Assembly (NCBI GenBank): GCA_028281325.1 | Contig: JANQKC010000010.1 | Coordinates: 248,001 to 312,000 of the forward strand | Length of the DNA stretch: 64,000 nucleotides | Reading direction: 5' to 3' | DNA from: Alphaproteobacteria bacterium | GTDB lineage: Bacteria; Pseudomonadota; Alphaproteobacteria; UBA8366 | In this document: positions 1-64,000 of the stretch, one piece after another | Layout of the letters: each line of letters starts with the position of its first letter | Position numbering within the stretch: position 1 is the first letter of the stretch | Program-made: the position numbers and the translations under genes | Notes under the pieces: generated by a model | The model's database searches: none | Seen by the model: only the letters and a program-made list of their open reading frames with translations | Told to the model about the DNA's origin: nothing

Positions 1-1
1 T

Positions 2-490
2 CTAACGCCCGATCCGAGCAATCCTGTGAACCAGGTTCAGACGGGCGAGGTTCGCGCGCGCGGCGTCGAATTGGAAGCCGTCGCCAGCTTCGACTTCGGC
101 TTGGATATGATCGCCAGCTATTCCTATCAAGACGTGGAAGTCACCAAGAGCAACCGCGGCGACGAAGGCAACCGACCGGCCACGGTGCCGGCGCATCTGC
201 TCGGGATTTGGGGCGACTACACTGTTCCCGACGGCATGTTCGGCGGCTTGGGCTTCGGCGCAGGCGTCCGCTACAAGGGATCGACCTTCGGTGACGCGGC
301 GAACACTTTCAAGGTGGATGACTATGTCCTGGTCGATGCGGCCGTCCACTACGACTGGCGGGGCCTCACCGTCGCCATAAACGCGGAGAATATCTTCGAC
401 AACCGGCACGTCGCGTCGTGCAGCAGCGCGAACGCGTGCTTCTACGGAACCGACCGCACGGTAATCGGTAGCGTGCGCTATCGCTGGTGA
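2..490 (+). CDS. TonB-dependent siderophore receptor, C-terminal part
   Basis: This is the last 162 codons of an outer-membrane TonB-dependent receptor; the start and plug domain lie outside the window. The reading frame is open from base 2. Alternating beta strands of the barrel are visible, and the chain ends in an aromatic strand (SVRYRW), the usual C-terminal signal for outer-membrane insertion. The stretch beginning NQVQTGEVRARGVELE is typical of FhuA-like ferric siderophore receptors, as is the loop with two cysteines in CSSANAC near the end. The genes that follow (a small membrane protein, a PepSY protein and a DUF3325-like protein) are the usual companions of such receptors, which supports ferric siderophore import. 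The ligand cannot be told from this fragment. Confidence 0.9.
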   Translation, partial: LTPDPSNPVNQVQTGEVRARGVELEAVASFDFGLDMIASYSYQDVEVTKSNRGDEGNRPATVPAHLLGIWGDYTVPDGMFGGLGFGAGVRYKGSTFGDAANTFKVDDYVLVDAAVHYDWRGLTVAINAENIFDNRHVASCSSANACFYGTDRTVIGSVRYRW

Positions 491-555
491 TGATCGTGCG
501 AACGCGTCATGCATCCGCTGACGAACTTAGACCGGAATCGATCGGGAACACGTGA

Positions 556-849
556 ATGGAACAGGGAAAGAGGAAACGCAGAGCGATTGTCATACGCTGG
601 ATCCTGGCCGGGCCGGTCACCCTGGCGGTCGCCGTCGCCGTGATGGCAACGATGCCGCTGTGGTTTCCACAAGGGGCCGCCGGAATCGACCATCTGATCC
701 TGCCGCTGATCCTGTTCCCGGCGCTCTGGGCCGTGGCCTTTTTTTATGCGTGCCTGGCTGAAAATCTCACCCGCGCGGGCGTCATCCTTATAGGTCTGCT
801 GATCGTCAACGCCGCCACGGCCGGCTGGGCCGTTTGGGGCGCAGCATGA
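556..849 (+). CDS. small inner-membrane protein of the iron-uptake locus
   Basis: A 97-residue protein with three predicted membrane segments, roughly residues 14-33, 44-66 and 73-94, after a short basic N-terminus (MEQGKRKRR), which suggests the N-terminus is cytoplasmic. It lies 65 bp after the TonB receptor and 40 bp before the PepSY protein. That position is often held by DUF3649-type proteins in ferric siderophore loci. I cannot confirm that family by eye, so the function is inferred from context only. A frameshifted ATG at 552 opens another frame, but its translation is not membrane-like. Confidence 0.7.
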   Translation: MEQGKRKRRAIVIRWILAGPVTLAVAVAVMATMPLWFPQGAAGIDHLILPLILFPALWAVAFFYACLAENLTRAGVILIGLLIVNAATAGWAVWGAA

Positions 850-889
850 CCGGAACGCCTCACGCGGCGACGAGGGAAGGCAACCGATA

Positions 890-2476
890 ATGGCGTTGTC
901 GCAAGTCCGAACGAAACGCTTGGTGGCGATCCACGGCTGGTCCGGCGTGATCTTGGGTCTGCTGCTCTACGTCGTCATCTTGACCGGCGCCGTGGCCGTC
1001 TTTTCCTTCGAGATCGGCAGCTGGTCGGCAAGTGGCACGAAGTCGGCCGAACCCTTTGCGCGGCCGTTCGACGAAACGCTTCGTCGACTCGCGGAAAGCG
1101 TGCCGGCCACATACCACGATGACATCAGCGTCTTCCCCAACTCGGCCGGGCACATCGTGGCCTTCCTCCACACCCATACGACAAATGCCGAGGGCGACCC
1201 CGACGAGAAGGGCGTCCTGTTCGAGGTGCATCCGAAGACCCACGCGATCTTGGCGCAGCGCGAAGGCTTCGCCTCGGAAATCTTCGGCGTCGACCCTTGG
1301 AGCGCCCTGGACGAGTTTCTGGTCGAACTGCACGTCAACCTGCACCTGCCCGACCCCTGGGGTCTCTACGCGACCGGCATTCTCGGCTTGTTGATGCTGG
1401 CTTCGGCGATTTCCGGGATCCTGATCCATCGCCATCTGATCCAGGACCTGTTCGTCGCGCCGCGCCTGTCCAGCCGGCTGCTGAACGCACGCGATCGGCA
1501 CAATCTCGCGGGGACGTGGTCGCTGCCCTTCGCTTTCGTCTTGGCCTTCACCGGAGCCTACCTTAGCTTTGCGCTTTCGCTCGGGCTGCCGACAATCGGC
1601 GCGGTGGCCTTCGGCGGCGACCAAGTCGCCTTGATCGAACGGCTTATCGGCGTACGCGAGGCCGAAGACCCGACGACGGCGCCCTTGGCCAACATCGACG
1701 GCATGTTGGCGGCCTCTGCCGAGGCGGGCGGCACCGCGCCGCGCGGATTTATCGTGCGGCACTGGGGCCGGGCCGATGCCACCGTGACGGTCTCTCATTT
1801 GCCGGCCGAGGGCGATCTGACCGCCGCGCAGCAGCTATTCGACGGTCCGAGCGGCCGCCATCTTGGGCCGAAGCCGGGTATCGGCACCAAGCCGTCGGCG
1901 GGGAGCACGATTTTGGGGCTCATCTTCCCGCTGCACTTCGGCAACTTCGCCGGAGTCCTTTCGCGCACGGTCTGGTTCGCGCTCGGTCTGGTCTCCTGCT
2001 ACGTCACGCTGACCGGTCTGCGGCTTTGGATGGCGCGTCGGGACGAGCACCCTGTCTGGCGCCGCCTGGCCCGCGCGGTGGCGGTCGTGGGCTATGGCTT
2101 GCCGATCGCAATCGCCGGCAGCGGGATTGGCTTCTTCCTGAGCCTTCCCGCCGAGCAAACCCTGTTTTGGACCCCGGCCGCCTTCTCGATCGCATCCGCA
2201 GTGGCGATCGGCGTCGGCTTGGTTGTCCACAAGGACAGAACGCTCGCTCGGATTTATCGGCTGATGCTCGGCATCGCCTTCATCGCCCTGCCGCTCCTGC
2301 GGATGGGGCTGGGCGGTTTCGGCTGGGGACACCTCATGGAGAGCGGCAACGGCAAGGTCGTTGCTTTCGACCTGGTCCTGCTGATCGCCGGCGCGGGCTT
2401 TTTGGTTGCCGCGGCCGGCCTAGCTTCTAGGGCCGCCAAAGAGCCGCGCGCCGCCGACGGGATCGCTGCGAAATGA
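890..2476 (+). CDS. PepSY-associated TM helix protein (PiuB-like)
   Basis: A 528-residue inner-membrane protein of the PepSY-TM family. An N-terminal helix (about residues 16-36, preceded by the motif LVAIHGWSG) is followed by a large periplasmic segment, then further helices at about 155-180, 205-228, 355-378 and four in the C-terminal 130 residues. Conserved histidines occur at H15 in the first helix region and in LHVNLHL, as in family members thought to bind heme and act as ferric siderophore reductases or iron-uptake helpers. It sits between the receptor and a DUF3325-like gene, with which it shares an ATGA overlap at 2473-2476. The iron-reductase role is inferred from the family, not shown here. 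Confidence 0.85.
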   Translation: MALSQVRTKRLVAIHGWSGVILGLLLYVVILTGAVAVFSFEIGSWSASGTKSAEPFARPFDETLRRLAESVPATYHDDISVFPNSAGHIVAFLHTHTTNAEGDPDEKGVLFEVHPKTHAILAQREGFASEIFGVDPWSALDEFLVELHVNLHLPDPWGLYATGILGLLMLASAISGILIHRHLIQDLFVAPRLSSRLLNARDRHNLAGTWSLPFAFVLAFTGAYLSFALSLGLPTIGAVAFGGDQVALIERLIGVREAEDPTTAPLANIDGMLAASAEAGGTAPRGFIVRHWGRADATVTVSHLPAEGDLTAAQQLFDGPSGRHLGPKPGIGTKPSAGSTILGLIFPLHFGNFAGVLSRTVWFALGLVSCYVTLTGLRLWMARRDEHPVWRRLARAVAVVGYGLPIAIAGSGIGFFLSLPAEQTLFWTPAAFSIASAVAIGVGLVVHKDRTLARIYRLMLGIAFIALPLLRMGLGGFGWGHLMESGNGKVVAFDLVLLIAGAGFLVAAAGLASRAAKEPRAADGIAAK

Positions 2477-2751
2477 CGACGATCCTGACCCTGGCGGCGG
2501 TCGCCGTCTCGCTCGCGGGGCTTATCTATCTCGCGGCGACGGACCCGAAGCGCCGCCGGGCCTTCAACCTGCCGCCGTGCAGTCGTCGTCTCGCACTGTT
2601 CGCCTGGATCGTCGTCTTCGCGCCGGGCGCGACGCTCCTGGCCACCGAGCAGACAGCGGCCTTTGTGATATGGCTCGGCGCGGGCACCATCGCGGGATGG
2701 CTCGTCGCGGCAAAAGCGCCGACACCTGGCGCGAGCGCCAAATCGCAATAG
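2473..2751 (+). CDS. small membrane protein, DUF3325-like
   Basis: A 92-residue protein with an N-terminal helix (residues 3-22), a short charged segment (DPKRRRAF) and a hydrophobic hairpin at about 40-80. Size, layout and position directly after a PepSY protein match DUF3325 proteins of siderophore loci. The ATGA overlap with the upstream gene implies coupled translation. Its biochemical role is unknown; it probably assists the PepSY partner. Confidence 0.7.
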   Translation: MTTILTLAAVAVSLAGLIYLAATDPKRRRAFNLPPCSRRLALFAWIVVFAPGATLLATEQTAAFVIWLGAGTIAGWLVAAKAPTPGASAKSQ

Positions 2752-2911
2752 ACCGGTCGCGTGGCGCTGGCGCGTGTTTGAACAGCGCTGCTCCGCTCAA
2801 GCCAAATTGTTCCGACACCACCATCGAATGGAAACCGTCGGCTATGGCCGGCGCAGCGGAAGACCGGGCGTCTTGGACACCCCTAAAATATTGATACAAA
2901 TACCAAAAGAG

Positions 2912-2987
<76 letters not shown>

Positions 2988-3136
2988 ATCTTGTGGCGCG
3001 GCGTTGAGTCGGCGGGGATTGGGTCTTCCCGCCGCCGCATGCGGCTGCCGCAGCGAAGAACCGCCCCGGCGCCAGTGCTTGACTTAGCGGAAGGGTGACG
3101 GGAGGCGCAAGGGAAAAATCCCGCGGCGAATACCGG

Positions 3137-3529
3137 TCACTCCGTGCTTTTCTCCTTGTCGACGCCGCCCGCGATTTCGTTCAGATCGCCGTCGTCCGAC
3201 AAATCGCTGGCATCTTCCAGCACGCTGTCGTCCTCGTCGTCCGCCACGTCCTCGATGTCCACGTCATCGCCGAGATCCACGTCCTCGTCGTCGCCGTCCT
3301 CGGCCTCTTCGGCCGCCGCCGTCTTGGCGGCCGCCGCCTTAGCCGCGGCCGCAGCCTTGGCCTTCGCATCCGCCGTCTGCGAACTGCGCGACCGCTTCAA
3401 CCGGGTCACCGCCTCCGGATCGAAGACCGTTTCGCATTTCGGACAGATGATCGGATCTTTTTTAAGGTCGTAGAAACGGGCACCACAGTTCGCGCATACG
3501 CGTTTGGTGCCCCATTCAGGCTTCGCCAC
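3137..3529 (-). CDS. TIGR02300-type zinc-ribbon acidic protein
   Basis: A 130-residue protein. The N-terminal zinc ribbon has the pairs CANC (about residues 12-15) and CPKC (about 29-32), with the hallmark [12 protein letters not shown] between them. The rest is low complexity: an Ala/Lys stretch followed by a very acidic tail rich in Asp and Glu. This matches the TIGR02300/FYDLN_acid family found in alphaproteobacteria, whose function is unknown. I start it at the GTG at 3529, because an AAGGAGA ribosome site lies 6-8 bases upstream and the conserved sequence (AKPEWGTKR) begins there; a longer frame to 3571 has no good site. It is divergent from aroA. Confidence 0.85.
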
Positions 3530-3697
3530 GTCCGTCTCCTTGGTTACGCACGACTGGAATGCGGGTGCCAATTGCCACGATCATTGCGCGGGGGCAAGCC
3601 ATATTTTTCATCTCGGTCGGATAGGGCACAGCCATCTAGGCCAGCGGCCCCGCTTTGTGGTACAGACAGCCGCCAGCAACCGACCGGCGGACCGCCC

Positions 3698-5050
3698 GTG
3701 CAACCACTGACAGCCTATCCGAAACACCCGCTTACCGGCACCTGCCGCGTGCCCGGCGACAAATCGATCTCGCATCGGGCCGTGCTTCTCGGCGCCTTGG
3801 CGGTCGGCACCACCCGGGTGACCGGCCTGCTGGAGGGCGAGGACGTGTTGCGGACGATCGCGGCGATCCGCGCGCTCGGCGCGCAGGCGGAAAAACAAAC
3901 CGACGGCAGTTGGCGGATCGACGGCGTGGGGATCGGCGGCCTCAGCGAACCCGACGACGTGCTCGACATGGGCAATTCGGGCACCGCGGCCCGGTTGCTG
4001 CTGGGCGTGCTGGCGGGGCATCCGATCCGTTCTTTCATGACCGGCGATCATTCGCTGCGGTCGCGCCCGATGGACCGGGTCGCCATTCCACTGCGCCAAA
4101 CCGGCGCGGCCATCGACACCCGCGAGGGCGGCCGCATGCCGCTGACGGTCGTCGGCGCGGCGGACCCGCTGCCGATCGCCTACACGCCGCCGGTCGCCTC
4201 GGCGCAGGTCAAGTCGGCGGTGCTACTGGCCGGGCTGAATGCCCCCGGCGAAACGACCGTGATCGAGAAACGCCCGACGCGCGACCATACCGAGCGCATG
4301 ATGGGGCATTTCGGCGCCGACCTGCGGATCGAGGAAACGGCCGACGGCACCGCGATCACGCTGACCGGCCAGCCGGAACTGACCGCCGCCGACATCGACG
4401 TCCCGGCGGACATCAGCTCGGCGGCCTTCCCCCTCGTCGCCGCCTTGCTGACCGAGGGATCGGCGGTGACCCTGCCCGGCGTCGGCCTGAACCCGGGACG
4501 CGCCGGCATCGTCCAGACGCTGCGCGAGATGGGGGCCCATATAGAAGAGAGCAATCCGCGGACCGCCGGCGGCGAGCCGGTCTGCGACCTGGTGGTGCGC
4601 CCGAGCGCCTTGCGCGGTATCGAGGTTCCGGCCGAGCGCGCGCCGTCGATGATCGACGAATACCCCGTGCTCGCCGTCGCGGCCGCCGCCGCCGACGGCC
4701 GTACCGTCATGCACGGCCTCGCGGAACTCCGGGTCAAGGAAAGCGACCGGCTTGCCGCCATGGCTGCGGGGCTCGCCGCCTGCGGCGTGGCGGTCGAGGA
4801 AGGCGAGGACAGCCTGACCGTCACCGGCGTCAACGACACCCCGGCCGGCGGCAACAACGCGCCGATCGAAACCCATTTCGATCACCGGATCGCCATGAGC
4901 TTCATGGTGCTCGGCACCGTGGCGGCGGCACCCGTCACGATCGACGACGGCACCGCGATCGCCACCAGCTTTCCCGACTTCGTCGCGCTGATGAACGGTA
5001 TCGGGGCGGATATCCGCCCCGGCGCCGCCGACACAGAGATGGCATCGTGA
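3698..5050 (+). CDS. aroA: 3-phosphoshikimate 1-carboxyvinyltransferase (EPSP synthase)
   Basis: A 450-residue enzyme that transfers enolpyruvyl from PEP to shikimate-3-phosphate in aromatic amino acid synthesis. The substrate-binding motif [16 protein letters not shown] is near the N-terminus, [15 protein letters not shown] follows at about residue 90, and conserved [31 protein letters not shown]-like and RVKESDRL motifs come in the right order. I chose the GTG at 3698 because the open frame upstream crosses the divergent zinc-protein promoter and shows no aroA similarity; GGCGGA lies just upstream. The stop overlaps the start of cmk (GTGA), so the two form an operon. Confidence 0.96.
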
Positions 5051-5697
5051 TCATCGCGCTCGATGGGCCCGCGGCGTCGGGCAAGGGCACGCTCGCCAAG
5101 CGGCTGGCGCAGCATTTCGGCTACGCCCATCTCGATACGGGCAAGCTGTATCGCGCGGTCGGGTTGGCGGTCCTGCAGTCCGGCGGGGACCCGGAGAACG
5201 CGGCGGCGGCCGAAAGCGCCGCCAATGCCCTTGTCCCGTCCGACCTGGATAATCCGGCGCTGTCCGGCGACGACGCGGCGGTCGCCGCCTCCAAGGTCGC
5301 GGCGATTCCAGCGGTCCGGGCCGCACTGCTCGCCTTTCAGCGTCGCTTCGCCGAAAGCCCGCCGGACGGCGCGCCGGGCGCGGTGATCGACGGCCGCGAC
5401 ATCGGCACCGTCGTCTGCCCCGACGCCCCGGCGAAACTGTTCGTGACGGCGGACGTGGAAATCCGCGCGGAACGGCGTCATAAAGAGTTGCTTGGACGCG
5501 GCGAGACCAGTATATATGCGCGCGTCCTGCAGGACCTTACGGAACGTGACGAACGGGATTCAAACCGCGCCGTTTCGCCGTTACAAACGGCAAGCGATGC
5601 GGTCGTGTTGGATACCAGCGCGATGGACCCCGACGCGGCTTTCGCCGCTGCCTTGGCGCATGTGGAGAAACGCCTGAAAGACGCCTCCGACCGCTAA
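5047..5697 (+). CDS. cmk: cytidylate kinase
   Basis: A 216-residue CMP/dCMP kinase. The P-loop is [16 protein letters not shown] at the N-terminus, followed by the CMP-binding region [11 protein letters not shown], then [15 protein letters not shown] at about 115-130 and the lid region with RDERDSNR near residue 165. The start is the GTG overlapping the aroA stop by 4 bp, and there is no other start near the P-loop. It supplies CDP for nucleotide pools. Its place between aroA and rpsA is a common proteobacterial order. Confidence 0.96.
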
Positions 5698-5864
5698 CCC
5701 CCTGCCGGACATGTAAGACTGCAAGACGAAGCCCTTGGCTTGCCAAAGCGGAAACGCGCAGGACGGCCGGGCGCTGGTGCTAACTTTGGATGAAGACCGC
5801 CGGACACAACCGGCTGGCATGCAAAACGATAGATTAGGTTCGCCGGAAAGGAACGATAGATAGC

Positions 5865-7643
5865 ATGGTTGCTGACGCTGCTCAGAAAGAGAGTTTTGAA
5901 GACCTTCTGAATGAATCGCTCGGAGCGAATAACGGGCTGGAAGGCACCGTTTTAAAAGGAATGGTCATCGCGGTGGAGAATGACTTCGCGCTGGTCGATG
6001 TGGGCCTTAAATCGGAAGGCCGCGTCCCGCTGAAGGAATTCGCCGCCCCCGGACAGAAATCCGAGTTGAAGAAAGGCGACACCGTCGAGGTCTTCCTCGA
6101 GCGGATGGAAGACAAGAACGGCGAGGCCGTCCTGTCGCGCGAAAAGGCGCGCCGCGAGGAAGCCTGGATCGAACTGGAAAAAGCCTTCAACGACACCCAA
6201 CGGGTCACCGGCACCATCTTCGGCCGGGTCAAGGGCGGCTTCACGGTCGACCTGCAGGGCGCCGTCGCCTTCCTGCCGGGCAGTCAGGTGGACATCCGCC
6301 CGGTGCGCGACGTCACGCCGCTGATGGGCACGCCGCAACCGTTCCAAATCCTCAAGATGGACCGCAGCCGGGGCAATATCGTCGTCTCGCGCCGCGCCGT
6401 GCTGGAAGAGAGCCGCGCCGAACAGCGCAGCGAACTCATCGAAAGCCTGCGCGAGGGCCAGGTGCTCAAGGGCGTGGTCAAGAACATCACCGACTACGGC
6501 GCCTTCATCGATCTCGGCGGCGTCGACGGCCTGCTGCATGTCACGGACATCGCGTGGCGGCGGATCAACCATCCGTCGGAAGCCCTGCAGATCGGCGAAA
6601 CCATCGAGGTGCAGGTCATCCGCTTCAATCCGGAAACCCAGCGCATCAGCCTCGGCATGAAGCAGCTTGAAGCGGATCCGTGGGAAGGCGTCGAGGCGAA
6701 ATATCCGATCGGCACCAAGTTCACCGGACGCGTCACCAACATCACCGACTACGGCGCTTTCGTGGAACTGGAATCCGGCATCGAAGGCTTGGTCCATGTT
6801 TCCGAAATGAGCTGGACCAAGAAGAACGTGCATCCGGGCAAGATCGTATCGACGAGCCAGGAAGTCGAAGTCATGGTCCTGGACGTGGACGCGCAGAAGC
6901 GCCGGATCAGCCTGGGCCTCAAGCAATGCTCGGGCAATCCGTGGGAATCCTTCGCGGCCCAGTTCCCGGTCGAAACCGAGGTCGAAGGCGAGGTCAAGAA
7001 CATCACCGAATTCGGTCTGTTCGTCGGCCTGCCGGGCGAAATCGACGGCATGGTCCATCTGTCCGATATCGACTGGAACCGGCCGGGCGAGCAGGCCATC
7101 GCCGACTTCAAGAAGGGCGACATGGTCAAGGCCAAGGTCCTCGACGTGGACGTGGTCAAGGAACGCATCAGCCTCGGCATCAAGCAGCTCGGCGACGATC
7201 CGTTCGCCTCGGGCATCGAAGGGGTCCGCAAGGGCCAAACCGTGACCTGTACGGTGACCGCCGTCGTCGACAACGGCATCGAAGTGTCGGTCAACGACAG
7301 CGTGCACGGCTTCATCCGCAAGTCCGATCTGTCCTCCGACCGTTCGGAACAGCGGCCGGACCGGTTCGCGACGGGCGAGAAGGTCGACGCCAAGGTCATC
7401 GCGATCGACAAGTCGAACCGCAAGCTCAACCTCTCGATCAGGGCGCGCGAAGTACAGGAAGAGAAGGAGGCGATGGCCGAATACGGCAGCTCCGACTCCG
7501 GCGCCTCGCTGGGCGATATCCTGGGCGCCGCGTTGCGGTCGAAGGAGCAGGAATCGTCGCAGGACACGGACAACGACGACGCGGCGGCCGCATCGGATGA
7601 CGCAAAGGTCGAAGAAACCGGGGCCGACGACACCAAGAAATAG
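5865..7643 (+). CDS. rpsA: 30S ribosomal protein S1
   Basis: A 592-residue ribosomal protein that binds mRNA and helps load it onto the 30S subunit. Six S1 (OB-fold) repeats occupy about residues 25-535; the better-conserved repeats carry the repeated signature DYGAFIDLGGVDGLLHVTDI and close variants (DYGAFVELESGIEGLVHVSEM, EFGLFVGLPGEIDGMVHLSD). The C-terminal 60 residues are acidic and low-complexity. A GGAAAGGAA ribosome site precedes the ATG. The 167-bp leader after cmk may hold its own promoter. A GC-rich hairpin follows the gene. Confidence 0.98.
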   Translation: MVADAAQKESFEDLLNESLGANNGLEGTVLKGMVIAVENDFALVDVGLKSEGRVPLKEFAAPGQKSELKKGDTVEVFLERMEDKNGEAVLSREKARREEAWIELEKAFNDTQRVTGTIFGRVKGGFTVDLQGAVAFLPGSQVDIRPVRDVTPLMGTPQPFQILKMDRSRGNIVVSRRAVLEESRAEQRSELIESLREGQVLKGVVKNITDYGAFIDLGGVDGLLHVTDIAWRRINHPSEALQIGETIEVQVIRFNPETQRISLGMKQLEADPWEGVEAKYPIGTKFTGRVTNITDYGAFVELESGIEGLVHVSEMSWTKKNVHPGKIVSTSQEVEVMVLDVDAQKRRISLGLKQCSGNPWESFAAQFPVETEVEGEVKNITEFGLFVGLPGEIDGMVHLSDIDWNRPGEQAIADFKKGDMVKAKVLDVDVVKERISLGIKQLGDDPFASGIEGVRKGQTVTCTVTAVVDNGIEVSVNDSVHGFIRKSDLSSDRSEQRPDRFATGEKVDAKVIAIDKSNRKLNLSIRAREVQEEKEAMAEYGSSDSGASLGDILGAALRSKEQESSQDTDNDDAAAASDDAKVEETGADDTKK

Positions 7644-7685
7644 TACTGCGGCAACCCAACGCTTCGTCAGTACCATGACACAAGG

Positions 7686-7717
7686 GGGCGGCCGGCAACC
7701 GAACCGTCCGGCCGCCC
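7686..7717 (+). terminator. GC-rich hairpin after rpsA
   Basis: A perfect 10-bp stem, GGGCGGCCGG at 7686-7695 and CCGGCCGCCC at 7708-7717, with a 12-nt loop, 42 bases after the rpsA stop. No T-run follows, so it may act as a transcript-end stabiliser or Rho-assisted terminator rather than a classical intrinsic one. Confidence 0.6.
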
Positions 7718-7755
7718 TCATGGCCGCGCCCTACGGAGAATCCGAATTCCGGTTA

Positions 7756-7813
7756 TTTTAGAGCTTGTTGCTTGTTGCTTGACGACCTGCATCGCCTCTG
7801 GCACGCTCTAAAA
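7756..7813. repeat. 9-bp inverted repeat upstream of ihfB
   Basis: TTTTAGAGC (7756-7764) is the exact reverse complement of GCTCTAAAA (7805-7813), 40 bases apart. The left arm runs into two copies of TTGTTGC (7765-7778). The structure is centred about 115 bp before the ihfB start, between the rpsA terminator and ihfB. It could be a regulator site pair or a leader RNA fold; the sequence does not decide. Confidence 0.5.
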
Positions 7814-7901
7814 GGGGGTGGCACTAATCCGTTTGAGGGCTGACGTTCAACAATTCTGAGGCGCACGGCCAACGGGCGGGAATCGCATTTTTAGGGGATA
7901 T

Positions 7902-8204
7902 ATGGGTCCGATGACCAAATCACAGCTCATACAAAGAATCGCGGAACTTAATCCGCATTTATATCAAAGGGATGTGGAACGTATTGTTTCAACCATTTTC
8001 GACGAGATTTCAGCCGCGCTCGCGGAAGGGGATCGTGTCGAGCTCCGCGGCTTCGGCGCATTTTCTGTCAAAGTCCGGGACGCCCGGTTGGGACGCAATC
8101 CACGCACCGGGGAGACGGTCAGCGTCGACCGCAAGGCTGTTCCGTTCTTCAAAACGGGCAAACAGCTGCGGGACATGCTAAACACGCCCCAAACCAGCTC
8201 CTGA
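7902..8204 (+). CDS. ihfB: integration host factor subunit beta
   Basis: A 100-residue DNA-bending protein of the HU/IHF family; IhfB pairs with IhfA to bend DNA at promoters and recombination sites. It has the family core RGFGAFSVK, then [11 protein letters not shown] (the DNA-intercalating arm) and [13 protein letters not shown]. The canonical beginning MTKSQLI is at residue 4; an AGGGGAT ribosome site sits 4-5 bases before the ATG at 7902, while the ATG at 7911 is 13 bases away, so I take 7902. It follows rpsA as in many proteobacteria. Confidence 0.95.
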
Positions 8205-8286
8205 TCCCATCCGTCGGTTACCGACCTGCCGACGAAATTACGCGTGGGCAGGGTGGCGGTGCATGCGGAACGGATAGTCGAGTGCC

Positions 8287-8700
8287 ATGAGGGTTTTTTT
8301 CTGGATCGTCGTCGTCTTCTTTGTCGTCCTTACGATCGATTTCGTCATGACGAACGGGCAACCGGTCCAATTCGGGTCCTGGTTCCTACCTTGGAAATTC
8401 GGCATTCCCTCGGGTCTGGCGGTGCTTCTGGCCATGGCGCTGGGCGTGTTAATCGGCGGCCTGTTGGCCTGGACCGCGGGCGGCCGGGCGCGACGCCGGG
8501 CGCGGCAAGCCGAACGCAAGGTCGGCGCGTTGGAACGCGAGATGAACGCCTTGCTGCAACGGGTGGAAGGCGTGGAACGCGACGCCATCGCCGTCGCCCT
8601 GCCCGGTCCAGATAAACCCGGCCCCGACAAACCCGCAGGCGGAACCCCGTCGACGACATCTCCACCGTCCGAGAACGCGTCGGCAACCGGCCGGGCATAG
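8287..8700 (+). CDS. LapA-domain (DUF1049) inner-membrane protein
   Basis: A 137-residue protein with two helices (about residues 3-20 and 40-64) joined by a short loop containing TNGQPVQF, which is characteristic of LapA/DUF1049 proteins. After the second helix comes a basic then coiled-coil segment (about 68-100) and a Pro/Ser-rich tail. Enterobacterial LapA pairs with LapB in lipopolysaccharide assembly control; no lapB is next to this gene, so that role is inferred. It lies downstream of ihfB, as in many alphaproteobacteria. Confidence 0.8.
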   Translation: MRVFFWIVVVFFVVLTIDFVMTNGQPVQFGSWFLPWKFGIPSGLAVLLAMALGVLIGGLLAWTAGGRARRRARQAERKVGALEREMNALLQRVEGVERDAIAVALPGPDKPGPDKPAGGTPSTTSPPSENASATGRA

Positions 8701-8703
8701 ACG

Positions 8704-9831
8704 GTGTCGGCACCCGCGGCCCGGTTTTCGGATTGGCTGCATGGACGCACCATCCCGTATTGGCTGCGCCATGGCGTCGATCACGACCGCGGGGGCTTCC
8801 ATGAAAAGCTCGACGCGGACCGCCGCCCGGCCTCCGATGACGGCAAACGCGTCATGGTGCAGGCCCGCCAACTCTACGTCGCCGCCGACCATGCAATTCT
8901 GACCGGATCGGCGGACGCCCACGCCGCGGCGACCGGCGCGCTGACTTTCATGCGCGACCATTGCCGGCATCCCGACGGCGGCTGGCGCTTTCGCGTTGGG
9001 CCCGACGGCCGGCCGCAAGACGACGTCCGCGACCTGTACGCCCACGCCTTCGTTTTGTTCGGCCTGGCCTGGCATCACCGGCTCGATCCGGAGGGTGGCG
9101 CGGCAGAAGACGCCGCGGCGACGCTACGCTTTCTCGACCGCCACATGGCGTATCCCGATGGCGGCTACGCCGAAGCCCTGGACGCGGCGGGCCGCCCCGC
9201 GGACGGCACGCGGCGGCAGAACCCGCACATGCATCTGTTCGAAGCCTTCCTCGAATGGACCGCGCTCACCGACGACCCGGTTTGGCGCGCCCGCGCCGAC
9301 GCCATGGCAAAACTCTTCGAGACGCGCTTCTGCGTCGACGGGACGCTTCGGGAATTCTTCGGACCCAGACTGGAGGCGCTGGACAACGACGACGGACGGC
9401 GCGTCGAACCCGGCCATCACTACGAATGGTCCTGGCTGTTGCGCCGATATGGATCGCTGACCGGCGACTCCCGTCTCGCGGAAGCGGCCGATCAACTCTA
9501 CCGCTTCGCCGAACGCTATGGGATCGACCCGGCAACCGGCGGGATCATCGACGCCGTCGATTGCGCCGGCGCGGTCATCCGGGACGGCCGGCGCCTATGG
9601 CCGCAAACCGAAGCGATCAAGGCCCATGCCGCGCGGCGGGCGGAGGCGCGGCTGGCGGCACAGGTCGACTCCCTTTTCGCGCACCACATCGACGGGATGC
9701 CGGACGGCGCGTGGCGTGAACATCTGGATGCCGGCGGCGCGGCGTTGGTCGCCGACCTGCCGGCGTCGAGCCTCTATCACCTCGCCATGGCCGCCGCCGA
9801 ATTGCGGCGCGGCGGCACAGACGCCTCCTAG
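8704..9831 (+). CDS. AGE-family epimerase/isomerase
   Basis: A 375-residue protein of the N-acylglucosamine 2-epimerase superfamily, an (alpha/alpha)6 barrel. Typical segments are RVMVQARQLY near residue 56, DLYAHAFVLFGLAW near 110, RQNPHMHLFEAFLEW near 170, the block PGHHYEWSWLL near 235 and LWPQTEAIKA near 298. Catalytic histidines of the family fall in these blocks. Family members interconvert sugars such as mannose/fructose or N-acetylmannosamine/N-acetylglucosamine, or act as cellobiose epimerases; I cannot name the substrate. It starts with GTG three bases after the LapA-like stop, so it is probably co-transcribed. Confidence 0.85.
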   Translation: MSAPAARFSDWLHGRTIPYWLRHGVDHDRGGFHEKLDADRRPASDDGKRVMVQARQLYVAADHAILTGSADAHAAATGALTFMRDHCRHPDGGWRFRVGPDGRPQDDVRDLYAHAFVLFGLAWHHRLDPEGGAAEDAAATLRFLDRHMAYPDGGYAEALDAAGRPADGTRRQNPHMHLFEAFLEWTALTDDPVWRARADAMAKLFETRFCVDGTLREFFGPRLEALDNDDGRRVEPGHHYEWSWLLRRYGSLTGDSRLAEAADQLYRFAERYGIDPATGGIIDAVDCAGAVIRDGRRLWPQTEAIKAHAARRAEARLAAQVDSLFAHHIDGMPDGAWREHLDAGGAALVADLPASSLYHLAMAAAELRRGGTDAS

Positions 9832-9905
9832 GCGACAACGCCCCTTTTCCCGGCTTCCGTCGCGGTGTAAACGAAGGCACCGAAACCCGCCGGAGCCGCC
9901 ATACC

Positions 9906-10616
9906 ATGCCGAAACGCATCCTCGTTGCCCTGGACACGACCGATACCGCGCAAGCCGTCGACCTCTGTACGTCGCTGGAGGGATTGGTCGGCGGCGTGAA
10001 ACTGGGGTTGGAGTTCGTGTCGGCAAACGGGCCGGATGGCGTGCGCGCGGTGACCGATACCGGGCAACCGCTTTTCCTCGACCTGAAATTTCACGATATT
10101 CCGAATACCGTAGCCGCCGCCGTCCGCTCCGTCGTCCCGCTTCAGCCCACGATCCTCAACGTGCACGCATCGGGCGGCACCGCGATGATGGAAGCCGCCC
10201 GCGACGCCGCGCGGGAAACGGCCCGCGAACACGGCGTGCCGGCGCCGATGACCATCGCCGTGACCGTGCTGACCAGCCTGGACGACGCCGACCTGGCCGC
10301 CGTGGGGCAACGCAATCCGGCCGAGTCGCAGGCGGTGCGCCTCGCCGAGCTGGCGAAGGACGCCGGGCTCGACGGCGTTGTCTGCTCGCCGAAGGAGATT
10401 CTCGCGATCCGCGCGGCCTGCGGTCCGGACTTCAAGCTGATCGTACCGGGCATACGGCCGTTGTGGAGCGTCACCGGCGACCAGAAACGGTTTTCGAGCC
10501 CCGCCGCCGCGATCAAGGACGGCGCCGACTATCTCGTCATCGGGCGGCCGATAACCGCGGCCGAGAACCCCGCCGACGCCGCCCGGCGGATCGGCGACGA
10601 ACTAGAGGAATTATGA
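9906..10616 (+). CDS. pyrF: orotidine 5'-phosphate decarboxylase
   Basis: A 236-residue enzyme for the last step of UMP synthesis. The catalytic motif FLDLKFHDIPNTVA, with its Asp-Lys-Asp array, is at about residues 56-70; TVLTSLD, GVVCSPKE and the phosphate-binding end VPGIRPLW and VIGRPIT follow in family order. The stop overlaps the trpF start by 4 bp (ATGA), linking pyrimidine and tryptophan genes in one transcript. Confidence 0.97.
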   Translation: MPKRILVALDTTDTAQAVDLCTSLEGLVGGVKLGLEFVSANGPDGVRAVTDTGQPLFLDLKFHDIPNTVAAAVRSVVPLQPTILNVHASGGTAMMEAARDAARETAREHGVPAPMTIAVTVLTSLDDADLAAVGQRNPAESQAVRLAELAKDAGLDGVVCSPKEILAIRAACGPDFKLIVPGIRPLWSVTGDQKRFSSPAAAIKDGADYLVIGRPITAAENPADAARRIGDELEEL

Positions 10617-11260
10617 CCGTCCGCGCGAAAATCTGCGGCATCAACGATCCGGTCGCGATGGAAACCGCGCTCGACGGCGGCGCAAGCCATGTCGGGCTGG
10701 TTTTCTATCCGCCGAGCCCGCGCGCCGTGACCCCGGACGCTGCCGCACCGCTCGCGGCAATCGCGAACGGCCGGGCGGTGCGGACCGGCCTTTTCGTCGA
10801 TCCGGACGACGCGGCAATCGATGCGGCGTTGGACTCGGTGGCGCTCGACCTGCTGCAATTGCATGGCGCCGAAACGCCCGCCCGCGTGACGGACCTGCGG
10901 CGGCGTACCGGCCTTAAGGTGATGAAGGTCATCCGCGTCGGCACGGCCGACGATATCGACCGGGCGGCGGATTACCTGGACGTCGCCGATTGGCTGATGT
11001 TCGACGCCCTGCCGCCGAAGGACATGACCAACGCGTTGCCCGGCGGCAATGCCCTGTCCTTCGACTGGACGCTGTTGGCGGACCGCGAATGGCCGCTGCC
11101 CTGGATGCTCGCCGGCGGCCTGACGGCCGGGAACGTTGCCGAGGCGGTCCGCCTGTCGGGCGCGCAGACGGTCGATACGTCCTCCAGCGTCGAAGATGCC
11201 CCTGGCCGCAAGAATCCCGACAAGATTCGGGCGTTCCTGAAGGCGGTCGCTGCCCTCTAG
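10613..11260 (+). CDS. trpF: phosphoribosylanthranilate isomerase
   Basis: A 215-residue TIM-barrel enzyme of tryptophan synthesis. The N-terminal KICGIND motif carries the catalytic Cys; [17 protein letters not shown] (about residue 82), the loop FDALPP containing the second acid, and AGGLTAGNV (phosphate binding) are all present. Translation is coupled to pyrF through the ATGA overlap. The path to trpB is interrupted by a palindromic repeat element and about 120 further bases, whereas many relatives have trpF and trpB almost touching. Confidence 0.97.
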
Positions 11261-11262
11261 CT

Positions 11263-11409
11263 GGCTGCTGAAAAAGTCATTTGTATCCTTCGAGACGGGC
11301 CTACCGGCCCTCCTCAGGATGAGGAAAACAAACAAAAGCCTCATGGTGAGGAGGCGCGATAGCGCCGTCTCGAACCATGGAGACCTAAGATCACGACTTT
11401 TCAGCAGCC
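11263..11409. repeat. palindromic MITE-like repeat element between trpF and trpB
   Basis: A 147-bp element starting 3 bases after the trpF stop. The outer arms GGCTGCTGAAAAAGTC (11263-11278) and GACTTTTCAGCAGCC (11395-11409) are inverted repeats that differ by one T. Inside lies a second long inverted repeat with arms of about 40 bases (about 11285-11324 and 11338-11378) sharing CGAGACGG, CTCCTCA and ATGAGG with their complements. There is no transposase frame inside. The CCTTCGAGACG...CCTCCTCA core resembles short palindromic repeats that I recall as common in alphaproteobacterial genomes. The RNA would fold into a strong stem. Confidence 0.75.
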
Positions 11410-11528
11410 TGCTGGAGGGCTTGTTCCGTCTTTGGGCTGCGCATTTTCGCTTATGGACTTGCCGCAGACAGTGCATTATTACCCGAGTGCCGTCGATCCC
11501 TTCGGGTCGGCCCGTGACCGGAGACGCA

Positions 11529-12740
11529 ATGTCACAGCCCAATTCCTATCGCACCGGCCCCGACGAAGGAGGCCATTTCGGCATGTTCGGCGGGCGGTTC
11601 GTTGCCGAAACGCTCATGCCGCTCATCCTCGAGGTTGAGAACGCCTACGCCGCGGCGCAGGCCGACCCGTCGTTTCAGGCCGAACTCGACGAATTGCTGG
11701 CGTCCTATGCCGGACGGCCGAGCCCGCTCTACTTCGCCAAGCGGCTGACCGAGCATTTCGGCGGCGCCAAAGTCTATTTCAAACGCGACGAGCTGAACCA
11801 CACCGGCTCGCACAAGATCAACAACTGCCTCGGCCAGATCCTGTTGGCCAAGCGCATGGGCAAGAGACGGATCATCGCAGAGACCGGCGCGGGGCAACAC
11901 GGCGTCGCGGTCGCCACCGTCTGCGCGCTGTTCGACCTGCCTTGCGTCGTCTACATGGGCGCGACCGATGTCGAACGCCAGCAGCCGAACGTCTTCCGCA
12001 TGAACCTGCTGGGCGCCGAAGTACGGCCGGTGACGAGCGGGCGATCCACGCTCAAGGACGCGATGAACGATGCGCTGCGCGATTGGGTCGCCAATGTCGA
12101 AGACACCTTCTACATTATCGGGACGGTCGCCGGACCGCATCCGTATCCGGCGATGGTCCGCGATTTCCAAAGCGTGATCGGCAACGAAGTCCGCGAACAG
12201 ATGCTGGCGGCAGAAGGACGCTTGCCGGACACGCTGGTCGCGTGTATCGGCGGCGGGTCCAACGCCATGGGATTGTTCCACCCCTTCCTGGACGATGAAG
12301 ATGTCCGCATGATCGGCGTCGAAGCCGCCGGCAAGGGCATCCAGACCGGCGCGCACGCGGCGTCGATCACCGGCGGCCGCCCCGGCGTCTTGCACGGCAA
12401 CCGGACCTACCTGCTACAGGATGATGACGGGCAGATCCTGGAGGCCGAATCGATTTCCGCCGGGCTCGACTATCCCGGCATCGGGCCCGAGCATGCCTGG
12501 CTCAACGACCTGAACCGCGTCGAATATGTCTCGGCCACGGATGCCGAAGCGCTGGAAGCCTTCCAGTTGTGCAGCCGCAGCGAAGGCATCATCCCGGCGC
12601 TCGAACCGTCGCACGCCCTGGCCCATGTCGGCACGATCGCCGGCGAACTCGATCCGGAACACATCATCTGCATGAACATGTGCGGCCGCGGCGACAAGGA
12701 CATTTTCACCGTGGCCGACGCCCTGGGGATGGAGATATGA
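11529..12740 (+). CDS. trpB: tryptophan synthase beta chain
   Basis: A 403-residue PLP enzyme that condenses indole with serine. The PLP lysine is in HTGSHKINN (about residue 91); the ammonia-type motif [11 protein letters not shown], the glycine-rich phosphate loop GGGSNAMG (about 237) and the C-terminal [13 protein letters not shown] are all intact. The start is the ATG at 11529, where conserved sequence begins ([16 protein letters not shown] follows); an in-frame extension upstream runs through the repeat element and is not coding. It overlaps trpA by ATGA. Confidence 0.98.
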
Positions 12741-13558
12741 CCGGGCGCATCGAAGCGCGGTTCGCGGCGCTCAAGGCGGAAGGACGCGGCGGCCTGGTCA
12801 CCTTCATCACCGCCGGCGATCCGGACCCGGAGACGTCGAAAGCGCTGGTGCGGCGGCTGCCGAAGGCGGGCGCCGACCTGATCGAACTCGGCATGCCGTT
12901 CACCGACCCGATGGCGGACGGCCCGGCCATTCAAGCATCGTCGCAACGCGCCTTGCGCGCGGGCATGACCCTGAAACTGACTCTCGAAGCGGTCGCGGAT
13001 TTCCGGGAGAGCGATGACGAGACGCCGATCATCCTGATGGGATACTTCAATCCGATCTACAGCTACGGCGCCGGCAAATTCCTGAAGGACGCGAAAGACG
13101 CCGGCGTCGACGGCCTGATCGTCGTCGACCTACCGCCCGAGGAAGATTCCGAACTCTGCGAACCGGCGATCGCGGCGGGGCTCAACTGGATCCGTCTCGC
13201 CACGCCGACGACCGACGCGAAACGGCTGCCCGCCGTCCTCAAAAACACCAGCGGTTTCCTCTACTACGTGTCGATCATGGGCATCACCGGGACCAAGCAG
13301 GTGCAGGAGGATGACGTCCGTGCGGCGGTGGAGCGGCTGCGAGAGCATACCGACATGCCGATCGCCGTCGGCTTCGGCATCAAGACGCGCTCCGACGTTC
13401 AGTCGGTCACCCAAGCGGCGGACGCCGCGGTCGTCGGGTCGGCGATCGTCAACAAGATCGCCTCGGAACTTTACGAGGACGGCTCGGCGCGCCCCAGCCT
13501 GGTGACCGAAGTGCTCGGCTTCGTGCGCGAGATCGCGATCGGGGTGCGCAGCGAATGA
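12737..13558 (+). CDS. trpA: tryptophan synthase alpha chain
   Basis: A 273-residue TIM barrel that splits indole-3-glycerol phosphate and feeds indole to TrpB. Catalytic Glu and Asp lie in [18 protein letters not shown] (about residues 47-65). [10 protein letters not shown], the SIMGITG segment and [10 protein letters not shown] with the phosphate-binding glycine loop follow. It overlaps both trpB (4 bp) and accD (ATGA at 13555), so the three are translated in series. Confidence 0.98.
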
Positions 13559-14526
13559 ACTGGCTGACCAACTTCGTGCGGCCGAAACTGCGGGCGCTGG
13601 TCAACCGCAAGGACGTACCGGACAACCTTTGGCACAAATGCCCGAACTGCGACCAGATGATCTTCCATCGCGACCTGGAGACGAACCTCTTCGTCTGCCA
13701 GCATTGCGGCCATCACATGCGGCTCGGTGCGACGAAACGCCTGAAAATGCTGTTCGACGACGGTGCGTACCAGCGAATCGAACTGCCGAAGCCAACCGCC
13801 GACCCGCTCAAGTTCCGCGACCAGAAACGCTACACCGACCGGCTTCGCGACGCCCGCAACCGCACCGAGGAGGACGACGCCATCGCCGTCGCGCACGGCA
13901 AGATGGACGACATGCCGGTCGTCGTCGCGGCGTTCGATTTCGGGTTCATGGGCGGGTCGATGGGCATGGCGGTCGGCGACGGGATCATCGCCGCCGCGCG
14001 GCTGGCAGTGGCGCAGCAAGCGCCGCTGATCGTCGTCCCGGCCTCTGGCGGCGCGCGCATGCAGGAAGGGGCCCTGTCCCTGATGCAGATGCCGCGCACC
14101 GTGATCGCGGTCCAGGAAGTCAAAGAGGCGGGCCTGCCCTATATCGTCGTGTTGTCGGACCCCACCACGGGCGGCGTCACCGCCAGCTTCGCCATGCTGG
14201 GCGACCTGCATATCGCGGAGGCCGGCGCGATGATCGGATTCGCCGGCGCCCGGGTGATCGAACAAACGGTCCGCGAAACCCTGCCCGAGGGATTCCAGCG
14301 CGCCGAATACCTGCTTGATCACGGTATGGTCGATATAGTTGTTGCACGCAGCGAATTGCGCGATACGTTAATAGGCGTTCTTTCGTTACTCCTGCGGCGC
14401 GAGCCGCCGGCCGATCTTTTAGAGTTGACCCCCGATCCGGGGACCGTCAGCGACATTCCAACCACGCAGGATTCGAGCGATGCTGCGATTCGCCAGGAAC
14501 CGGCGGACGACCGAAGACTCGATTGA
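13555..14526 (+). CDS. accD: acetyl-CoA carboxylase carboxyltransferase subunit beta
   Basis: A 323-residue subunit that, with AccA, transfers the carboxyl from biotin to acetyl-CoA in the first step of fatty acid synthesis. The N-terminal zinc ribbon has CPNC (about residues 27-30) and CQHC (about 46-49). The crotonase-fold core contains [22 protein letters not shown] and [16 protein letters not shown]. The last 40 residues are a variable tail. It overlaps the trpA stop by 4 bp and the folC start by 47 bp. The trpA-accD-folC order is common in alphaproteobacteria. Confidence 0.97.
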
Positions 14527-15823
14527 CGCCATCCTGGCGCGCCTACACCGGCTTCATCCCAAGACGATCGATCTGTCGTTGGGGCGAATCCTGTCGCTGC
14601 TCGACCGACTCGACCGCCCGCAGGACCGCCTGCCCCCCGTCATTCATGTAGCCGGCACCAATGGCAAAGGGTCGGTCATCGCTTTCCTGGGCGCGATCCT
14701 GAACGCGGCCGGCTATCGCGTTCACACCTACACCTCGCCGCATCTCGTGCGTTTCAACGAGCGCATCCGCCTGAACGGGGAAATGATCGGCGACGGCGAA
14801 CTGGGCGCGATCCTCGACGAATGCGAAAAGGCCAACGCCGGCGACTCGATCAGTTTTTTCGAGATCACCACCGCAGCGGCGATGGTCGCCTTCTCGCGCC
14901 ACCCGGCGGATGTGCTGTTGCTGGAATGCGGGCTCGGCGGACGGTTCGACGCGACGAATATCGTCAAAAAACCAGCGGCCACGGTGATCACGCCGGTCTC
15001 GATGGATCACATGCATTTCCTCGGCGATACGATCCGGCAAATCGCCGGCGAGAAGGCGGCGATCCAGAAAAAAGACGTCATTTCCGTCGTCGCCCCGCAG
15101 CATGATCAGGCGGCCGAGGTCATCAACGACTACGCGGCATCGGTCGGCACCCAGCCTTTCCAGTTCGCCCGCGATTGGACCGTCACGCCGACCAAGCGCG
15201 GCTGTCGCTACCGGTCGACGCGGCTGTCGCTGGACCTGCCGATGCCGAACCTACTGGGCAAGCATCAAATCTTCAACGCGGGCACCGCGATCGCCTGCCT
15301 CGAACGGATCGACACGCTGGAGATTTCCGACAAAGCCATCGCCAAGGGGATCACGTCGGCGCTCTGGCCCGGCCGGCTTCAGCGCCTGATCAACAATCCG
15401 CTGACCGAACACCTGCCCCAGGGCTGGGAACTCTGGCTCGACGGCGGGCACAATCCCGCGGCCGGGTCGGCATTGGCCGAAGTCCTGGAAAAATGGACCG
15501 ACAAGCCGACCTACCTGATCTTCGGCATGATGGATCAGAAGCCGCCGCAGAACTTCCTACGCCCGATGGCGCCGCTGATCCGCGGCTTGCGCGCCGTGGC
15601 GATCCCCGGTCTCGACGGCAGCATGTCGGCCGAAGAGGCCGCCGAAGCGGCCGGCGAGGTCGACATCCCAAGCCAGCCCTCGGCCGATATTCCCACCGCG
15701 ATCCAGGATACCGTGCGCGCCGCCAGCCGCCCGGCGCGGGTTCTGATCTGCGGGTCGTTGTATCTCGCGGGATCGGTGCTGGCGCTCAGCGAAGGGACCA
15801 CGCCGGTCCGGACCGCCGGCTGA
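14480..15823 (+). CDS. folC: bifunctional folylpolyglutamate synthase / dihydrofolate synthase
   Basis: A 447-residue Mur-ligase-type enzyme that adds glutamate to dihydropteroate and folates. The P-loop is [10 protein letters not shown] at about residues 56-65, with [14 protein letters not shown] just after; further motifs are the omega-loop region [12 protein letters not shown], the [13 protein letters not shown] motif and LDGGHNPAA in the C-terminal domain. The ATG at 14480 is inside accD but has AGGA upstream, and no later start precedes the conserved LSLGRI region. The 47-bp overlap is larger than the other junctions in this operon. Confidence 0.95.
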
Positions 15824-15860
15824 CCGTCACTGTCCACTGCAGAACGGCCGTCACGGAAAA

Positions 15861-15882
15861 GCCCCGCCGCAATCGACGGGGC
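15861..15882 (-). terminator. terminator between folC and trxA
   Basis: Stem GCCCCG (15861-15866) with CGGGGC (15877-15882) and a 10-nt loop, in the gap between convergent genes. Read on the minus strand it is followed by TTTTCC, fitting an intrinsic terminator for trxA. Read on the plus strand it is followed by CTAAAA and may also stop folC transcripts. Confidence 0.7.
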
Positions 15883-15910
15883 CTAAAACTCGTTCGAAAC
15901 CGCGACCGGT

Positions 15911-16234
15911 CTACAGGACCGACTCGACCCATTCGACGAGCTGGCTCTTCGGCAGCGCGCCGACCTTGGTCGCGGCGACCTGGCCGTCCTTGAAGATCAT
16001 CAGCGTGGGAATGCCACGCACGCCGTATTTCGCGGGCGTCTGCGGGTTGTCGTCGATATTGACCTTGGCCACGGTCACCTGACCGTCCATGTCGCCGGCG
16101 ATCTCTTCCAGCGCGGGGGCGATCATCTTGCAGGGACCGCACCATTCCGCCCAGAAATCGACAAGGACCGGGCCTTCGGCTTTCAAGACGTTACTCTCGA
16201 AATCGTCGTCACCGACGGGGACAGGGGTGCTCAT
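15911..16234 (-). CDS. trxA: thioredoxin
   Basis: A 107-residue cytosolic thioredoxin. The redox-active site is WCGPC with cysteines at 32 and 35, inside [16 protein letters not shown]. The cis-proline lies in [12 protein letters not shown] and the conserved glycine in VGALPKS. It reduces protein disulfides with electrons from thioredoxin reductase. It is the last gene of a minus-strand run after addA, an order widespread in alphaproteobacteria. Confidence 0.97.
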
Positions 16235-16306
16235 ATAGCAATGCTCCTTATTTGCCAGTGCCCCGCCGCCATGAGGAGCGTGGCTATGTTTCCACCGGGT
16301 AGGAAT

Positions 16307-19300
16307 CTAGGTAGCCACCCGGACCCGGTCAAGCAGGCTGTCGCTCAATGTCATCAGGCGCGGCACCGCCGTCCACAGTAATCCGCAGCGAATCGGGCGA
16401 TTCGGCCAGATTTCGGCCAAAACGGCGCGATATGCCGCCATTTGGCGCAAATAGGCCGGCGCGACGTTTTCCGGCAATTCGGGCGGCGGGCGCGACGTTT
16501 TGTAGTCCAAAACAACGATTTCGTCCGATCGCACCAACAATCGGTCGACCTGGCCGGCGATGACCTCGGGTCCGTCCGGACCCGACACCGTGCCGATCAA
16601 GGGTACCTCGGCGCGGCTGTCTGGCCCGAACAAGTCGGCAAAGTCGGGCGTTTCGAGGATCGCCGTCACCTCGTCGACAAGGTCTTTTTGCGCGTCCGAC
16701 GGCAGCGCGTGACCTGGCCGGGCGAGGAAGGCGGCGCAGGCATCCCGGCGATCACCTTCGGGCAGGTCCGGCAGCAACTGCAACAGCCGATGCACGATCA
16801 GGCCGCGCTTGAACCGGTTCTCGGCTGGCGCACCGATGGGCGACAGCGTCGGCGGGTCCGCCACGGCGGGGCGCGACGGCGCCAACGGCCGGGGCGGCGC
16901 GGGTTCGTCCGGCGGCGGCCGCCGCATCCAATCCTCGACGACCGGCACCACGACCTGGCCGACCGTCCGCTCATCCTTGGCGTCGCCGGGCACCGTCTGA
17001 TCGCTGACGATTCGTAATCCATCGCCGACCCATCCCGCATCGCCGATGTCGGCGGCAAAATCCATCACGACCGATTCCGCCAGCCCGGCGAGCCCGGCCT
17101 CGATCAGGGAATACCAGCACCCGTCACTCGGCTTTTGCCGGCCGTGCCAGCCGCAGACAAACAACCGGTCTTCCGCGCGGGTCATCGCCACATAGAGCAG
17201 GCGGCGGTATTCCTCCTCGGCGCGGGCGCGGGCAACGTCGCGCAATGCCTGACACTCCTCTGTCTGGTATGCACGGCCCGGCGGCCACAGCGGGATGCCA
17301 TCGGCCCACAGCACTTCCTCGCCCATGCGCGGCATCGCCATGGTGTCCGGCATGATCACGATCGGGGCCTGCAATCCCTTCGCGCCATGCACCGTCATCA
17401 CGCGCACCTCGTCGCGGTCGCTCTGTTCCAGGTCGCGCTTGATCTCTGTGGCCCCGGCATCGAGCCAATGCAGGAAGCCCTGGAGCGACGGCGGATGCGT
17501 CCGCTCATAGGCCAGCGCCTGCGCCATGAATTCGTCGACCGGGTCTTCCGCCTCCGGGCCGAGCCGTTCCAGCAGGCATTGCCACCCGGACCGGTCCGGC
17601 ACCGCCGCCGGTCCCGTCAACACGCCGGCCAGCAGTTCGAAGGGCGGCATGAAATCCGCCTTTCCCAACAACGCGGCCAGCCAGGCCCGCGCCTGCCCAT
17701 AGCGCGCATTGTTCTCGGCCATCTCCGACAACTGCCGCCACAATGTCGCATCGCCCCGGTCATGGCACAGCCGGAACAGGTCGTCGTCGTCCAGCCCGAT
17801 GAACGGTCCTTTGAGCACGACCGCCAATGTCAGATCGTCTTCCGGCAGCAAAAGGAAACGGGCCAGCGCCATCAAATCCATCACCGCCAGTTGCTCGGTC
17901 AGCGCCATCCGGTCGACGCCGGCGACCGGAACGCCAACCGTCTTGAGCGCGCGAACCAGCGCCTCCATGAACCCGCTGCGGCGGCGCAGCAGCACCATGA
18001 TATCGCCCGCCCGGACGGTTCGGTCATGCGACGGCAAAAATTCGGAGCCGATCCAAGCCTGCAATTTGGCGGCGATCAGTTGCGCGAGCCGCTCGTCCGG
18101 CGCCAACAGCTCGCGGCGGCGCACCGGCGGCTGCCAGTCGGTCTCTTCCGTTTCGACCGGACCGACCGGCGGCCACAGTTCCACCAGTCCCGCCTGCCCG
18201 GCGCGGAACGCGCGATGGCGCAGCGTCGCGCCGAGATCGATCACGCCGGCCGCCGCCGCCGGTTGCGCGAACACGGCGTCGACCGCCCGCAGCACCGGTT
18301 CCGCCGACCGGAAGGAGATGTCGAGATCGACCGACCGCCATTGCTTGGCCACGTCCTCGGCGCGGGTGCCGAAACGATCGCGATAGTCGCGAAACGCCTT
18401 GGGCTCGGCGCGCTGGAAACTGAAGATCGATTGCTTGACGTCACCGACGGCGAAGATCGTGCGGTCCTCCTCCCGCGCGCCCAGGCCGGCGAAGAACTCG
18501 TCCGCAAGCGCGGCCACCACCTGCCACTGCTCGGGGTTGGTGTCCTGCGCCTCGTCGATCAGGATGTGGTCGAGCCCGCCGTCCAGCTTGAACAGCACCC
18601 AGCCCGCGAACCCGGAACTGTCGGTGCGCAACAGATCCCGCGCCTTGTAGATCAGATCGTCGTAGTCGAGTTCGACCCGCAATTCCTTGGCCTGCTCGAA
18701 GGCGTGCAGGATCGCGCCCCCAAGTGTCAGCAATGCCGCCGTCGCCGCTGCCGTCACCACCGAGCGGCGATGCTGACAGACCGCCGCCAGCCGGGCCGCC
18801 TCGGCGGACAAGGCGTCGGCGACGCCGGGGTTCTTTTCGGTCACGGCTTTCGTCGCCAGCGTTTTGCGCGGCGCCTCTTGCTGGGTGAGGAATTGCATCG
18901 TGTATGCGCCGAAAAACGCCGCGCGGTCTACCGCCGCCGCCTCGACCCAACGCCGGATTGCATCACCGCGCGGTTGGTCGGTCTTTGTCGTTCCGCCGCG
19001 CAGCGCCTCGGCCGCCCGCCCGAGCGCCACCCCATCGAAGGCGTCGTCCCGGCACGCATCAATGATCACGTCTTCCACGCGGGTGCCCGGCGCCACGCCC
19101 AGCCGATCATAGACCGCGGCGACGGCGGCATCGACCGTCGTGCCGTCGCCGATAACATCGCGCAGCCGGCCCCGATGCATCAGCAGGACGCGCAACAGAT
19201 CGGCGAAACGGTCCTCATGCAGATGCCCGGTCAGGGTTTGCAGCGCGTCCTTGCTCGACGGGTCGCGCACGGCGGACGCCAGTACCCGGTCGCGCGCCGC

Positions 19301-19789
19301 CAGCATCAACTCGGCGGCGCTGCGTTCGTCCATTACCTGGAAATGCGGCGGGATGCCGGCCTCGATCGGGAAGCGGCCGAGCAGCGATTCGCAGAAACTG
19401 TGGATCGTCTGGATCTTCAAGCCACCGGGAACGTCGAGCACGCGCGCGAACAGCCGCCGGGCGGTCTCCAGTTCCGAATCGTCCGGCGTATCGCCGGTCA
19501 GCGCCGCGATCCGTTGCTGCAAGTCTTCGTCCGACGCGGTGGCCCACAGGCTCAAGCCGCGGTTGACGCGGTTGGCCATCTCCGCCGCCGCCGCCTTGGT
19601 GAAGGTCAGGCAGAGCAGCCGCTGCGGCGGCGTGCCCGACAGCAGCAACCGCAGCACCCGGTCGGTCAGCACCTTGGTCTTGCCGCTGCCCGCCGACGCG
19701 CCGACCCAGACGCTGGCCGCCGGGTCCGACGCCCGACGCTGCAGGCGATCCGGGTCGATCGCGACGACGGGTCCGGGCGTGCCGCTCAT
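16307..19789 (-). CDS. addA: double-strand break repair helicase-nuclease AddA
   Basis: A 1160-residue UvrD-like helicase with a C-terminal nuclease, the main subunit of the AddAB complex that processes broken DNA ends for RecA. Walker A is GASAGSGKTKVLTDR near residue 35; LCLTFTKAAAAEMANR (motif Ia) and LIDEAQDTN (motif II) follow, with VMTVHGAKGLQAPIV (motif V) and RLLYVAMTRAEDRL (motif VI) after them. The nuclease Asp-Lys pair is in VVLDYKTSRP near the end. The start is the ATG at 19789, overlapping the addB stop (ATGA); a longer frame upstream lies inside addB. Confidence 0.96.
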   Translation of the reverse strand: MSGTPGPVVAIDPDRLQRRASDPAASVWVGASAGSGKTKVLTDRVLRLLLSGTPPQRLLCLTFTKAAAAEMANRVNRGLSLWATASDEDLQQRIAALTGDTPDDSELETARRLFARVLDVPGGLKIQTIHSFCESLLGRFPIEAGIPPHFQVMDERSAAELMLAARDRVLASAVRDPSSKDALQTLTGHLHEDRFADLLRVLLMHRGRLRDVIGDGTTVDAAVAAVYDRLGVAPGTRVEDVIIDACRDDAFDGVALGRAAEALRGGTTKTDQPRGDAIRRWVEAAAVDRAAFFGAYTMQFLTQQEAPRKTLATKAVTEKNPGVADALSAEAARLAAVCQHRRSVVTAAATAALLTLGGAILHAFEQAKELRVELDYDDLIYKARDLLRTDSSGFAGWVLFKLDGGLDHILIDEAQDTNPEQWQVVAALADEFFAGLGAREEDRTIFAVGDVKQSIFSFQRAEPKAFRDYRDRFGTRAEDVAKQWRSVDLDISFRSAEPVLRAVDAVFAQPAAAAGVIDLGATLRHRAFRAGQAGLVELWPPVGPVETEETDWQPPVRRRELLAPDERLAQLIAAKLQAWIGSEFLPSHDRTVRAGDIMVLLRRRSGFMEALVRALKTVGVPVAGVDRMALTEQLAVMDLMALARFLLLPEDDLTLAVVLKGPFIGLDDDDLFRLCHDRGDATLWRQLSEMAENNARYGQARAWLAALLGKADFMPPFELLAGVLTGPAAVPDRSGWQCLLERLGPEAEDPVDEFMAQALAYERTHPPSLQGFLHWLDAGATEIKRDLEQSDRDEVRVMTVHGAKGLQAPIVIMPDTMAMPRMGEEVLWADGIPLWPPGRAYQTEECQALRDVARARAEEEYRRLLYVAMTRAEDRLFVCGWHGRQKPSDGCWYSLIEAGLAGLAESVVMDFAADIGDAGWVGDGLRIVSDQTVPGDAKDERTVGQVVVPVVEDWMRRPPPDEPAPPRPLAPSRPAVADPPTLSPIGAPAENRFKRGLIVHRLLQLLPDLPEGDRRDACAAFLARPGHALPSDAQKDLVDEVTAILETPDFADLFGPDSRAEVPLIGTVSGPDGPEVIAGQVDRLLVRSDEIVVLDYKTSRPPPELPENVAPAYLRQMAAYRAVLAEIWPNRPIRCGLLWTAVPRLMTLSDSLLDRVRVAT

Positions 19790-22700
19790 GATCCATTCCC
19801 CCGCCCGCCGGACCATTCGCGCAGCCGCGCCAGGTGATCGTATTCGGGAAACGGCAACGGCCATTCCGGCTCGGGCGTCGAGAGATAGGGCGTGTCCGGC
19901 CGGTCGAAAGCGTCGATCAGCCGGACCAGATTGTCGTAGACTCGCGCCGTCAGGTCCGGCACGTCGTCGGAAAATTCCTTGATCTGGCCCGCCGGCTCAC
20001 CGCCCGACAAACGCCAATACGCCAATCGGTCGACCGCGCCCGCCGCAACGCCCTCGAAGCCGCCCTGTTCGGCGATCGCCGCTTCGAGCGGGAGCTGCGG
20101 CGCGTAGCCGAATTGCAGTTGCCGTTCGCTCGGCGGCAGGCCGGTCTTGTAGTCGATGATCGCCAGGTGCCCGCCCGCCGACCGGTCGATCCGGTCCGCC
20201 TTGGCGGTGAGGGTGAACGGCCCGACCGCGCCGTCGATGGCGATCGACCCAGTGAGTTCGGTCCGGCTTTCCGCCAGACCGGCGCGGCGTTTCCGTTCGA
20301 CATCGATGAACCAGTCGGCGATACGCACGAAGCGCGGCCACCAGAAGGCGCGCACCGCCGGGCGCGCCAGCGTCGCCCCAAAGGCCCGTTCGCCCAGTGC
20401 GAGAAGCTGCGGCAGCGCATCGTCTGGCGGCCCGTCGGGATAGGCGCGGACGAAGGCGTCCAGCGCGTCATGGATGATGGTGCCCCGGTCGGCCGCGCCG
20501 GGGCTCGCCTCCAATGGATCGAGCGGGCGCAGACCCAGGATATGGCGGGCATAGATGCTGTAGGGGTCGCGCATCCAGGTTTCGACCCGCGTGACCGACA
20601 ACCGCCGCGGCCGCGCCTCGACCGGCGGGCGGGGTTCCGGGGCGTCGACCGGGCTGTGCCGATCGACCGCGACCAGCCCTTTTTCCAAACCGGGCCAATG
20701 GGTGTCGGGCACGAAGGCGTCGGTCAACCCGCAGCCTTCAAGTACGGTTTCGAGCCGCAGCAGCCAGCGCGACGGCACCGTTGGCGTGCCGTCGGATTTC
20801 TGGGCCCGGCTCAACACGACTTCCGGCGCGCAGAAGAGTTGCGCGAAGTCATGCGCCGCGAGGCCGATGCGGCGTTCCGGCAAGGGTAGGCCGAAGGCGT
20901 CGCGCATCGGACGGCTCATCCACGGGTCCGGCCCCGGGTCGGCCGGCCAGTTGCCCTCGTTCAACCCGCCGAGGATGATCAGGTCCGCATGCTGCAGCCG
21001 CGCTTCCAACGGCCCCCAGATGTTCAGCCGCGGATGCCGCCCATAGCGCGGCCGCACCACGTTGCCCAGCATCAACGCCTCGACCATTTCCGGATAGTGG
21101 TCCGGCGGCACCATCGGCAGCGCATCCGCCGCGTCGTGCAATCCGTTGACGAAGTCCGCCAGCGCTTCGCCCGCCTCCCCCTTCCAGAGCCGCGCCGGAC
21201 CCTGCGTCGCGTCATCCGCCGCTAGCGCCTCCGCGGCGCGGATATGCGCTTCCACGAGCCGTTGCAGGCTGCCTTCGGCCCCGTCGCGAAACGCCAGCAA
21301 CGGCGTCAAACATTCTTCGAGGCGGTCGAGCAGGCCCTCGATATCATCGGCGATTTCCGGCAACGGCCGGTCGGCGGCGTGCCGCGTTTTCGCTTCTTCC
21401 AAGGCGTCGCGGAGTCCACCAAGTCCCCGGTCCGGCGTCGGCCCCCGCAGCACCCAACGTTCCAACGCGCGAACGCACCGCCGCATTTCCGCCGGAGGCA
21501 TGCCCGCCGCCGCCAGCGGATGCTTACAGGCGGCCAGCGTGGCGACCGGGGCGAAATCCTGAAACACCATATCGGCGACCAGCCGCAGGAAGATACCCGG
21601 CGGCGTCTCGCTCAACGCCTGCCCCGCCGAATCGTCGATCACGACGCCCCATCGGCGCAAGGACGCCGCGACCCGGCGCGCCAAGCGGCGGTCGGCGGTG
21701 ACCAGGGCGGCGGTGCGCGCCGGCATCTCCAGGCTATGCCGCAGCATCAGGGCGATGACCTCGGCTTCCTCCTTGTCGCCGGGGGCCACGATCCGCCGCA
21801 CCGCCGGGAAGGAAGAGTCGTCCACGGGCCGTAAAGCCTCGGCGGCGGCGTCCCGTAGCGACGATAGATCGCGCCAGGCATCCGTCGTCTCGGCCGGTCG
21901 CAACGCCTCCGCGGCGAGCATCGCCCGAGCCGGCGCCACCGCATGCCGGAACCCATCACTCGGCCAATCCCGCACGGCGGCGCGGTCGAGTCCGAGCCGG
22001 TCGAGCAGTTTTGCCAATCCGAACTGCGGATGGGTCTGATCGGTTCCGATCGCCGCCCAGGTCGCATCGTCCGCTTCGTGGTCGAGGCCCGGCAGCACCA
22101 CGCGCCCTTGCGGTAACGCCGCGACGACCGCGAACAGATCGGCGGTCGCCGGGACGCTGCCGGTCGAGCCGGCGGCGATGACCGGGCCGGTCGGGGGTTG
22201 ATCCGCCCAGCGTGCCGCCAATCCTTCCAGCAGTCGGTTCCGCCGGTCCGCCGGGTCGAGCGCGCTTTCTTCCGCCAGGATATCCGGCCAATGCGCGGTC
22301 ACCGGTTTGAGGAATTCCAGCGTCCGTTCCCAATGCTGCGCGTATTCGCGCGGGGCAAGATCCGCCAATCCGTCGAAGGAAAGCCGTTCCGTCTGAACCT
22401 GATCGATCAGCCGCGCCAGTTCCTGCGCCAGCCGCACCGCGTGATCCGGCGTCATCCGGTCCGCCGTGGTGTCGTCGACTTCGTTCCAGCGCAGGATCAG
22501 CCGGGCAAGCAGCAACAGGCGGCGCTGCTCGGAGAGTGCTGGCGGCAGGTCTAGCGTCTCCAGCCCCGCCGCATCGGCCGGCGCGATGTCGTCCACATCC
22601 ACATCGCCGATCGGGCGCATCGCCGGCAGCACCAGCGATTGCCCGCCCGAGACCCGCAGGAAGGCTTCGCGCAGCGCGCGACAGGCCCGCCGGGTCGGCA

Positions 22701-22824
22701 GCAGGATCAGGTAATCGGCCAGCGCCAATGGCTCGCCGGCGCATTCATCCAAAATGCCCGCGGCAAGCGCATCGACAAAGGCCGCGCCAGGCGGAATGGT
22801 GTAGAGGCCGGAAGGGGCGCTCAT
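19786..22824 (-). CDS. addB: double-strand break repair protein AddB
   Basis: A 1012-residue partner of AddA. It has an inactivated helicase-like body and a C-terminal RecB-type nuclease whose motif is AIIDYKTGLPPSERQ at about residue 920. The AddB segment LLPTRRACRALREAFLR is near residue 45, LGGLNEGNWPADPGPDPWMSRPMR-like sequence (motif V region) near 600, and SVTRVETWMRDPYSIYARHILG near 760. I see no cysteine set for the iron-sulfur staple of Firmicutes AddB, as expected for alphaproteobacteria. The start is the ATG at 22824, which overlaps the upstream murU stop; the longer open frame beyond is not coding. Confidence 0.94.
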   Translation of the reverse strand: MSAPSGLYTIPPGAAFVDALAAGILDECAGEPLALADYLILLPTRRACRALREAFLRVSGGQSLVLPAMRPIGDVDVDDIAPADAAGLETLDLPPALSEQRRLLLLARLILRWNEVDDTTADRMTPDHAVRLAQELARLIDQVQTERLSFDGLADLAPREYAQHWERTLEFLKPVTAHWPDILAEESALDPADRRNRLLEGLAARWADQPPTGPVIAAGSTGSVPATADLFAVVAALPQGRVVLPGLDHEADDATWAAIGTDQTHPQFGLAKLLDRLGLDRAAVRDWPSDGFRHAVAPARAMLAAEALRPAETTDAWRDLSSLRDAAAEALRPVDDSSFPAVRRIVAPGDKEEAEVIALMLRHSLEMPARTAALVTADRRLARRVAASLRRWGVVIDDSAGQALSETPPGIFLRLVADMVFQDFAPVATLAACKHPLAAAGMPPAEMRRCVRALERWVLRGPTPDRGLGGLRDALEEAKTRHAADRPLPEIADDIEGLLDRLEECLTPLLAFRDGAEGSLQRLVEAHIRAAEALAADDATQGPARLWKGEAGEALADFVNGLHDAADALPMVPPDHYPEMVEALMLGNVVRPRYGRHPRLNIWGPLEARLQHADLIILGGLNEGNWPADPGPDPWMSRPMRDAFGLPLPERRIGLAAHDFAQLFCAPEVVLSRAQKSDGTPTVPSRWLLRLETVLEGCGLTDAFVPDTHWPGLEKGLVAVDRHSPVDAPEPRPPVEARPRRLSVTRVETWMRDPYSIYARHILGLRPLDPLEASPGAADRGTIIHDALDAFVRAYPDGPPDDALPQLLALGERAFGATLARPAVRAFWWPRFVRIADWFIDVERKRRAGLAESRTELTGSIAIDGAVGPFTLTAKADRIDRSAGGHLAIIDYKTGLPPSERQLQFGYAPQLPLEAAIAEQGGFEGVAAGAVDRLAYWRLSGGEPAGQIKEFSDDVPDLTARVYDNLVRLIDAFDRPDTPYLSTPEPEWPLPFPEYDHLARLREWSGGRGNGS

Positions 22825-23546
22825 TCCCCCGAGTCCGCGAGAGCCGCGAACGCGGCCTCGGTCGCCGCCAGATCCTCGGGCGTGCCCACATGGAACCAGT
22901 CGGAGTCGTGCTCCAGGCCGTGCAGGCGACCCGCCGCCTCCGCGCGGTCGTACAGTAGGTTCAGCGAGAAGGGGCCGTCCGGGATGTCGTGAAAAATTCT
23001 CGGATGGAGAATCTGAACGCCGGCGAAGAGATGCGCCGCCGTCTCTTCCGGACCGCGCCGGCGCAAGATGCCGCCCGCCGCCACGTGATAGTCGCCCGCC
23101 CCGTGATAGCCCATCGCCCGCTCGACCGGCTGTACCAGCAGCAACACGTCCATCCGCGCCGCGTCCCACGCCGCCGCGAGCCGGTCCAGCGCCGGCACCG
23201 CGCCGTCGCGCCACACCGCATCGCTGTTGACTACGTAGAACGGGTCGCCGCCGAAATGCGGTAACGCCCGTGCGACGCCGCCACCGGTCTCGAGGCGTTC
23301 AACCTCCGGCGACAGGACGATATCGGTCTGGCCGCGCAAATGGTTTTCGATCATATCCGCCAGGTAATGCGTGTTCACCACCGTGCGGGTGACCCCGGCA
23401 TCCCGCAAACGATCGAGCGCGCGGTCGAGCAACGTTCGGCGACGCAGCACGACGAGCGGCTTGGGCCGTTCCAAGGTCAACGGTCGCATCCGCATGCCGA
23501 GCCCGGCGGCCAGTACCATGGCGGTGGAAACAGGAGCCGGCGCCAT
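22821..23546 (-). CDS. murU: N-acetylmuramate alpha-1-phosphate uridylyltransferase (MurU-like)
   Basis: A 241-residue sugar-nucleotide transferase. The nucleotide-binding motif MVLAAGLGMRMRPLTLERPKPLV is at the N-terminus (signature Gly-X-Gly-X-Arg and Lys-Pro), VVNTHYLADMI near residue 58, NSDAVW near 105 and the closing DSDWFHVGTPEDL near 220. It is next to an AmgK-like kinase, and the pair matches the Pseudomonas anhydro-MurNAc salvage route that makes UDP-MurNAc without de novo synthesis. Its ATG overlaps the kinase stop by one base (TGATG). General nucleotidyltransferases look alike, so the specificity rests on this pairing. Confidence 0.85.
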   Translation of the reverse strand: MAPAPVSTAMVLAAGLGMRMRPLTLERPKPLVVLRRRTLLDRALDRLRDAGVTRTVVNTHYLADMIENHLRGQTDIVLSPEVERLETGGGVARALPHFGGDPFYVVNSDAVWRDGAVPALDRLAAAWDAARMDVLLLVQPVERAMGYHGAGDYHVAAGGILRRRGPEETAAHLFAGVQILHPRIFHDIPDGPFSLNLLYDRAEAAGRLHGLEHDSDWFHVGTPEDLAATEAAFAALADSGE

Positions 23547-24553
23547 CAGCCGTCCCCCCGTGGCGCGGGGGTGCGGCGCACCGGCGGCGGCAACGCGTCG
23601 TCGAACCACGCCTTCAGCGCCGTCAGCGCGGGATGGCCCAAATCGCCTTCGAGCCAACGCCAGACCCGCGGGATGTGTTCCAGATAGACCGGCTTGCCGT
23701 CGCGCCGGTCGAGCCGGGTGAAGATGCCGAGGATCTTGGCGCTACGCTGCGCCGCGAGCACCGCATAGGACGCCTCGACCGCCGCCCGATCGAGCGACGG
23801 AAAGGCCGCGCAATACCGATCCATCAACCGCGACGCGAGATCCGCCGGAACGTCGCGCCGGGCATCCTCGAACAGCGAGGCGAGATCGTAAGTCACCGGG
23901 CCGATCACCGCGTCCTGGAAGTCCAACAGGCCGCAGGCACGCACGTCCGGCCGGTCGTCCAGCAGCATCAGATTGTCCACATGAAAATCGCGCAGCACGA
24001 GGCTCGACGGCACCGCGCGCGCGACGGCAAACGCCAGCCGCCAAAGATCGAGATACGCGTCCCGCGCCGTCGCCGGGACCGTCGACCCGGTCACCGCCGG
24101 CAAATACCAATCCGTCAGCAGCGCGGCTTCGTCGAGCAGGCGGGCATCGTCATAATTGGGAAGATCGGCGGCAACGGGATCGAATCGTCGATGCAATTCG
24201 ATCAGGACGTCGACGGCGAGCGTGTAGAGCGCTTCTTCGTCGCCGCCGTCCGCCAGGACGCGCGTGTAGGTCCTGTCGCCGAGATCCTCGAGCAGCAGCA
24301 ATCCGCTCTCCACGTCGCGCGCGCGGATTTCCGGCGCGCTGAAGCCAAGGCCCTGCAGTATTTCGGCAACCGCAACGAAAGGCCGCACGTCTTCCTGGGG
24401 CGGCGGCGCATCCATCAGCACCGCGCGCTCCTCCCCGCGGGTCAGCCGTTCATACCGGCGGAAGGATGCGTCGTCCGCCAGCGGTCCACGGGCGCCGTCG
24501 TCCCAGCCATTGGACGCGAGGAATCGCTCGATCAGCGCCGCGCGGTCAGTCAT
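23546..24553 (-). CDS. amgK: anomeric MurNAc/GlcNAc kinase (AmgK-like)
   Basis: A 335-residue aminoglycoside-phosphotransferase-fold kinase. The catalytic loop is LRDFHVDNLMLL at about residue 203 (Asp of RDFH and the Asn), and the metal-binding LLDFQDAVIGPVTYDL follows about 25 residues later. N-terminal ASFRRYERL forms the glycine-poor nucleotide loop. In Pseudomonas AmgK phosphorylates MurNAc at C1 to feed MurU; here murU is directly downstream. The first 8 bases overlap the end of tsaE. The start is the ATG at 24553, the first in frame before the conserved region. Confidence 0.85.
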   Translation of the reverse strand: MTDRAALIERFLASNGWDDGARGPLADDASFRRYERLTRGEERAVLMDAPPPQEDVRPFVAVAEILQGLGFSAPEIRARDVESGLLLLEDLGDRTYTRVLADGGDEEALYTLAVDVLIELHRRFDPVAADLPNYDDARLLDEAALLTDWYLPAVTGSTVPATARDAYLDLWRLAFAVARAVPSSLVLRDFHVDNLMLLDDRPDVRACGLLDFQDAVIGPVTYDLASLFEDARRDVPADLASRLMDRYCAAFPSLDRAAVEASYAVLAAQRSAKILGIFTRLDRRDGKPVYLEHIPRVWRWLEGDLGHPALTALKAWFDDALPPPVRRTPAPRGDG

Positions 24554-25058
24554 CGCGCGCCGCCTCGAACGCTTGGCCGAGGGCGTCGAGCCGGTCGCGC
24601 CAGAACGGCCCTCCCCGCAGACGCAGGCATCGTATCTCCGGGTCGCCGTCCTCCACCGTGAACTCCACATCGAGCCGGTTCGCCGGCAAAAGCGCGCCGA
24701 GCCGGTCGGGCCATTCGATCAGGGAAATGCCCTCGGCGAAGGCGTCTTCGATGCCCAGCTCCCAGGCCTCCTCCGTCTCCTCGATACGATAGAGATCGAA
24801 ATGATGGATCGGCGCGGGGGCCGCGGGATAGATCTGCACCAGGGTGAAGGTCGGGCTCGGCACCTCCTCGTCAGTGTCGGCGAGCGCCCGGACGAAGCCG
24901 CGCGCGAACACTGTCTTGCCGCTGCCGAGCGCGCCCGACAACGCGATCACGTCGCCCGCCGCGCAGACGCGCGCCAGAGCGGCGGCAATCGCGGTCGTGC
25001 CCGTTTCGCCACGGGCCGTCAGGTCGATCGATACTGCTGTGTCGGCACCATCCGGCAT
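24546..25058 (-). CDS. tsaE: tRNA threonylcarbamoyladenosine ATPase TsaE
   Basis: A 170-residue P-loop protein needed for the t6A37 modification of ANN-decoding tRNAs, acting with TsaB and TsaD. The Walker A is SGALGSGKTVFARGF at about residue 43; SPTFTLVQIY and HHFDLYRIE follow, and IEWPDRLGALLPANRL closes the domain, all in family order. I start it at the ATG at 25058, as the frame further upstream is an Arg/Ser-rich stretch without similarity. It heads the tsaE-amgK-murU-addB-addA run, all overlapping. Confidence 0.93.
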   Translation of the reverse strand: MPDGADTAVSIDLTARGETGTTAIAAALARVCAAGDVIALSGALGSGKTVFARGFVRALADTDEEVPSPTFTLVQIYPAAPAPIHHFDLYRIEETEEAWELGIEDAFAEGISLIEWPDRLGALLPANRLDVEFTVEDGDPEIRCLRLRGGPFWRDRLDALGQAFEAARDD

Positions 25059-25143
25059 GCCGCCATATGTACCACTGCGGCAGCCGGAAACGGAAGCGGC
25101 CAGCGCGGTCGGTCCCCGCCGCGCCGCCGTTTCCAAATCCGCG

Positions 25144-26439
25144 TCAGTAGCGGTAATGCTCGGGCTTGAACGGCCCGGCCGCGTTCAGGCCGAGATAGCT
25201 TGCTTGCTCTTCGGTCATCTGCGTCAGTTTCACGCCGAGCTTTTCCAGATGCAGCATGGCGACTTTTTCGTCCAGCTTCTTGGGCAGGACATAGACTTTC
25301 TTGTCGTAATTGTCGGCGTTTTTCCACAACTCGATCTGCGCCAGAACCTGGTTGGTGAAGGACGCCGACATCACGAAACTGGGATGCCCGGTCGCACAGC
25401 CGAGATTGACCAGGCGGCCTTCCGCCAAAACGATCAGGCGCTTGCCGTCCGGGAATTCGACCTCGTCGACCTGCTCCTTGACGTTGTCCCATTTGTAGTT
25501 GCGCAGGGCTTCGATCTGAATCTCCGAATCGAAATGCCCGATGTTGCAGACAATCGCCCGGTCCTTCATCTCGCGCATATGGTCGAGCGTGATCACGTCG
25601 ATATTGCCGGTCGTGGTCACGAAGATGTCGCCCGTGGAGGCGGCGTCTTCCATGGTCGTGACTTCGTAACCTTCCATCGACGCCTGCAGCGCGCAGATCG
25701 GATCGATCTCGGTGACCAGCACCCGCGCCCCCTGGTTACGCAGACTGGCGGCCGAGCCCTTGCCGACATCGCCGTACCCGCAGATCACGGCGGTCTTGCC
25801 GGCGACCATAACGTCGGTCGCCCGCTTGATGCCGTCGACCAGGCTTTCGCGGCAGCCGTAGAGGTTATCGAACTTGGACTTCGTGACCGAGTCGTTCACG
25901 TTGATGGCGGGAACGGCGAGGGAGCCCTTCTTCTCCATCTCATACAGCCGGTGCACGCCGGTGGTCGTCTCTTCCGACAGGCCGCGCACGTCTTTCAACA
26001 GCTCAGGATACTTGTCGTGCATCAGCACGGTCAGGTCGCCGCCATCGTCGAGGATCAGGTTCGGACGCCAACCGTCCGGGCCTTCGATGGTCTGTTCGAT
26101 GCACCACCAGAATTCGTCCTCGGACATGCCCTTCCAGGCGAAGACCGGCACCCCGGTCGCGGCAATCGCCGCGGCGGCGTGATCCTGGGTCGAGAAGATA
26201 TTGCAGGAGGACCAGCGCACTTCCGCGCCGAGCGCCGTCAGGGTCTCGATCAGGACCGCGGTCTGGATGGTCATGTGCAGGCAACCGGCGATCCGCGCGC
26301 CCTCGAGCGGCTTGGACTTGCCGTACTCGTCGCGCAGCGCCATCAGGCCCGGCATTTCCGTTTCGGCGATGGCGATTTCCTTGCGGCCCCAATCGGCGCC
26401 GCTCATGTCGGCAACTTTGTAATCTTCTGCGGCAGTCAT
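25144..26439 (-). CDS. ahcY: adenosylhomocysteinase
   Basis: A 431-residue NAD-dependent enzyme that splits S-adenosylhomocysteine to adenosine and homocysteine, clearing the product of methylation. [21 protein letters not shown] is near the N-terminus, [12 protein letters not shown] at about 86, the NAD fold [10 protein letters not shown] near 224, and the C-terminus is the typical [10 protein letters not shown]. An AGGAAGAG site precedes the ATG. A GC-rich hairpin (arms 26503-26508 and 26515-26520) lies in the 167-bp leader, but I find no SAH-riboswitch consensus. Confidence 0.98.
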
Positions 26440-26606
26440 TTTCTCTTCCTATTATGTGTCGCGCCGGCGGCGGATGGTCCGGAAGACTCCGCGCCGCGGC
26501 GACCGCCCTCGGGTGGGCGGCGGTATAGCAGCGCCCGTGGGAAGCGGCAAGGCGGGATCGGTCCCTCCGAAAGGTAAGCTCGGCCCGGGGTTAAAAAAGG
26601 TTCTTC

Positions 26607-26891
26607 TTAGCGCTCAATGGTTACAACGGGGTAAAAGGCGACGTGATCCGCAATTTTCGCCGCCGCGGATTTCGGCGCGCGGTAGATCCAGGCCGCGTTT
26701 TCAGCAACTTCCCCTTCTACTTCAAGGGTGTAGTAGTTGGCCGTGCCCTTCCAGGGACAAACGGTCGTGTGCTCGGTCGGCCGATAGAAATCGGATTTCA
26801 GGCTATCGGGCGGAAAATAGACCGTACCCTCCACTTCTTCGACGGAATCGCTTTCCGCGATGACCGTGCCGTTAAAGACTGCTTTAGGCAT
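26607..26891 (-). CDS. DUF427 domain protein
   Basis: A 94-residue protein. The family pattern is clear: KAVFNGTVIAESDS, then VYFPPDSL, then TVCPWKGTANYYTL, then AAWIYRAP and HVAFYP at the end. DUF427 proteins are single-domain beta-rich proteins of unknown function. The start is the ATG at 26891; an upstream in-frame ATG at 26963 would overlap the HPr stop and adds no conserved sequence. It sits between ptsH and ahcY. Confidence 0.88.
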   Translation of the reverse strand: MPKAVFNGTVIAESDSVEEVEGTVYFPPDSLKSDFYRPTEHTTVCPWKGTANYYTLEVEGEVAENAAWIYRAPKSAAAKIADHVAFYPVVTIER

Positions 26892-26965
26892 GATTCGTCC
26901 CGTGGTTGCCGCACCCTGGACAATATGGCGCGCCGACCCGCTAAAACCAGGGCCTGCCGCCAAAG

Positions 26966-27235
26966 CTAATCGGTCTCGTTAAAACCGCTTCGAACCAGGC
27001 CGGACAGCGCGTCGAGCACGCGGTCCGCATCCGGCCCGTCGGCCTGCACCGAGATGACGCAACCGGTCGAGGCGGCCAGCATCATCAGGCCCATGATCGA
27101 CGTGCCGGAAACGCTTTGACCATCCTTCGAGACGGTGACGGCGGCCTCGAACTGGCCCACCAGGTCAACGAACTTGGCGGCCGCGCGCGCATGCAGGCCC
27201 CGCCGATTGACGATCTCAAGATCGCATTGCGCCAT
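26966..27235 (-). CDS. ptsH: HPr-family phosphocarrier protein
   Basis: An 89-residue HPr. The phosphorylated histidine is H15 in RRGLHARAAAKFV, and the regulatory serine is S46 in SGTSIMGLMML, the site used by HprK. It lies 9 bases after the EIIA gene and in the same run as hprK. With no sugar permease nearby, it belongs to the regulatory PTS of alphaproteobacteria, in which phosphate flow reports carbon and nitrogen state. Confidence 0.95.
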   Translation of the reverse strand: MAQCDLEIVNRRGLHARAAAKFVDLVGQFEAAVTVSKDGQSVSGTSIMGLMMLAASTGCVISVQADGPDADRVLDALSGLVRSGFNETD

Positions 27236-27244
27236 AATTTCCGC

Positions 27245-27655
27245 CTAGCCGCCGGTCTGTTCCGCCAGCAGGTTCGACGCGACATTGATGTATTTGCGGC
27301 CGGCTTCCTGCGCGCTGGCCACCGCGTCCGCCAAGGAATGCGTCTTACGGATCGACACAAGCCGAATCAGCATCGGAAGATTGACGCCGGCCACCACTTC
27401 CACATTCGCCTGCCCCAGCACCGACAGCGCCAGATTCGACGGGGTGCCACCGAACATGTCGGTCAGCACCGCGACGCCATCGCCATCGTCCATTTTCGAA
27501 ACACAGGCCAGGATATCCTGGCGGCGCGCCTCCATATCATCGTCCGGCCCGATACACACACAGCACACGTTCTGTTGCGGTCCGACGATATGCTCCAAGG
27601 CGCCGACGAATTCTTCGGCCAGCCGGCCGTGGCTTACCACAACGATACCGATCAT
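27245..27655 (-). CDS. PTS system mannose-type EIIA component
   Basis: A 136-residue EIIA-Man domain. The predicted phospho-histidine is H9 in IVVVSHGRLAEEF. The motif LTDMFGGTPSNLA is at about residues 64-76, as in ManX-type proteins. It takes phosphate from HPr (the next gene). Alphaproteobacteria keep this EIIA without EIIB, EIIC or EIID, so it is a regulator rather than a transporter; the targets are not visible here. Confidence 0.94.
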   Translation of the reverse strand: MIGIVVVSHGRLAEEFVGALEHIVGPQQNVCCVCIGPDDDMEARRQDILACVSKMDDGDGVAVLTDMFGGTPSNLALSVLGQANVEVVAGVNLPMLIRLVSIRKTHSLADAVASAQEAGRKYINVASNLLAEQTGG

Positions 27656-27727
27656 TTTCGCGTATCCACCAAACGGTTCACTCTATTGCCCTCATCCGTT
27701 CCCGCGCCTGTCATCGCCTACTCTTCA

Positions 27728-28630
27728 TCACTTTTCACTGATTGGCGTTTCGCGGTGATGCAGACGAACCTGCCAATCGCGCGACCGCAGCCAATCGGTC
27801 AGACGCCGCGCCACATATACCGACCGGTGGCGGCCGCCGGTGCAGCCGACCGAAATGGTCAGGTAGCTTTTTCCTTCCTGCGCATAGCGCGGCAGCAAAA
27901 TTTCGAGCATTCCGGTCAAACTGTCAAAGAAACCGTGAAAATCCGGATCGCTGGTGATCATCGCCTGAACCGGTTCGTCTTCGCCGGTCAGCGGACGCAA
28001 CACCTTGTCGTAATGCGGATTTTTCAAGAACCGCACATCGAAGACAAGATCCGATTCGCGCGGCACCCCGTGCCGGAACGCGAAGGAGGTCACGAAAAGG
28101 CTCAAACCCTTGTCGCCATGCAGCCCGAAGGATTCGCCGAGCATGTCCTTGAGATCCCAGGGCGACTTGTCGGTCGTGTCGATCACCACGTCGGCGCGGC
28201 CGCGCAGCCGGGCCAGCACGCGGCGTTCGAGCTGGATCATGTCGGGCACCGGCTTCTCGGAGTCCAGCGGATGCCGCCGTCGGGTCTCGGCATAACGGCG
28301 GAGCAAGACGTCGTCGTCGCAATCGAGGAAAACAATATCCACCTGGTAGTCCGGATCGGCGACAAGACGATCGAGTTCGTCCAACACCGTATCGACCCCG
28401 AAACCGCGCGTCCGGATATCGACGCCGATCGCGAGCGCCTGATGTTTGTCCGATGCAACGGCCCCGAGCGCGGGCCGCACGAGACTGCCGACCAGCGACA
28501 ACGGAAGATTATCGACGGCTTCGTAGCCGATGTCTTCGAGGCTTTTCAGCGCCGTCGTTCGCCCCGCGCCGGACATGCCGGTGACCAGCAACACGCGCCG
28601 ACGGTCATCATCCTGCTTATCCACCGTCAC
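27728..28630 (-). CDS. rapZ: RNase adapter / nucleotide-binding protein RapZ
   Basis: A 300-residue P-loop protein. Walker A is VTGMSGAGRTTALK near residue 18, where most homologs have Lys before Ser/Thr but this one has Arg in GAGRTT. FLDCDDDVLLRRYAETRRRHPL at about 99 and the C-terminal GCTGGRHRSVYVA motif are intact. In E. coli RapZ controls glmZ RNA decay; in alphaproteobacteria it sits with hprK and ptsH, as here. Its GTG start overlaps the hprK stop by 4 bp. Confidence 0.95.
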   Translation of the reverse strand: MTVDKQDDDRRRVLLVTGMSGAGRTTALKSLEDIGYEAVDNLPLSLVGSLVRPALGAVASDKHQALAIGVDIRTRGFGVDTVLDELDRLVADPDYQVDIVFLDCDDDVLLRRYAETRRRHPLDSEKPVPDMIQLERRVLARLRGRADVVIDTTDKSPWDLKDMLGESFGLHGDKGLSLFVTSFAFRHGVPRESDLVFDVRFLKNPHYDKVLRPLTGEDEPVQAMITSDPDFHGFFDSLTGMLEILLPRYAQEGKSYLTISVGCTGGRHRSVYVARRLTDWLRSRDWQVRLHHRETPISEK

Positions 28631-29055
28631 CGCTCGATCTCCTCCGGGGTCAGCCGCAGCGCCAGCCTGATCTTGGCGGATGTCGACGCCTCGAAGGCGG
28701 CGAGACGCAAAACCGGCAGCGCGACTCCCAATAGCATTGTCTCGGCGGCCTTGGGAAGGCGCAGGACATCGGCGGCGGGAACGATATCGACGATCAATCG
28801 CATCGGTACATCGGCAACCGCCGGCAGGCGGACGATCCCGAGGCCGCGCACCTCCATCCGGCCGGCGATCGGCGACGGCGCGTTCGCCAGGATTTCGTCG
28901 CCGTTACGGGATAGGACCGTTCGGTCGTCGGCAACGAGCGCGGCGCCGCCGTCGATCAGGCGCAGAGCCAGGTCCGACTTGCCGCTGCCGGACGGTCCGC
29001 GCAGCAAGACGCCGAGGCCATCCACCGCGACCGAGGTTCCATGAACCGTCTCCAT
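28627..29055 (-). CDS. hprK: HPr kinase/phosphorylase, short alphaproteobacterial form
   Basis: A 142-residue protein containing only the C-terminal catalytic domain of HprK. The Walker A is LRGPSGSGKSDLALRLI at residues 18-33, LVADDRT follows at 41-47 and EVRGLGIVRLP, the HPrK signature, at about 69-79. It phosphorylates the serine of HPr. Firmicutes enzymes are about 310 residues; loss of the N-terminal domain is normal in alphaproteobacteria, so this is not a truncation. It is encoded between chvG and rapZ. Confidence 0.94.
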   Translation of the reverse strand: METVHGTSVAVDGLGVLLRGPSGSGKSDLALRLIDGGAALVADDRTVLSRNGDEILANAPSPIAGRMEVRGLGIVRLPAVADVPMRLIVDIVPAADVLRLPKAAETMLLGVALPVLRLAAFEASTSAKIRLALRLTPEEIER

Positions 29056-29106
29056 CCGACAAGCCTGCGGCGGCAGGCGCGCGGTGTCAACGCGACGAAA
29101 GGGAGC

Positions 29107-30837
29107 TTACTTGACGGGCAGACGAAGGATGAAACACGCGCCGCAAACGGTTTTCGACCCGTCTTTCTCGTAGCGATTCTGGGCACGGATCGTACCGCGA
29201 TGCGCTTCGACGATCTGTTTCGAGATCGACAGGCCGAGGCCGGAATGGGTGCCGAACTTCTCGCCCTTCGGACGCTCGGTATAGAAGCGGTCGAAAATCG
29301 CGTCGATCTTCGCTTCTGGAATGCCCGGACCGTCGTCTTCGACCTGGACCTCGACGAAGCCGTTGACGCGGGCCGCCGTGATCCGGATCACGCCGCCCAG
29401 CGGACTGAAACTTTCCGCGTTAGCGATCAGGTTGCGCATGACCTGCACCAGCCGATCCTCCACGCCGGAGACCTGCAAATCGGCACTTTCGTCGATATCC
29501 ACTTCCAGGCTGGGTCCGCCGGGGCGGCGCGTGGTCTCATACATGTCGGCCAACGCCTGCATCATCGATCCGAGGTCCACGATCTCCGTGCCGGCGCGAC
29601 TCAATTCCGCATCCAGACGCGAGGCATTGGAGATATCGGTGATCAGACGGTCCAGCCGCTGCACGTCTTCCAGGATCACCGCCATCAGCCGACGTTGTTG
29701 CCCCGGGTCGGACACGCGGGCCGCGGTTTCGACGGCGCTGCGCAGCGAGGTCAGGGGATTCTTGATCTCGTGGCTGACATCGGCGGCGAACCGTTCGATG
29801 GCGTCCATGCGCTGATGCAGCGCGTCCGTCATCTCGCGCAGCGCGCCCGACAGTTCGCCGATTTCGTCGCCCCGGTTGGTGAAGTCGGGAATCTGCTGCG
29901 TTTCGGGCCCGTAGCCGCGCCGCACCCGCTCGGCGGCGGCGGCCAACCGCAGCACGGGCTGCGCGATCGTGCGCGCCAGATAGAGCGACAAGAGAATCGT
30001 CACCACGATCGCGCCCGCAAAGACGGCCAGCACCGTCATTCGGATCGCCCGGACCGAGGCTTCGATTTCGATGCCGTCGCGCGACAGCAGCAGCACGCCG
30101 ATCACCTGACGGTACCGTTGTACCGGAATGGCGACCGTCAACATGTAGCCGCTGGAACCGCCCGACCGGACCACGCCGATGATCTCGCCGGAAAAGGCGC
30201 GCTGGACTTCGGGGTAATCCTCGGCCCGCTGATCCGCCCGCTCCTGATACGGTTCGAGCTTCTCGCCGTAGGTCAACCACCCGACGGCGACGTCGATGCC
30301 ATCGATCAGCCCGTCGAGCAGCCAATTGGATTCCTTCGGCGGCGGCAACTCCTGGACCTGCACGACCCAGCGGCCGCCCAACAACCGGCTGCTGTCGGCG
30401 ACCATCTCGCCGGCATTCAGGAACAGCCGCGAGCGCACCCGCGACGCGGCGCTCAATCGCCGGACGATATGCCGCGCCGGCTCCAGGTCGATGAACTGAC
30501 CGCCCGCGGGCGTGATCTCGATCGCGCTTTCGCCGATCGCGCCGGCGATCATTTCGCCCTGGCTGCGCAGGGATTCGAGTTCGGCGTCGATCAGGCTGTC
30601 CCGGTAAGGCCCGACATAGAGCAGGCCGCCGACCGGGATCAGCAAGGCCACCACGTTGACCGCGAGGATACGGCGGGTGAGCGGCGAGACCACGCGGCGT
30701 CCCTTGGCCGCGGCTTCTTCCTTCGCCGCGGCGGCGTCGGTGATCTTTTCGGTGAAACCGCGAATCGCCAGGCGGGCCGCCACCGAATACCGGTACAGCC
30801 CCCTGCGGATTGCCTTCAACGCGGTCTCACGCTCCAT
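29107..30837 (-). CDS. chvG: ChvG-type sensor histidine kinase
   Basis: A 576-residue inner-membrane kinase. The first helix is at about residues 56-76, a periplasmic sensor domain runs to about 262, and a second helix follows at 266-288. Next are HAMP, the H box ADVSHEIKNPLTSLRSAV with phospho-His at 356, and an ATPase domain with IANAESFSP (N box), DDGPGIP and GLGLSISKQI. ChvG/ExoS kinases sense acid or envelope stress and control motility, exopolysaccharide and symbiosis or virulence genes in rhizobia. The chvI regulator is 5 bp upstream. Confidence 0.94.
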   Translation of the reverse strand: MERETALKAIRRGLYRYSVAARLAIRGFTEKITDAAAAKEEAAAKGRRVVSPLTRRILAVNVVALLIPVGGLLYVGPYRDSLIDAELESLRSQGEMIAGAIGESAIEITPAGGQFIDLEPARHIVRRLSAASRVRSRLFLNAGEMVADSSRLLGGRWVVQVQELPPPKESNWLLDGLIDGIDVAVGWLTYGEKLEPYQERADQRAEDYPEVQRAFSGEIIGVVRSGGSSGYMLTVAIPVQRYRQVIGVLLLSRDGIEIEASVRAIRMTVLAVFAGAIVVTILLSLYLARTIAQPVLRLAAAAERVRRGYGPETQQIPDFTNRGDEIGELSGALREMTDALHQRMDAIERFAADVSHEIKNPLTSLRSAVETAARVSDPGQQRRLMAVILEDVQRLDRLITDISNASRLDAELSRAGTEIVDLGSMMQALADMYETTRRPGGPSLEVDIDESADLQVSGVEDRLVQVMRNLIANAESFSPLGGVIRITAARVNGFVEVQVEDDGPGIPEAKIDAIFDRFYTERPKGEKFGTHSGLGLSISKQIVEAHRGTIRAQNRYEKDGSKTVCGACFILRLPVK

Positions 30838-30842
30838 CGCGG

Positions 30843-31541
30843 CTACAACTCGCTATAGCGGTAACCCACGCCGTAGAGTGTTTCGATCTGCGAGAAGCTC
30901 GAGTCGATCTGGCGGAATTTCTTGCGCAGCCGTTTGATATGGCTGTCGACCGTCCGGTCGTCCACGTAGATGCTTTCGCCATAGGCGGCATCCATCAGCT
31001 GATCCCGGCTCTTGACGTGACCCGGCCGAGTCGCCAGCGCCTTCAGCAGCAGGAATTCGGTGACCGTCAACTGCACGTCGCGGCCGTCCCAGGTGCAGGA
31101 ATGGCGGTCGGTGTCCATCACCAGCGGTCCGCGCACCAGAACGGAATCGGCCTTTTTCGCGACCGGTTCCTCGCCCAGCTCGGACCGGCGCAGCAGGGTG
31201 CGGATGCGTTCGATCAACAGCCGTTGCGAGAACGGTTTCTTGATATAGTCGTCCGCCCCCATCCGAAGCCCGAGCACCTCGTCCACCTCGTCGTCCTTGG
31301 AAGTCAGGAAGATGACGGGCAAATTGCTGCTGTCCCGCAGTTTCTGCAGCAATTCCATGCCGTCCATGCGCGGCATCTTGATATCGAGGATGGCCAGGTC
31401 GACGGGCTGCTGACTGAGCCCGCGAAACGCTTCTTCACCATCGTTATAGGTCTTGACCCGGTACCCTTCCGCCTCCAAAGCCATGGAGACCGAGGTCAGG
31501 ATATTCTTGTCGTCGTCGACAAGTGCAATCGTCTGCTGCAT
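30843..31541 (-). CDS. chvI: ChvI-type DNA-binding response regulator
   Basis: A 232-residue OmpR-family regulator. The receiver domain has the acidic pair DDD at 9-11, phospho-Asp at 53 in [13 protein letters not shown], and the conserved Lys in YIKKPF near 105. The C-terminal winged helix contains [31 protein letters not shown], very close to rhizobial ChvI. It is transcribed before chvG. In rhizobia pckA is usually beside chvI; here two other genes (Sco and HugZ-like) lie between. Confidence 0.96.
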
Positions 31542-31840
31542 TGGCGAACTCCCGCCTGAAATTTTCCGCTATTGGCGCAACTGCACCTTCATCCCCGCTT
31601 ATGGCAGCATTGGGGCGCGGTGACGACATTCTTGCGGCGGCGAGCGGCAATTAAGGGTGAGCCGACGATCACGCAACTGTTTGACGCTGCGTCGATATGT
31701 CAACTCGCCACCGGCCGGACCAGCAGTATAACAAATTGGTTAATCCGTGGTTGAAATAGATTTTTCGTCGCCCGGCCACGCCAACGCCGACGAGCCGGGC
31801 AGAAAGCGCCGCCCCATAAAGCCATTAAGCCGCTAGGGTC
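31542..31840. promoter_or_regulatory. divergent promoter region of chvI and the Sco gene
   Basis: A 299-bp gap between divergent genes. An AT-rich patch around 31724-31765 (containing GTATAACAAATTGGTTAAT) stands out from the GC-rich surroundings and is the likeliest place for promoter elements. I cannot assign -35 and -10 boxes with confidence, and no small gene is convincing. Confidence 0.4.
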
Positions 31841-32500
31841 ATGAAGCAGTCTGCGTCGGTTCAGATCATCGTCATTATGCTGGTCGCGCTTACGACGATT
31901 GCGGCGGCGGCATGGGTTGCTTGGCAATTGATCGACGGGAACCGGTCGACAGCGACCGCGACCCAACCGATGGCGGTCCAATCGCCGGTATCGATCGGCG
32001 GTCCCTTTACGCTGACCAACCACAAGGGCGAAACGGTCACCGACGCGAGTTTCCGCGGCCGCTATATGCTGGTCTTCTTCGGCTACGGCTATTGTCCGGA
32101 TATCTGCCCGACGGAGCTGGCCAATATGGCCGCGGCGATGGATTATCTCGGCCCGGCGGCCGACACGGTGCAGCCGGTGTTCATTTCGGTCGACCCCGCG
32201 CGCGACACGCCGGAATACCTCGCGCAGTATGTCGCGCATTTCCATCCCAAGCTCGTCGGCCTGACCGGCACGGCAAGCGAAATCCAGAAGATCGCAAAGG
32301 CGTACCGCGTGTTTTACGCCAAGATGCCGTCGGAAGATCCGGACGGCTATCTGATAAACCATTCCTCCTTCGTCTATCTGATGGATCCGGACGGCACGCA
32401 TCTCGCCTTGTTCCGGCACCAGACCGACCCTAAGGAGATGGCCGATGCGATCGCGGAACTGGTCGCCGGCCGCCGAAAAGTCAGCTTGAAACCCCGGTAA
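31841..32500 (+). CDS. SCO1/SenC-family copper protein
   Basis: A 219-residue membrane-anchored thioredoxin-fold protein. One helix (about residues 9-29) anchors it; the copper site is CPDIC with cysteines at 85 and 89, and the third ligand is H174 in LINHSSFVYL. SVDPARDTPEYL is a further family motif. Sco proteins deliver copper to the CuA or CuB site of cytochrome oxidase or act as thiol reductases. No oxidase genes are nearby, so its client is unknown. Confidence 0.93.
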   Translation: MKQSASVQIIVIMLVALTTIAAAAWVAWQLIDGNRSTATATQPMAVQSPVSIGGPFTLTNHKGETVTDASFRGRYMLVFFGYGYCPDICPTELANMAAAMDYLGPAADTVQPVFISVDPARDTPEYLAQYVAHFHPKLVGLTGTASEIQKIAKAYRVFYAKMPSEDPDGYLINHSSFVYLMDPDGTHLALFRHQTDPKEMADAIAELVAGRRKVSLKPR

Positions 32501-32588
32501 ACGGGCGGATACCCTTTCTTTCGGCCCCGTTCATGAACCGATCCAAAGCGCAAATCCAGCGCCGCCCAAGGCGGAGGAGACGTCACCG

Positions 32589-33350
32589 ATGACCGATCAC
32601 GATGCAGACCTGTCCGTCGACGCGACCTGCCGGACGCTGGTCCGCAGCGCGCAGACCGCCGCGTTGGCCACGGCCGAGCGCGCGAAGGACGCCTGGCCCT
32701 ACGCGTCCTTGGTCGAGACCGCCTGCGATCATGCCGGCCGGCCGATCCTGCTGCTGTCCGACCTTGCGGACCATACGAAGAATTTCACCGTCGATCCGCG
32801 GGTTTCGCTGCTGTTCGACGGCACCGCGGGTCTGGCCGCCCCGCTGACCGGCGCGCGGGCGACCCTGCAAGGACGCATCGAACGGCTCGGCGAAGACGAC
32901 GCAGCCTCGCGGCGGCGCTACCTGGCGCGGCATCCGGGGGCCGCCGAGTATGCCGATTTCGGCGATTTCAACTTCTACCGCGTGACGCCGGACCGGTTCC
33001 ATCTGGTCGCCGGCTTCGGCCGCATCCATTGGGTCGACGCGGCGGACGTGCTGTTCGATACGACGGGAACGGCGGCGCTGGCCGACCACGAGCACGATAT
33101 CGTGGACCATATGAACGACGATCATGCGGACGCCGTCGACCTGTACGCCGCCATGCTGACGCCCGACGCGGGCGCGGGCTGGCGGATGACCGGGATCGAC
33201 CCGGAAGGCGTGGACCTGCGGCGCGAGGGGCGGCTTTTGCGGCTCGCGTTCGACGGGACCGTGCATGACGCCGAATCCGCCCGCGCGATGCTGGTACGAT
33301 GGGTTTCAGCGGCGCGAAACGGCAAATTTCCGCCCGATACGGCAACTTAG
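32589..33350 (+). CDS. HugZ-like heme-utilization / pyridoxamine-oxidase-fold protein
   Basis: A 253-residue protein with an N-terminal split-barrel flavin/heme-binding domain (about residues 8-165; ATAERAKDAWPYASLV, LLSDLADHTKNF, GFGRIHWV) and a C-terminal DUF2470 domain (about 172-245; DHMNDDHADAVDLYA). This two-domain layout is that of HugZ heme oxygenases and of related proteins without known activity. It lies 88 bp after the Sco gene. Heme breakdown is possible but not proven; the key C-terminal heme loop of HugZ cannot be judged by eye. Confidence 0.8.
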   Translation: MTDHDADLSVDATCRTLVRSAQTAALATAERAKDAWPYASLVETACDHAGRPILLLSDLADHTKNFTVDPRVSLLFDGTAGLAAPLTGARATLQGRIERLGEDDAASRRRYLARHPGAAEYADFGDFNFYRVTPDRFHLVAGFGRIHWVDAADVLFDTTGTAALADHEHDIVDHMNDDHADAVDLYAAMLTPDAGAGWRMTGIDPEGVDLRREGRLLRLAFDGTVHDAESARAMLVRWVSAARNGKFPPDTAT

Positions 33351-33477
33351 AACGTATCTAAAGGTGGTAGTTGATTCCCGCCCGGATGACGGATATCACT
33401 TTGACGATAGCAAGGTGCCGGCCATATTGACGGTCGCGCCGCGGCAAACCGGATCATTCGACGCTAAGGATCGAAAG

Positions 33478-33496
33478 GCCGATCGAAAAGATCGGC
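33478..33496 (+). promoter_or_regulatory. hairpin in the pckA leader
   Basis: GCCGATC (33478-33484) and GATCGGC (33490-33496) form a perfect 7-bp stem with the loop GAAAA, ending about 10 bases before the GGGAGGA ribosome site of pckA. A second GATCGAAA copy precedes it. It could affect mRNA stability or translation of pckA. Confidence 0.5.
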
Positions 33497-33521
33497 GGCA
33501 TCCCACGGGAGGACCATCGTA

Positions 33522-35114
<1,593 letters not shown>

Positions 35115-35141
35115 CAGCTCGGTACAGAGCACGCGAGGCAT

Positions 35142-35165
35142 CGGCCGGTCCCTCGGGGCCGGCCG
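35142..35165 (+). terminator. terminator after pckA
   Basis: Perfect 7-bp stem CGGCCGG (35142-35148) and CCGGCCG (35159-35165) with a 10-nt loop, followed by TTTCCGTT, 27 bases past the pckA stop in a convergent gap. Confidence 0.7.
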
Positions 35166-35186
35166 TTTCCGTTCGGGGCGAAATAG

Positions 35187-35627
35187 CTATTCGAACAAGC
35201 TGGCCGATACCGCGCCGACCACCACGTAGCGAGCACCCTTGCCGATCGCGACCAGGACAAGGAATATCGGGAAGCGGACGCCAAGGACCCCGGCGGCAAA
35301 GGTCAGCGGGTCGCCGACGACCGGCATCCAGGACAGCAACAGCGCCCAGACGCCATAGCGTTCGACCCAACGGGAGGCCCGGTCCAGCGCGTCGGGACCG
35401 ACGGGAAACCAGCGCCGGTCGCGCCACCGCAGGCAAAAACGCCCCAGCAGCCAGTTCACGACCGCGCCGAGCGTGTTGCCGGCCGTCGCGATACCGATCA
35501 GCAAGGCGAGATCGAATCCCTTAGCGGAGATCAGCGCCGCCAGGACCGCCTCGGACGACAGCGGCACCAATGTCGCCGCCAGAAAAGCGGTCAGGAACAG
35601 ACCCGTATACCCCGCGCCGATGATCAT
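35187..35627 (-). CDS. YqaA-family (DedA-like) inner-membrane protein
   Basis: A 146-residue protein with four hydrophobic segments. The N-terminal FLAATLVPLSSEAVLAALI, the central NTLGAVVNWLLGRF and the RYGVWALLLSWMPVVGDPLTFAAGVL block are typical of YqaA/SNARE-associated proteins, small relatives of the DedA family. DedA proteins are linked to lipid scrambling and membrane potential; the role of YqaA is unknown. Confidence 0.88.
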   Translation of the reverse strand: MIIGAGYTGLFLTAFLAATLVPLSSEAVLAALISAKGFDLALLIGIATAGNTLGAVVNWLLGRFCLRWRDRRWFPVGPDALDRASRWVERYGVWALLLSWMPVVGDPLTFAAGVLGVRFPIFLVLVAIGKGARYVVVGAVSASLFE

Positions 35628-35646
35628 GCCGCAGGCGACTCCAAGC

Positions 35647-36249
35647 TCAGCGCGGCCGGGCCGTCAGGATCAAGCGGGGCGAGGGTTTCCGATGGCCTTC
35701 GATAGTCCAGACATAGACCGGCGCCACGGCTTGCATGACCTCGGTCGCGTTATGCTTGACCACTTGACCTTCGGTCTGGATACGAAGGGTCCCGCGCATC
35801 ACCAGTCCGCGTTCCGCCAGGTCGTCGGCTATTTCGGTATTCGGCTTGTCGCCGACGATCCGGATCGTACCGTCGGGATGCTGCGATATGGTCAGCAACC
35901 GCGCGTTCTGCCGCACGAAATTGAATGTCCGCTGTTGCAGAATATTGCCGACTTTCTTGTACCGCACCCGAAAGGCCGCATTGTCGAGATAAGCGACCTC
36001 GGTGAAGTTCCGGTCACGCCGCAAATCTCTTTCGACGGCCGCGACATTCTTGTTCAAATCGTCGCGCGAAAGCTCGTTCTTGGCAATCTTCTCCAACAAC
36101 GGCACATGGACCAGCATGCCCTGATACTGGAAGTTATAGTTGCCGTCGGGCGTGATCCGGAGATCGGCCTTGAAATCCATCGGCATATAGCACCCGGACA
36201 CCACGCCGACGACCAGCGCGACAAGGAAGATTCGGCGAAACAGTTTCAT
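35647..36249 (-). CDS. putative lipoprotein of unknown function
   Basis: A 200-residue protein with a type II signal peptide: a basic start (MKLFRR), a hydrophobic core, and the lipobox VSGC with Cys at about 19. The mature part has no membrane segments and is rich in beta-type sequence (ADLRITPDGNYNFQYQG, DGTIRIVGDK, TLRIQTEGQVVKHN), suggesting a soluble periplasmic beta domain. I do not recognise the family. It follows the nitrile-hydratase-like genes by 22 bp on the same strand, so it may be in their transcript. Confidence 0.75.
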   Translation of the reverse strand: MKLFRRIFLVALVVGVVSGCYMPMDFKADLRITPDGNYNFQYQGMLVHVPLLEKIAKNELSRDDLNKNVAAVERDLRRDRNFTEVAYLDNAAFRVRYKKVGNILQQRTFNFVRQNARLLTISQHPDGTIRIVGDKPNTEIADDLAERGLVMRGTLRIQTEGQVVKHNATEVMQAVAPVYVWTIEGHRKPSPRLILTARPR

Positions 36250-36271
36250 CGAACCGTCAGCCCGCCGGCCG

Positions 36272-36922
36272 CTAAACGCCGCCGGGATTGTCGGGCAGGC
36301 TGACGCCGATCAGGCAATCGCGGGTAACGAGTTTCGCCAAATCGGCCTCGTCCATCCCATCGGTTCCCCTCGGACGCATCGGCAGGACGAGATAGCGCAG
36401 GTCCGCCGTGCTGTCGTGCACGCGCACCTCGACATCGTCGGGCAATGTCGTGCCGAATTCTGACAGGATCGCCCGCGGTTCCCGCACGGTGCGACTGCGG
36501 TAAGCGCGCGATTTGTACCAATCCGGAGGCGGGCCGAGCAGGCCGCGCGGATAGCAGGAACACAGAGTGCAGACGATCATGTGATGCGTCTCGGGCGTGT
36601 TCTCGACCGCCCGGATCGGAATGTCCCCGGAATCGATCCCGATCGATGCCGTCGCCTCGTTGACGTTTTCCATCAGCTTCGCCTTGAAATCCGGGTCGGT
36701 CCAGGCGCGCGCGATGACCTCGGCGCCCAAAGCCGGCGTCCGCGAGTCCAAATGCTCGATCTGGCGGCGCAGGTCGTCCGCGGTGAAGACGCCTTTCTCG
36801 ATCAGCAACTCGCCGAGCGCTTCCGCCATCACCTGGTGGTGGGTAAAGGGCGAATCCTCGATATCGGGCTGAAACGTCTGGTCGTGGTCATGGCCGTGCG
36901 AATGGTCGTGATCGTGCGTCAT
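36272..36922 (-). CDS. nitrile hydratase alpha-like / thiocyanate hydrolase gamma-like subunit
   Basis: A 216-residue protein with the low-spin Co/Fe site of nitrile hydratases: VCTLCSCYPR, with predicted ligands C118, C121, S122 and C123. VCTLC (Thr rather than Ser) favours cobalt. After the site, LLGPPPDWYKSRAYRSRTVREPR is typical of the family. Most nitrile hydratases have Trp where this has Arg126; an Arg there is, as I recall, found in thiocyanate hydrolase. The N-terminus MTHDHDHSHGHDHD is a His/Asp-rich tail not expected in the family and may bind metal. The ATG at 36922 lies 11 bp after the stop of the C-terminal beta-like gene. The substrate is not determined. Confidence 0.85.
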   Translation of the reverse strand: MTHDHDHSHGHDHDQTFQPDIEDSPFTHHQVMAEALGELLIEKGVFTADDLRRQIEHLDSRTPALGAEVIARAWTDPDFKAKLMENVNEATASIGIDSGDIPIRAVENTPETHHMIVCTLCSCYPRGLLGPPPDWYKSRAYRSRTVREPRAILSEFGTTLPDDVEVRVHDSTADLRYLVLPMRPRGTDGMDEADLAKLVTRDCLIGVSLPDNPGGV

Positions 36923-36933
36923 GTCATCCTTCC

Positions 36934-37218
36934 TCAGGCCGGGTCCAGCCAATTCTCGTAAAAATCGACGACAGTCGTGTCCTTCGGCCCGCCCTGGTAA
37001 TCGGCCCACAGGTCGGACTGCCGGAAGATCACGCGATACAGCGGCAGCCGGTCGGCGTCGGTGATCCCGTAGGCGAGTTGCTCGGGGTTCCGATAACTGC
37101 CGGCGATCGCCTGGACCTCGCCGACCTTGCCGCGGGTGAAATAGGGCGCCCGCACATGCCCCGGCGGATAGGCCCGCCGGACGCGCACGCGGTCGCCGAC
37201 CGAGAAACGCTCGCTCAT
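36934..37218 (-). CDS. nitrile hydratase beta-like, C-terminal half as a separate subunit
   Basis: A 94-residue protein equal to only the C-terminal part of a nitrile hydratase beta chain: VGDRVRVRRAYPPGHVRAPYFTRGKVGEV, then LYRVIFRQSDLW and VVDFYENWLDPA at the end. The conserved Arg in the GHxR segment, which in classical enzymes touches the oxidised active-site cysteines, is present. The N-terminal half is the preceding gene, joined by an ATGA overlap. The beta chain is therefore naturally split, as in thiocyanate hydrolase and toyocamycin nitrile hydratase, and is not the product of a stop mutation. Confidence 0.88.
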   Translation of the reverse strand: MSERFSVGDRVRVRRAYPPGHVRAPYFTRGKVGEVQAIAGSYRNPEQLAYGITDADRLPLYRVIFRQSDLWADYQGGPKDTTVVDFYENWLDPA

Positions 37219-37538
37219 GATTTGCGCGCCTCCGTCCAGCGTTTTTCGACCTCGGCCATCTTACGGCCGAGTTCGTCGACGCTGATCACCTTCTTCTGCA
37301 GCAGAACGTTCGAGATCGCCGCGCACCAGCGTTCGTAGTAGTTGAGTTCGTTATAGACCCCGGGGCCGAGGTCTTCGATGTTGCGGCGCATCTCGTCGGT
37401 CCGCAGCAACTCGCGCTGGCCGCACAGCATGCGGATCGCATCCATCCGCTTCTCCCACGGCTCGCTCTCATGTCCGTCGGTCGGGATCGAGCCGGCGTCC
37501 TGCCCGCCCATGTCATGCACGCGTCTTGGTCCGGTCAT
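37215..37538 (-). CDS. nitrile hydratase beta-like, N-terminal half as a separate subunit
   Basis: A 107-residue protein matching the N-terminal half of nitrile hydratase beta: RVHDMGGQDAGSIP at the start, EPWEKRMDAIRMLC, and NELNYYERWCAAISNVLL with the conserved Tyr-Tyr-Glu-Arg-Trp block, whose Arg reaches the metal site in classical enzymes. I chose the ATG at 37538 because GGTGGAG lies 9 bases upstream; a GTG at 37553 would overlap that site. Small activator proteins of cobalt nitrile hydratases are related to this half, so an activator or dual role is possible. It is the first gene of the set. Confidence 0.85.
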   Translation of the reverse strand: MTGPRRVHDMGGQDAGSIPTDGHESEPWEKRMDAIRMLCGQRELLRTDEMRRNIEDLGPGVYNELNYYERWCAAISNVLLQKKVISVDELGRKMAEVEKRWTEARKS

Positions 37539-37599
37539 ATTGGAAATCTCCACCTCGTCCGCTACAGTATGGAGCGGCCGGCTGGTCCAGGCAACCCGC

Positions 37600-38223
37600 C
37601 TAAACCAGCGGATTCATGCAGTGTTCGCGATACGCCGGGCGGTCCTGCAACCGCGCGTACCAGGCCTCCAGATTCGGCATCGCCGGACGGTCGTCGACCA
37701 GCGTGAACCAGCGGAAGGCATGGACGCCGACCGGCATGTCGCCGAGGGTGAACTCGTTACCGGCAACGTAGTCGGTCTTGGCGAGCTGCTTGTCGAGAAT
37801 ACCCCACACCTTATGGCCCAACTTGATCGCCGCCTCGATGGCGGCCATGTCGCGCTCCGCCTCGGGCGTCCGCACCAGACCCCAGAAGATCGGCGTAATC
37901 TGCGGTACGGCGACCGACAATTTCCAGTCCATCCATTTATCCGCGGCCGCCCGCGCCTGCAGGTCGTCGGGCCAGATCGTTCCGCCGGGGGCGTGTTTCG
38001 CCGCGAGATACCGAATGATCGCGTTCGATTCCCACAGGATCAGACCGTCATCCTCAATGGTCGGCACCAATCCGTTCGGGTTTTTCTCGAGATAGTCCGG
38101 CTGGTCGTTCCCGCCGAACGGTCCGCCGATATCCTCGCGGTCGTATTCGATGCCCAGTTCGCCGCACAGCCACAGCACTTCCATCACATTGGACGACGTC
38201 TTGCGTCCTAGAATTTTCAACAT
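37600..38223 (-). CDS. glutathione S-transferase family protein
   Basis: A 207-residue protein with an N-terminal thioredoxin-like domain (about 1-80; NGLVPTIEDDGLILWESNAIIRYLA is the glutathione-binding block with cis-Pro and the Glu-Ser pair) and an all-helical C-terminal domain containing FTLGDMPVGVHAFRW (N-capping motif). The likely catalytic residue is a Ser or Thr near residues 9-11 (KTSSN). The substrate is unknown. It lies just upstream, on the same strand, of the nitrile-hydratase-like genes. Confidence 0.88.
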   Translation of the reverse strand: MLKILGRKTSSNVMEVLWLCGELGIEYDREDIGGPFGGNDQPDYLEKNPNGLVPTIEDDGLILWESNAIIRYLAAKHAPGGTIWPDDLQARAAADKWMDWKLSVAVPQITPIFWGLVRTPEAERDMAAIEAAIKLGHKVWGILDKQLAKTDYVAGNEFTLGDMPVGVHAFRWFTLVDDRPAMPNLEAWYARLQDRPAYREHCMNPLV

Positions 38224-38268
38224 GCGTCACTCCCTTCATTACGGTGCAAGTCGGTATCGATGATTTCG

Positions 38269-39339
38269 TTAGGTCGCAATGCCGGCCACGTCGCCGCGCG
38301 ACAGGCCGACCGATTCGGCCGCCGCCAGAATTTCTTCCCAGGTCGCGTCGTCGACCGGCACGCCCTTGGCTTCGCGCTCGGCGCGTGTCGCCCGTTCCGG
38401 ATCGCCCGGGACCAGTACCGGCTCGTCCGGGTTCTGTGGCGGCGACGCCTTTACATGCGCGATCGTGGCGTCGACCTCGGACTTATAGAAGTCGTCGTCG
38501 ACCATCCGGCGCGGGTCGAAGATGATCGCCAGCATGCTGTTCAGGATGGTGTCGTCCTGGCGTTGCGTCTCCGTGCGCATCGTCTGACCGCCGCTCAGCA
38601 CGCCGGCCAGCATTTCCGCCATCAGCGCCATACCGTAGCCCTTATGCCCGCCGAACGGCAGCACCGCGCCATAAGGCTGCGTGTACATCACGTTGGGATC
38701 GGTGGTCGGCTTACCGTCCGCGTCGATCAGCGCCCCTTCCTGTACCTGTTCGCCCTTGTTCTTGGCGACCCGGACCTTGCCCATCGCGATCACGCTGGTG
38801 GCCATATCGAGCAGCGTCGTGGGGTTGTTGTCGGTACCCGGCATGATGCAGGTGTACGGATTGGTGGCGTATCGCGCATCGCCGCCCCGGAAAGGCGCAA
38901 CCAGCGGCTTGTGTCCGATCACGTTGACATAATGCATTGAGATCATGCCGGCCTCGGCGGCTTGTTCGGCCCAGGCGCCGATGCGGCAGAGATGGAAGCT
39001 GTTGCGCAGCGACAGGATGCAGACGCCGTGCTCCCGCGCCCGGTCGATCCCCAGCGCCATCGCCTCGCGGCCAATCACCTGTCCGTAGCCGGTCTGCCCA
39101 TCGAGCACGAGGATCGTCCCCTCGTCCTTCACCACCTTGACATGCTGGTTCATCGCCAACTCGCCGGTCTTCGCGCAGGCGATGTAGCGCGGCAGCATGC
39201 CGACGCCGTGGCTGTCGTGACCGGTCAGGTTGGCGTCGACCAGATTGTCCGCCACCAGCGCCGGTTCGTCGCCCGTGCTGCCCGCGGCCGTGCAGATCGC
39301 GCGCACGACGGCGCGCAGTTTGTCGTGCTGAATCAGCAT
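38269..39339 (-). CDS. Ldh-family malate/L-lactate-type dehydrogenase
   Basis: A 356-residue NAD(P)-dependent 2-hydroxyacid dehydrogenase of the type II malate/lactate dehydrogenase family (YbiC-like). DANLTGHDSHGVGMLPRYI (catalytic His region) is near residue 40, SLRNSFHLCRIGAWAEQAAEAG near 109, and PFGGHKGYGMALMAEMLAGVLSG near 228. Several oxidoreductases share this fold (malate, sulfolactate, ureidoglycolate and delta-piperideine enzymes), so the substrate is uncertain. AAGGAAGGA precedes the start. It is 70 bp downstream of polA on the same strand. Confidence 0.88.
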   Translation of the reverse strand: MLIQHDKLRAVVRAICTAAGSTGDEPALVADNLVDANLTGHDSHGVGMLPRYIACAKTGELAMNQHVKVVKDEGTILVLDGQTGYGQVIGREAMALGIDRAREHGVCILSLRNSFHLCRIGAWAEQAAEAGMISMHYVNVIGHKPLVAPFRGGDARYATNPYTCIMPGTDNNPTTLLDMATSVIAMGKVRVAKNKGEQVQEGALIDADGKPTTDPNVMYTQPYGAVLPFGGHKGYGMALMAEMLAGVLSGGQTMRTETQRQDDTILNSMLAIIFDPRRMVDDDFYKSEVDATIAHVKASPPQNPDEPVLVPGDPERATRAEREAKGVPVDDATWEEILAAAESVGLSRGDVAGIAT

Positions 39340-39409
39340 GATGTTTCCTTCCTTAGAGGGCGTCCCGCTTGCCGCGGGGTTCTTGGTTTTGGCGGTACCC
39401 GGAAATGCG

Positions 39410-42199
39410 TCAGTGAGCCTGATCCCAGTTATCGCCGATCCCGGCGTCCACGACCAGGGGTACGTCGAGCGCGACCGCCGGTTCCGCCGCGCCGGCCATC
39501 ACGTCCTTCACCGCGGCGACGGTGTCGTCGATCTGGTCCGCGGGCACCTCGAAAATCAATTCGTCATGGACCTGCAGCAGCATGTCGGCGTCGAGTTTCC
39601 GCGCGGCCAAGCCTGCCGGCACCCGGATCATCGCGCGTTTGATGATGTCCGCCGCCGTCCCCTGGATCGGCGCGTTGATCGCCTGCCGTTCGGCGTAGTT
39701 CCGGCGCATCGGGTTCTTGTCGACGATGCCCGGCAGATGGATGCGGCGGCCGAATAGGGTGGTCACCATGCCAGTCGCGCGGCACTCATCGCGGGCGCGT
39801 TCCATATAGTCGTTGATGCCGGGATAGCGCTCGAAATAGGTCTCGATATAGTCGCGCGCTTCCTTCTGCGCGATGCCGAGCTGCCGCGCCAGCCCGAAGG
39901 CGCTGATGCCGTAGATGATGCCGAAATTGATCGCCTTGGCCTGGCGGCGCACCAGCGGGTCCATATCGTCCATCGGCACGTCGAAGACCTGCGACGCGGT
40001 CAGCGCATGGATGTCGGCGCCGTCATGGAAGGCGTCGATCAGCGATTGAATGCCCGCCATATGCGCCAACACGCGCAGTTCGATCTGGCTGTAGTCGAAG
40101 GACACCAGCTTGCAGCCCTCGCGCGCGATGAAGGCCTGGCGGATCTTGCGACCTTCCTCGGTCCGCACGGGAATATTCTGCAAATTCGGATCGGTCGAGG
40201 CGAGCCGCCCGGTCTGCGCCCCCGCCATCGCATAGGACGTGTGGATGCGTTGGGTGGTCGGATTGATCTCCTCGACCAGCTTGTCGGTATAGGTGCTTTT
40301 CAGCTTGGAAATCTGCCGCCAGTCGAGCACCCGTTTCGGCAGATCGTGCCCGGCGGCGGCGAGGCCTTCCAAGACGTCCTGATCGGTCTTGTAGGCGCCC
40401 GTCTTGGTCTTTTTCGCGCCCGGCAGGCCCATCTTGTCGAACAGGATTTCGCCGAGCTGTTTCGGCGAACCGATGTTGAAGTCTTCGCCCGCCAGGGTAC
40501 GGATCTCGTCTTCAAGTCCGCCCATGCGTTGGGCGAAATCGCGGCTCAGTCCGCGCAAGATCTCGGGGTCGACCAGCACGCCCTTGCGTTCGAGATTGGC
40601 CAACACCGAGATTAGCGGCCGTTCGATGGTCTCGTAAACGGTGGCCATACGCTCGGTGACCAAACGCGGCTTCAGCGTCTTGTGCAGCCGCAGCGTGATG
40701 TCGGCATCTTCCGCCGCGTAGCCGCACGCCTTGTCGAGCGGCACGTAGTCGAAGGTCACCTGCGATTTGCCGCTACCGACCACGTCCTTGTACTTCACCG
40801 TGGTCATGCCGAGATGGCGGTCGGCCAATTCGTCCATGCCGTGTTTGTTGGACCCGCCGTCCAGCACGAAGGACAGCAGCATCGTGTCATCGACGGGCGC
40901 CACCTCGACCCCGTGCCGGGCGAGGATCAGCGCGTCGTATTTGATGTTCTGCCCGATCTTCAGGACCGACGGGTCCTCGAGCAGCGGCTTCAGCATGTCG
41001 AGCGCGCGTTTGAGGCGAATCTGCTCGGGCGCGCCGTCCGCCGATTCCGGGTCGCCGCCGCCGGCGAGATCCAGCGCGCCCTGTCCGTTCGGATTGCGGT
41101 GGGCGACCGGGATGTAGCACGCCCTGCCCGGCGTCACCGACAGCGAGAGGCCCACCAACTCGGCCACGGTCGCGTTCAGCGAGGTCGTCTCGGTGTCGAC
41201 CGCGACGAAGCCGGCGTCGGTCGCCGCCTCGATCCAGGCCGCCAGTGCCTTCTCGTCCTGCACCAATTCATACTCGACCTCGTCGGGCGGCGTGTCCGCT
41301 TCGTCGGCCGACTCGATGCCGAGGCTGCTTTCGACCCGCGACACGATCGACTTGAAGCCCTGCTCCTGCAGGAAGGCGATCAGCGCCTCGGGGTCGGGGT
41401 CGCGCCGGCCGAAGCTGTCCAGGCCCGCCTCGACCGGAACGTCGTCGCGCAACTGCACGAGCTGGCGGGAAATCCGCGCCAGTTCCGCGTTCTCGATCAG
41501 GTTCTGCCGCCGTTTCGGCTGCTTGATCTCCTCGGCCCGGTCGAGCAGCGAGTCCAGGTCGCCGTACTCGGTCAGGAGCTGCGCCGCGGTCTTGACACCG
41601 ATCCCCGGCACGCCCGGCACGTTGTCGCTCGAATCGCCGGCCAGCGCCTGCACCTCGACCACCTTGTCCGGCCCGAGGCCGAACTTCTCGACCACCTCGT
41701 CATGGCCGATCACCTTGTTCTTCATGGCGTCGAACATGGACACCTTGTCGGTGACCAGCTGCATCAGGTCTTTGTCCGACGACACGATGGTGACCTCGGC
41801 GCCCGCATCGGTCGCCTGTTTGGCGTAGGTGGCGATGATGTCGTCCGCCTCGTAGCCCGGCATCTCGATCGCGGGGACGTTGAACGCCTCGACCGTCGCC
41901 TTCACCAGGTCGAACTGCGGCACCAGTTCCTCCGGCGGCGGCGGGCGATGCGCCTTGTAATCGGCATAGATGTCGTTGCGGAAGGTCTTGCGCGCCGCGT
42001 CGAAAATGACCGCGAGACAGTCCGCGTCGGTATCGGTCAGGATCTTCATCAGCATCTGCGTGAACCCATAGACCGCGTTGACGGGCGTTCCGTCCGGGCG
42101 AGTCAGCGGGCGCACGGCATGGAAGGCGCGGAAGATGAAGCCCGATCCGTCGATCAGGTAGACATGCTTGGGCGCGGAGGTCTCGGTTGACTTTGGCAT
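39410..42199 (-). CDS. polA: DNA polymerase I
   Basis: A 929-residue polymerase with three domains: an N-terminal 5'-3' flap nuclease (about 1-290; YLIDGSGFIFRAFHA, MPGYEADDIIATYA, GDSSDNVPGVPGIG), a proofreading exonuclease (about 320-520) and the polymerase (about 560-929). Proofreading looks intact, with VDTETTSLN, NIKYDALIL and AAEDADITLRL holding the exo I-III acids. The polymerase motifs are VSFDYSQIELRVLAH (A), RRQAKAINFGIIYG (B) and LLQVHDELIFEVP (C). It fills gaps after repair and primer removal. Confidence 0.98.
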   Translation of the reverse strand: MPKSTETSAPKHVYLIDGSGFIFRAFHAVRPLTRPDGTPVNAVYGFTQMLMKILTDTDADCLAVIFDAARKTFRNDIYADYKAHRPPPPEELVPQFDLVKATVEAFNVPAIEMPGYEADDIIATYAKQATDAGAEVTIVSSDKDLMQLVTDKVSMFDAMKNKVIGHDEVVEKFGLGPDKVVEVQALAGDSSDNVPGVPGIGVKTAAQLLTEYGDLDSLLDRAEEIKQPKRRQNLIENAELARISRQLVQLRDDVPVEAGLDSFGRRDPDPEALIAFLQEQGFKSIVSRVESSLGIESADEADTPPDEVEYELVQDEKALAAWIEAATDAGFVAVDTETTSLNATVAELVGLSLSVTPGRACYIPVAHRNPNGQGALDLAGGGDPESADGAPEQIRLKRALDMLKPLLEDPSVLKIGQNIKYDALILARHGVEVAPVDDTMLLSFVLDGGSNKHGMDELADRHLGMTTVKYKDVVGSGKSQVTFDYVPLDKACGYAAEDADITLRLHKTLKPRLVTERMATVYETIERPLISVLANLERKGVLVDPEILRGLSRDFAQRMGGLEDEIRTLAGEDFNIGSPKQLGEILFDKMGLPGAKKTKTGAYKTDQDVLEGLAAAGHDLPKRVLDWRQISKLKSTYTDKLVEEINPTTQRIHTSYAMAGAQTGRLASTDPNLQNIPVRTEEGRKIRQAFIAREGCKLVSFDYSQIELRVLAHMAGIQSLIDAFHDGADIHALTASQVFDVPMDDMDPLVRRQAKAINFGIIYGISAFGLARQLGIAQKEARDYIETYFERYPGINDYMERARDECRATGMVTTLFGRRIHLPGIVDKNPMRRNYAERQAINAPIQGTAADIIKRAMIRVPAGLAARKLDADMLLQVHDELIFEVPADQIDDTVAAVKDVMAGAAEPAVALDVPLVVDAGIGDNWDQAH

Positions 42200-42319
42200 G
42201 CGGACTCACACAAGAAAGGATGATAAGAATCAGGATGCCGGATCGCACCCCGGCCGGCAAGACGTCGCGTCGCACGGCTGCCGATTTCCCGAACACTTTA
42301 CCTTAGGAACGGAGCCCCC

Positions 42320-42712
42320 ATGACCATTACCGAAATGATACCGCTGCTCAACGTGGAGGACGCCGACCGCAGCATCGCCTTCTATCGCGACGCGCTGGGC
42401 TTCGAGGCGGCGCAGACATTCGAGGCGGACGGCGCGACGGTTTGGGCGATGCTCGCCAGCGGCGACACCAAGCTGATGATCAACCAGTCGGATCACGCCG
42501 ACAGCACGGCGCGGCAGGACGCGGCCAGCTACGGCGACGTGGTGCTGTATTGCTATGTCGAGTCGGCCCGCGACCGGCATGCGGACCTGACGGCGCGCGG
42601 CGTGACGGTCGGCGAGGTCACGACCGAGGCCTACGGTATGGAGGAGTTCCTGTTGCGCGACCCCGACGGCTACGAGATCGCCATCGGCAGCCGGTTGACG
42701 CAGATCGCCTGA
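42320..42712 (+). CDS. VOC-family (glyoxalase/bleomycin-resistance) protein
   Basis: A 130-residue protein with two beta-alpha-beta-beta-beta modules. It starts MIPLLNVEDADRSIAFYRDALGFE and ends FLLRDPDGYEIAIGSRL, the usual first and last strands of the VOC fold. Its metal ligands would be in these strands (Glu near the end). It may detoxify a small electrophile or bind a drug; the substrate is unknown. GGAG lies 5-6 bases before the ATG. Confidence 0.85.
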   Translation: MTITEMIPLLNVEDADRSIAFYRDALGFEAAQTFEADGATVWAMLASGDTKLMINQSDHADSTARQDAASYGDVVLYCYVESARDRHADLTARGVTVGEVTTEAYGMEEFLLRDPDGYEIAIGSRLTQIA

Positions 42713-42717
42713 ACCGC

Positions 42718-42897
42718 CTAATGCGCGGCGGCCGCCTTCGCGCCCTTCTTCAGGACGAAGCGCCGGCCGCAATAGGGGCAGTCGATCTCATTCTTCTCCC
42801 CCATGTTGAGAAAGACGCGGGGATGGCCCAGCGCCCCGCCGCCACCGTCGCAGACGACCTGCGGGCTATCGACCTCGACCGTTTCTACGGGTTCCAT
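42718..42897 (-). CDS. zf-CHCC zinc-finger protein (NDUFS6-like)
   Basis: A 59-residue protein that is almost entirely one zinc finger: VVCDGGGGALGHPRVFLNM, then IDCPYCGRRFVL with the ligands Cys, His, Cys, Cys in family spacing. This matches bacterial relatives of the complex I subunit NDUFS6. The start is the ATG at 42897 with AAGGAGGG upstream; the longer frame to 43002 runs into the ABC gene promoter. A role in complex I is possible by homology. Confidence 0.85.
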   Translation of the reverse strand: MEPVETVEVDSPQVVCDGGGGALGHPRVFLNMGEKNEIDCPYCGRRFVLKKGAKAAAAH

Positions 42898-43035
42898 GGC
42901 AGCGCGACCCTCCTTTGCGCAAATGTGAACGGCAATGCCGCCGCCGGGCGTTGATTGACCCGCCGGCCCGGCGGATGATACCGAAAGCACCGTTTCGTTC
43001 AACCATTCACATTCCGACGGGATCGATCCGCCGAC

Positions 43036-44049
43036 ATGGCCCAGCCCGCCACCGAACAGCCACCCGCCGACCTACAAGTCCCCGACAACGCCATCGAAGT
43101 GCGCGGGCTGACGAAGGTCTATGGCGGCCGCAAGGCGCGCGGATCGAAACCGGCGTTGGACAATGTCGACCTCGACGTGCCGCAAGGCGCGCTGTTCGCC
43201 CTGCTGGGTCCCAACGGCGCGGGGAAGTCGACGCTGATCAACATCCTGGCCGGGCTCGTGGTCAAGACGGCGGGCAGCGCGCGCGTCTGGAACATCGACA
43301 TCGACGCTGACCCACGCGGCGCGCGCGCCGCCATCGGCGTGGTGCCGCAGGAACTGAACATCGATTCCTATTTCACGCCGCGCGAATACATGGAGATGCA
43401 GGCCGGGTTGTACGGCGTGCCGGTGCGCGAGCGCCGGACCATGGAAATCCTCGACATGGTCGGCCTGACCGAGAAGGCGGATTCCTACGGCCGCACGCTG
43501 TCCGGCGGCATGCGGCGGCGGCTGTTGATCGCCAAGGCGATGGTCCACGACCCGCCGATCCTTGTGCTGGACGAGCCGACCGCCGGCGTCGACATCGCGC
43601 TGCGCGAGCAGCTTTGGGAGAATGTGCGGGCCTTGAACCGGCGCGGCGTGACGATCCTGCTGACCACGCATTACCTGGAGGAAGCCGAGGAACTGTGCGA
43701 CCGCATCGCGATCATCAACCATGGCCGGGTCGTCGCCTGCGACAGCCGCGACGCGATGCTGCATCGGCTCGACAGCAAGACCATGGACGTGACCGTATCC
43801 GGCGCGATCGGCGATATTCCCGACCCGTTGCGCCGCTACAAGACCGACTGCCCCGCGCCGAACCGACTGCGCATCCATTACCAAAGCGGCCGCACGCGGG
43901 CCGGCGAAATCCTCGACGCGATCGCGCGGAGCGGGCTGGACATCGTCGACCTGCGGACGGAGGAGGCCGACTTGGCCGCGATTTTCCGGCAATTGACGCG
44001 GGGCGACGGCGGCACCGCGCGACAGCCGCACGAGGACGAGTACCGATGA
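43036..44049 (+). CDS. ABC transporter ATP-binding protein
   Basis: A 337-residue ATPase of the drug/antibiotic exporter (CcmA/DrrA-like) class. Walker A LLGPNGAGKSTLI lies at about residue 56, the Q-loop in VVPQELNID, the signature TLSGGMRRRLLIAKAM near 155, Walker B ILVLDEPTAGVD and the H-loop LLTTHYLEEAEEL after it. A C-terminal extension of about 90 residues follows the ATPase. No permease gene is adjacent: the next gene, overlapping by ATGA, is a lipoprotein hydrolase. A remote permease or a regulatory role are alternatives. Confidence 0.9.
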   Translation: MAQPATEQPPADLQVPDNAIEVRGLTKVYGGRKARGSKPALDNVDLDVPQGALFALLGPNGAGKSTLINILAGLVVKTAGSARVWNIDIDADPRGARAAIGVVPQELNIDSYFTPREYMEMQAGLYGVPVRERRTMEILDMVGLTEKADSYGRTLSGGMRRRLLIAKAMVHDPPILVLDEPTAGVDIALREQLWENVRALNRRGVTILLTTHYLEEAEELCDRIAIINHGRVVACDSRDAMLHRLDSKTMDVTVSGAIGDIPDPLRRYKTDCPAPNRLRIHYQSGRTRAGEILDAIARSGLDIVDLRTEEADLAAIFRQLTRGDGGTARQPHEDEYR

Positions 44050-45131
44050 CGCGCCGGATGATCGCGCTGACGGCGGCGCTCGGCGCCCTCCTGCTGGCGG
44101 TCGGGGGCTGTGCGCCCCGCGTCCAGCCACCCGGCGAAACGATCGCCCCGGCGGCGATCGACGGGGGCCATCTGCGCATGCCCGACGGGTCGCACCTGCC
44201 GCTGCGGGTCTGGAAGACCGAGGGCAAGCCGCGCGTGGTCGTGCTCGCCCTGCACGGGTTCAACGATTATTCCAACGCCTTCGACGCACCCGCGCGGACG
44301 CTGGCCCGGAACGGCGTCCTGACCTACGCCTACGACCAGCGCGGTTTCGGCGGGGCCCCGCACCGCGGCATCTGGCCGGGCGTGCAGGGCCTGACGGCCG
44401 ACCTGCGGGCCGCCAGCCGCCTGATCAAGGAGCGCCACCCCGACACGCCCCTGGTGTTGCTCGGCGAAAGCATGGGCGGCAGCGTCATCATGGCGGCGAT
44501 GGCGGAAGACGACCCGCCGGCAGCCGACCGTGTCGTGCTGTCCGCGCCCGCCGTCTGGGCGCGCCCGGTCATGCCGGCCTGGCAGCGGGGCCTTTTGTCT
44601 TTCTTCGCGCACACGATCCGGGCCGCGCAGTTCACCGGCCAGGGTTTCGGCAAGGTGCCGTCCGATAACATCGACATGCTGCGCCAACTGGGGCGCGACC
44701 CGAAGGTCATCAAATGGACCCGGGTGGACGCCGTCTACGGTCTCGTCAACCTGATGGACGCCGCCCTGGACGCGGCCCCGGCGCTGCGCGGCGACGTGCT
44801 GATTCTGCTGGGCCGAAACGAGGACATCATCCCGGACTTCGCCATGACCGCCTTCCGCGACCGCCTGCCGACGAACGAGTGCGGCATCCGCGTCGCGCAA
44901 TATGACAGCGGCTTCCATATGTTGCTGCGAGACCTGAACGCCGACCGGGTGCTGGGCGACATCGCCGCGTGGCTGGACGATCCCGAGGGCGATTTACCGT
45001 CCGGGTCCGAACGCCCCCTCATGGTCGCCGGGGCCGGGTCGGCGACGGAAAAAGGAATGAAAGAAGGGGATGGCGCCGCGGCACAGCTTGCCGTACATTG
45101 CGCCGGTTCGAAACAGGCAAGGCGCCCGTAG
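44046..45131 (+). CDS. alpha/beta-hydrolase lipoprotein (monoacylglycerol-lipase-like)
   Basis: A 361-residue protein with a type II signal peptide and lipobox (VGGC, Cys about 22). The hydrolase core has VLALHGFNDYSNAFD, YAYDQRGFGGAPH and the nucleophile elbow LLGESMGGSVI at about 141, then the Asp in GRNEDIIPDF and His in SGFHMLL to complete the triad. The last about 45 residues (from the EGDLPSG region) look unlike the family, and the stop codon TAG lies 8 bases inside tRNA-Arg. This suggests the normal end was lost or the tail is new. Translation is coupled to the ABC ATPase. Confidence 0.88.
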   Translation: MTRRMIALTAALGALLLAVGGCAPRVQPPGETIAPAAIDGGHLRMPDGSHLPLRVWKTEGKPRVVVLALHGFNDYSNAFDAPARTLARNGVLTYAYDQRGFGGAPHRGIWPGVQGLTADLRAASRLIKERHPDTPLVLLGESMGGSVIMAAMAEDDPPAADRVVLSAPAVWARPVMPAWQRGLLSFFAHTIRAAQFTGQGFGKVPSDNIDMLRQLGRDPKVIKWTRVDAVYGLVNLMDAALDAAPALRGDVLILLGRNEDIIPDFAMTAFRDRLPTNECGIRVAQYDSGFHMLLRDLNADRVLGDIAAWLDDPEGDLPSGSERPLMVAGAGSATEKGMKEGDGAAAQLAVHCAGSKQARRP

Positions 45132-45198
45132 CTCAGCTGGATAGAGCGACGCCCTCCGGAGGCGTAGGTCAGGGGTTCGAATCCTCTCGGGCGCGCCA
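45122..45198 (+). tRNA. tRNA-Arg (CCG)
   Basis: A 77-nt cloverleaf: acceptor stem GCGCCCG with CGGGCGC, D arm, anticodon stem ACGCC/GGCGT with loop CTCCGGA, T arm, discriminator G and encoded CCA. The anticodon CCG is at 45156-45158 and reads CGG. The first ten bases overlap the end of the hydrolase gene on the same strand. Confidence 0.97.
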
Positions 45199-45520
45199 TT
45201 TTTTCGCAAATGGCCAGCCTTTTGTTCATGAACGCATTCGTCCGAATGCGCCGACCTTCTCACAATGCGCACCCTAGCCGCCGTCAACGTGTCGAGCATG
45301 GGTAGGGAGACGGCATAGAATGTCGAGGTACCTGTCGAGCGCTCCATGCGACGGGTTTTCAAAAAGGATCGTCGGGTTCGATAGACGATCCGGCGCCGAG
45401 AAGTCAACGAAACCTCAACGCTTTGATTTACATAGACAATATAAGCGAATCATAATTGTAACAATTCGTCCGTACAAATTTATGTTGTCCGATTTTTTTC
45501 GGCTGTATACAATGCGGTCG
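45199..45520. other. intergenic region after tRNA-Arg
   Basis: About 320 bp without a convincing gene. From about 45420 it is clearly richer in A and T than the surrounding genome. A T-run (TTTTTT) follows the tRNA directly at 45199-45204, possibly ending its transcript. An in-frame extension of the downstream small gene reaches back to 45320 but lacks protein-like character. Confidence 0.5.
45454..45466. promoter_or_regulatory. palindrome AATTGT-A-ACAATT
   Basis: A perfect 6-bp palindrome around one central base, 55 bp before the small zinc-protein start and in the AT-rich patch. Such short symmetric sites are typical of dimeric regulator operators. No regulator is identifiable. Confidence 0.4.
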
Positions 45521-45706
45521 ATGAAATTCAACAAAAGAAAACTCTACAAGGCTAGGGAGCGAAAATGCCTGATGTGTACCAAGACGTTTGAGAGCGAGTG
45601 GGCGGGCAACCGTATCTGCAAGAAATGCCGCACCTCATCGTCTTGGAAAGAAGGCAACATGACCTCCGTCGATCCCGTTTGTACCGAAAGCGCCGCACTC
45701 TCCTAG
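45521..45706 (+). CDS. small two-CxxC zinc-binding protein
   Basis: A 61-residue basic protein. The pairs CLMC (about residues 13-16) and CKKC (about 28-31) surround TKTFESEWAGNRI, forming a short zinc ribbon; the rest is Ser/Thr-rich. It resembles small alphaproteobacterial proteins I recall with the pattern CLMCxKxFxSxWxGxRxCxxC, of unknown function. The start is the ATG at 45521, with another at 45512. It may bind nucleic acid. It sits in AT-rich DNA next to a tRNA, a common site for acquired genes. Confidence 0.65.
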   Translation: MKFNKRKLYKARERKCLMCTKTFESEWAGNRICKKCRTSSSWKEGNMTSVDPVCTESAALS

Positions 45707-45987
45707 TCTTAACTTAGAGCAGAAAATTTGGTGGTTGGACGCGGTTCCCGCCGTAAACGGTTAGGGATCAAGGGGGAATTGCGCCCGACCGAGTTGGCAG
45801 CCCGCGTTGCCCGGCTCCGCCCGTTCGTCCTGCAATTGGCCGCGGACGGTCGGTTCGCCCCTCGGTTTCCGTCGAAACCGGCCTGGGCGACACGGGAGGA
45901 GTCTGTCCGCCGTCGCACCCGCTCGGCCCGTATCATCGGCGCGTCGGGGCGGTGCCGTATTTCCGATATGGCCCGAACCTGTGCCGC
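45707..45987. other. stretch with no supported gene
   Basis: About 280 bp. Several open frames exist on both strands (for example a plus-strand frame from 45728), but their translations are Arg-rich and have no recognisable family. I see nothing else here. Confidence 0.4.
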
Positions 45988-46193
45988 ATGACGGGTCTGG
46001 CTCTCGGCCCCCTGGCCGCCGCACCCGCCGTTGCCCTCGCCGCCGCACTGGACGTCGAGGTCGAGTGGTGCGGCCAGGCCGCGGACATGGATTCATCCGC
46101 GAGTACTACAAGCCGGACCTGGCCCTGCCGCCGATCGGCGGCCGTTTCACGATGGACTCGGTCCACGCGGCCTGCGTGACGCGCGAATTCTGA
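45988..46193 (+). pseudogene. possible frameshifted small exported protein
   Basis: One frame from the ATG at 45988 encodes a hydrophobic start (MTGLALGPLAAAPAVALAAA) and continues to CGQAADM. The protein-like sequence then continues in another frame as GFIREYYKPDLALPPIGG, and ends with TREF and a stop at 46191-46193. Joining the frames near 46088 would give one protein of about 68 residues with a signal-like N-terminus. A strong terminator begins 23 bases later, suggesting a true transcription unit. It may be a recent mutation or a sequencing error. Confidence 0.3.
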
Positions 46194-46215
46194 TTTTAGC
46201 TTTTTTCCGGTTAAG

Positions 46216-46255
46216 AATACGGCGGGTCAAGCCCCGATGGCCCGCCGTATTTTAT
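46216..46255 (+). terminator. intrinsic terminator
   Basis: Perfect 11-bp stem AATACGGCGGG (46216-46226) and CCCGCCGTATT (46241-46251) with a 14-nt loop, followed by TTATTG. With the last stem bases the downstream side reads TATTTTATT. It is the best intrinsic terminator in the window and faces the candidate frameshifted gene. Confidence 0.88.
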
Positions 46256-46341
46256 TGATCCATAAAGCAAAACAACATTGGGTCGGATTTTCGCCCGATT
46301 TCGGCGTTTTTCCGATTCAGTCGAATTAAACTAAAAACAAG

Positions 46342-46743
46342 TTAATAACAACGGGTCCGAACACCCCATTGAATTCGACCATCGGGGAGGGTCCGGTAGA
46401 CCCGGTCCTTTTCGCAGACCGGCGCACGCGACGGTCCGGCATACACCGGCGCGCGGCGATGGTGATAGCGCGGCACGCTGAGCAGCGTGCCCAGCAAAAC
46501 GGCCCCGCCGATGATGCCGGCGGCGATCAGCGCGCCGTTCTTGTGGCCGCGATACCCACGGTGCTTGCGGTGCTTGTAATGGCGGTGATGGCGATAGTGA
46601 CGGTGGTGGCGGTAATGCCCGTGATACCCGTGATACCCGTGATACCCGTAAAATCCGTGGCGCTTGTAATAGCCGGCATCCGCCGTGGCGGCGGAGAGCA
46701 TAAGGACGGCGCCGAGGATAGCGGCGGCGAGGAGTGTCTTCAT
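46342..46743 (-). CDS. secreted His/Tyr/Gly-rich repeat protein
   Basis: A 133-residue protein with a signal peptide (about residues 1-23, ending in ADA). A region of about 36 residues is built of His, Tyr, Arg and Gly (YGYHGYHGYHGHY, then HYRHHRHY repeated). Then comes a hydrophobic Gly-rich segment (LIAAGIIGGAVLLGTLL, possibly a membrane helix) and a C-terminal domain with two cysteines (CEKDRVYRTLPDGRIQW and the final RCY). AGGAG lies before the ATG at 46743. The His-rich part could bind metal. The C-terminal VYRTLPDGR-type end occurs in small exported alphaproteobacterial proteins of unknown function. Confidence 0.8.
   Translation of the reverse strand: MKTLLAAAILGAVLMLSAATADAGYYKRHGFYGYHGYHGYHGHYRHHRHYRHHRHYKHRKHRGYRGHKNGALIAAGIIGGAVLLGTLLSVPRYHHRRAPVYAGPSRAPVCEKDRVYRTLPDGRIQWGVRTRCY
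46621..46647. repeat. three tandem 9-bp units inside the His-rich gene
   Basis: GTGATACCC occurs three times head to tail on the plus strand. Read on the minus strand it encodes three Gly-Tyr-His units in the secreted protein. Exact DNA repetition suggests recent expansion by slippage. Confidence 0.85.
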
Positions 46744-46960
46744 CGTCTGGGACTCCTGAACTTGGTTCCGGTGTCTTCCCGAGGACCCAAATTGCGTTCC
46801 AGATCTCCGATCCGAATACGGATCGACCCCTACATCCGGCGGCAACAGCGTCCCGGCCATTTCGGCTGTTATCGACGATGGGCGCTGCGACTGCCCCGCA
46901 GAATACGCGAGATCGCGGCGGGCTTCAACGCCGAGCGATCACAATGCCCCAAGAGCGGAG

Positions 46961-47656
46961 TTAGGAATCTTGTCTTCGGGCGGGCGGCGACGGCCGGTCG
47001 TTATGATCCCGCAACGAACTGAAATCCACGGAAAACCCGCGCGCACCCGCGCCGTCCGGATCCTTCCCCATCGCCCTCTTGGCGCCGCCGAACAGGCGGC
47101 GCAAAGCCCGCCAGAGCTTGGGCAGGAGCCAGAGCACCAGCAGGACGAAGGCACCGAGGAAGGTCAGGAACAACGCTGGCTTGAACAACGCGAGGAACAG
47201 CCCGCCCAGCACCAAAGCATCTTCCAGGAGCGACACGAACCAGTTGCTGAACGGTTCGGGCGAGGCGTTGACCGCGACGCGGCCGCTCGCCTTGGTCGCG
47301 TGGCTTGCCGCCGCCAGCGTGCCGCCCGCCAACAGGGCCGCGGCCAACTCGTAGCCGGCGCCCCAGTCCTGCAGCACGCCCGCCGCCAGCAGGGCGCCCG
47401 CGGGGACCCGGATAAAGGTGTGCAGCGCATCCCAGGCGGAGTCGACGCCCGGCACCTTATCGGCGACGAATTCAACGACATAGAGACCACCCGCGGCGAC
47501 CAGCACGGCCGGGTGTTCGAGCACGGTCAGGTCGCCGGGCAGATCGACGACGCCGAAGGCGCCGAGTCCGCCCAGGATCAGCACCGCGAGATACAGGTTG
47601 ATGCCGCTGGCCCAGGCCGCGCCGAGACCCAAGGCAACCAGGTTCAGCGCTTCCAC
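46961..47656 (-). CDS. DUF4126 membrane protein
   Basis: A 231-residue protein with about five membrane segments. The start GLGAAWASGINLYLAVLILGGLG is typical of DUF4126, as is FVADKVPGVDSAWDALHTFIRVPAGALLAAG. A hydrophobic segment at about 150-182 is followed by a polar tail. Its function is unknown. The start is a GTG with GGAGGA upstream. Confidence 0.85.
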   Translation of the reverse strand: MEALNLVALGLGAAWASGINLYLAVLILGGLGAFGVVDLPGDLTVLEHPAVLVAAGGLYVVEFVADKVPGVDSAWDALHTFIRVPAGALLAAGVLQDWGAGYELAAALLAGGTLAAASHATKASGRVAVNASPEPFSNWFVSLLEDALVLGGLFLALFKPALFLTFLGAFVLLVLWLLPKLWRALRRLFGGAKRAMGKDPDGAGARGFSVDFSSLRDHNDRPSPPARRQDS

Positions 47657-47717
47657 GGGCTATCCTCCGGCCGCCAACCGCCGCCGTCGAAGGGGAGGAA
47701 CGTCATTCGGGCACGCG

Positions 47718-47915
47718 TCAGGATCCGCCGCCGGACGTGGCCTCTTCGATTTTCTTGTCCGTGTTGTATTGGCTGAGGGCGTAAACCGCCCAGATCGCGG
47801 CCGGCACCCAGCCGATCACGGTGAGCTGTAGGATGAGGCAAATGATCCCGGCGATCGGCTTGCCGATCGTGAAAAACAGGAGAAAGGGAAGAAATATCGC
47901 AATAACCAATCGCAT
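47718..47915 (-). CDS. YqaE/Pmp3-family small membrane protein
   Basis: A 65-residue proteolipid with two helices; the second contains IICLILQLTVIGWVPAAIWAVYAL, the Pmp3 signature region. Pmp3/UPF0057 proteins are induced by salt or membrane stress and may affect membrane potential. It lies just upstream of DUF4126 on the same strand, with 61 bp between. Confidence 0.9.
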   Translation of the reverse strand: MRLVIAIFLPFLLFFTIGKPIAGIICLILQLTVIGWVPAAIWAVYALSQYNTDKKIEEATSGGGS

Positions 47916-48031
47916 CGTTTCAAAACTCCGTTGCTACCCTTGTAGTTAACCATACAGCCGGCCGGCGTGGCCCGCCACTCCGGCGAATCATTCCGGCACA
48001 TCGGGCCAGCAACCGCCACCTGCACGGGCCG

Positions 48032-48553
48032 CTAGGCGATCTCAGGGAAATCTTCCGGCCACAGGCTCAGCCGGCCGTCTTGCGCCAGCCCCTCGACCAC
48101 CACCTTGCGCGCGCGGTCCAGGATCAGCGCCAGATGCCGGTCGAACGCCGCGTCGATATCCGCGGCCGTGGCGTATCCCGGCACCTTGCCGTCCATCGCA
48201 TCCAGCACGCTCGACCGCAGGGTACAATCGTATTCCCGGTCGTTATGCATAATCTGAAAGTTTATCAGGCGGTTGATGGCGTCAGCGCGGCGCGCGACCA
48301 GCCGCGCCGCCGTCTTGCGAAGCCGCACGCCGGGACCTCGCCGGTCGTCTTCTGGCAGGAACTCTATACCCGCCAATTCCAGGACCGACCGAACCGATTC
48401 GAGCGTCGCCGCCGTGCTGCGCCCCGGTCCTTTCAACCCTTCCATGCGTTTGATGGTCGGGCGCGACACACTGGCTTCCTGCGCCAACCGTTCCTGCCCC
48501 CAGGCAAGCATGGCGCGCGCCGCGCGAATCTGTGATCCCGTTAAAATTGCCAT
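48032..48553 (-). CDS. XRE-type helix-turn-helix regulator with C-terminal domain
   Basis: A 173-residue protein. The N-terminal helix-turn-helix (about residues 5-62) contains SQIRAARAMLAWGQERLAQEASVSRPTIKRME, close to the alphaproteobacterial XRE proteins that bind short operators. The C-terminal 100 residues (RLRKTAARLVARRADAINRLINFQ and FDRHLALILDRARKVV) are helical and unassigned. I take the ATG at 48553; an upstream ATG at 48601 would place the operator-like sequence in coding DNA. A half-site CTTTTTG lies 4-11 bases upstream of the start, so autorepression is likely. Confidence 0.85.
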   Translation of the reverse strand: MAILTGSQIRAARAMLAWGQERLAQEASVSRPTIKRMEGLKGPGRSTAATLESVRSVLELAGIEFLPEDDRRGPGVRLRKTAARLVARRADAINRLINFQIMHNDREYDCTLRSSVLDAMDGKVPGYATAADIDAAFDRHLALILDRARKVVVEGLAQDGRLSLWPEDFPEIA

Positions 48554-48604
48554 GACACTTTTTGAAGTATAACACCTAACATTATCGACAATCGCCTTCA
48601 TGAA

Positions 48605-48644
48605 ACTTTACTTTTTGAATCACAAATAATCCAAAAAGTAAAGT
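48605..48644. promoter_or_regulatory. perfect 13-bp inverted repeat, putative operator
   Basis: ACTTTACTTTTTG (48605-48617) is the exact reverse complement of CAAAAAGTAAAGT (48632-48644), separated by an AT-rich 14-bp spacer. It lies about 50 bp upstream of the XRE regulator. A further copy of ACTTTTTG occurs at 48557-48564, before the start codon. A dimer or tetramer binding site for the regulator is the simplest reading; an RNA hairpin is the alternative. Confidence 0.65.
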
Positions 48645-48990
48645 CATCGCCTGCCGCGTGACTGCCGACAGATGGCTTTTAGCGCCTGCCGCGACGCGAC
48701 TCCAGGTCTATATAGGGCGTCCGGACGGGAAGGGCCACGGCTGCCGTCTCCCGGCCGCGGTCACGCCGGTTTTCGCCCTTCCCCGGCGGGCGGGGCCGGC
48801 ATCGTTTTCCGAAGGGTGGAGCGGTAATCCTGCGGCGGCATTTCCCGGTCGCCGCGCCGTCGTCGCCGGCCATCGCGAAACCTGGAATATTCCGATTCCG
48901 GAATAATCTCAACGCCGGCTTTTGTACCCTTTTTGTTCGTGCTACAGTCCCAATCCGCTCCTTTTCCCGCAAAGGCCCCGCGTTCCCGCC
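48645..48990. other. intergenic region before mmcB
   Basis: About 345 bp with no convincing gene. Two adjacent palindromes, GGAATATTCC (48884-48893) and ATTCCGGAAT (48895-48904), lie about 95 bp before mmcB and may be regulatory. I find no LexA-type GTTC-N7-GTTC site. Confidence 0.45.
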
Positions 48991-49461
48991 ATGCCATCGT
49001 CGACGCCCACCCCCACCGTTCCCGCCGCGCCCCCCGCCGACCCGGCGCACGCATTGGCCCGCGGGATCGCCCGGATGTTCGGCGAGGCCGGGCAGTCCTG
49101 CCTGTTCGAGTTCACGCTGCGCAACGGTCGGCGCGCCGATGTCATGGCGATGACGCCGTCCGGGCAATTCACCATCGTCGAGATCAAGTCGAGCGTGGCG
49201 GACTACCAATCGGACCGGAAATGGTCGGACTATCTGCCGTTCTGCGATTTCTTCTATTTCGGCGTTTCCGAGACCTTTCCGCAAGACCTGATCCCCGAGA
49301 CCTGCGGCCTGATCGTGGCCGACGCCTATGGCGGGGCCATCCTTCGCGACCCGGCGGAAACGCCCCTGAACGCCGCGCGCCGGCGGGCGTTGACGCTACG
49401 GTACGCCCAAGGCGCGAGCCGGCGGCTGATGCAGCATATCGATCCCGGCGGGCATTTCTAG
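48991..49461 (+). CDS. mmcB: MmcB-family DNA repair protein
   Basis: A 156-residue protein with a restriction-endonuclease-like core: GRRADVMAMTPSGQFTIVEIKSSVADYQSDRKW holds the Asp and the Glu-X-Lys of the fold, followed by YLPFCDFFYFGV and GLIVADAYGGAILRD. In Caulobacter MmcB is a DNA-damage-induced repair protein. The start at ATG 48991 fits the Pro/Thr-rich N-terminal tail; upstream frame to 48922 has no similarity. Confidence 0.9.
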   Translation: MPSSTPTPTVPAAPPADPAHALARGIARMFGEAGQSCLFEFTLRNGRRADVMAMTPSGQFTIVEIKSSVADYQSDRKWSDYLPFCDFFYFGVSETFPQDLIPETCGLIVADAYGGAILRDPAETPLNAARRRALTLRYAQGASRRLMQHIDPGGHF

Positions 49462-49488
49462 CCCCATCCGGGCGACCCCGCGCCGCGT

Positions 49489-49929
49489 TCAAGGGTTACG
49501 GCGGTCGATCCGTTCCAGCTCGTCCCAGAACTCTTTGAACATCTCGACACGAAGACGCTTTTCCCGGTCGTCGCCGGAAACCTGATCGGGATGATACAGC
49601 CGGGCGAAGGCGTTCTTCGCTTGCCGGAACTTGACGTCCTGGACCGACCTGCCGTTCACGCCGGGCGCGCCGTGGTGCGGCGCGGCGACCGGGTCGGTCT
49701 CGTCATCGACCGCCTCGCCGAGCCGGGATTTCAGCCGGCGAATCTCGCTCTTGTAGTAGTAGACCGTATTGTCGAGCGATTGTTCCGCGTCGTCCAAGGC
49801 GATCTGGCATTTGCGCAGCTTGTAGTTCAACTCGGATTCCCGGCTTCGCCGCGCCTGACGCACGATGTAGACGCCCAGCATCAGGATCAACAGCGGCACG
49901 ATAAAGGCGAAAAGATCGATTCCCGTCAC
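49489..49929 (-). CDS. membrane-anchored J-domain-like protein
   Basis: A 146-residue protein with one N-terminal helix (about residues 5-24), a coiled-coil-like charged middle (about 28-70) and a C-terminal stretch LYHPDQVSGDDREKRLRVEMFKEFWDEL. This contains the HPD triplet of DnaJ J domains, with helix II (FRQAKNAFARL) before it and helix III after. The J domain is divergent and looks short. It may recruit DnaK to the membrane. The GTG start has GAGG upstream, and the gene is next to hldE. Confidence 0.65.
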   Translation of the reverse strand: MTGIDLFAFIVPLLILMLGVYIVRQARRSRESELNYKLRKCQIALDDAEQSLDNTVYYYKSEIRRLKSRLGEAVDDETDPVAAPHHGAPGVNGRSVQDVKFRQAKNAFARLYHPDQVSGDDREKRLRVEMFKEFWDELERIDRRNP

Positions 49930-49969
49930 CGCCGTCCTCTTTGCGCCGTTCGTGCCGGTCCCCGCATGC

Positions 49970-51481
49970 CTACGGCGCCATCCGGCGGATCGTGTCGGTC
50001 GTGCTATGCCCGGTCAGGATTTCGGCAAGCATGACCTTTCCGCCCCAGGACGTCACCTCTTCCGCGCCGACCACCTGGTCGACCGTGTAATCCGCGCCCT
50101 TCACCAGCAGGTCCGGCCGCAACGCGTCCAACAGCACCATCGGCGTTTCCTCGGGAAAGATAACGACCATATCGACCGACGACAGCGAGGCGAGCACCGC
50201 GGCCCGGCTGCTTTCGGCCTGGATCGGCCGGTCGTCGCCCTTCAGCCCCTTGACCGAGGAATCGCTGTTCAGCCCGACCACGAGCCGGTCGCAGGCGGCC
50301 TTCGCCTGGTTCAGCAACGAGATATGCCCCGGATGCAGCAGGTCGAAACACCCGTTGGTGAAGCCGATCCGCCAGCCCTGCCGGCGCCAGGTCTCCGCCC
50401 GGTCCTGCATGGTTTCGCGCGTGGCGATCTTCGCTTCGGCATCCATGAAGTCGGAGGCGTGCAACGCGGTCAGGATTTCAGCCGGATGCGCCACCGCAGT
50501 CCCGACCTTGCCGACGACGACGCCCGCCCCGACATTCGCGAGCCGCGCCGCCAACGGCAACGGCGCACCGGCCGCAAGCGCCGCGGCGACGATCGACACC
50601 ACCGTGTCGCCGGCGCCGGAAACATCGAAGACTTCCCGCGCCCGCGCCGGAAGGTGATGGATGCCGTGGCGGTCGACCAACGACATGCCGCGCTCACTGC
50701 GCGTGGCGAGGATTGCCGACACATCGATATCGGTGATCAACATGCGGCAGGCGAGCACCACTTCCTCATCGGTCTCCGTGGGCAGGCCGGTGGCCAGCGA
50801 CAGCTCATGGCGGTTCGGCGTCAGCAGCGTGGCGCCGCCGTACCGGCTGTAATCCCGCCCCTTCGGGTCAACGACCACGGCCCGGTTTTCCGACCGCGCC
50901 GCGGCGATCAACGCCGCCAGAATGTCGTCACCCACCACGCCCTTGCCGTAATCCGACAGCACCAACGGCGCGCCCGGCGCCGCCGCCATGGCGGCCAAGG
51001 CGTCGTCCAACAGCGACCGATGGTCGTCATCGACGATCCTGTCGACGGATTCGCGGTCCGCGCGCAGCAATTGCTGATTGCCGGCCATGAAGCGCGTCTT
51101 GATGCCGGTCTGCCGCCCCGCGATCGAGACGAGACGGGGCGTCACGCCGGGCTCGGCCGCGACCAGCTTGGCCAGCTCCCGGCCCGCGCGGTCGACGCCG
51201 ATGGCGGCCACCAGTTCCGTGCCGACCCCGAGCGCGGACAAATTGCGCAGCACGTTGCCGACCCCGCCCAGCATCGCGCTTTCCCGGGTCACTTCGAGGA
51301 CCGGAATCGGCGCTTCCGGCGAAACCCGGTCGACCCGGCCCTCGACATACCGGTCGAGCATCAAGTCGCCGACGCAGACGACCGTCGCGTCCGGCAGACG
51401 CGGCAGCAGCGCGAACAGGTCGGCCGCGCCGGTCATCGGCTCCGCATCGGCGACGGGCGGCGGCTGGTCGGCAGACGTCAT
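49970..51481 (-). CDS. hldE: bifunctional heptose-7-phosphate kinase / heptose-1-phosphate adenylyltransferase
   Basis: A 503-residue two-domain enzyme for ADP-heptose in lipopolysaccharide core synthesis. The N-terminal pfkB-type kinase (about 20-330) has GDLMLDRYVEGRVDRVSPEAPIPVLEV, GGVGNVLRNL and DVSGAGDTVVSI with the catalytic Asp. The C-terminal nucleotidyltransferase (about 360-500) starts GFTNGCFDLLHPGHISLL with the HxGH motif. The ATG at 51481 follows AAGAGGA. Its presence shows the cell makes heptose-containing LPS. Confidence 0.96.
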   Translation of the reverse strand: MTSADQPPPVADAEPMTGAADLFALLPRLPDATVVCVGDLMLDRYVEGRVDRVSPEAPIPVLEVTRESAMLGGVGNVLRNLSALGVGTELVAAIGVDRAGRELAKLVAAEPGVTPRLVSIAGRQTGIKTRFMAGNQQLLRADRESVDRIVDDDHRSLLDDALAAMAAAPGAPLVLSDYGKGVVGDDILAALIAAARSENRAVVVDPKGRDYSRYGGATLLTPNRHELSLATGLPTETDEEVVLACRMLITDIDVSAILATRSERGMSLVDRHGIHHLPARAREVFDVSGAGDTVVSIVAAALAAGAPLPLAARLANVGAGVVVGKVGTAVAHPAEILTALHASDFMDAEAKIATRETMQDRAETWRRQGWRIGFTNGCFDLLHPGHISLLNQAKAACDRLVVGLNSDSSVKGLKGDDRPIQAESSRAAVLASLSSVDMVVIFPEETPMVLLDALRPDLLVKGADYTVDQVVGAEEVTSWGGKVMLAEILTGHSTTDTIRRMAP

Positions 51482-51572
51482 GGCGATCCTCTTCAACCCC
51501 TCATCGCGTCGTCGCTAATCAATTCCGGCCGATCATGCAAGTCAAACATACTGTCGGACGGCGGAATCCGGC

Positions 51573-52316
51573 TCAACCATGCAGGAAAGACCACCGATCC
51601 CCATGCATCACCAGCGCCGTAAGACAGCCGCTCCAGACCGCGCCCGTGTCGATGTTGATCCGGTTGAAACGGACCTCCGGCGCGTCGACCGGCGAGTGGC
51701 CATGCACCACGACATACCCGTGATCGTAGGGAGACGTCAGAAACGGATCGCGAATCCACATCAGGTCATCCTCGGCCTGCTGCGACAGCTCGATACCGGG
51801 ACGAATGCCGGCATGCACGAACAGGTACCCGCCGGCGCGATAGGTCATCGGCAACGCCTGCAGGAACCGAAGATGCGCGTCCGGCAATCGCGCCCGCAAT
51901 TCGGCCGAAAGCGCCGCGGCCGACGCGGCCGCGCCGGCGTCGTCCACTTCCAGACCGTAACTCCGCAACGTCGCCCGGCCGCCATTCGCCAGCCACAACG
52001 CACAGACGCCCGGATCATCGAGGAATTTCAGCAGGAGATCCTCGTGATTGCCTTTCAGGCAAATCTGTTCGATCCCGTCGAGCGGCCGTTCCGTCAAGGC
52101 CGTCAGGACGCCGGCGCTGTCCGCGCCACGGTCCACATAGTCGCCGAGGTAGACAACGATCTTGCGGGATTCCGGCGCCGACGCGGCATCCCGGCGGATT
52201 TCTTCCCGCAACCGGTCGAGCAGGTCCGTACAGCCATGCACGTCGCCGACCGCATAGAGGCGGGTATCCTCCGGCGCGCGGGCGCGCGGGGTATCGGCGT
52301 CAGGCCATAGCGTCAT
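51573..52316 (-). CDS. PPP-type metallophosphoesterase
   Basis: A 247-residue serine/threonine-phosphatase-like protein. All metal motifs are present: YAVGDVHGC, VYLGDYVDRG, LKGNHEDLL, then FVHAGI and VVHGHSP. It is a bacterial PPP-family member close to those annotated as serine/threonine protein phosphatases or diadenosine tetraphosphatases. The substrate is not known. It lies upstream of hldE on the same strand. Confidence 0.9.
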   Translation of the reverse strand: MTLWPDADTPRARAPEDTRLYAVGDVHGCTDLLDRLREEIRRDAASAPESRKIVVYLGDYVDRGADSAGVLTALTERPLDGIEQICLKGNHEDLLLKFLDDPGVCALWLANGGRATLRSYGLEVDDAGAAASAAALSAELRARLPDAHLRFLQALPMTYRAGGYLFVHAGIRPGIELSQQAEDDLMWIRDPFLTSPYDHGYVVVHGHSPVDAPEVRFNRINIDTGAVWSGCLTALVMHGDRWSFLHG

Positions 52317-52479
52317 CGATCACCCGTGTTCCTCTGCGGCAAAATCCGCTGTTTCCGCGCGATTCCCGCGTTTTTATCGTTAACCAACCGTAAATTCATT
52401 CGCCTTATTATCCCGCAGATCGCAGAAACTCGACAGGATGTCTTTCCGGCCCGTCCGGAAGGCGGGGCAGAAGACCACA

Positions 52480-53730
52480 ATGAACGTCAACGCCGCACAG
52501 TTGGGACAGCCCAATGTCAGCCAGGAATACCTCCTGCTGAATTATGTGCAACGACTGGACCGGCACCGCGCCGGCCGCAAGGCGGTCCATGTCCATCTTT
52601 CGAACCTGCGGGACCACAACCGCCGCGGTCACCATCTGCGCATCGCCGGCAACACCTTCGAAGGGCTGGTCAACCAGTTCGAAGGGCAGATGTTCGAGTT
52701 GAACAACGGCGATCTGGTCTTCATCTGCAAGGGTGCCTCGGTCGAGGAGATGGACGACGCGATCAACCGGCTGCGCTTCCTGTTCAGCGACGACCCGCTG
52801 GCCATGGCCGACGTCGCCGATGATTTCTCCACCTGGTACAACCTGGAAGCCCAATATCAGGTCTTCCTGGAGTTGGCGGAAACGCTCAACCGCAAGGAAC
52901 AGGCGCGCCAGGAACGGCTGCGCATCCGCGCGGCGCAATGGGGCGAAGACGAGGAAAACAACAGTCGGCCCGCGATCACGCCGACTCAGCTCGGCAAGCT
53001 CGAAAACTTCCTCATGAGCGCCGACCTTTCGGGATTCGTGCGCCGCCAGCAGGTCTGCGCCGTATCGGTGGAGGAACATCCGAAACCGATTTTCAAGGAA
53101 CTGTTCATTTCAATCGACGAATTAGCCGGCACCGTCCTGCCGGAAGCGAACCTCGCCGGCAACAAATGGTTGTTTCAACATCTCACGGTTGCGCTCGACA
53201 ACCGTGTCCTGAAACTGCTCGCACGGGCCGACGATACGGATCTGCACTCCTCGTTCAGCATCAACCTGAATGTCAGCACGGTGCTATCGCAACACTTCCT
53301 GGATTTCGATTCGCAACTCCGCACGGGCAGCCGCGGCACGATCGTCATCGAGTTCCAGTTGATCGATGTCTTCGGCGACCTGGCGGAATACAATTTCGCG
53401 CGCGACTTCCTGCACGAAAAAGGCTACCGGCTGTGCCTCGACGGCATCTCTCACAACAGCCTGCCGGTATTCGATCGTAAAACGCTCGGCCTCGACCTGG
53501 TCAAACTGATGTGGGACAAGGCGTTGATCGATGAAGACCGGAACGGCGAGAAATTCGAAGCCCTGCGCAAGTCGGTCGAGCAATGCGGCCGGTCGCGCAT
53601 CGTCATGACGCGATGCGACACGCCCACCGCGGTCGAAATCGGGCACCTCCTCGGCATTACCATGTTCCAGGGCCGATACATCGACGCATTGCTCCACGAA
53701 AACGCCCGCTTCGGCAGCCACGCCGCCTAA
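52480..53730 (+). CDS. degenerate EAL-domain-like protein
   Basis: A 416-residue soluble protein. The C-terminal half (about 230-410) follows the EAL c-di-GMP phosphodiesterase fold: FSINLNVSTVLSQHF, TIVIEFQLIDVFGD, GYRLCLDGISHNSLPVFD, LDLVKLMWDK and LGITMFQGRYID. The motifs are altered: EAL itself is not seen, and the loop usually EGVE reads TRCDTP, so enzymatic activity is unlikely. The N-terminal half has a HXXR-rich region and no recognised domain. An alternative ATG at 52438 adds 14 basic residues. It may sense c-di-GMP or bind a partner. Confidence 0.75.
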   Translation: MNVNAAQLGQPNVSQEYLLLNYVQRLDRHRAGRKAVHVHLSNLRDHNRRGHHLRIAGNTFEGLVNQFEGQMFELNNGDLVFICKGASVEEMDDAINRLRFLFSDDPLAMADVADDFSTWYNLEAQYQVFLELAETLNRKEQARQERLRIRAAQWGEDEENNSRPAITPTQLGKLENFLMSADLSGFVRRQQVCAVSVEEHPKPIFKELFISIDELAGTVLPEANLAGNKWLFQHLTVALDNRVLKLLARADDTDLHSSFSINLNVSTVLSQHFLDFDSQLRTGSRGTIVIEFQLIDVFGDLAEYNFARDFLHEKGYRLCLDGISHNSLPVFDRKTLGLDLVKLMWDKALIDEDRNGEKFEALRKSVEQCGRSRIVMTRCDTPTAVEIGHLLGITMFQGRYIDALLHENARFGSHAA

Positions 53731-53773
53731 CCGGACGCTCGGGTCGGCGCCCCGTCCCGCAGGGCGAAGACCG

Positions 53774-54328
53774 TTACCCGCGCGGGGCGTGTTTGTTGAG
53801 AATGCGCTGCAGCGTCCGCCGATGCATCTTCAACCGGCGCGCCGTTTCCGAAACGTTCCGGTCGCACTGCTCGAACACCCGTTGGATATGCTCCCAGCGC
53901 ACCCGGTCCGCCGACATCGGGTCTTCGGGCGGCGGCGGCAACGGCCGCTCGGTCTCCAGCAGGGCGGCGGCGACCGCATCCGCATCCGCCGGCTTCGGCA
54001 GATAATCGACGGCGCCGGCCTTCACCGCGCGCACCGCGGTGGCGATGTTGCCGTACCCGGTCAAGATGACGATGCGAATATCCGGCCGGGCCGACCGCAA
54101 GGCCTGCACGACTTCCAAGCCGTTGCCGTCCTCGAGCCGCAAGTCCACCACCGCGTATCCCGGCGGATTCTCCAGCCCGATATCGATGCCTTCGGCAACG
54201 CTCTCGGCAACCGCCGTCGCGAATCCGCGTTGCTCCATCGCCCGCGCCAACCGGTTCCTCAGCGGCGCGTCGTCATCAACAATCAACAAGCGGCGCTCAC
54301 CGGCGCCCGTTGAAGGAAGGTCGTGCAT
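53774..54328 (-). CDS. actR: redox response regulator of the ActR/RegA/PrrA family
   Basis: A 184-residue regulator, the same length as RegA. The receiver has the DDD acidic pair (about 18-20), phospho-Asp 62 in VVDLRLEDGNGLEV and Lys in LPKPAD. The C-terminal Fis-type helix-turn-helix is WEHIQRVFEQCDRNVSETARRLKMHRRTLQRIL. I chose ATG 54328 because GTGAGG precedes it; the ATG at 54355 would overlap the kinase stop. With ActS it controls redox-responsive genes such as respiration and CO2 or nitrogen fixation in relatives. Confidence 0.94.
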   Translation of the reverse strand: MHDLPSTGAGERRLLIVDDDAPLRNRLARAMEQRGFATAVAESVAEGIDIGLENPPGYAVVDLRLEDGNGLEVVQALRSARPDIRIVILTGYGNIATAVRAVKAGAVDYLPKPADADAVAAALLETERPLPPPPEDPMSADRVRWEHIQRVFEQCDRNVSETARRLKMHRRTLQRILNKHAPRG

Positions 54329-54344
54329 GGGAATATGCCTCACA

Positions 54345-55670
54345 TTATGCGCCATCGGCGTCCGTCCCCCGATCAAGGATAAACCTGGGCCAGCGAATGA
54401 CAACCTCTGCGCCGTTCCGATTGCGAAAGGTTAATTTGGCGCCGACGCGCTCCAACAGGGTATGGGCGATGAAGATGCCGAGCCCCATATGCTCGCCATC
54501 GTTCGACCGGGTGGAGATAAACGGTTCGCCGATCGCGGACAAGACCGACGGCGGAAACCCGTGCCCGTCGTCGCGCACCGAAATCAGGACCGTGTCGCCA
54601 TCCCAATAGGACGTCACGGTGACCTTTCGAACGGCGAATTGGACGGCGTTCTGGATCAACGACCCCAAACCGCCGAGGATCTCAGGACTGCGCGCGACAA
54701 CCGGTTCGTCGCCTTCGACCGAGGGATGGGTGCAGAATTCCATGTCGATGCCGCCGAACTGATAGGGTTCGGCGGCGGATTCAAGCAATTGCCGCAACGG
54801 TAGCCGATCGAAGGGTTCGGGACCGCTCGCTTCGGGGGTCCGGGCCAGTCCGGCGAGGATTTCCCGGCACCGTTCCGACTGACTGAGCAGAAGCTCGACA
54901 TCTTCGGCGATCGGGCTGTTGCGCGGCACGTCCCGCGACAACTCCTTGGCGACCACGGCAATGGTCGCCAACGGCGACCCCAGTTCATGCGCCGCCGCCG
55001 CAACCAATCCCCCCAGCGCCGACATCCGCTGTTGGCGCAACAACGAGGAATGCGTGGCGGCGAGCGCTTCGGACATCCGCCGCGCTTCCTCGGAAACGGA
55101 CCAGACATAGGAGGATATGAAGACCGAGGCGACGGCGAGCGCGGTCCAGATTCCCAGGACATAGACCGTCGGCAGTTCGAGCACGCCGGGCGACCAGGGC
55201 AGGGGCGTCCGGAAGATCGCCAACAGCGAAATGCTGACCAGCGCAAGCACGGTCAACGCGATCGTCGCCGTGCGCGACAGGATGGTCGCCGACACCATGA
55301 CCGGCGCGATGATCAGGATGGCGAAAGGGTTCTGCAGACCGCCCGTGACATAGAGCAGGGCGGCAAGCTGCAGGACGTCGAACCCCAGGATCACCCCGCC
55401 AGCCCGGTCGTTGAGACGCGCCCGGCCGACGCCGCGCTGGGTCAGGACCAGGTTGGACAGAACCAGCGTGGCGATGACCGCCAGGCAGATCGACAACGGC
55501 AACGGATAATCGAGCCCGAACTCGACCGCCATCACGGTCACGGTCTGACCTGCGGCGGCGACCCAGCGAATCATGATCAGCGTCCGCAGCCGCAGCCGGC
55601 CGCCCCGTACCACGCCAGGCTGCGACATGCGACCGGCCCGTTGCGCCAACGATTCGGGTTCTTTCGCCAT
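54345..55670 (-). CDS. actS: redox-sensing histidine kinase of the ActS/RegB/PrrB family
   Basis: A 441-residue membrane kinase with about six N-terminal helices (about 30-195). The quinone-related motif GGLQNPF is at 110-116; the H box is AAAHELGSPLATIAV with His 228, and the redox cysteine matches C268 in SQSERCREIL. The ATPase part has VRDDGHGFPPSVL and MGLGIFIAHTLLERVG. The layout is that of RegB, which senses the ubiquinone pool and thiol state. ActR lies immediately downstream. Confidence 0.94.
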   Translation of the reverse strand: MAKEPESLAQRAGRMSQPGVVRGGRLRLRTLIMIRWVAAAGQTVTVMAVEFGLDYPLPLSICLAVIATLVLSNLVLTQRGVGRARLNDRAGGVILGFDVLQLAALLYVTGGLQNPFAILIIAPVMVSATILSRTATIALTVLALVSISLLAIFRTPLPWSPGVLELPTVYVLGIWTALAVASVFISSYVWSVSEEARRMSEALAATHSSLLRQQRMSALGGLVAAAAHELGSPLATIAVVAKELSRDVPRNSPIAEDVELLLSQSERCREILAGLARTPEASGPEPFDRLPLRQLLESAAEPYQFGGIDMEFCTHPSVEGDEPVVARSPEILGGLGSLIQNAVQFAVRKVTVTSYWDGDTVLISVRDDGHGFPPSVLSAIGEPFISTRSNDGEHMGLGIFIAHTLLERVGAKLTFRNRNGAEVVIRWPRFILDRGTDADGA

Positions 55671-55798
55671 GCGCCTATGGAGCAGGTCGAAGCCCCGTTT
55701 GCAACCCCTTGATGGCGGGCCGCGTGCGGCCTAACGTCCTTGCGTCGCCTACGTTGTTGACCCATATAGCTTCGATTTCGCGGATACCGGTATCGGGC

Positions 55799-56563
55799 AT
55801 GTCCCCTGTCATCGACATTCGAAACCTGACCAAGCGATTCGGTGACGTCGCGGCCGTCGACGGCATCGACTTCACCGTCGAATCCGGCAGCGTTACCGCC
55901 CTGCTCGGCGCGAACGGCGCGGGCAAGACCACGACCATCGCGATCCTGCTCGGCCTGTTGCTGCCGACATCCGGCACCGTGCGGGTGTTGGGCGAGGACA
56001 TGCTGCGGCACCGCTATCGCGTGCTCGGGCGGATGAACTTCTCCTCGCCGTATTTCGACCTGCCGCAGCGTCTGACCGTCCGGCAGAACCTGTCCGTCTA
56101 CGCGCGGCTCTACGGCGTCGGCGATATCGACGGCCGCCTTTCGGATCTGGCGCGCGACCTCGATCTGGTCGATCTGATGGAACGTCCCTTCCGCGGGCTG
56201 TCGGCGGGCCAGAAGACCCGCGTGATGATCGCCAAAGCGATGGTCAACGAACCGGAATTGCTGCTGCTGGACGAACCGACGGCGAGCCTGGATCCCGATT
56301 CGGCGGACTGGATCCGGGGCTATCTGGAGCGCTACCGCGCGGAGACCGGCGCATCGATCCTGCTGGCCAGCCACAACATGGCCGAGGTCGAGCGGCTCTG
56401 CGACGCCGTGCTGATGATGCGCGCGGGCAAGATCACCGATCGCGGTTCACCGCAAGAGCTGATCGAGCGGTACGGGCGCGATACGTTGGAAGAGGTCTTT
56501 CTCGACATTGCGCGCGGCAAAGGGCAAGGGGCGCACGGCAAAGGACAGGGTGCCGCGGCATGA
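55799..56563 (+). CDS. ABC exporter ATP-binding protein
   Basis: A 254-residue ATPase. Walker A is GANGAGKTTTIAILLG at about residue 39, the signature RGLSAGQKTRVMIAKAM, Walker B LLLLDEPTASLD and H-loop LLASHNMAEV are intact. In the signature the usual Ser-Gly-Gly is Ala-Gly-Gln (LSAGQ), common in this exporter class. The ATG at 55799 is used because conserved sequence begins there; the frame upstream is unconserved. It overlaps the permease gene by ATGA, so the two form one exporter. Confidence 0.92.
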   Translation: MSPVIDIRNLTKRFGDVAAVDGIDFTVESGSVTALLGANGAGKTTTIAILLGLLLPTSGTVRVLGEDMLRHRYRVLGRMNFSSPYFDLPQRLTVRQNLSVYARLYGVGDIDGRLSDLARDLDLVDLMERPFRGLSAGQKTRVMIAKAMVNEPELLLLDEPTASLDPDSADWIRGYLERYRAETGASILLASHNMAEVERLCDAVLMMRAGKITDRGSPQELIERYGRDTLEEVFLDIARGKGQGAHGKGQGAAA

Positions 56564-57387
56564 CCGAGACACACTCTTCCGGCGCGGGACCCGCCGCCGC
56601 CGCGCAACGCGTCTTCGCCCTGGTGCTGCGGTATGTCTATCTTCTCAAGGGATCGTGGCCGCGCATTCTCGAACTTGCCTATTGGCCGAGTATCCAGATC
56701 GTCCTGTGGGGATTCATCTCCAAGCATTTCACCGGCGAGGTTTCCGGCGCGATCGAAGCCGCCGGCGCCCTGCTGGCGGCGGTGTTGCTCTGGGACATCC
56801 TGTTCCGCGGGCAGCTTGGCTACGCGATTTCCTTCCTCGAAGAGATGTGGTCGCGCAACCTCGGCCAGCTCTTCGTCAGCCCGCTGCGGCCGCACGAGAT
56901 GGTCCTCGCGCTGACCGTAATCAGCCTGATCCGCACGTTGATCGGCGTGCTGCCGGCGGCCCTGCTGGCGATCCCGCTCTACGCCTTTTCGATCTTCGAG
57001 CTTGGCCTGCCGTTGCTCGCCTTCTTCGTCAACCTGATGGTCACCAGTTGGGCGCTCGGCCTGATGGTCACCGCGACGCTGCTGCGGGTCGGGTTGGGCG
57101 CGGAAAGCGTGGTCTGGATGGTGATGTTCCTGATCGCGCCGGTCAGCGCGATCTACTATCCGGTCAGCGTCCTGCCGGACTGGCTTCAGCCGGTCGCCTG
57201 GGCGCTGCCGACCGCGCATGTGTTCGAGGGCATGCGAGCGGTGCTGTTCGACGGCGTGTTCCGCTTCGACCTGCTGGCCGGCGCGATGCTATTGAACCTG
57301 TTCTATTTCGCGCTCGGCGCGGCAATCTTCATGTGGAGTTTCCGCGCGGCGCGGCAGCGTGGGCTGCTGCATCAAACGGGCGAATAA
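56560..57387 (+). CDS. ABC-2-type exporter permease
   Basis: A 275-residue permease with six predicted helices and a short cytoplasmic N-terminus. FALVLRYVYLLKGSWPRILELAYWPSIQIVLWGFI begins the domain, and PVSAIYYPVSVLPDWLQPVAWALPTAHVFEGMR is the ABC-2 signature region. It follows its ATPase directly. The substrate is not known; lipids, drugs or polysaccharides are typical of the class. Confidence 0.92.
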   Translation: MTETHSSGAGPAAAAQRVFALVLRYVYLLKGSWPRILELAYWPSIQIVLWGFISKHFTGEVSGAIEAAGALLAAVLLWDILFRGQLGYAISFLEEMWSRNLGQLFVSPLRPHEMVLALTVISLIRTLIGVLPAALLAIPLYAFSIFELGLPLLAFFVNLMVTSWALGLMVTATLLRVGLGAESVVWMVMFLIAPVSAIYYPVSVLPDWLQPVAWALPTAHVFEGMRAVLFDGVFRFDLLAGAMLLNLFYFALGAAIFMWSFRAARQRGLLHQTGE

Positions 57388-57390
57388 CGG

Positions 57391-58209
57391 CTATTGGCGG
57401 GTCTGGCTTGCGACCGCCCCCCGCAGAACCGGCAAAGCAATCAGCCCGCCGCAGCCGGGCGGCGGCGCGAGGCCGAAATCCGCGACCGGCGCCTTGCCGA
57501 TCCGTTCCAACACCCCCGCGTGCGAACCGGCCGGGTCGAGCGGCCCGATCAGACAATGGTCCAACGCGCCCTCATCCAGCCGATGCAGCACCGCACCCGC
57601 CGCCGCCGCCGCGATCCCGTCCAATATCACCGGCACCCGGGCGATGCGCGCGGCGATAATCGCGCCCGCGATCCCCGCCAACGCGTGCCCGCCCTGCCGC
57701 CGCAACACGTCCAAGGGATCGCCGCCTTCGGCGAACACCGCATCCGCCAACGCCGCCCCCGCCGCGTCGACGCCGGGGCCGACGCCGGCGACGCAAAGCA
57801 GGTCGAGACCGTCTTCCACCGCCATCATGCCGTAGGCCATGGCGGTGGCGCAGGCCGCATCGTCGAGATCGGCGGCCGTGCCCAGCGCCATTTCGTAAAG
57901 ACGCAAGTCGACGTCGAATTCCTTGCACAACCGCAGCGTCGGCGCATCGCCGTCCTGAATGTCCGCGGCGATGTCGCGGGCGGCACCGGCCGCCGCGTCG
58001 CCATCCGCGTAACAGCCGAGATAGATCGCCGCGCGCGGCCGCGCCAATGACGGGACGGCGCGCGCCTGCCAACCGGACAGCCAGGCATGCAGCGTCTGCA
58101 ACAGGTCGGGATCGTCCGGCAGCGTCGCGGGTAGTGGCGCCGCGTTGGGCATGCCGTCGAGCAGCGCCCTGATTTCCGCCAGTGACGCGCCCGGCGCGGA
58201 TTCGGTCAT
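57391..58209 (-). CDS. CobT-like protein with altered catalytic site
   Basis: A 272-residue protein related to nicotinate-nucleotide:dimethylbenzimidazole phosphoribosyltransferase (CobT, about 340 residues). The middle block GGDPLDVLRRQGGHALAGIAGAIIAARIARVPVILDG matches well. The C-terminal segment where CobT has its HRSAEPGH and LGEGTGA motifs, including the catalytic Glu, instead reads LDPAGSH and LAPPPGCGG. The N-terminal part is also shorter. It may have lost the transferase activity or changed its reaction. Confidence 0.75.
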   Translation of the reverse strand: MTESAPGASLAEIRALLDGMPNAAPLPATLPDDPDLLQTLHAWLSGWQARAVPSLARPRAAIYLGCYADGDAAAGAARDIAADIQDGDAPTLRLCKEFDVDLRLYEMALGTAADLDDAACATAMAYGMMAVEDGLDLLCVAGVGPGVDAAGAALADAVFAEGGDPLDVLRRQGGHALAGIAGAIIAARIARVPVILDGIAAAAAGAVLHRLDEGALDHCLIGPLDPAGSHAGVLERIGKAPVADFGLAPPPGCGGLIALPVLRGAVASQTRQ

Positions 58210-58357
58210 TCGGTCGTTACCTCTTGCGGCCCCGTTTCGCGCGGCATACTGCCGGCTGCGGGCATCGCGTTCAACAAACTATCATCCGTCGCCCTGTTGG
58301 CGCGGCTGGCCGCGGGGACTATAAAAAAGATCGGACCAACCCGGAAGACAACTCACC

Positions 58358-59008
58358 ATGAGCACGACAGAGACCCGATGGTGGTGGATTCGCCACGCGC
58401 CGGTTGTCGGCGACGAGGGCCGGATTTATGGCCAGACCGATTTGCACGCGGATTGTTCGGACGATGCCCTGTTCGCCGCGGTCGCCGACTACCTGCCCGA
58501 CGACGGTGTGCATATCTCAAGCGACCTAAACCGCACCAAACAAACCGCGGCGGCCATCCTGAAGGCGGGGTCGCCGTTGCCGGAGCCGATTCTCGACCCG
58601 GCGATGCGCGAGCAGCATTTCGGCGATTGGCAAGGCGAACCGCGAGACGAATTCGCCGCCCGGCGCAACCGCACCTTCCGACAGATGTGGCTGTCCGCCG
58701 CGCAGGAACGCATGCCCGGCGGCGAGAGCTTCGCGGACGTTTATGCGCGGGTGACGCCGGCCGTGGAACGCTGGAACGCCGACCATTTGGGGAAGGATAT
58801 CGTCTGCGTCGCCCATGGCGGCGTGATCCGGACCGCGCTGGCCCTGGCCCTCGCGCTGGACCACACCAAACCGGACCTGGAAAAAGTCTTCCCGTTCAGG
58901 ATCGACAACTGTTCGGTGACGCGCATCGACCATGTCTGCGATCCGGCGGACGGCGGCGCGGAACAGGGCATATGGCGCGTCGGGGTCGTAAATTGGCTGC
59001 CGTCCTAA
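58358..59008 (+). CDS. histidine phosphatase (phosphoglycerate-mutase family), CobC-like
   Basis: A 216-residue phosphatase of the RHG family. The phosphorylated His is in WWIRHAPVVGDEGRIYGQTD, followed by SSDLNRTKQTAAAI, the acid Glu in REQHFGDWQG, and CVAHGGVIRTALALAL near the end. The usual RHG reads RHA here, as in many alphaproteobacterial members. Paired across a divergent promoter with the CobT-like gene, it could be an alpha-ribazole phosphatase; other phosphate esters are possible. Confidence 0.85.
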   Translation: MSTTETRWWWIRHAPVVGDEGRIYGQTDLHADCSDDALFAAVADYLPDDGVHISSDLNRTKQTAAAILKAGSPLPEPILDPAMREQHFGDWQGEPRDEFAARRNRTFRQMWLSAAQERMPGGESFADVYARVTPAVERWNADHLGKDIVCVAHGGVIRTALALALALDHTKPDLEKVFPFRIDNCSVTRIDHVCDPADGGAEQGIWRVGVVNWLPS

Positions 59009-59064
59009 CGCTGGCGATCCGCCCGACCCGCTGCTAGGGTTGCGCCGAACCAGGATCGGAACTC

Positions 59065-59586
59065 ATGGACGGGCAACTCATCACCCTTCTTGTCGGCGGC
59101 ATTCTGCTGGCGGCGTTTTTCTTTCTCTACAAGAGCAATACCAAGACCGCGGACCGCATTGCTGGCCCGAAGCGGCGGGTGTCCTACGAATGCGTCGTGA
59201 CACCGGCGTCGCAGGCGGACGCCGACCTGTCGCAGCATTTCCCGGAATTGCGCGACCAGGCTTCGCTGAACGACATCGAATTGATTCGCCTTGGCGTGTT
59301 CAATTGGGGCGAATTGGAACTCGACGCCGACCACATCATGGAGCCGATCACGGTTCGCTTCGCGGACGGCACCGAAATCCTCTCGGTTACCCCGGGCGAA
59401 ACGTTCAAGACCGAGTTGAATTTACCGGAACCGCCGCGAAGCGTCGGCAACGTGCTGACCTTCCCCGCCTTCGCCATCGCACCGCGCGGTACCGTCATCT
59501 TCAATGTCATGGTGCGCGGCGCCGGCAAGCCCGACAGCGTGACCGGCCTTATCGAGGGATGCGGCGAGATCCGGCGCCTCGGGTAA
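59065..59586 (+). CDS. membrane-anchored protein of unknown function
   Basis: A 173-residue protein with one N-terminal helix (about residues 5-22). The rest is predicted beta-rich (ELELDADHIMEPITVRF, VIFNVMVRGAGKPDSV), with two single cysteines. It may be an exported or periplasm-facing domain. I do not recognise the family. It starts 56 bp after the phosphatase. Confidence 0.65.
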   Translation: MDGQLITLLVGGILLAAFFFLYKSNTKTADRIAGPKRRVSYECVVTPASQADADLSQHFPELRDQASLNDIELIRLGVFNWGELELDADHIMEPITVRFADGTEILSVTPGETFKTELNLPEPPRSVGNVLTFPAFAIAPRGTVIFNVMVRGAGKPDSVTGLIEGCGEIRRLG

Positions 59587-59616
59587 TCGCCGCCGGTCCC
59601 CTCGATGCCGTTCCCG

Positions 59617-59820
59617 CTAGAACAGACAGAGCACCGCGTAACACACGCCGAAAACCCGGTCCGCCAACAAGTAAAGAATCAAATCCATCAGGAAGCCGAG
59701 TGCCAGGATCGGCAGCGCCACATATAATCCAAGATAAATCCAGGCCCACCGCGTGAGGCGGGGGCCGGGCAGATCGACGCCTCGAACGGCGGCGTCCCTT
59801 TTGCGGCGGAGGTGCAACAT
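59617..59820 (-). CDS. small two-helix membrane protein
   Basis: A 67-residue protein with a basic N-terminus (HLRRKRD) and two close helices at about 25-47 and 50-66. Its start overlaps the start of the divergent acetyltransferase by 9 bp. I do not recognise it; the membrane character and codon use make it likely real. Confidence 0.55.
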   Translation of the reverse strand: MLHLRRKRDAAVRGVDLPGPRLTRWAWIYLGLYVALPILALGFLMDLILYLLADRVFGVCYAVLCLF

Positions 59821-60810
59821 CCTTTGACCATCCTATCAGCCCCCGGCCCGGATCGTCACCCGTCCGCCCCCTCCGCCGAGATTGCGTGGGACAGCTGCAG
59901 AAAGGACGACTGGAACGACCTGATCGACGCCGCCGGCGACGCGGCGTTCGAGCAATCCTGGATGTATGGCGAGGGCTATGCCGCATCGACGCCCGCCGCC
60001 GTGGTCCGCCGCGCCGTCGTCACGGAGAATGGCGCGCCGACCATCCTGGCGCAGGTTTTCACCCGCCGGATCGGCCCGATTCTCACCGTCGCTCAACTGT
60101 TGCGGGGGCCGGTTCTGCTGCGCCGCGATGCGGCCGTGCACGACCTGACCACGACGATCACGCTGCTTCGCGCGACATTCCGGCAGGAGGGCCGCTCGCT
60201 GTTCTTCTGGACGCCGGACGCCGTCGAAAGCGCGGCGGTAACCGCGACCACGCAAGCCTTGCGCATGCGCCCGATGGTGACCGGCCACAGTTCGGCGATG
60301 GTCGATCTGACACAATCCACCGACGACCTGCGGCGGGCGCTGCACGTGAAATGGCGCAACGCGCTGACCCAGGCGGAGGCCGGACCCCTGCGGATCGAAG
60401 CCAAAGGCGGCCGACGCGCCGCGACATGGCTGCTCGACCGGTACGGATCGCTGCGCCGGTCCCGCCGCTTCGGCGGTCCGAGCGCGGACATGCTGGGGGC
60501 CGTGATCGACGGGATGCCCAAGCACGAAACGGTCCTGCTGCGCGCGATTGCGGACGGCGAGGCGGTCGGCGGCGCGCTGTTCCTCCAGCATGGCCGCAAC
60601 GCGTCCTATGTGATCGGATGGACCGACCCGGCGGCGAGGGCGCTGAACGCCGGCACGCTTTTGCTGTGGAAAGGGATCGCCGCGCTGAAGGAACGCGGTA
60701 TCGCGGCGCTCGATCTTGGCGGCATCGACACGCGAAACGCCGCCGGAATCGCGCGATTCAAGCTCGGCGTCGGCGGCAAACCCTACACGCTGCCGGGGAC
60801 CTTCCTGTAA
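59812..60810 (+). CDS. GNAT-fold (FemAB/BioF2-like) acyltransferase
   Basis: A 332-residue two-domain protein. EIAWDSCRKDDWNDLIDAAGDAAFEQSWMYGEGY and ALHVKWRNALTQAE come from the first domain; the C-terminal GNAT-like domain contains GEAVGGALFLQHGRNASYVIGW and ALDLGGIDTRNAAGIARFKLG-type sequence, which in FemAB relatives binds a lipid or peptide acyl acceptor. The GTG start at 59812 has GGAG directly abutting it, so the true start is uncertain. Role unknown. Confidence 0.8.
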   Translation: MQHPLTILSAPGPDRHPSAPSAEIAWDSCRKDDWNDLIDAAGDAAFEQSWMYGEGYAASTPAAVVRRAVVTENGAPTILAQVFTRRIGPILTVAQLLRGPVLLRRDAAVHDLTTTITLLRATFRQEGRSLFFWTPDAVESAAVTATTQALRMRPMVTGHSSAMVDLTQSTDDLRRALHVKWRNALTQAEAGPLRIEAKGGRRAATWLLDRYGSLRRSRRFGGPSADMLGAVIDGMPKHETVLLRAIADGEAVGGALFLQHGRNASYVIGWTDPAARALNAGTLLLWKGIAALKERGIAALDLGGIDTRNAAGIARFKLGVGGKPYTLPGTFL

Positions 60811-60930
60811 ACCCGAAGGGTTGTCGTGACGCATGCTCCCTTGAACGGCGGGATAACGACCGATATGTAGTGCATGATATGACGCGTTAACCAGTTTTCA
60901 CGATGTTCATCAGAACGGGAGCCGTCCTCC

Positions 60931-61629
60931 ATGATCCGCCCCATGATTCGATTGACCGCCAGCCTCTGCGCCCTGGTCGTTTTTGTCGCGGTCACCGCGA
61001 CCAACCCGGCAACGGCCGCACCCGACCAGGAAGCGATTGTCGAGAAGGCGCGACACTCGCTCCAGAGCGTCGCACGCCATACCGACGTCGGCCCGACCAT
61101 GCGCAGCCTGATGAAAAGGGCCAAGGCCGTGGTGATCTTTCCGTCGATCCTGAAAGGCGCCTTTTTCGTGGGCGCCGAAGGCGGCAGCGGCGTCTTGCTG
61201 GCCAAGGGCAGTAACGGTCAGTGGAGCTATCCCGCCTTCTACACGATGGGCGGCGCCAGCTTCGGCCTGCAAATCGGGGGGCAGTCCTCCGAAGTCGTGC
61301 TGCTGATCATGACCAGCAAGGGCATCAATTCCATCATCGACAACAAGGTCAAACTGGGCGGGGACGTCAGTGTCGCCGTCGGGCCGATCGGACTCGGCGC
61401 CGAGGCGGCGACGACGACCAACCTGCGGGCGGACATCTACAGCTTCTCGCAGAATGCCGGCGCCTATATCGGGGCCAGCGTCGCAGGGTCGGTCATCCAG
61501 GGCCGGCAGAGTTGGAATACCGACTACTACAAGAGCGAGAACGCCACGCCCAAGGCGGTCGTGCTCGAAGGCAAATACATCAACGTCCACGCGGACCCGC
61601 TGCGCAAGGCGCTGGCCGAGTTCAACTGA
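60931..61629 (+). CDS. SYLF-domain (Ysc84-like) lipid-binding protein
   Basis: A 232-residue exported protein with a signal peptide (about 1-30, ending ATAAP). The SYLF domain runs from about 45 to the end: AKAVVIFPSILKGAFFVGAEGGSGVLLA, YTMGGASFGLQIGGQSSEVVLLIM, and GPIGLGAEAAT. Eukaryotic SYLF proteins bind phosphoinositides and actin; bacterial ones have unknown roles, probably lipid binding in the periplasm. Confidence 0.9.
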   Translation: MIRPMIRLTASLCALVVFVAVTATNPATAAPDQEAIVEKARHSLQSVARHTDVGPTMRSLMKRAKAVVIFPSILKGAFFVGAEGGSGVLLAKGSNGQWSYPAFYTMGGASFGLQIGGQSSEVVLLIMTSKGINSIIDNKVKLGGDVSVAVGPIGLGAEAATTTNLRADIYSFSQNAGAYIGASVAGSVIQGRQSWNTDYYKSENATPKAVVLEGKYINVHADPLRKALAEFN

Positions 61630-61666
61630 CGCCCGCGACCGCGGATAGGCGGGCGGGCGGGCGACG

Positions 61667-62557
61667 ATGGCGCTTTTCGACGCCTATGTCATGGTCGATT
61701 GGAGCGGGGCGTCGACGCCGCGCCGCGGCAAGGACAGCATCTGGTATTCGGTCCTGTTGCGCGACGGCGGTGAAACCCGGCAGACGGCCCTCGAAAACCC
61801 GTCGACCCGGCACCAGGCGACCGAAGAACTGTGCGGCCGGCTGGCCGCCCTGGTCGCCGACGGCCGGCGCGTGCTTGCCGGTTTCGACTTTCCTTTCGGC
61901 TACCCGTGCGGCACGGCGGACCGGCTCGGCATCAAAGGGCTGCGGTGGCGGCATATGTGGCAGCTGCTCGACGACGGGCTGACCGATGCGCCCGACAATG
62001 CCAACAATCGATTCGATCTGGCGGAATCGCTGAACCGGCGGATCAGCGGCGACGCCTTCCCGTTTTGGGGCAATGTCCGGGAAGAAGCGCGCCCCTATCT
62101 GGTCCGGCGCAACCGGCGGCCGCATGCGACGGCCGATCCGGCGGAACGGCGGCTCTGCGACAGGCGGCTGCCGTCGACCCAGCCGGTCTGGAAACTCGCC
62201 GGCGCCGGGTCCGTCGGCAGCCAGGCGCTGACCGGCATTCCCCGCGTCTGGCAAATCCGCCGCGACCCCCGTCTCGCGGCGGCGACACATGTATGGCCGT
62301 TCGAAACCGGGCTGGGGTACGACCCGCGGCCACGGCTGCAACTGGCGGAGATTTATCCCTCGCAGATTGCGGCGCCAGCGCTCGCGGGTCTGCCGAAGGA
62401 CGCCGCGCAAGTCACCGCGATCACCGCGCATTTGGCGCGACTCGATGCGGAAGACCGCATGGAAACCGCCCTCGCCGGCGACCCCGGCCTGACACAAGCG
62501 CAACGCGATTGCGTTGAAACAGAAGAGGCCTGGATTCTCGGTGCGTTAGGCCCTTGA
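61667..62557 (+). CDS. DUF429-like conserved protein
   Basis: A 296-residue soluble protein. VMVDWSGASTPRRGKDSIWY begins it and RVLAGFDFPFGYPCG follows near residue 68; the Asp-X-Ser and FDFPFG blocks resemble a DUF429/RNase H-fold active site. LAEIYPSQIAA is a further conserved-looking region. It may be a nuclease-like protein, but no function is established. It starts 37 bp after the SYLF gene. Confidence 0.6.
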   Translation: MALFDAYVMVDWSGASTPRRGKDSIWYSVLLRDGGETRQTALENPSTRHQATEELCGRLAALVADGRRVLAGFDFPFGYPCGTADRLGIKGLRWRHMWQLLDDGLTDAPDNANNRFDLAESLNRRISGDAFPFWGNVREEARPYLVRRNRRPHATADPAERRLCDRRLPSTQPVWKLAGAGSVGSQALTGIPRVWQIRRDPRLAAATHVWPFETGLGYDPRPRLQLAEIYPSQIAAPALAGLPKDAAQVTAITAHLARLDAEDRMETALAGDPGLTQAQRDCVETEEAWILGALGP

Positions 62558-62588
62558 CAGGCTGCTGCATTCGACGGAATACACCGCG

Positions 62589-62936
62589 ATGAAAGACTTC
62601 CGTGAGCTAGACGTCCTCCACGCGGCGCATGATCTTGTCGTGGAGATTCACGACATCAGCCAATCCTTTTCCGACGACGACAGTTTCGCCGTCGGCCGAT
62701 CGATCGCACGCACCGCGCTGGCGATTCCCCGCAGCATCGTGCATGGCTGCGGCCGGGGCAGCGACGCCGAGTTGGCGCAGGGCATCGAAACCGCCGCCGG
62801 GTATGCCTGCGAACTGGAATACCTCGTCCTGCTGGCCGGCGAAATCGGGCTGATCGACGAAGAAACGCTGGAAGAACTGGCAGGATCGCTCGGCGATTTC
62901 AAAAAACGACTAACCGACGAGTTGGCGGAACTCTGA
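62589..62936 (+). CDS. four-helix-bundle protein (S23-like)
   Basis: A 115-residue all-helical protein. It starts with FRELDVLHAAHDLVVEIHDI and has RSIARTALAIPRSIVHG, ETAAGYACELEYLVLLA and a final Glu-rich helix, the pattern of the S23/bIVR four-helix-bundle family. These occur as intervening-sequence proteins inside rRNA genes or as free-standing genes; the role is unknown. It is preceded by GGCTGCTG at 62560-62570, a short match to the arms of the repeat element at 11263. Confidence 0.8.
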   Translation: MKDFRELDVLHAAHDLVVEIHDISQSFSDDDSFAVGRSIARTALAIPRSIVHGCGRGSDAELAQGIETAAGYACELEYLVLLAGEIGLIDEETLEELAGSLGDFKKRLTDELAEL

Positions 62937-62952
62937 CGCGGGCGACGGCCGG

Positions 62953-63546
62953 TCAATCCCGCGCGCCGGCGCGCCGCAACATCGTCTCGATCCGCCGGTC
63001 GCCGATGTCCCGCGCCCATCCCAACGCGCTGCGCCCGGTATAGTCCAACACATCGAGGTCGGGCCGATGGCGCAACAGCAACTGCACGACCGAGATGTAC
63101 CGCCCTTTCACCGCCAGCATCAGCGGCGTGAGTCCTTCGCGGGTCTGGATGTCGATATCGGCCTTTTTCTCGAGCAGCCGGTCGACGACCGCGAAATGCC
63201 CGCCTTCCGCGCCACGGGACAAGGCGGAGCGGCCGAACTCATCCTGCCGGTCGACGCGCGCGCCTTTCGCCAACGCCAACTCGACGACGGCGACGTGGCC
63301 GCCCGCGGCCCCGACGATCAGGACCGATTCGCCGCCGTTCGTGGTGGCGTCGATGTTGTAGCCCCGATTGAGCAGATATTCGATTCCGCCGACGTCGCCG
63401 GCGCGCGCCAAGTCGAAGATCGGGTTCGGCCCGCCGAACTGCGCCACGGCGTTGCCCGCAAAGGCGAGCAGAATCGTTGCCGCCGCGATCGCCGCCCGCC
63501 ATCCGCCACGGGCTCTTCCGAGGGTCGCCGCCATCCTTGTCCGCAT
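62953..63546 (-). CDS. exported ankyrin-repeat protein
   Basis: A 197-residue protein with a signal peptide (about 1-36, cleavage after AVA). Four or five ankyrin repeats follow: DLARAGDVGGIEYLLNRGYNID, VGAAGGHVAVVELALAKGARVD, RGAEGGHFAVVDRLLEKKADID and LAVKGRYISVVQLLLRHRPDLD. The last, cap-like repeat ends in RRAGARD. It probably mediates protein-protein contacts in the periplasm. An alternative ATG at 63534 would shorten the signal peptide slightly. Confidence 0.88.
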   Translation of the reverse strand: MRTRMAATLGRARGGWRAAIAAATILLAFAGNAVAQFGGPNPIFDLARAGDVGGIEYLLNRGYNIDATTNGGESVLIVGAAGGHVAVVELALAKGARVDRQDEFGRSALSRGAEGGHFAVVDRLLEKKADIDIQTREGLTPLMLAVKGRYISVVQLLLRHRPDLDVLDYTGRSALGWARDIGDRRIETMLRRAGARD

Positions 63547-63653
63547 CCTTCGCCACCATCTGTCGATCGAACCGGGCCCGGGCGGAATCAGGGCAGGTCC
63601 GGCGCGCGGCTGTCAAGCTTTGGCCTCGGCCGTCCCTGCGGTAAACTGCCGCC

Positions 63654-64000
63654 ATGCCCGATTGGTTGACGCTTCATGTCGCCGCACTCGTTCTGGTCGC
63701 CGCCTTGTTCGGCGGCATGCTGATGTTTGCGGCGCTCTTCACGCCATTGATCCACAGAAAACTGCCGGCCGACACGGCGGCCGGGTTCACCCGCGAGGTC
63801 TTTCCCGTCTATTACCGGGTGATGGGCATCCTTGCCCTGGTCGCCGCCTTGCCGTTGGTGCCGGCGCAGGCCTATTGGACCGAGATATCGATGCTGGTCT
63901 CCGCCGCCGTCGGCTTCGTCTTCGCCAACCTGGTGCTGCGGCCCAAGGCCAACGCCGCGCGCGACGCGGGACGGGACGGCTCGTTCCGCCGATTGCATCG
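63654..64000 (+). CDS. DUF4149 membrane protein, N-terminal part
   Basis: The first 115 codons of an open frame that leaves the window. Hydrophobic segments lie at about 5-30, 58-78 and 80-98. The start LTLHVAALVLVAALFGGMLMFAALFTPLI and VFPVYYRVM fit DUF4149, proposed by some annotations as a transmembrane cytochrome-related family. The start is the ATG at 63654, divergent from the ankyrin gene. The C-terminal part is not visible. Confidence 0.75.
   Translation, partial: MPDWLTLHVAALVLVAALFGGMLMFAALFTPLIHRKLPADTAAGFTREVFPVYYRVMGILALVAALPLVPAQAYWTEISMLVSAAVGFVFANLVLRPKANAARDAGRDGSFRRLH

Follow-up and report, generated by a model that had tools for sequence, protein, structure and literature searches.

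Three adjoining minus-strand genes in the window (the whole stretch of DNA analysed, 64,000 nt) belong to the nitrile hydratase/thiocyanate hydrolase superfamily: their domains score above cut-off, and both the metal-site motif and the clamping arginines are present. From sequence comparison, we consider it probable that this trio encodes a cobalt-containing hydratase of three subunits that acts on nitrile-like substrates, with the N-terminal half of the beta subunit (beta-N) doubling as a maturation chaperone. The three-subunit kind of enzyme is already known. The branch to which the window's trio belongs is widespread across phyla and, as far as we found, appears uncharacterised; a search for a characterised enzyme within this Arg-motif branch returned none.

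Nitrile hydratases (NHases) are cobalt enzymes of industrial use and as a rule depend on a separate activator. Whether a free beta half takes the place of that activator could be tested directly in a large, seemingly activator-free group, whose different pocket residue could also yield enzymes acting on other substrates. Its placement between thiocyanate hydrolase (SCNase) and classical NHase, on an unrooted tree, would further help in working out which of the arrangements is the older.

Genes and active site of the trio

The trio consists of beta-N (37215..37538, minus strand; 107 aa from an ATG start), the SH3-like C-terminal half of the beta subunit (beta-C; 36934..37218, minus strand; 94 aa) and the alpha chain with the metal motif (36272..36922, minus strand; 216 aa). 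All three scored above the Pfam cut-off against NHase_beta_N (PF21006, 69.2 bits), NHase_beta_C (PF02211, 79.5 bits) and NHase_alpha (PF02979, 257.5 bits), respectively, which confirms the three genes called in an earlier sequence-only reading of this DNA. The beta-N and beta-C genes overlap by 4 bases (ATGA), 11 bases separate beta-C from alpha, and a purine-rich stretch precedes the start of each gene. Against NCBIfam TIGR01323, the alpha chain scored 242.3 bits, slightly below the cut-off of 249.85, and it was also matched by the TIGR03793 profile. The best PDB sequence match of beta-N was SCNase beta (2dd4_B, E 3.6e-8), and beta-C matched residues 129-219 of a Co-NHase beta subunit (3qyg_B, E 2.5e-16). 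An AlphaFold2 model of beta-N (pLDDT 89.4) had SCNase beta and NHase beta as its top Foldseek matches (best 2dd4_H, E 3.8e-4) and superposed on 2dd4_H at 1.6 Å across 84 residues. The proposed kinship with three-subunit enzymes was supported.

The alpha chain carries the sequence VCTLCSCYPR, in which CTLCSCYPR (36545..36571, minus strand) contains the C-x-L-C-S-C motif of the superfamily, with Cys118, Cys121 and Cys123, as well as Arg126, as placed by the alignments and the residue table. Beta-N Met50 and Arg51 (37386-37391, minus strand) align with SCNase beta Arg90 and Arg91, beta-N Arg52 matches SCNase Arg92, and beta-C Arg23 (37150-37152, minus strand) aligns with SCNase alpha Arg55. In solved relatives, the equivalents of Arg51 and Arg23 clamp oxidised cysteines, two of the metal-site cysteines being oxidised after translation. 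The three cysteines and both clamping arginines were invariant in 86 aligned split, activator-less loci, with the window counted separately, and the window shares them. The replacement of Trp by Arg in the metal-site motif, reported in the sequence-only reading, was upheld: the residue after Tyr-Pro is Arg in the window, as in SCNase gamma (Arg136), whereas 24 of 33 classical alphas have Trp. The PDB entry 3vyg contains the Trp variant of gamma at position 136. At the position of SCNase beta Arg90, the 86 loci mostly have Leu, Met or His, with Arg not among the residues listed; Arg is present there in all five fused loci of the SCNase clade and in one further locus (L062). We take gamma Arg136 and beta Arg90 to set the thiocyanate selectivity of SCNase jointly, and the window has only the former.

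The alpha chain starts with a His/Asp-rich tail, MTHDHDHSHGHDHD (36881..36922, minus strand), which may bind metal. This tail had been singled out as special and did not prove to be so, as many classical cobalt alphas have the same kind of tail and SCNase gamma starts with a similar DH-rich one (MSADHDHDHDHDHDHKPAPM). Predicted alpha tails had a median of six His in split loci and likewise six in classical fused loci; the tail therefore does not mark the branch and was dropped as a group marker. A His-rich stretch also lies between the beta and alpha parts of the opisthokont NHase (PMC3323583), which, compared by description, is like the window in this stretch and differs in being one fused beta-alpha chain. 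In two loci, beta-N is fused to alpha via a His-rich linker (L063:5524-6841 and L024:5527-6588). Beta-C lies downstream of the fusion in the former, no beta-C was found in the latter, and both fusions recall the eukaryotic beta-His-alpha arrangement.

Split beta and placement among relatives

Relatives were collected in one scan of genome contigs, which yielded 56, and loci from Pseudomonadota and Actinomycetota genomes were then added. Nearly all of the 56 had separate beta-N and beta-C. After deduplication, the set comprised 136 alphas, from 89 split, 38 fused and nine incomplete loci (89 of the 127 classifiable loci were split). Split loci span several phyla: carriers include Pelagibius, Oceanibaculum, Tistlia, Paraburkholderia, Nitrospinota MAGs and Binatota MAGs, as well as Streptomyces, Rhizobium and Planktothrix plasmids. 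In RefSeq, the halves from Rhizobium and Planktothrix bear the label 'SH3-like domain-containing protein'; on the Streptomyces plasmid, only beta-C is so named, beta-N being named 'nitrile hydratase'. In the Rhizobium plasmid locus L190 and the Paraburkholderia locus L048, the order is beta-C, alpha, beta-N, with beta-N at the place of the classical activator; the genes that follow encode aquaporins and transporters for cobalt or nickel.

The stability of the split arrangement, claimed earlier from the ATGA overlap, is borne out by its recurrence and by selection. The nearest relative (L013) keeps the same three open frames, with amino-acid identities of 91, 95 and 87% to the window trio, and dN/dS between the two was 0.14, 0.04 and 0.10, indicating purifying selection on each of the three genes. 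Apart from the split itself, nothing suggests a sequencing artefact or a fused operon in decay. This selection, the recurrence of the split in several phyla (89 deduplicated loci) and the intact metal and Arg residues refute that reading, which we regard as extremely improbable. A frameshift or assembly error, named earlier as a way in which the split could be spurious, is ruled out by the conserved open frames and the recurrence.

The alpha tree comprised 80 rows, was unrooted and had bootstrap values that were not settled. In it, SCNase gamma grouped with actinobacterial loci (100/100), and the classical fused alphas formed a branch with 4ob1 and 1v29 (100/100); the window lies outside both. 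Three split loci, two of them from Streptomyces and the third being L078, also fall in the classical branch. Between the SCNase clade and the classical branch lie 51 split rows, mostly with the Arg motif and including the window, whose alpha sits in a 13-row alphaproteobacterial clade (100/97). A test of the 51 rows as one clade gave no rejection (p-AU 0.395), an outcome that falls short of demonstrating a clade; we call them a group because the tree is unrooted and its bootstraps are not settled. In the beta-N tree, split beta-N, fused beta-N and activators were fairly well separated, but this tree, with 95 columns and long branches meeting, is not strong evidence. Firm clustering inside a characterised three-subunit family, a possibility raised in the sequence-only reading, was not seen for SCNase, whose clade excludes the window alpha. 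Within that clade, the actinobacterial loci L160-L164 combine a fused beta, a YPR-type alpha (CTLCSCYPR, CALCSCYPR or CSLCSCYPR) and an activator-like gene, and their alphas group with SCNase gamma with support of 98-100; from their sequences, they are possible two-subunit thiocyanate hydrolases.

Split beta chains were said in the sequence-only reading to be known from SCNase and toyocamycin nitrile hydratase (TNH, ToyJKL). SCNase has one, and TNH has three subunits, of 21.2, 10 and 11.4 kDa, forming a heterohexamer of the type (alpha beta gamma)2 (PMC8574189). The NHase of Streptomyces canus (ScNHase) is encoded in the order anhD-anhE-anhA with no activator gene, and forms an AnhD2E2A2 complex of subunits of 10.41 (AnhD), 11.35 (AnhE) and 21.33 kDa (AnhA), in which AnhD was shown to be both a subunit and a self-subunit-swapping chaperone (PMC7329996). 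From the masses, we infer that AnhD is the N-half. The window's trio resembles ScNHase in having three genes, with beta in two, and in their order, the two beta parts preceding alpha; a dedicated activator gene is not reported for the S. canus enzyme. The trio resembles TNH in its three subunits, presumably assembled in the same way.

A search of the first loci for the ScNHase masses found none; Streptomyces loci in which the motif reads YPL or YPV later matched the ScNHase and TNH masses (e.g., 21.33, 10.39 and 11.39 kDa in L219). These mass-matched loci fall in the classical block of the alpha tree; the window has the YPR motif and a His-rich tail. The neighbours of two of them include, by eye, 4-hydroxyphenylpyruvate dioxygenase-like genes and not toyocamycin genes. 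From these matches, ScNHase and TNH probably lie outside the window's group, a conclusion that rests on masses and not on sequences. TNH, which by mass comparison resembles the same Streptomyces type as ScNHase, further differs from the window in having a biosynthetic substrate. The SCNase of Thiobacillus thioparus (PDB 2dd4, 2zzd) shares with the window the split beta, CTLCSCYPR and the DH-rich tail but differs in its separate clade, beta Arg90, gene order and activator within the operon. Classical cobalt NHases (PDB 4ob1, 1v29, 3qxe) share the metal motif, clamping arginines and fold, and many have His-rich tails; unlike the window, they have a fused beta, mostly Trp after Tyr-Pro and a neighbouring activator gene, and the window alpha lies outside the clade of 4ob1_A and 1v29_A.

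Activator and cobalt supply

We defined an activator as a second beta-N-like (PF21006) gene and searched for it near the loci and genome-wide in 47 carrier genomes. None was found near the window trio, so the earlier statement that no separate activator gene is visible nearby held at the locus; the window's own genome has one elsewhere, in a classical operon on contig C21. Of the 82 deduplicated split loci whose flanks were long enough, 80 had no second beta-N-like gene nearby, and such a gene was found near 27 of 29 fused-beta loci. Genome-wide, exactly one PF21006 gene was present in 35 of the 47 carriers. Extra matches in five genomes (G406, G410, G416, G426 and G430), one of which overlaps alpha itself, look like second split loci or marginal matches, given the alpha counts. 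Activators were confined to six genomes that have classical operons, where they scored about 25-48 bits and served as a positive control, and to one genome of the SCNase clade (G440), leaving about 40 of 47 carriers with no activator-like gene. Across the tree, split beta and missing activator yielded only two to three independent pairs and were not significantly associated; since there were too few independent changes, we claim no significance for this link.

As the branch is usually without a helper gene, one of the half-subunits probably does the helper's job. Beta-N would then act also as a self-subunit-swapping chaperone that loads cobalt into alpha, with AnhD of S. canus as precedent. 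Maturation of the trio by the activator of the C21 operon, with beta-N being only structural, is an unlikely alternative that draws on the presence of a classical operon with activator both in the window genome and in that of its nearest relative (G398); help in trans is possible in the window genome for this reason. The lack of an activator-like gene in most split-locus genomes argues against it, as does the description of self-subunit swapping as subunit-specific (PMC7329996), and we retain the chaperone role of beta-N as the preferred reading. The window genome also has a second NHase alpha-beta pair (G000:C14:210596-211769; L012:7561-8785), about 37 kb before the left edge of the window. 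It has a full-length beta, the unusual motif CTLCSCTAY and a long tree branch, and no activator-like gene was found beside its alpha and beta.

Use of cobalt is indicated indirectly, by predicted cobalt transporters beside the trios of relatives. CbtA adjoins the trio in L014, L131-L134 and the Rhizobium locus L190, accompanied by CbtB wherever the locus extends far enough. In the Paraburkholderia loci L048 and L165 and the Streptomyces locus L189, the neighbours are transporters of the NixA/NicO type. A search for CbtA in the window's own genome found none. Aquaporin genes adjoin the trio in L048, L165, L189 and L190.

Proposed reaction and alternative substrates

In the proposed enzyme, alpha, beta-N and beta-C would form one protein, probably an (alpha, beta-N, beta-C)2 heterohexamer. 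Alpha Cys118, Cys121 and Cys123 would hold cobalt(III), with two of them oxidised after translation and clamped by beta-N Arg51 and beta-C Arg23, as their equivalents are in solved relatives. The site would hydrate the C-N triple bond of a small, nitrile-like compound. With Arg126 where Trp is usual, the pocket would be more polar, so a polar or anionic nitrile would be more likely than an aromatic one. A broader proposal, which we put forward tentatively, is that the Arg-motif split-beta group forms a third functional class with its own small polar or anionic cyano substrate, self-maturing via a free beta-N that is both subunit and cobalt-loading chaperone, while dedicated activators are confined to the fused-beta and SCNase lineages.

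The neighbourhood of the trio gave no substrate clue. The trio lies in a tight same-strand run of polA and genes for an Ldh_2-family dehydrogenase, a GST, beta-N, beta-C, alpha, a lipoprotein and a VTT protein. The GST-like gene (37600..38223, minus strand; PF13417/PF13409/PF02798) is the upstream neighbour, 61 bases from beta-N, and the lipoprotein-like gene (35647..36249, minus strand; no Pfam or NCBIfam match) is the downstream neighbour, 22 bases from alpha. Both flanking genes reported in the sequence-only reading do exist, but only the closest relatives share this layout: the GST is retained beside the trio in L013 and L015, and lipoprotein relatives were seen in those two only (75% and 39%, respectively). 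We read this linkage as no more than local synteny. Our neighbour survey of the window and relatives showed neither an amidase nor any other catabolic gene that recurs next to the trio, and operon partners were dropped as a substrate clue. An Rfam search of window positions 33000-43000 gave no match. On plasmid p1 of Planktothrix agardhii (NZ_LR882951.1; L191), the split trio adjoins GST, asparagine synthase (asnB), NADAR and TauD-like genes, surroundings that look like a biosynthetic cluster.

Thiocyanate hydrolase, which has the same three-chain design and converts thiocyanate to carbonyl sulfide and ammonia, had been suggested as an identity for the trio and is not favoured; we judge it quite unlikely. 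The two share the split beta, the YPR motif with the equivalent of gamma Arg136, the DH-rich tail and the arginine at SCNase Arg92, and SCNase beta is the best match of beta-N in both PDB sequence and Foldseek searches. Against this, the window alpha scored 210.6 bits with the SCNase gamma model TIGR03887, 81 bits under its cut-off of 291.45, and lies outside the SCNase clade, and the window has Met at beta Arg90, the Arg that is unlisted in the 86 split loci and present in the five SCNase-clade fused loci and L062; the identity was rejected on these three points. The gene order also differs, being alpha-beta-gamma-activator in SCNase, i.e., betaC-betaN-alpha-activator (PMC7193024), and betaN-betaC-alpha without an adjacent activator in the window. 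A different hydratase on the same scaffold, acting for example on cyanamide, an N-cyano compound or another small polar cyano metabolite and not a general NHase, is unlikely, although the new substrate or different cobalt enzyme suggested in the sequence-only reading may yet apply, as no characterised enzyme was found in the branch. It would fit the Arg-motif pocket, the branch apart from both characterised groups, the aquaporins beside Streptomyces, Rhizobium and Paraburkholderia trios, which suggest a small solute, and the genes around the cyanobacterial trio; however, these surroundings are context only, and no conserved pathway genes were found near the window trio. We keep the three-subunit hydratase of nitrile-like substrates as the preferred reading.

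A further observation concerns the genome of a Candidatus Binatia relative (that of L058), in which about 17 short partial matches to the NHase_alpha profile lie within 13 kb (G436:C1:2510638-2523649); this run could be a leader-gene array of the NHLP RiPP type.
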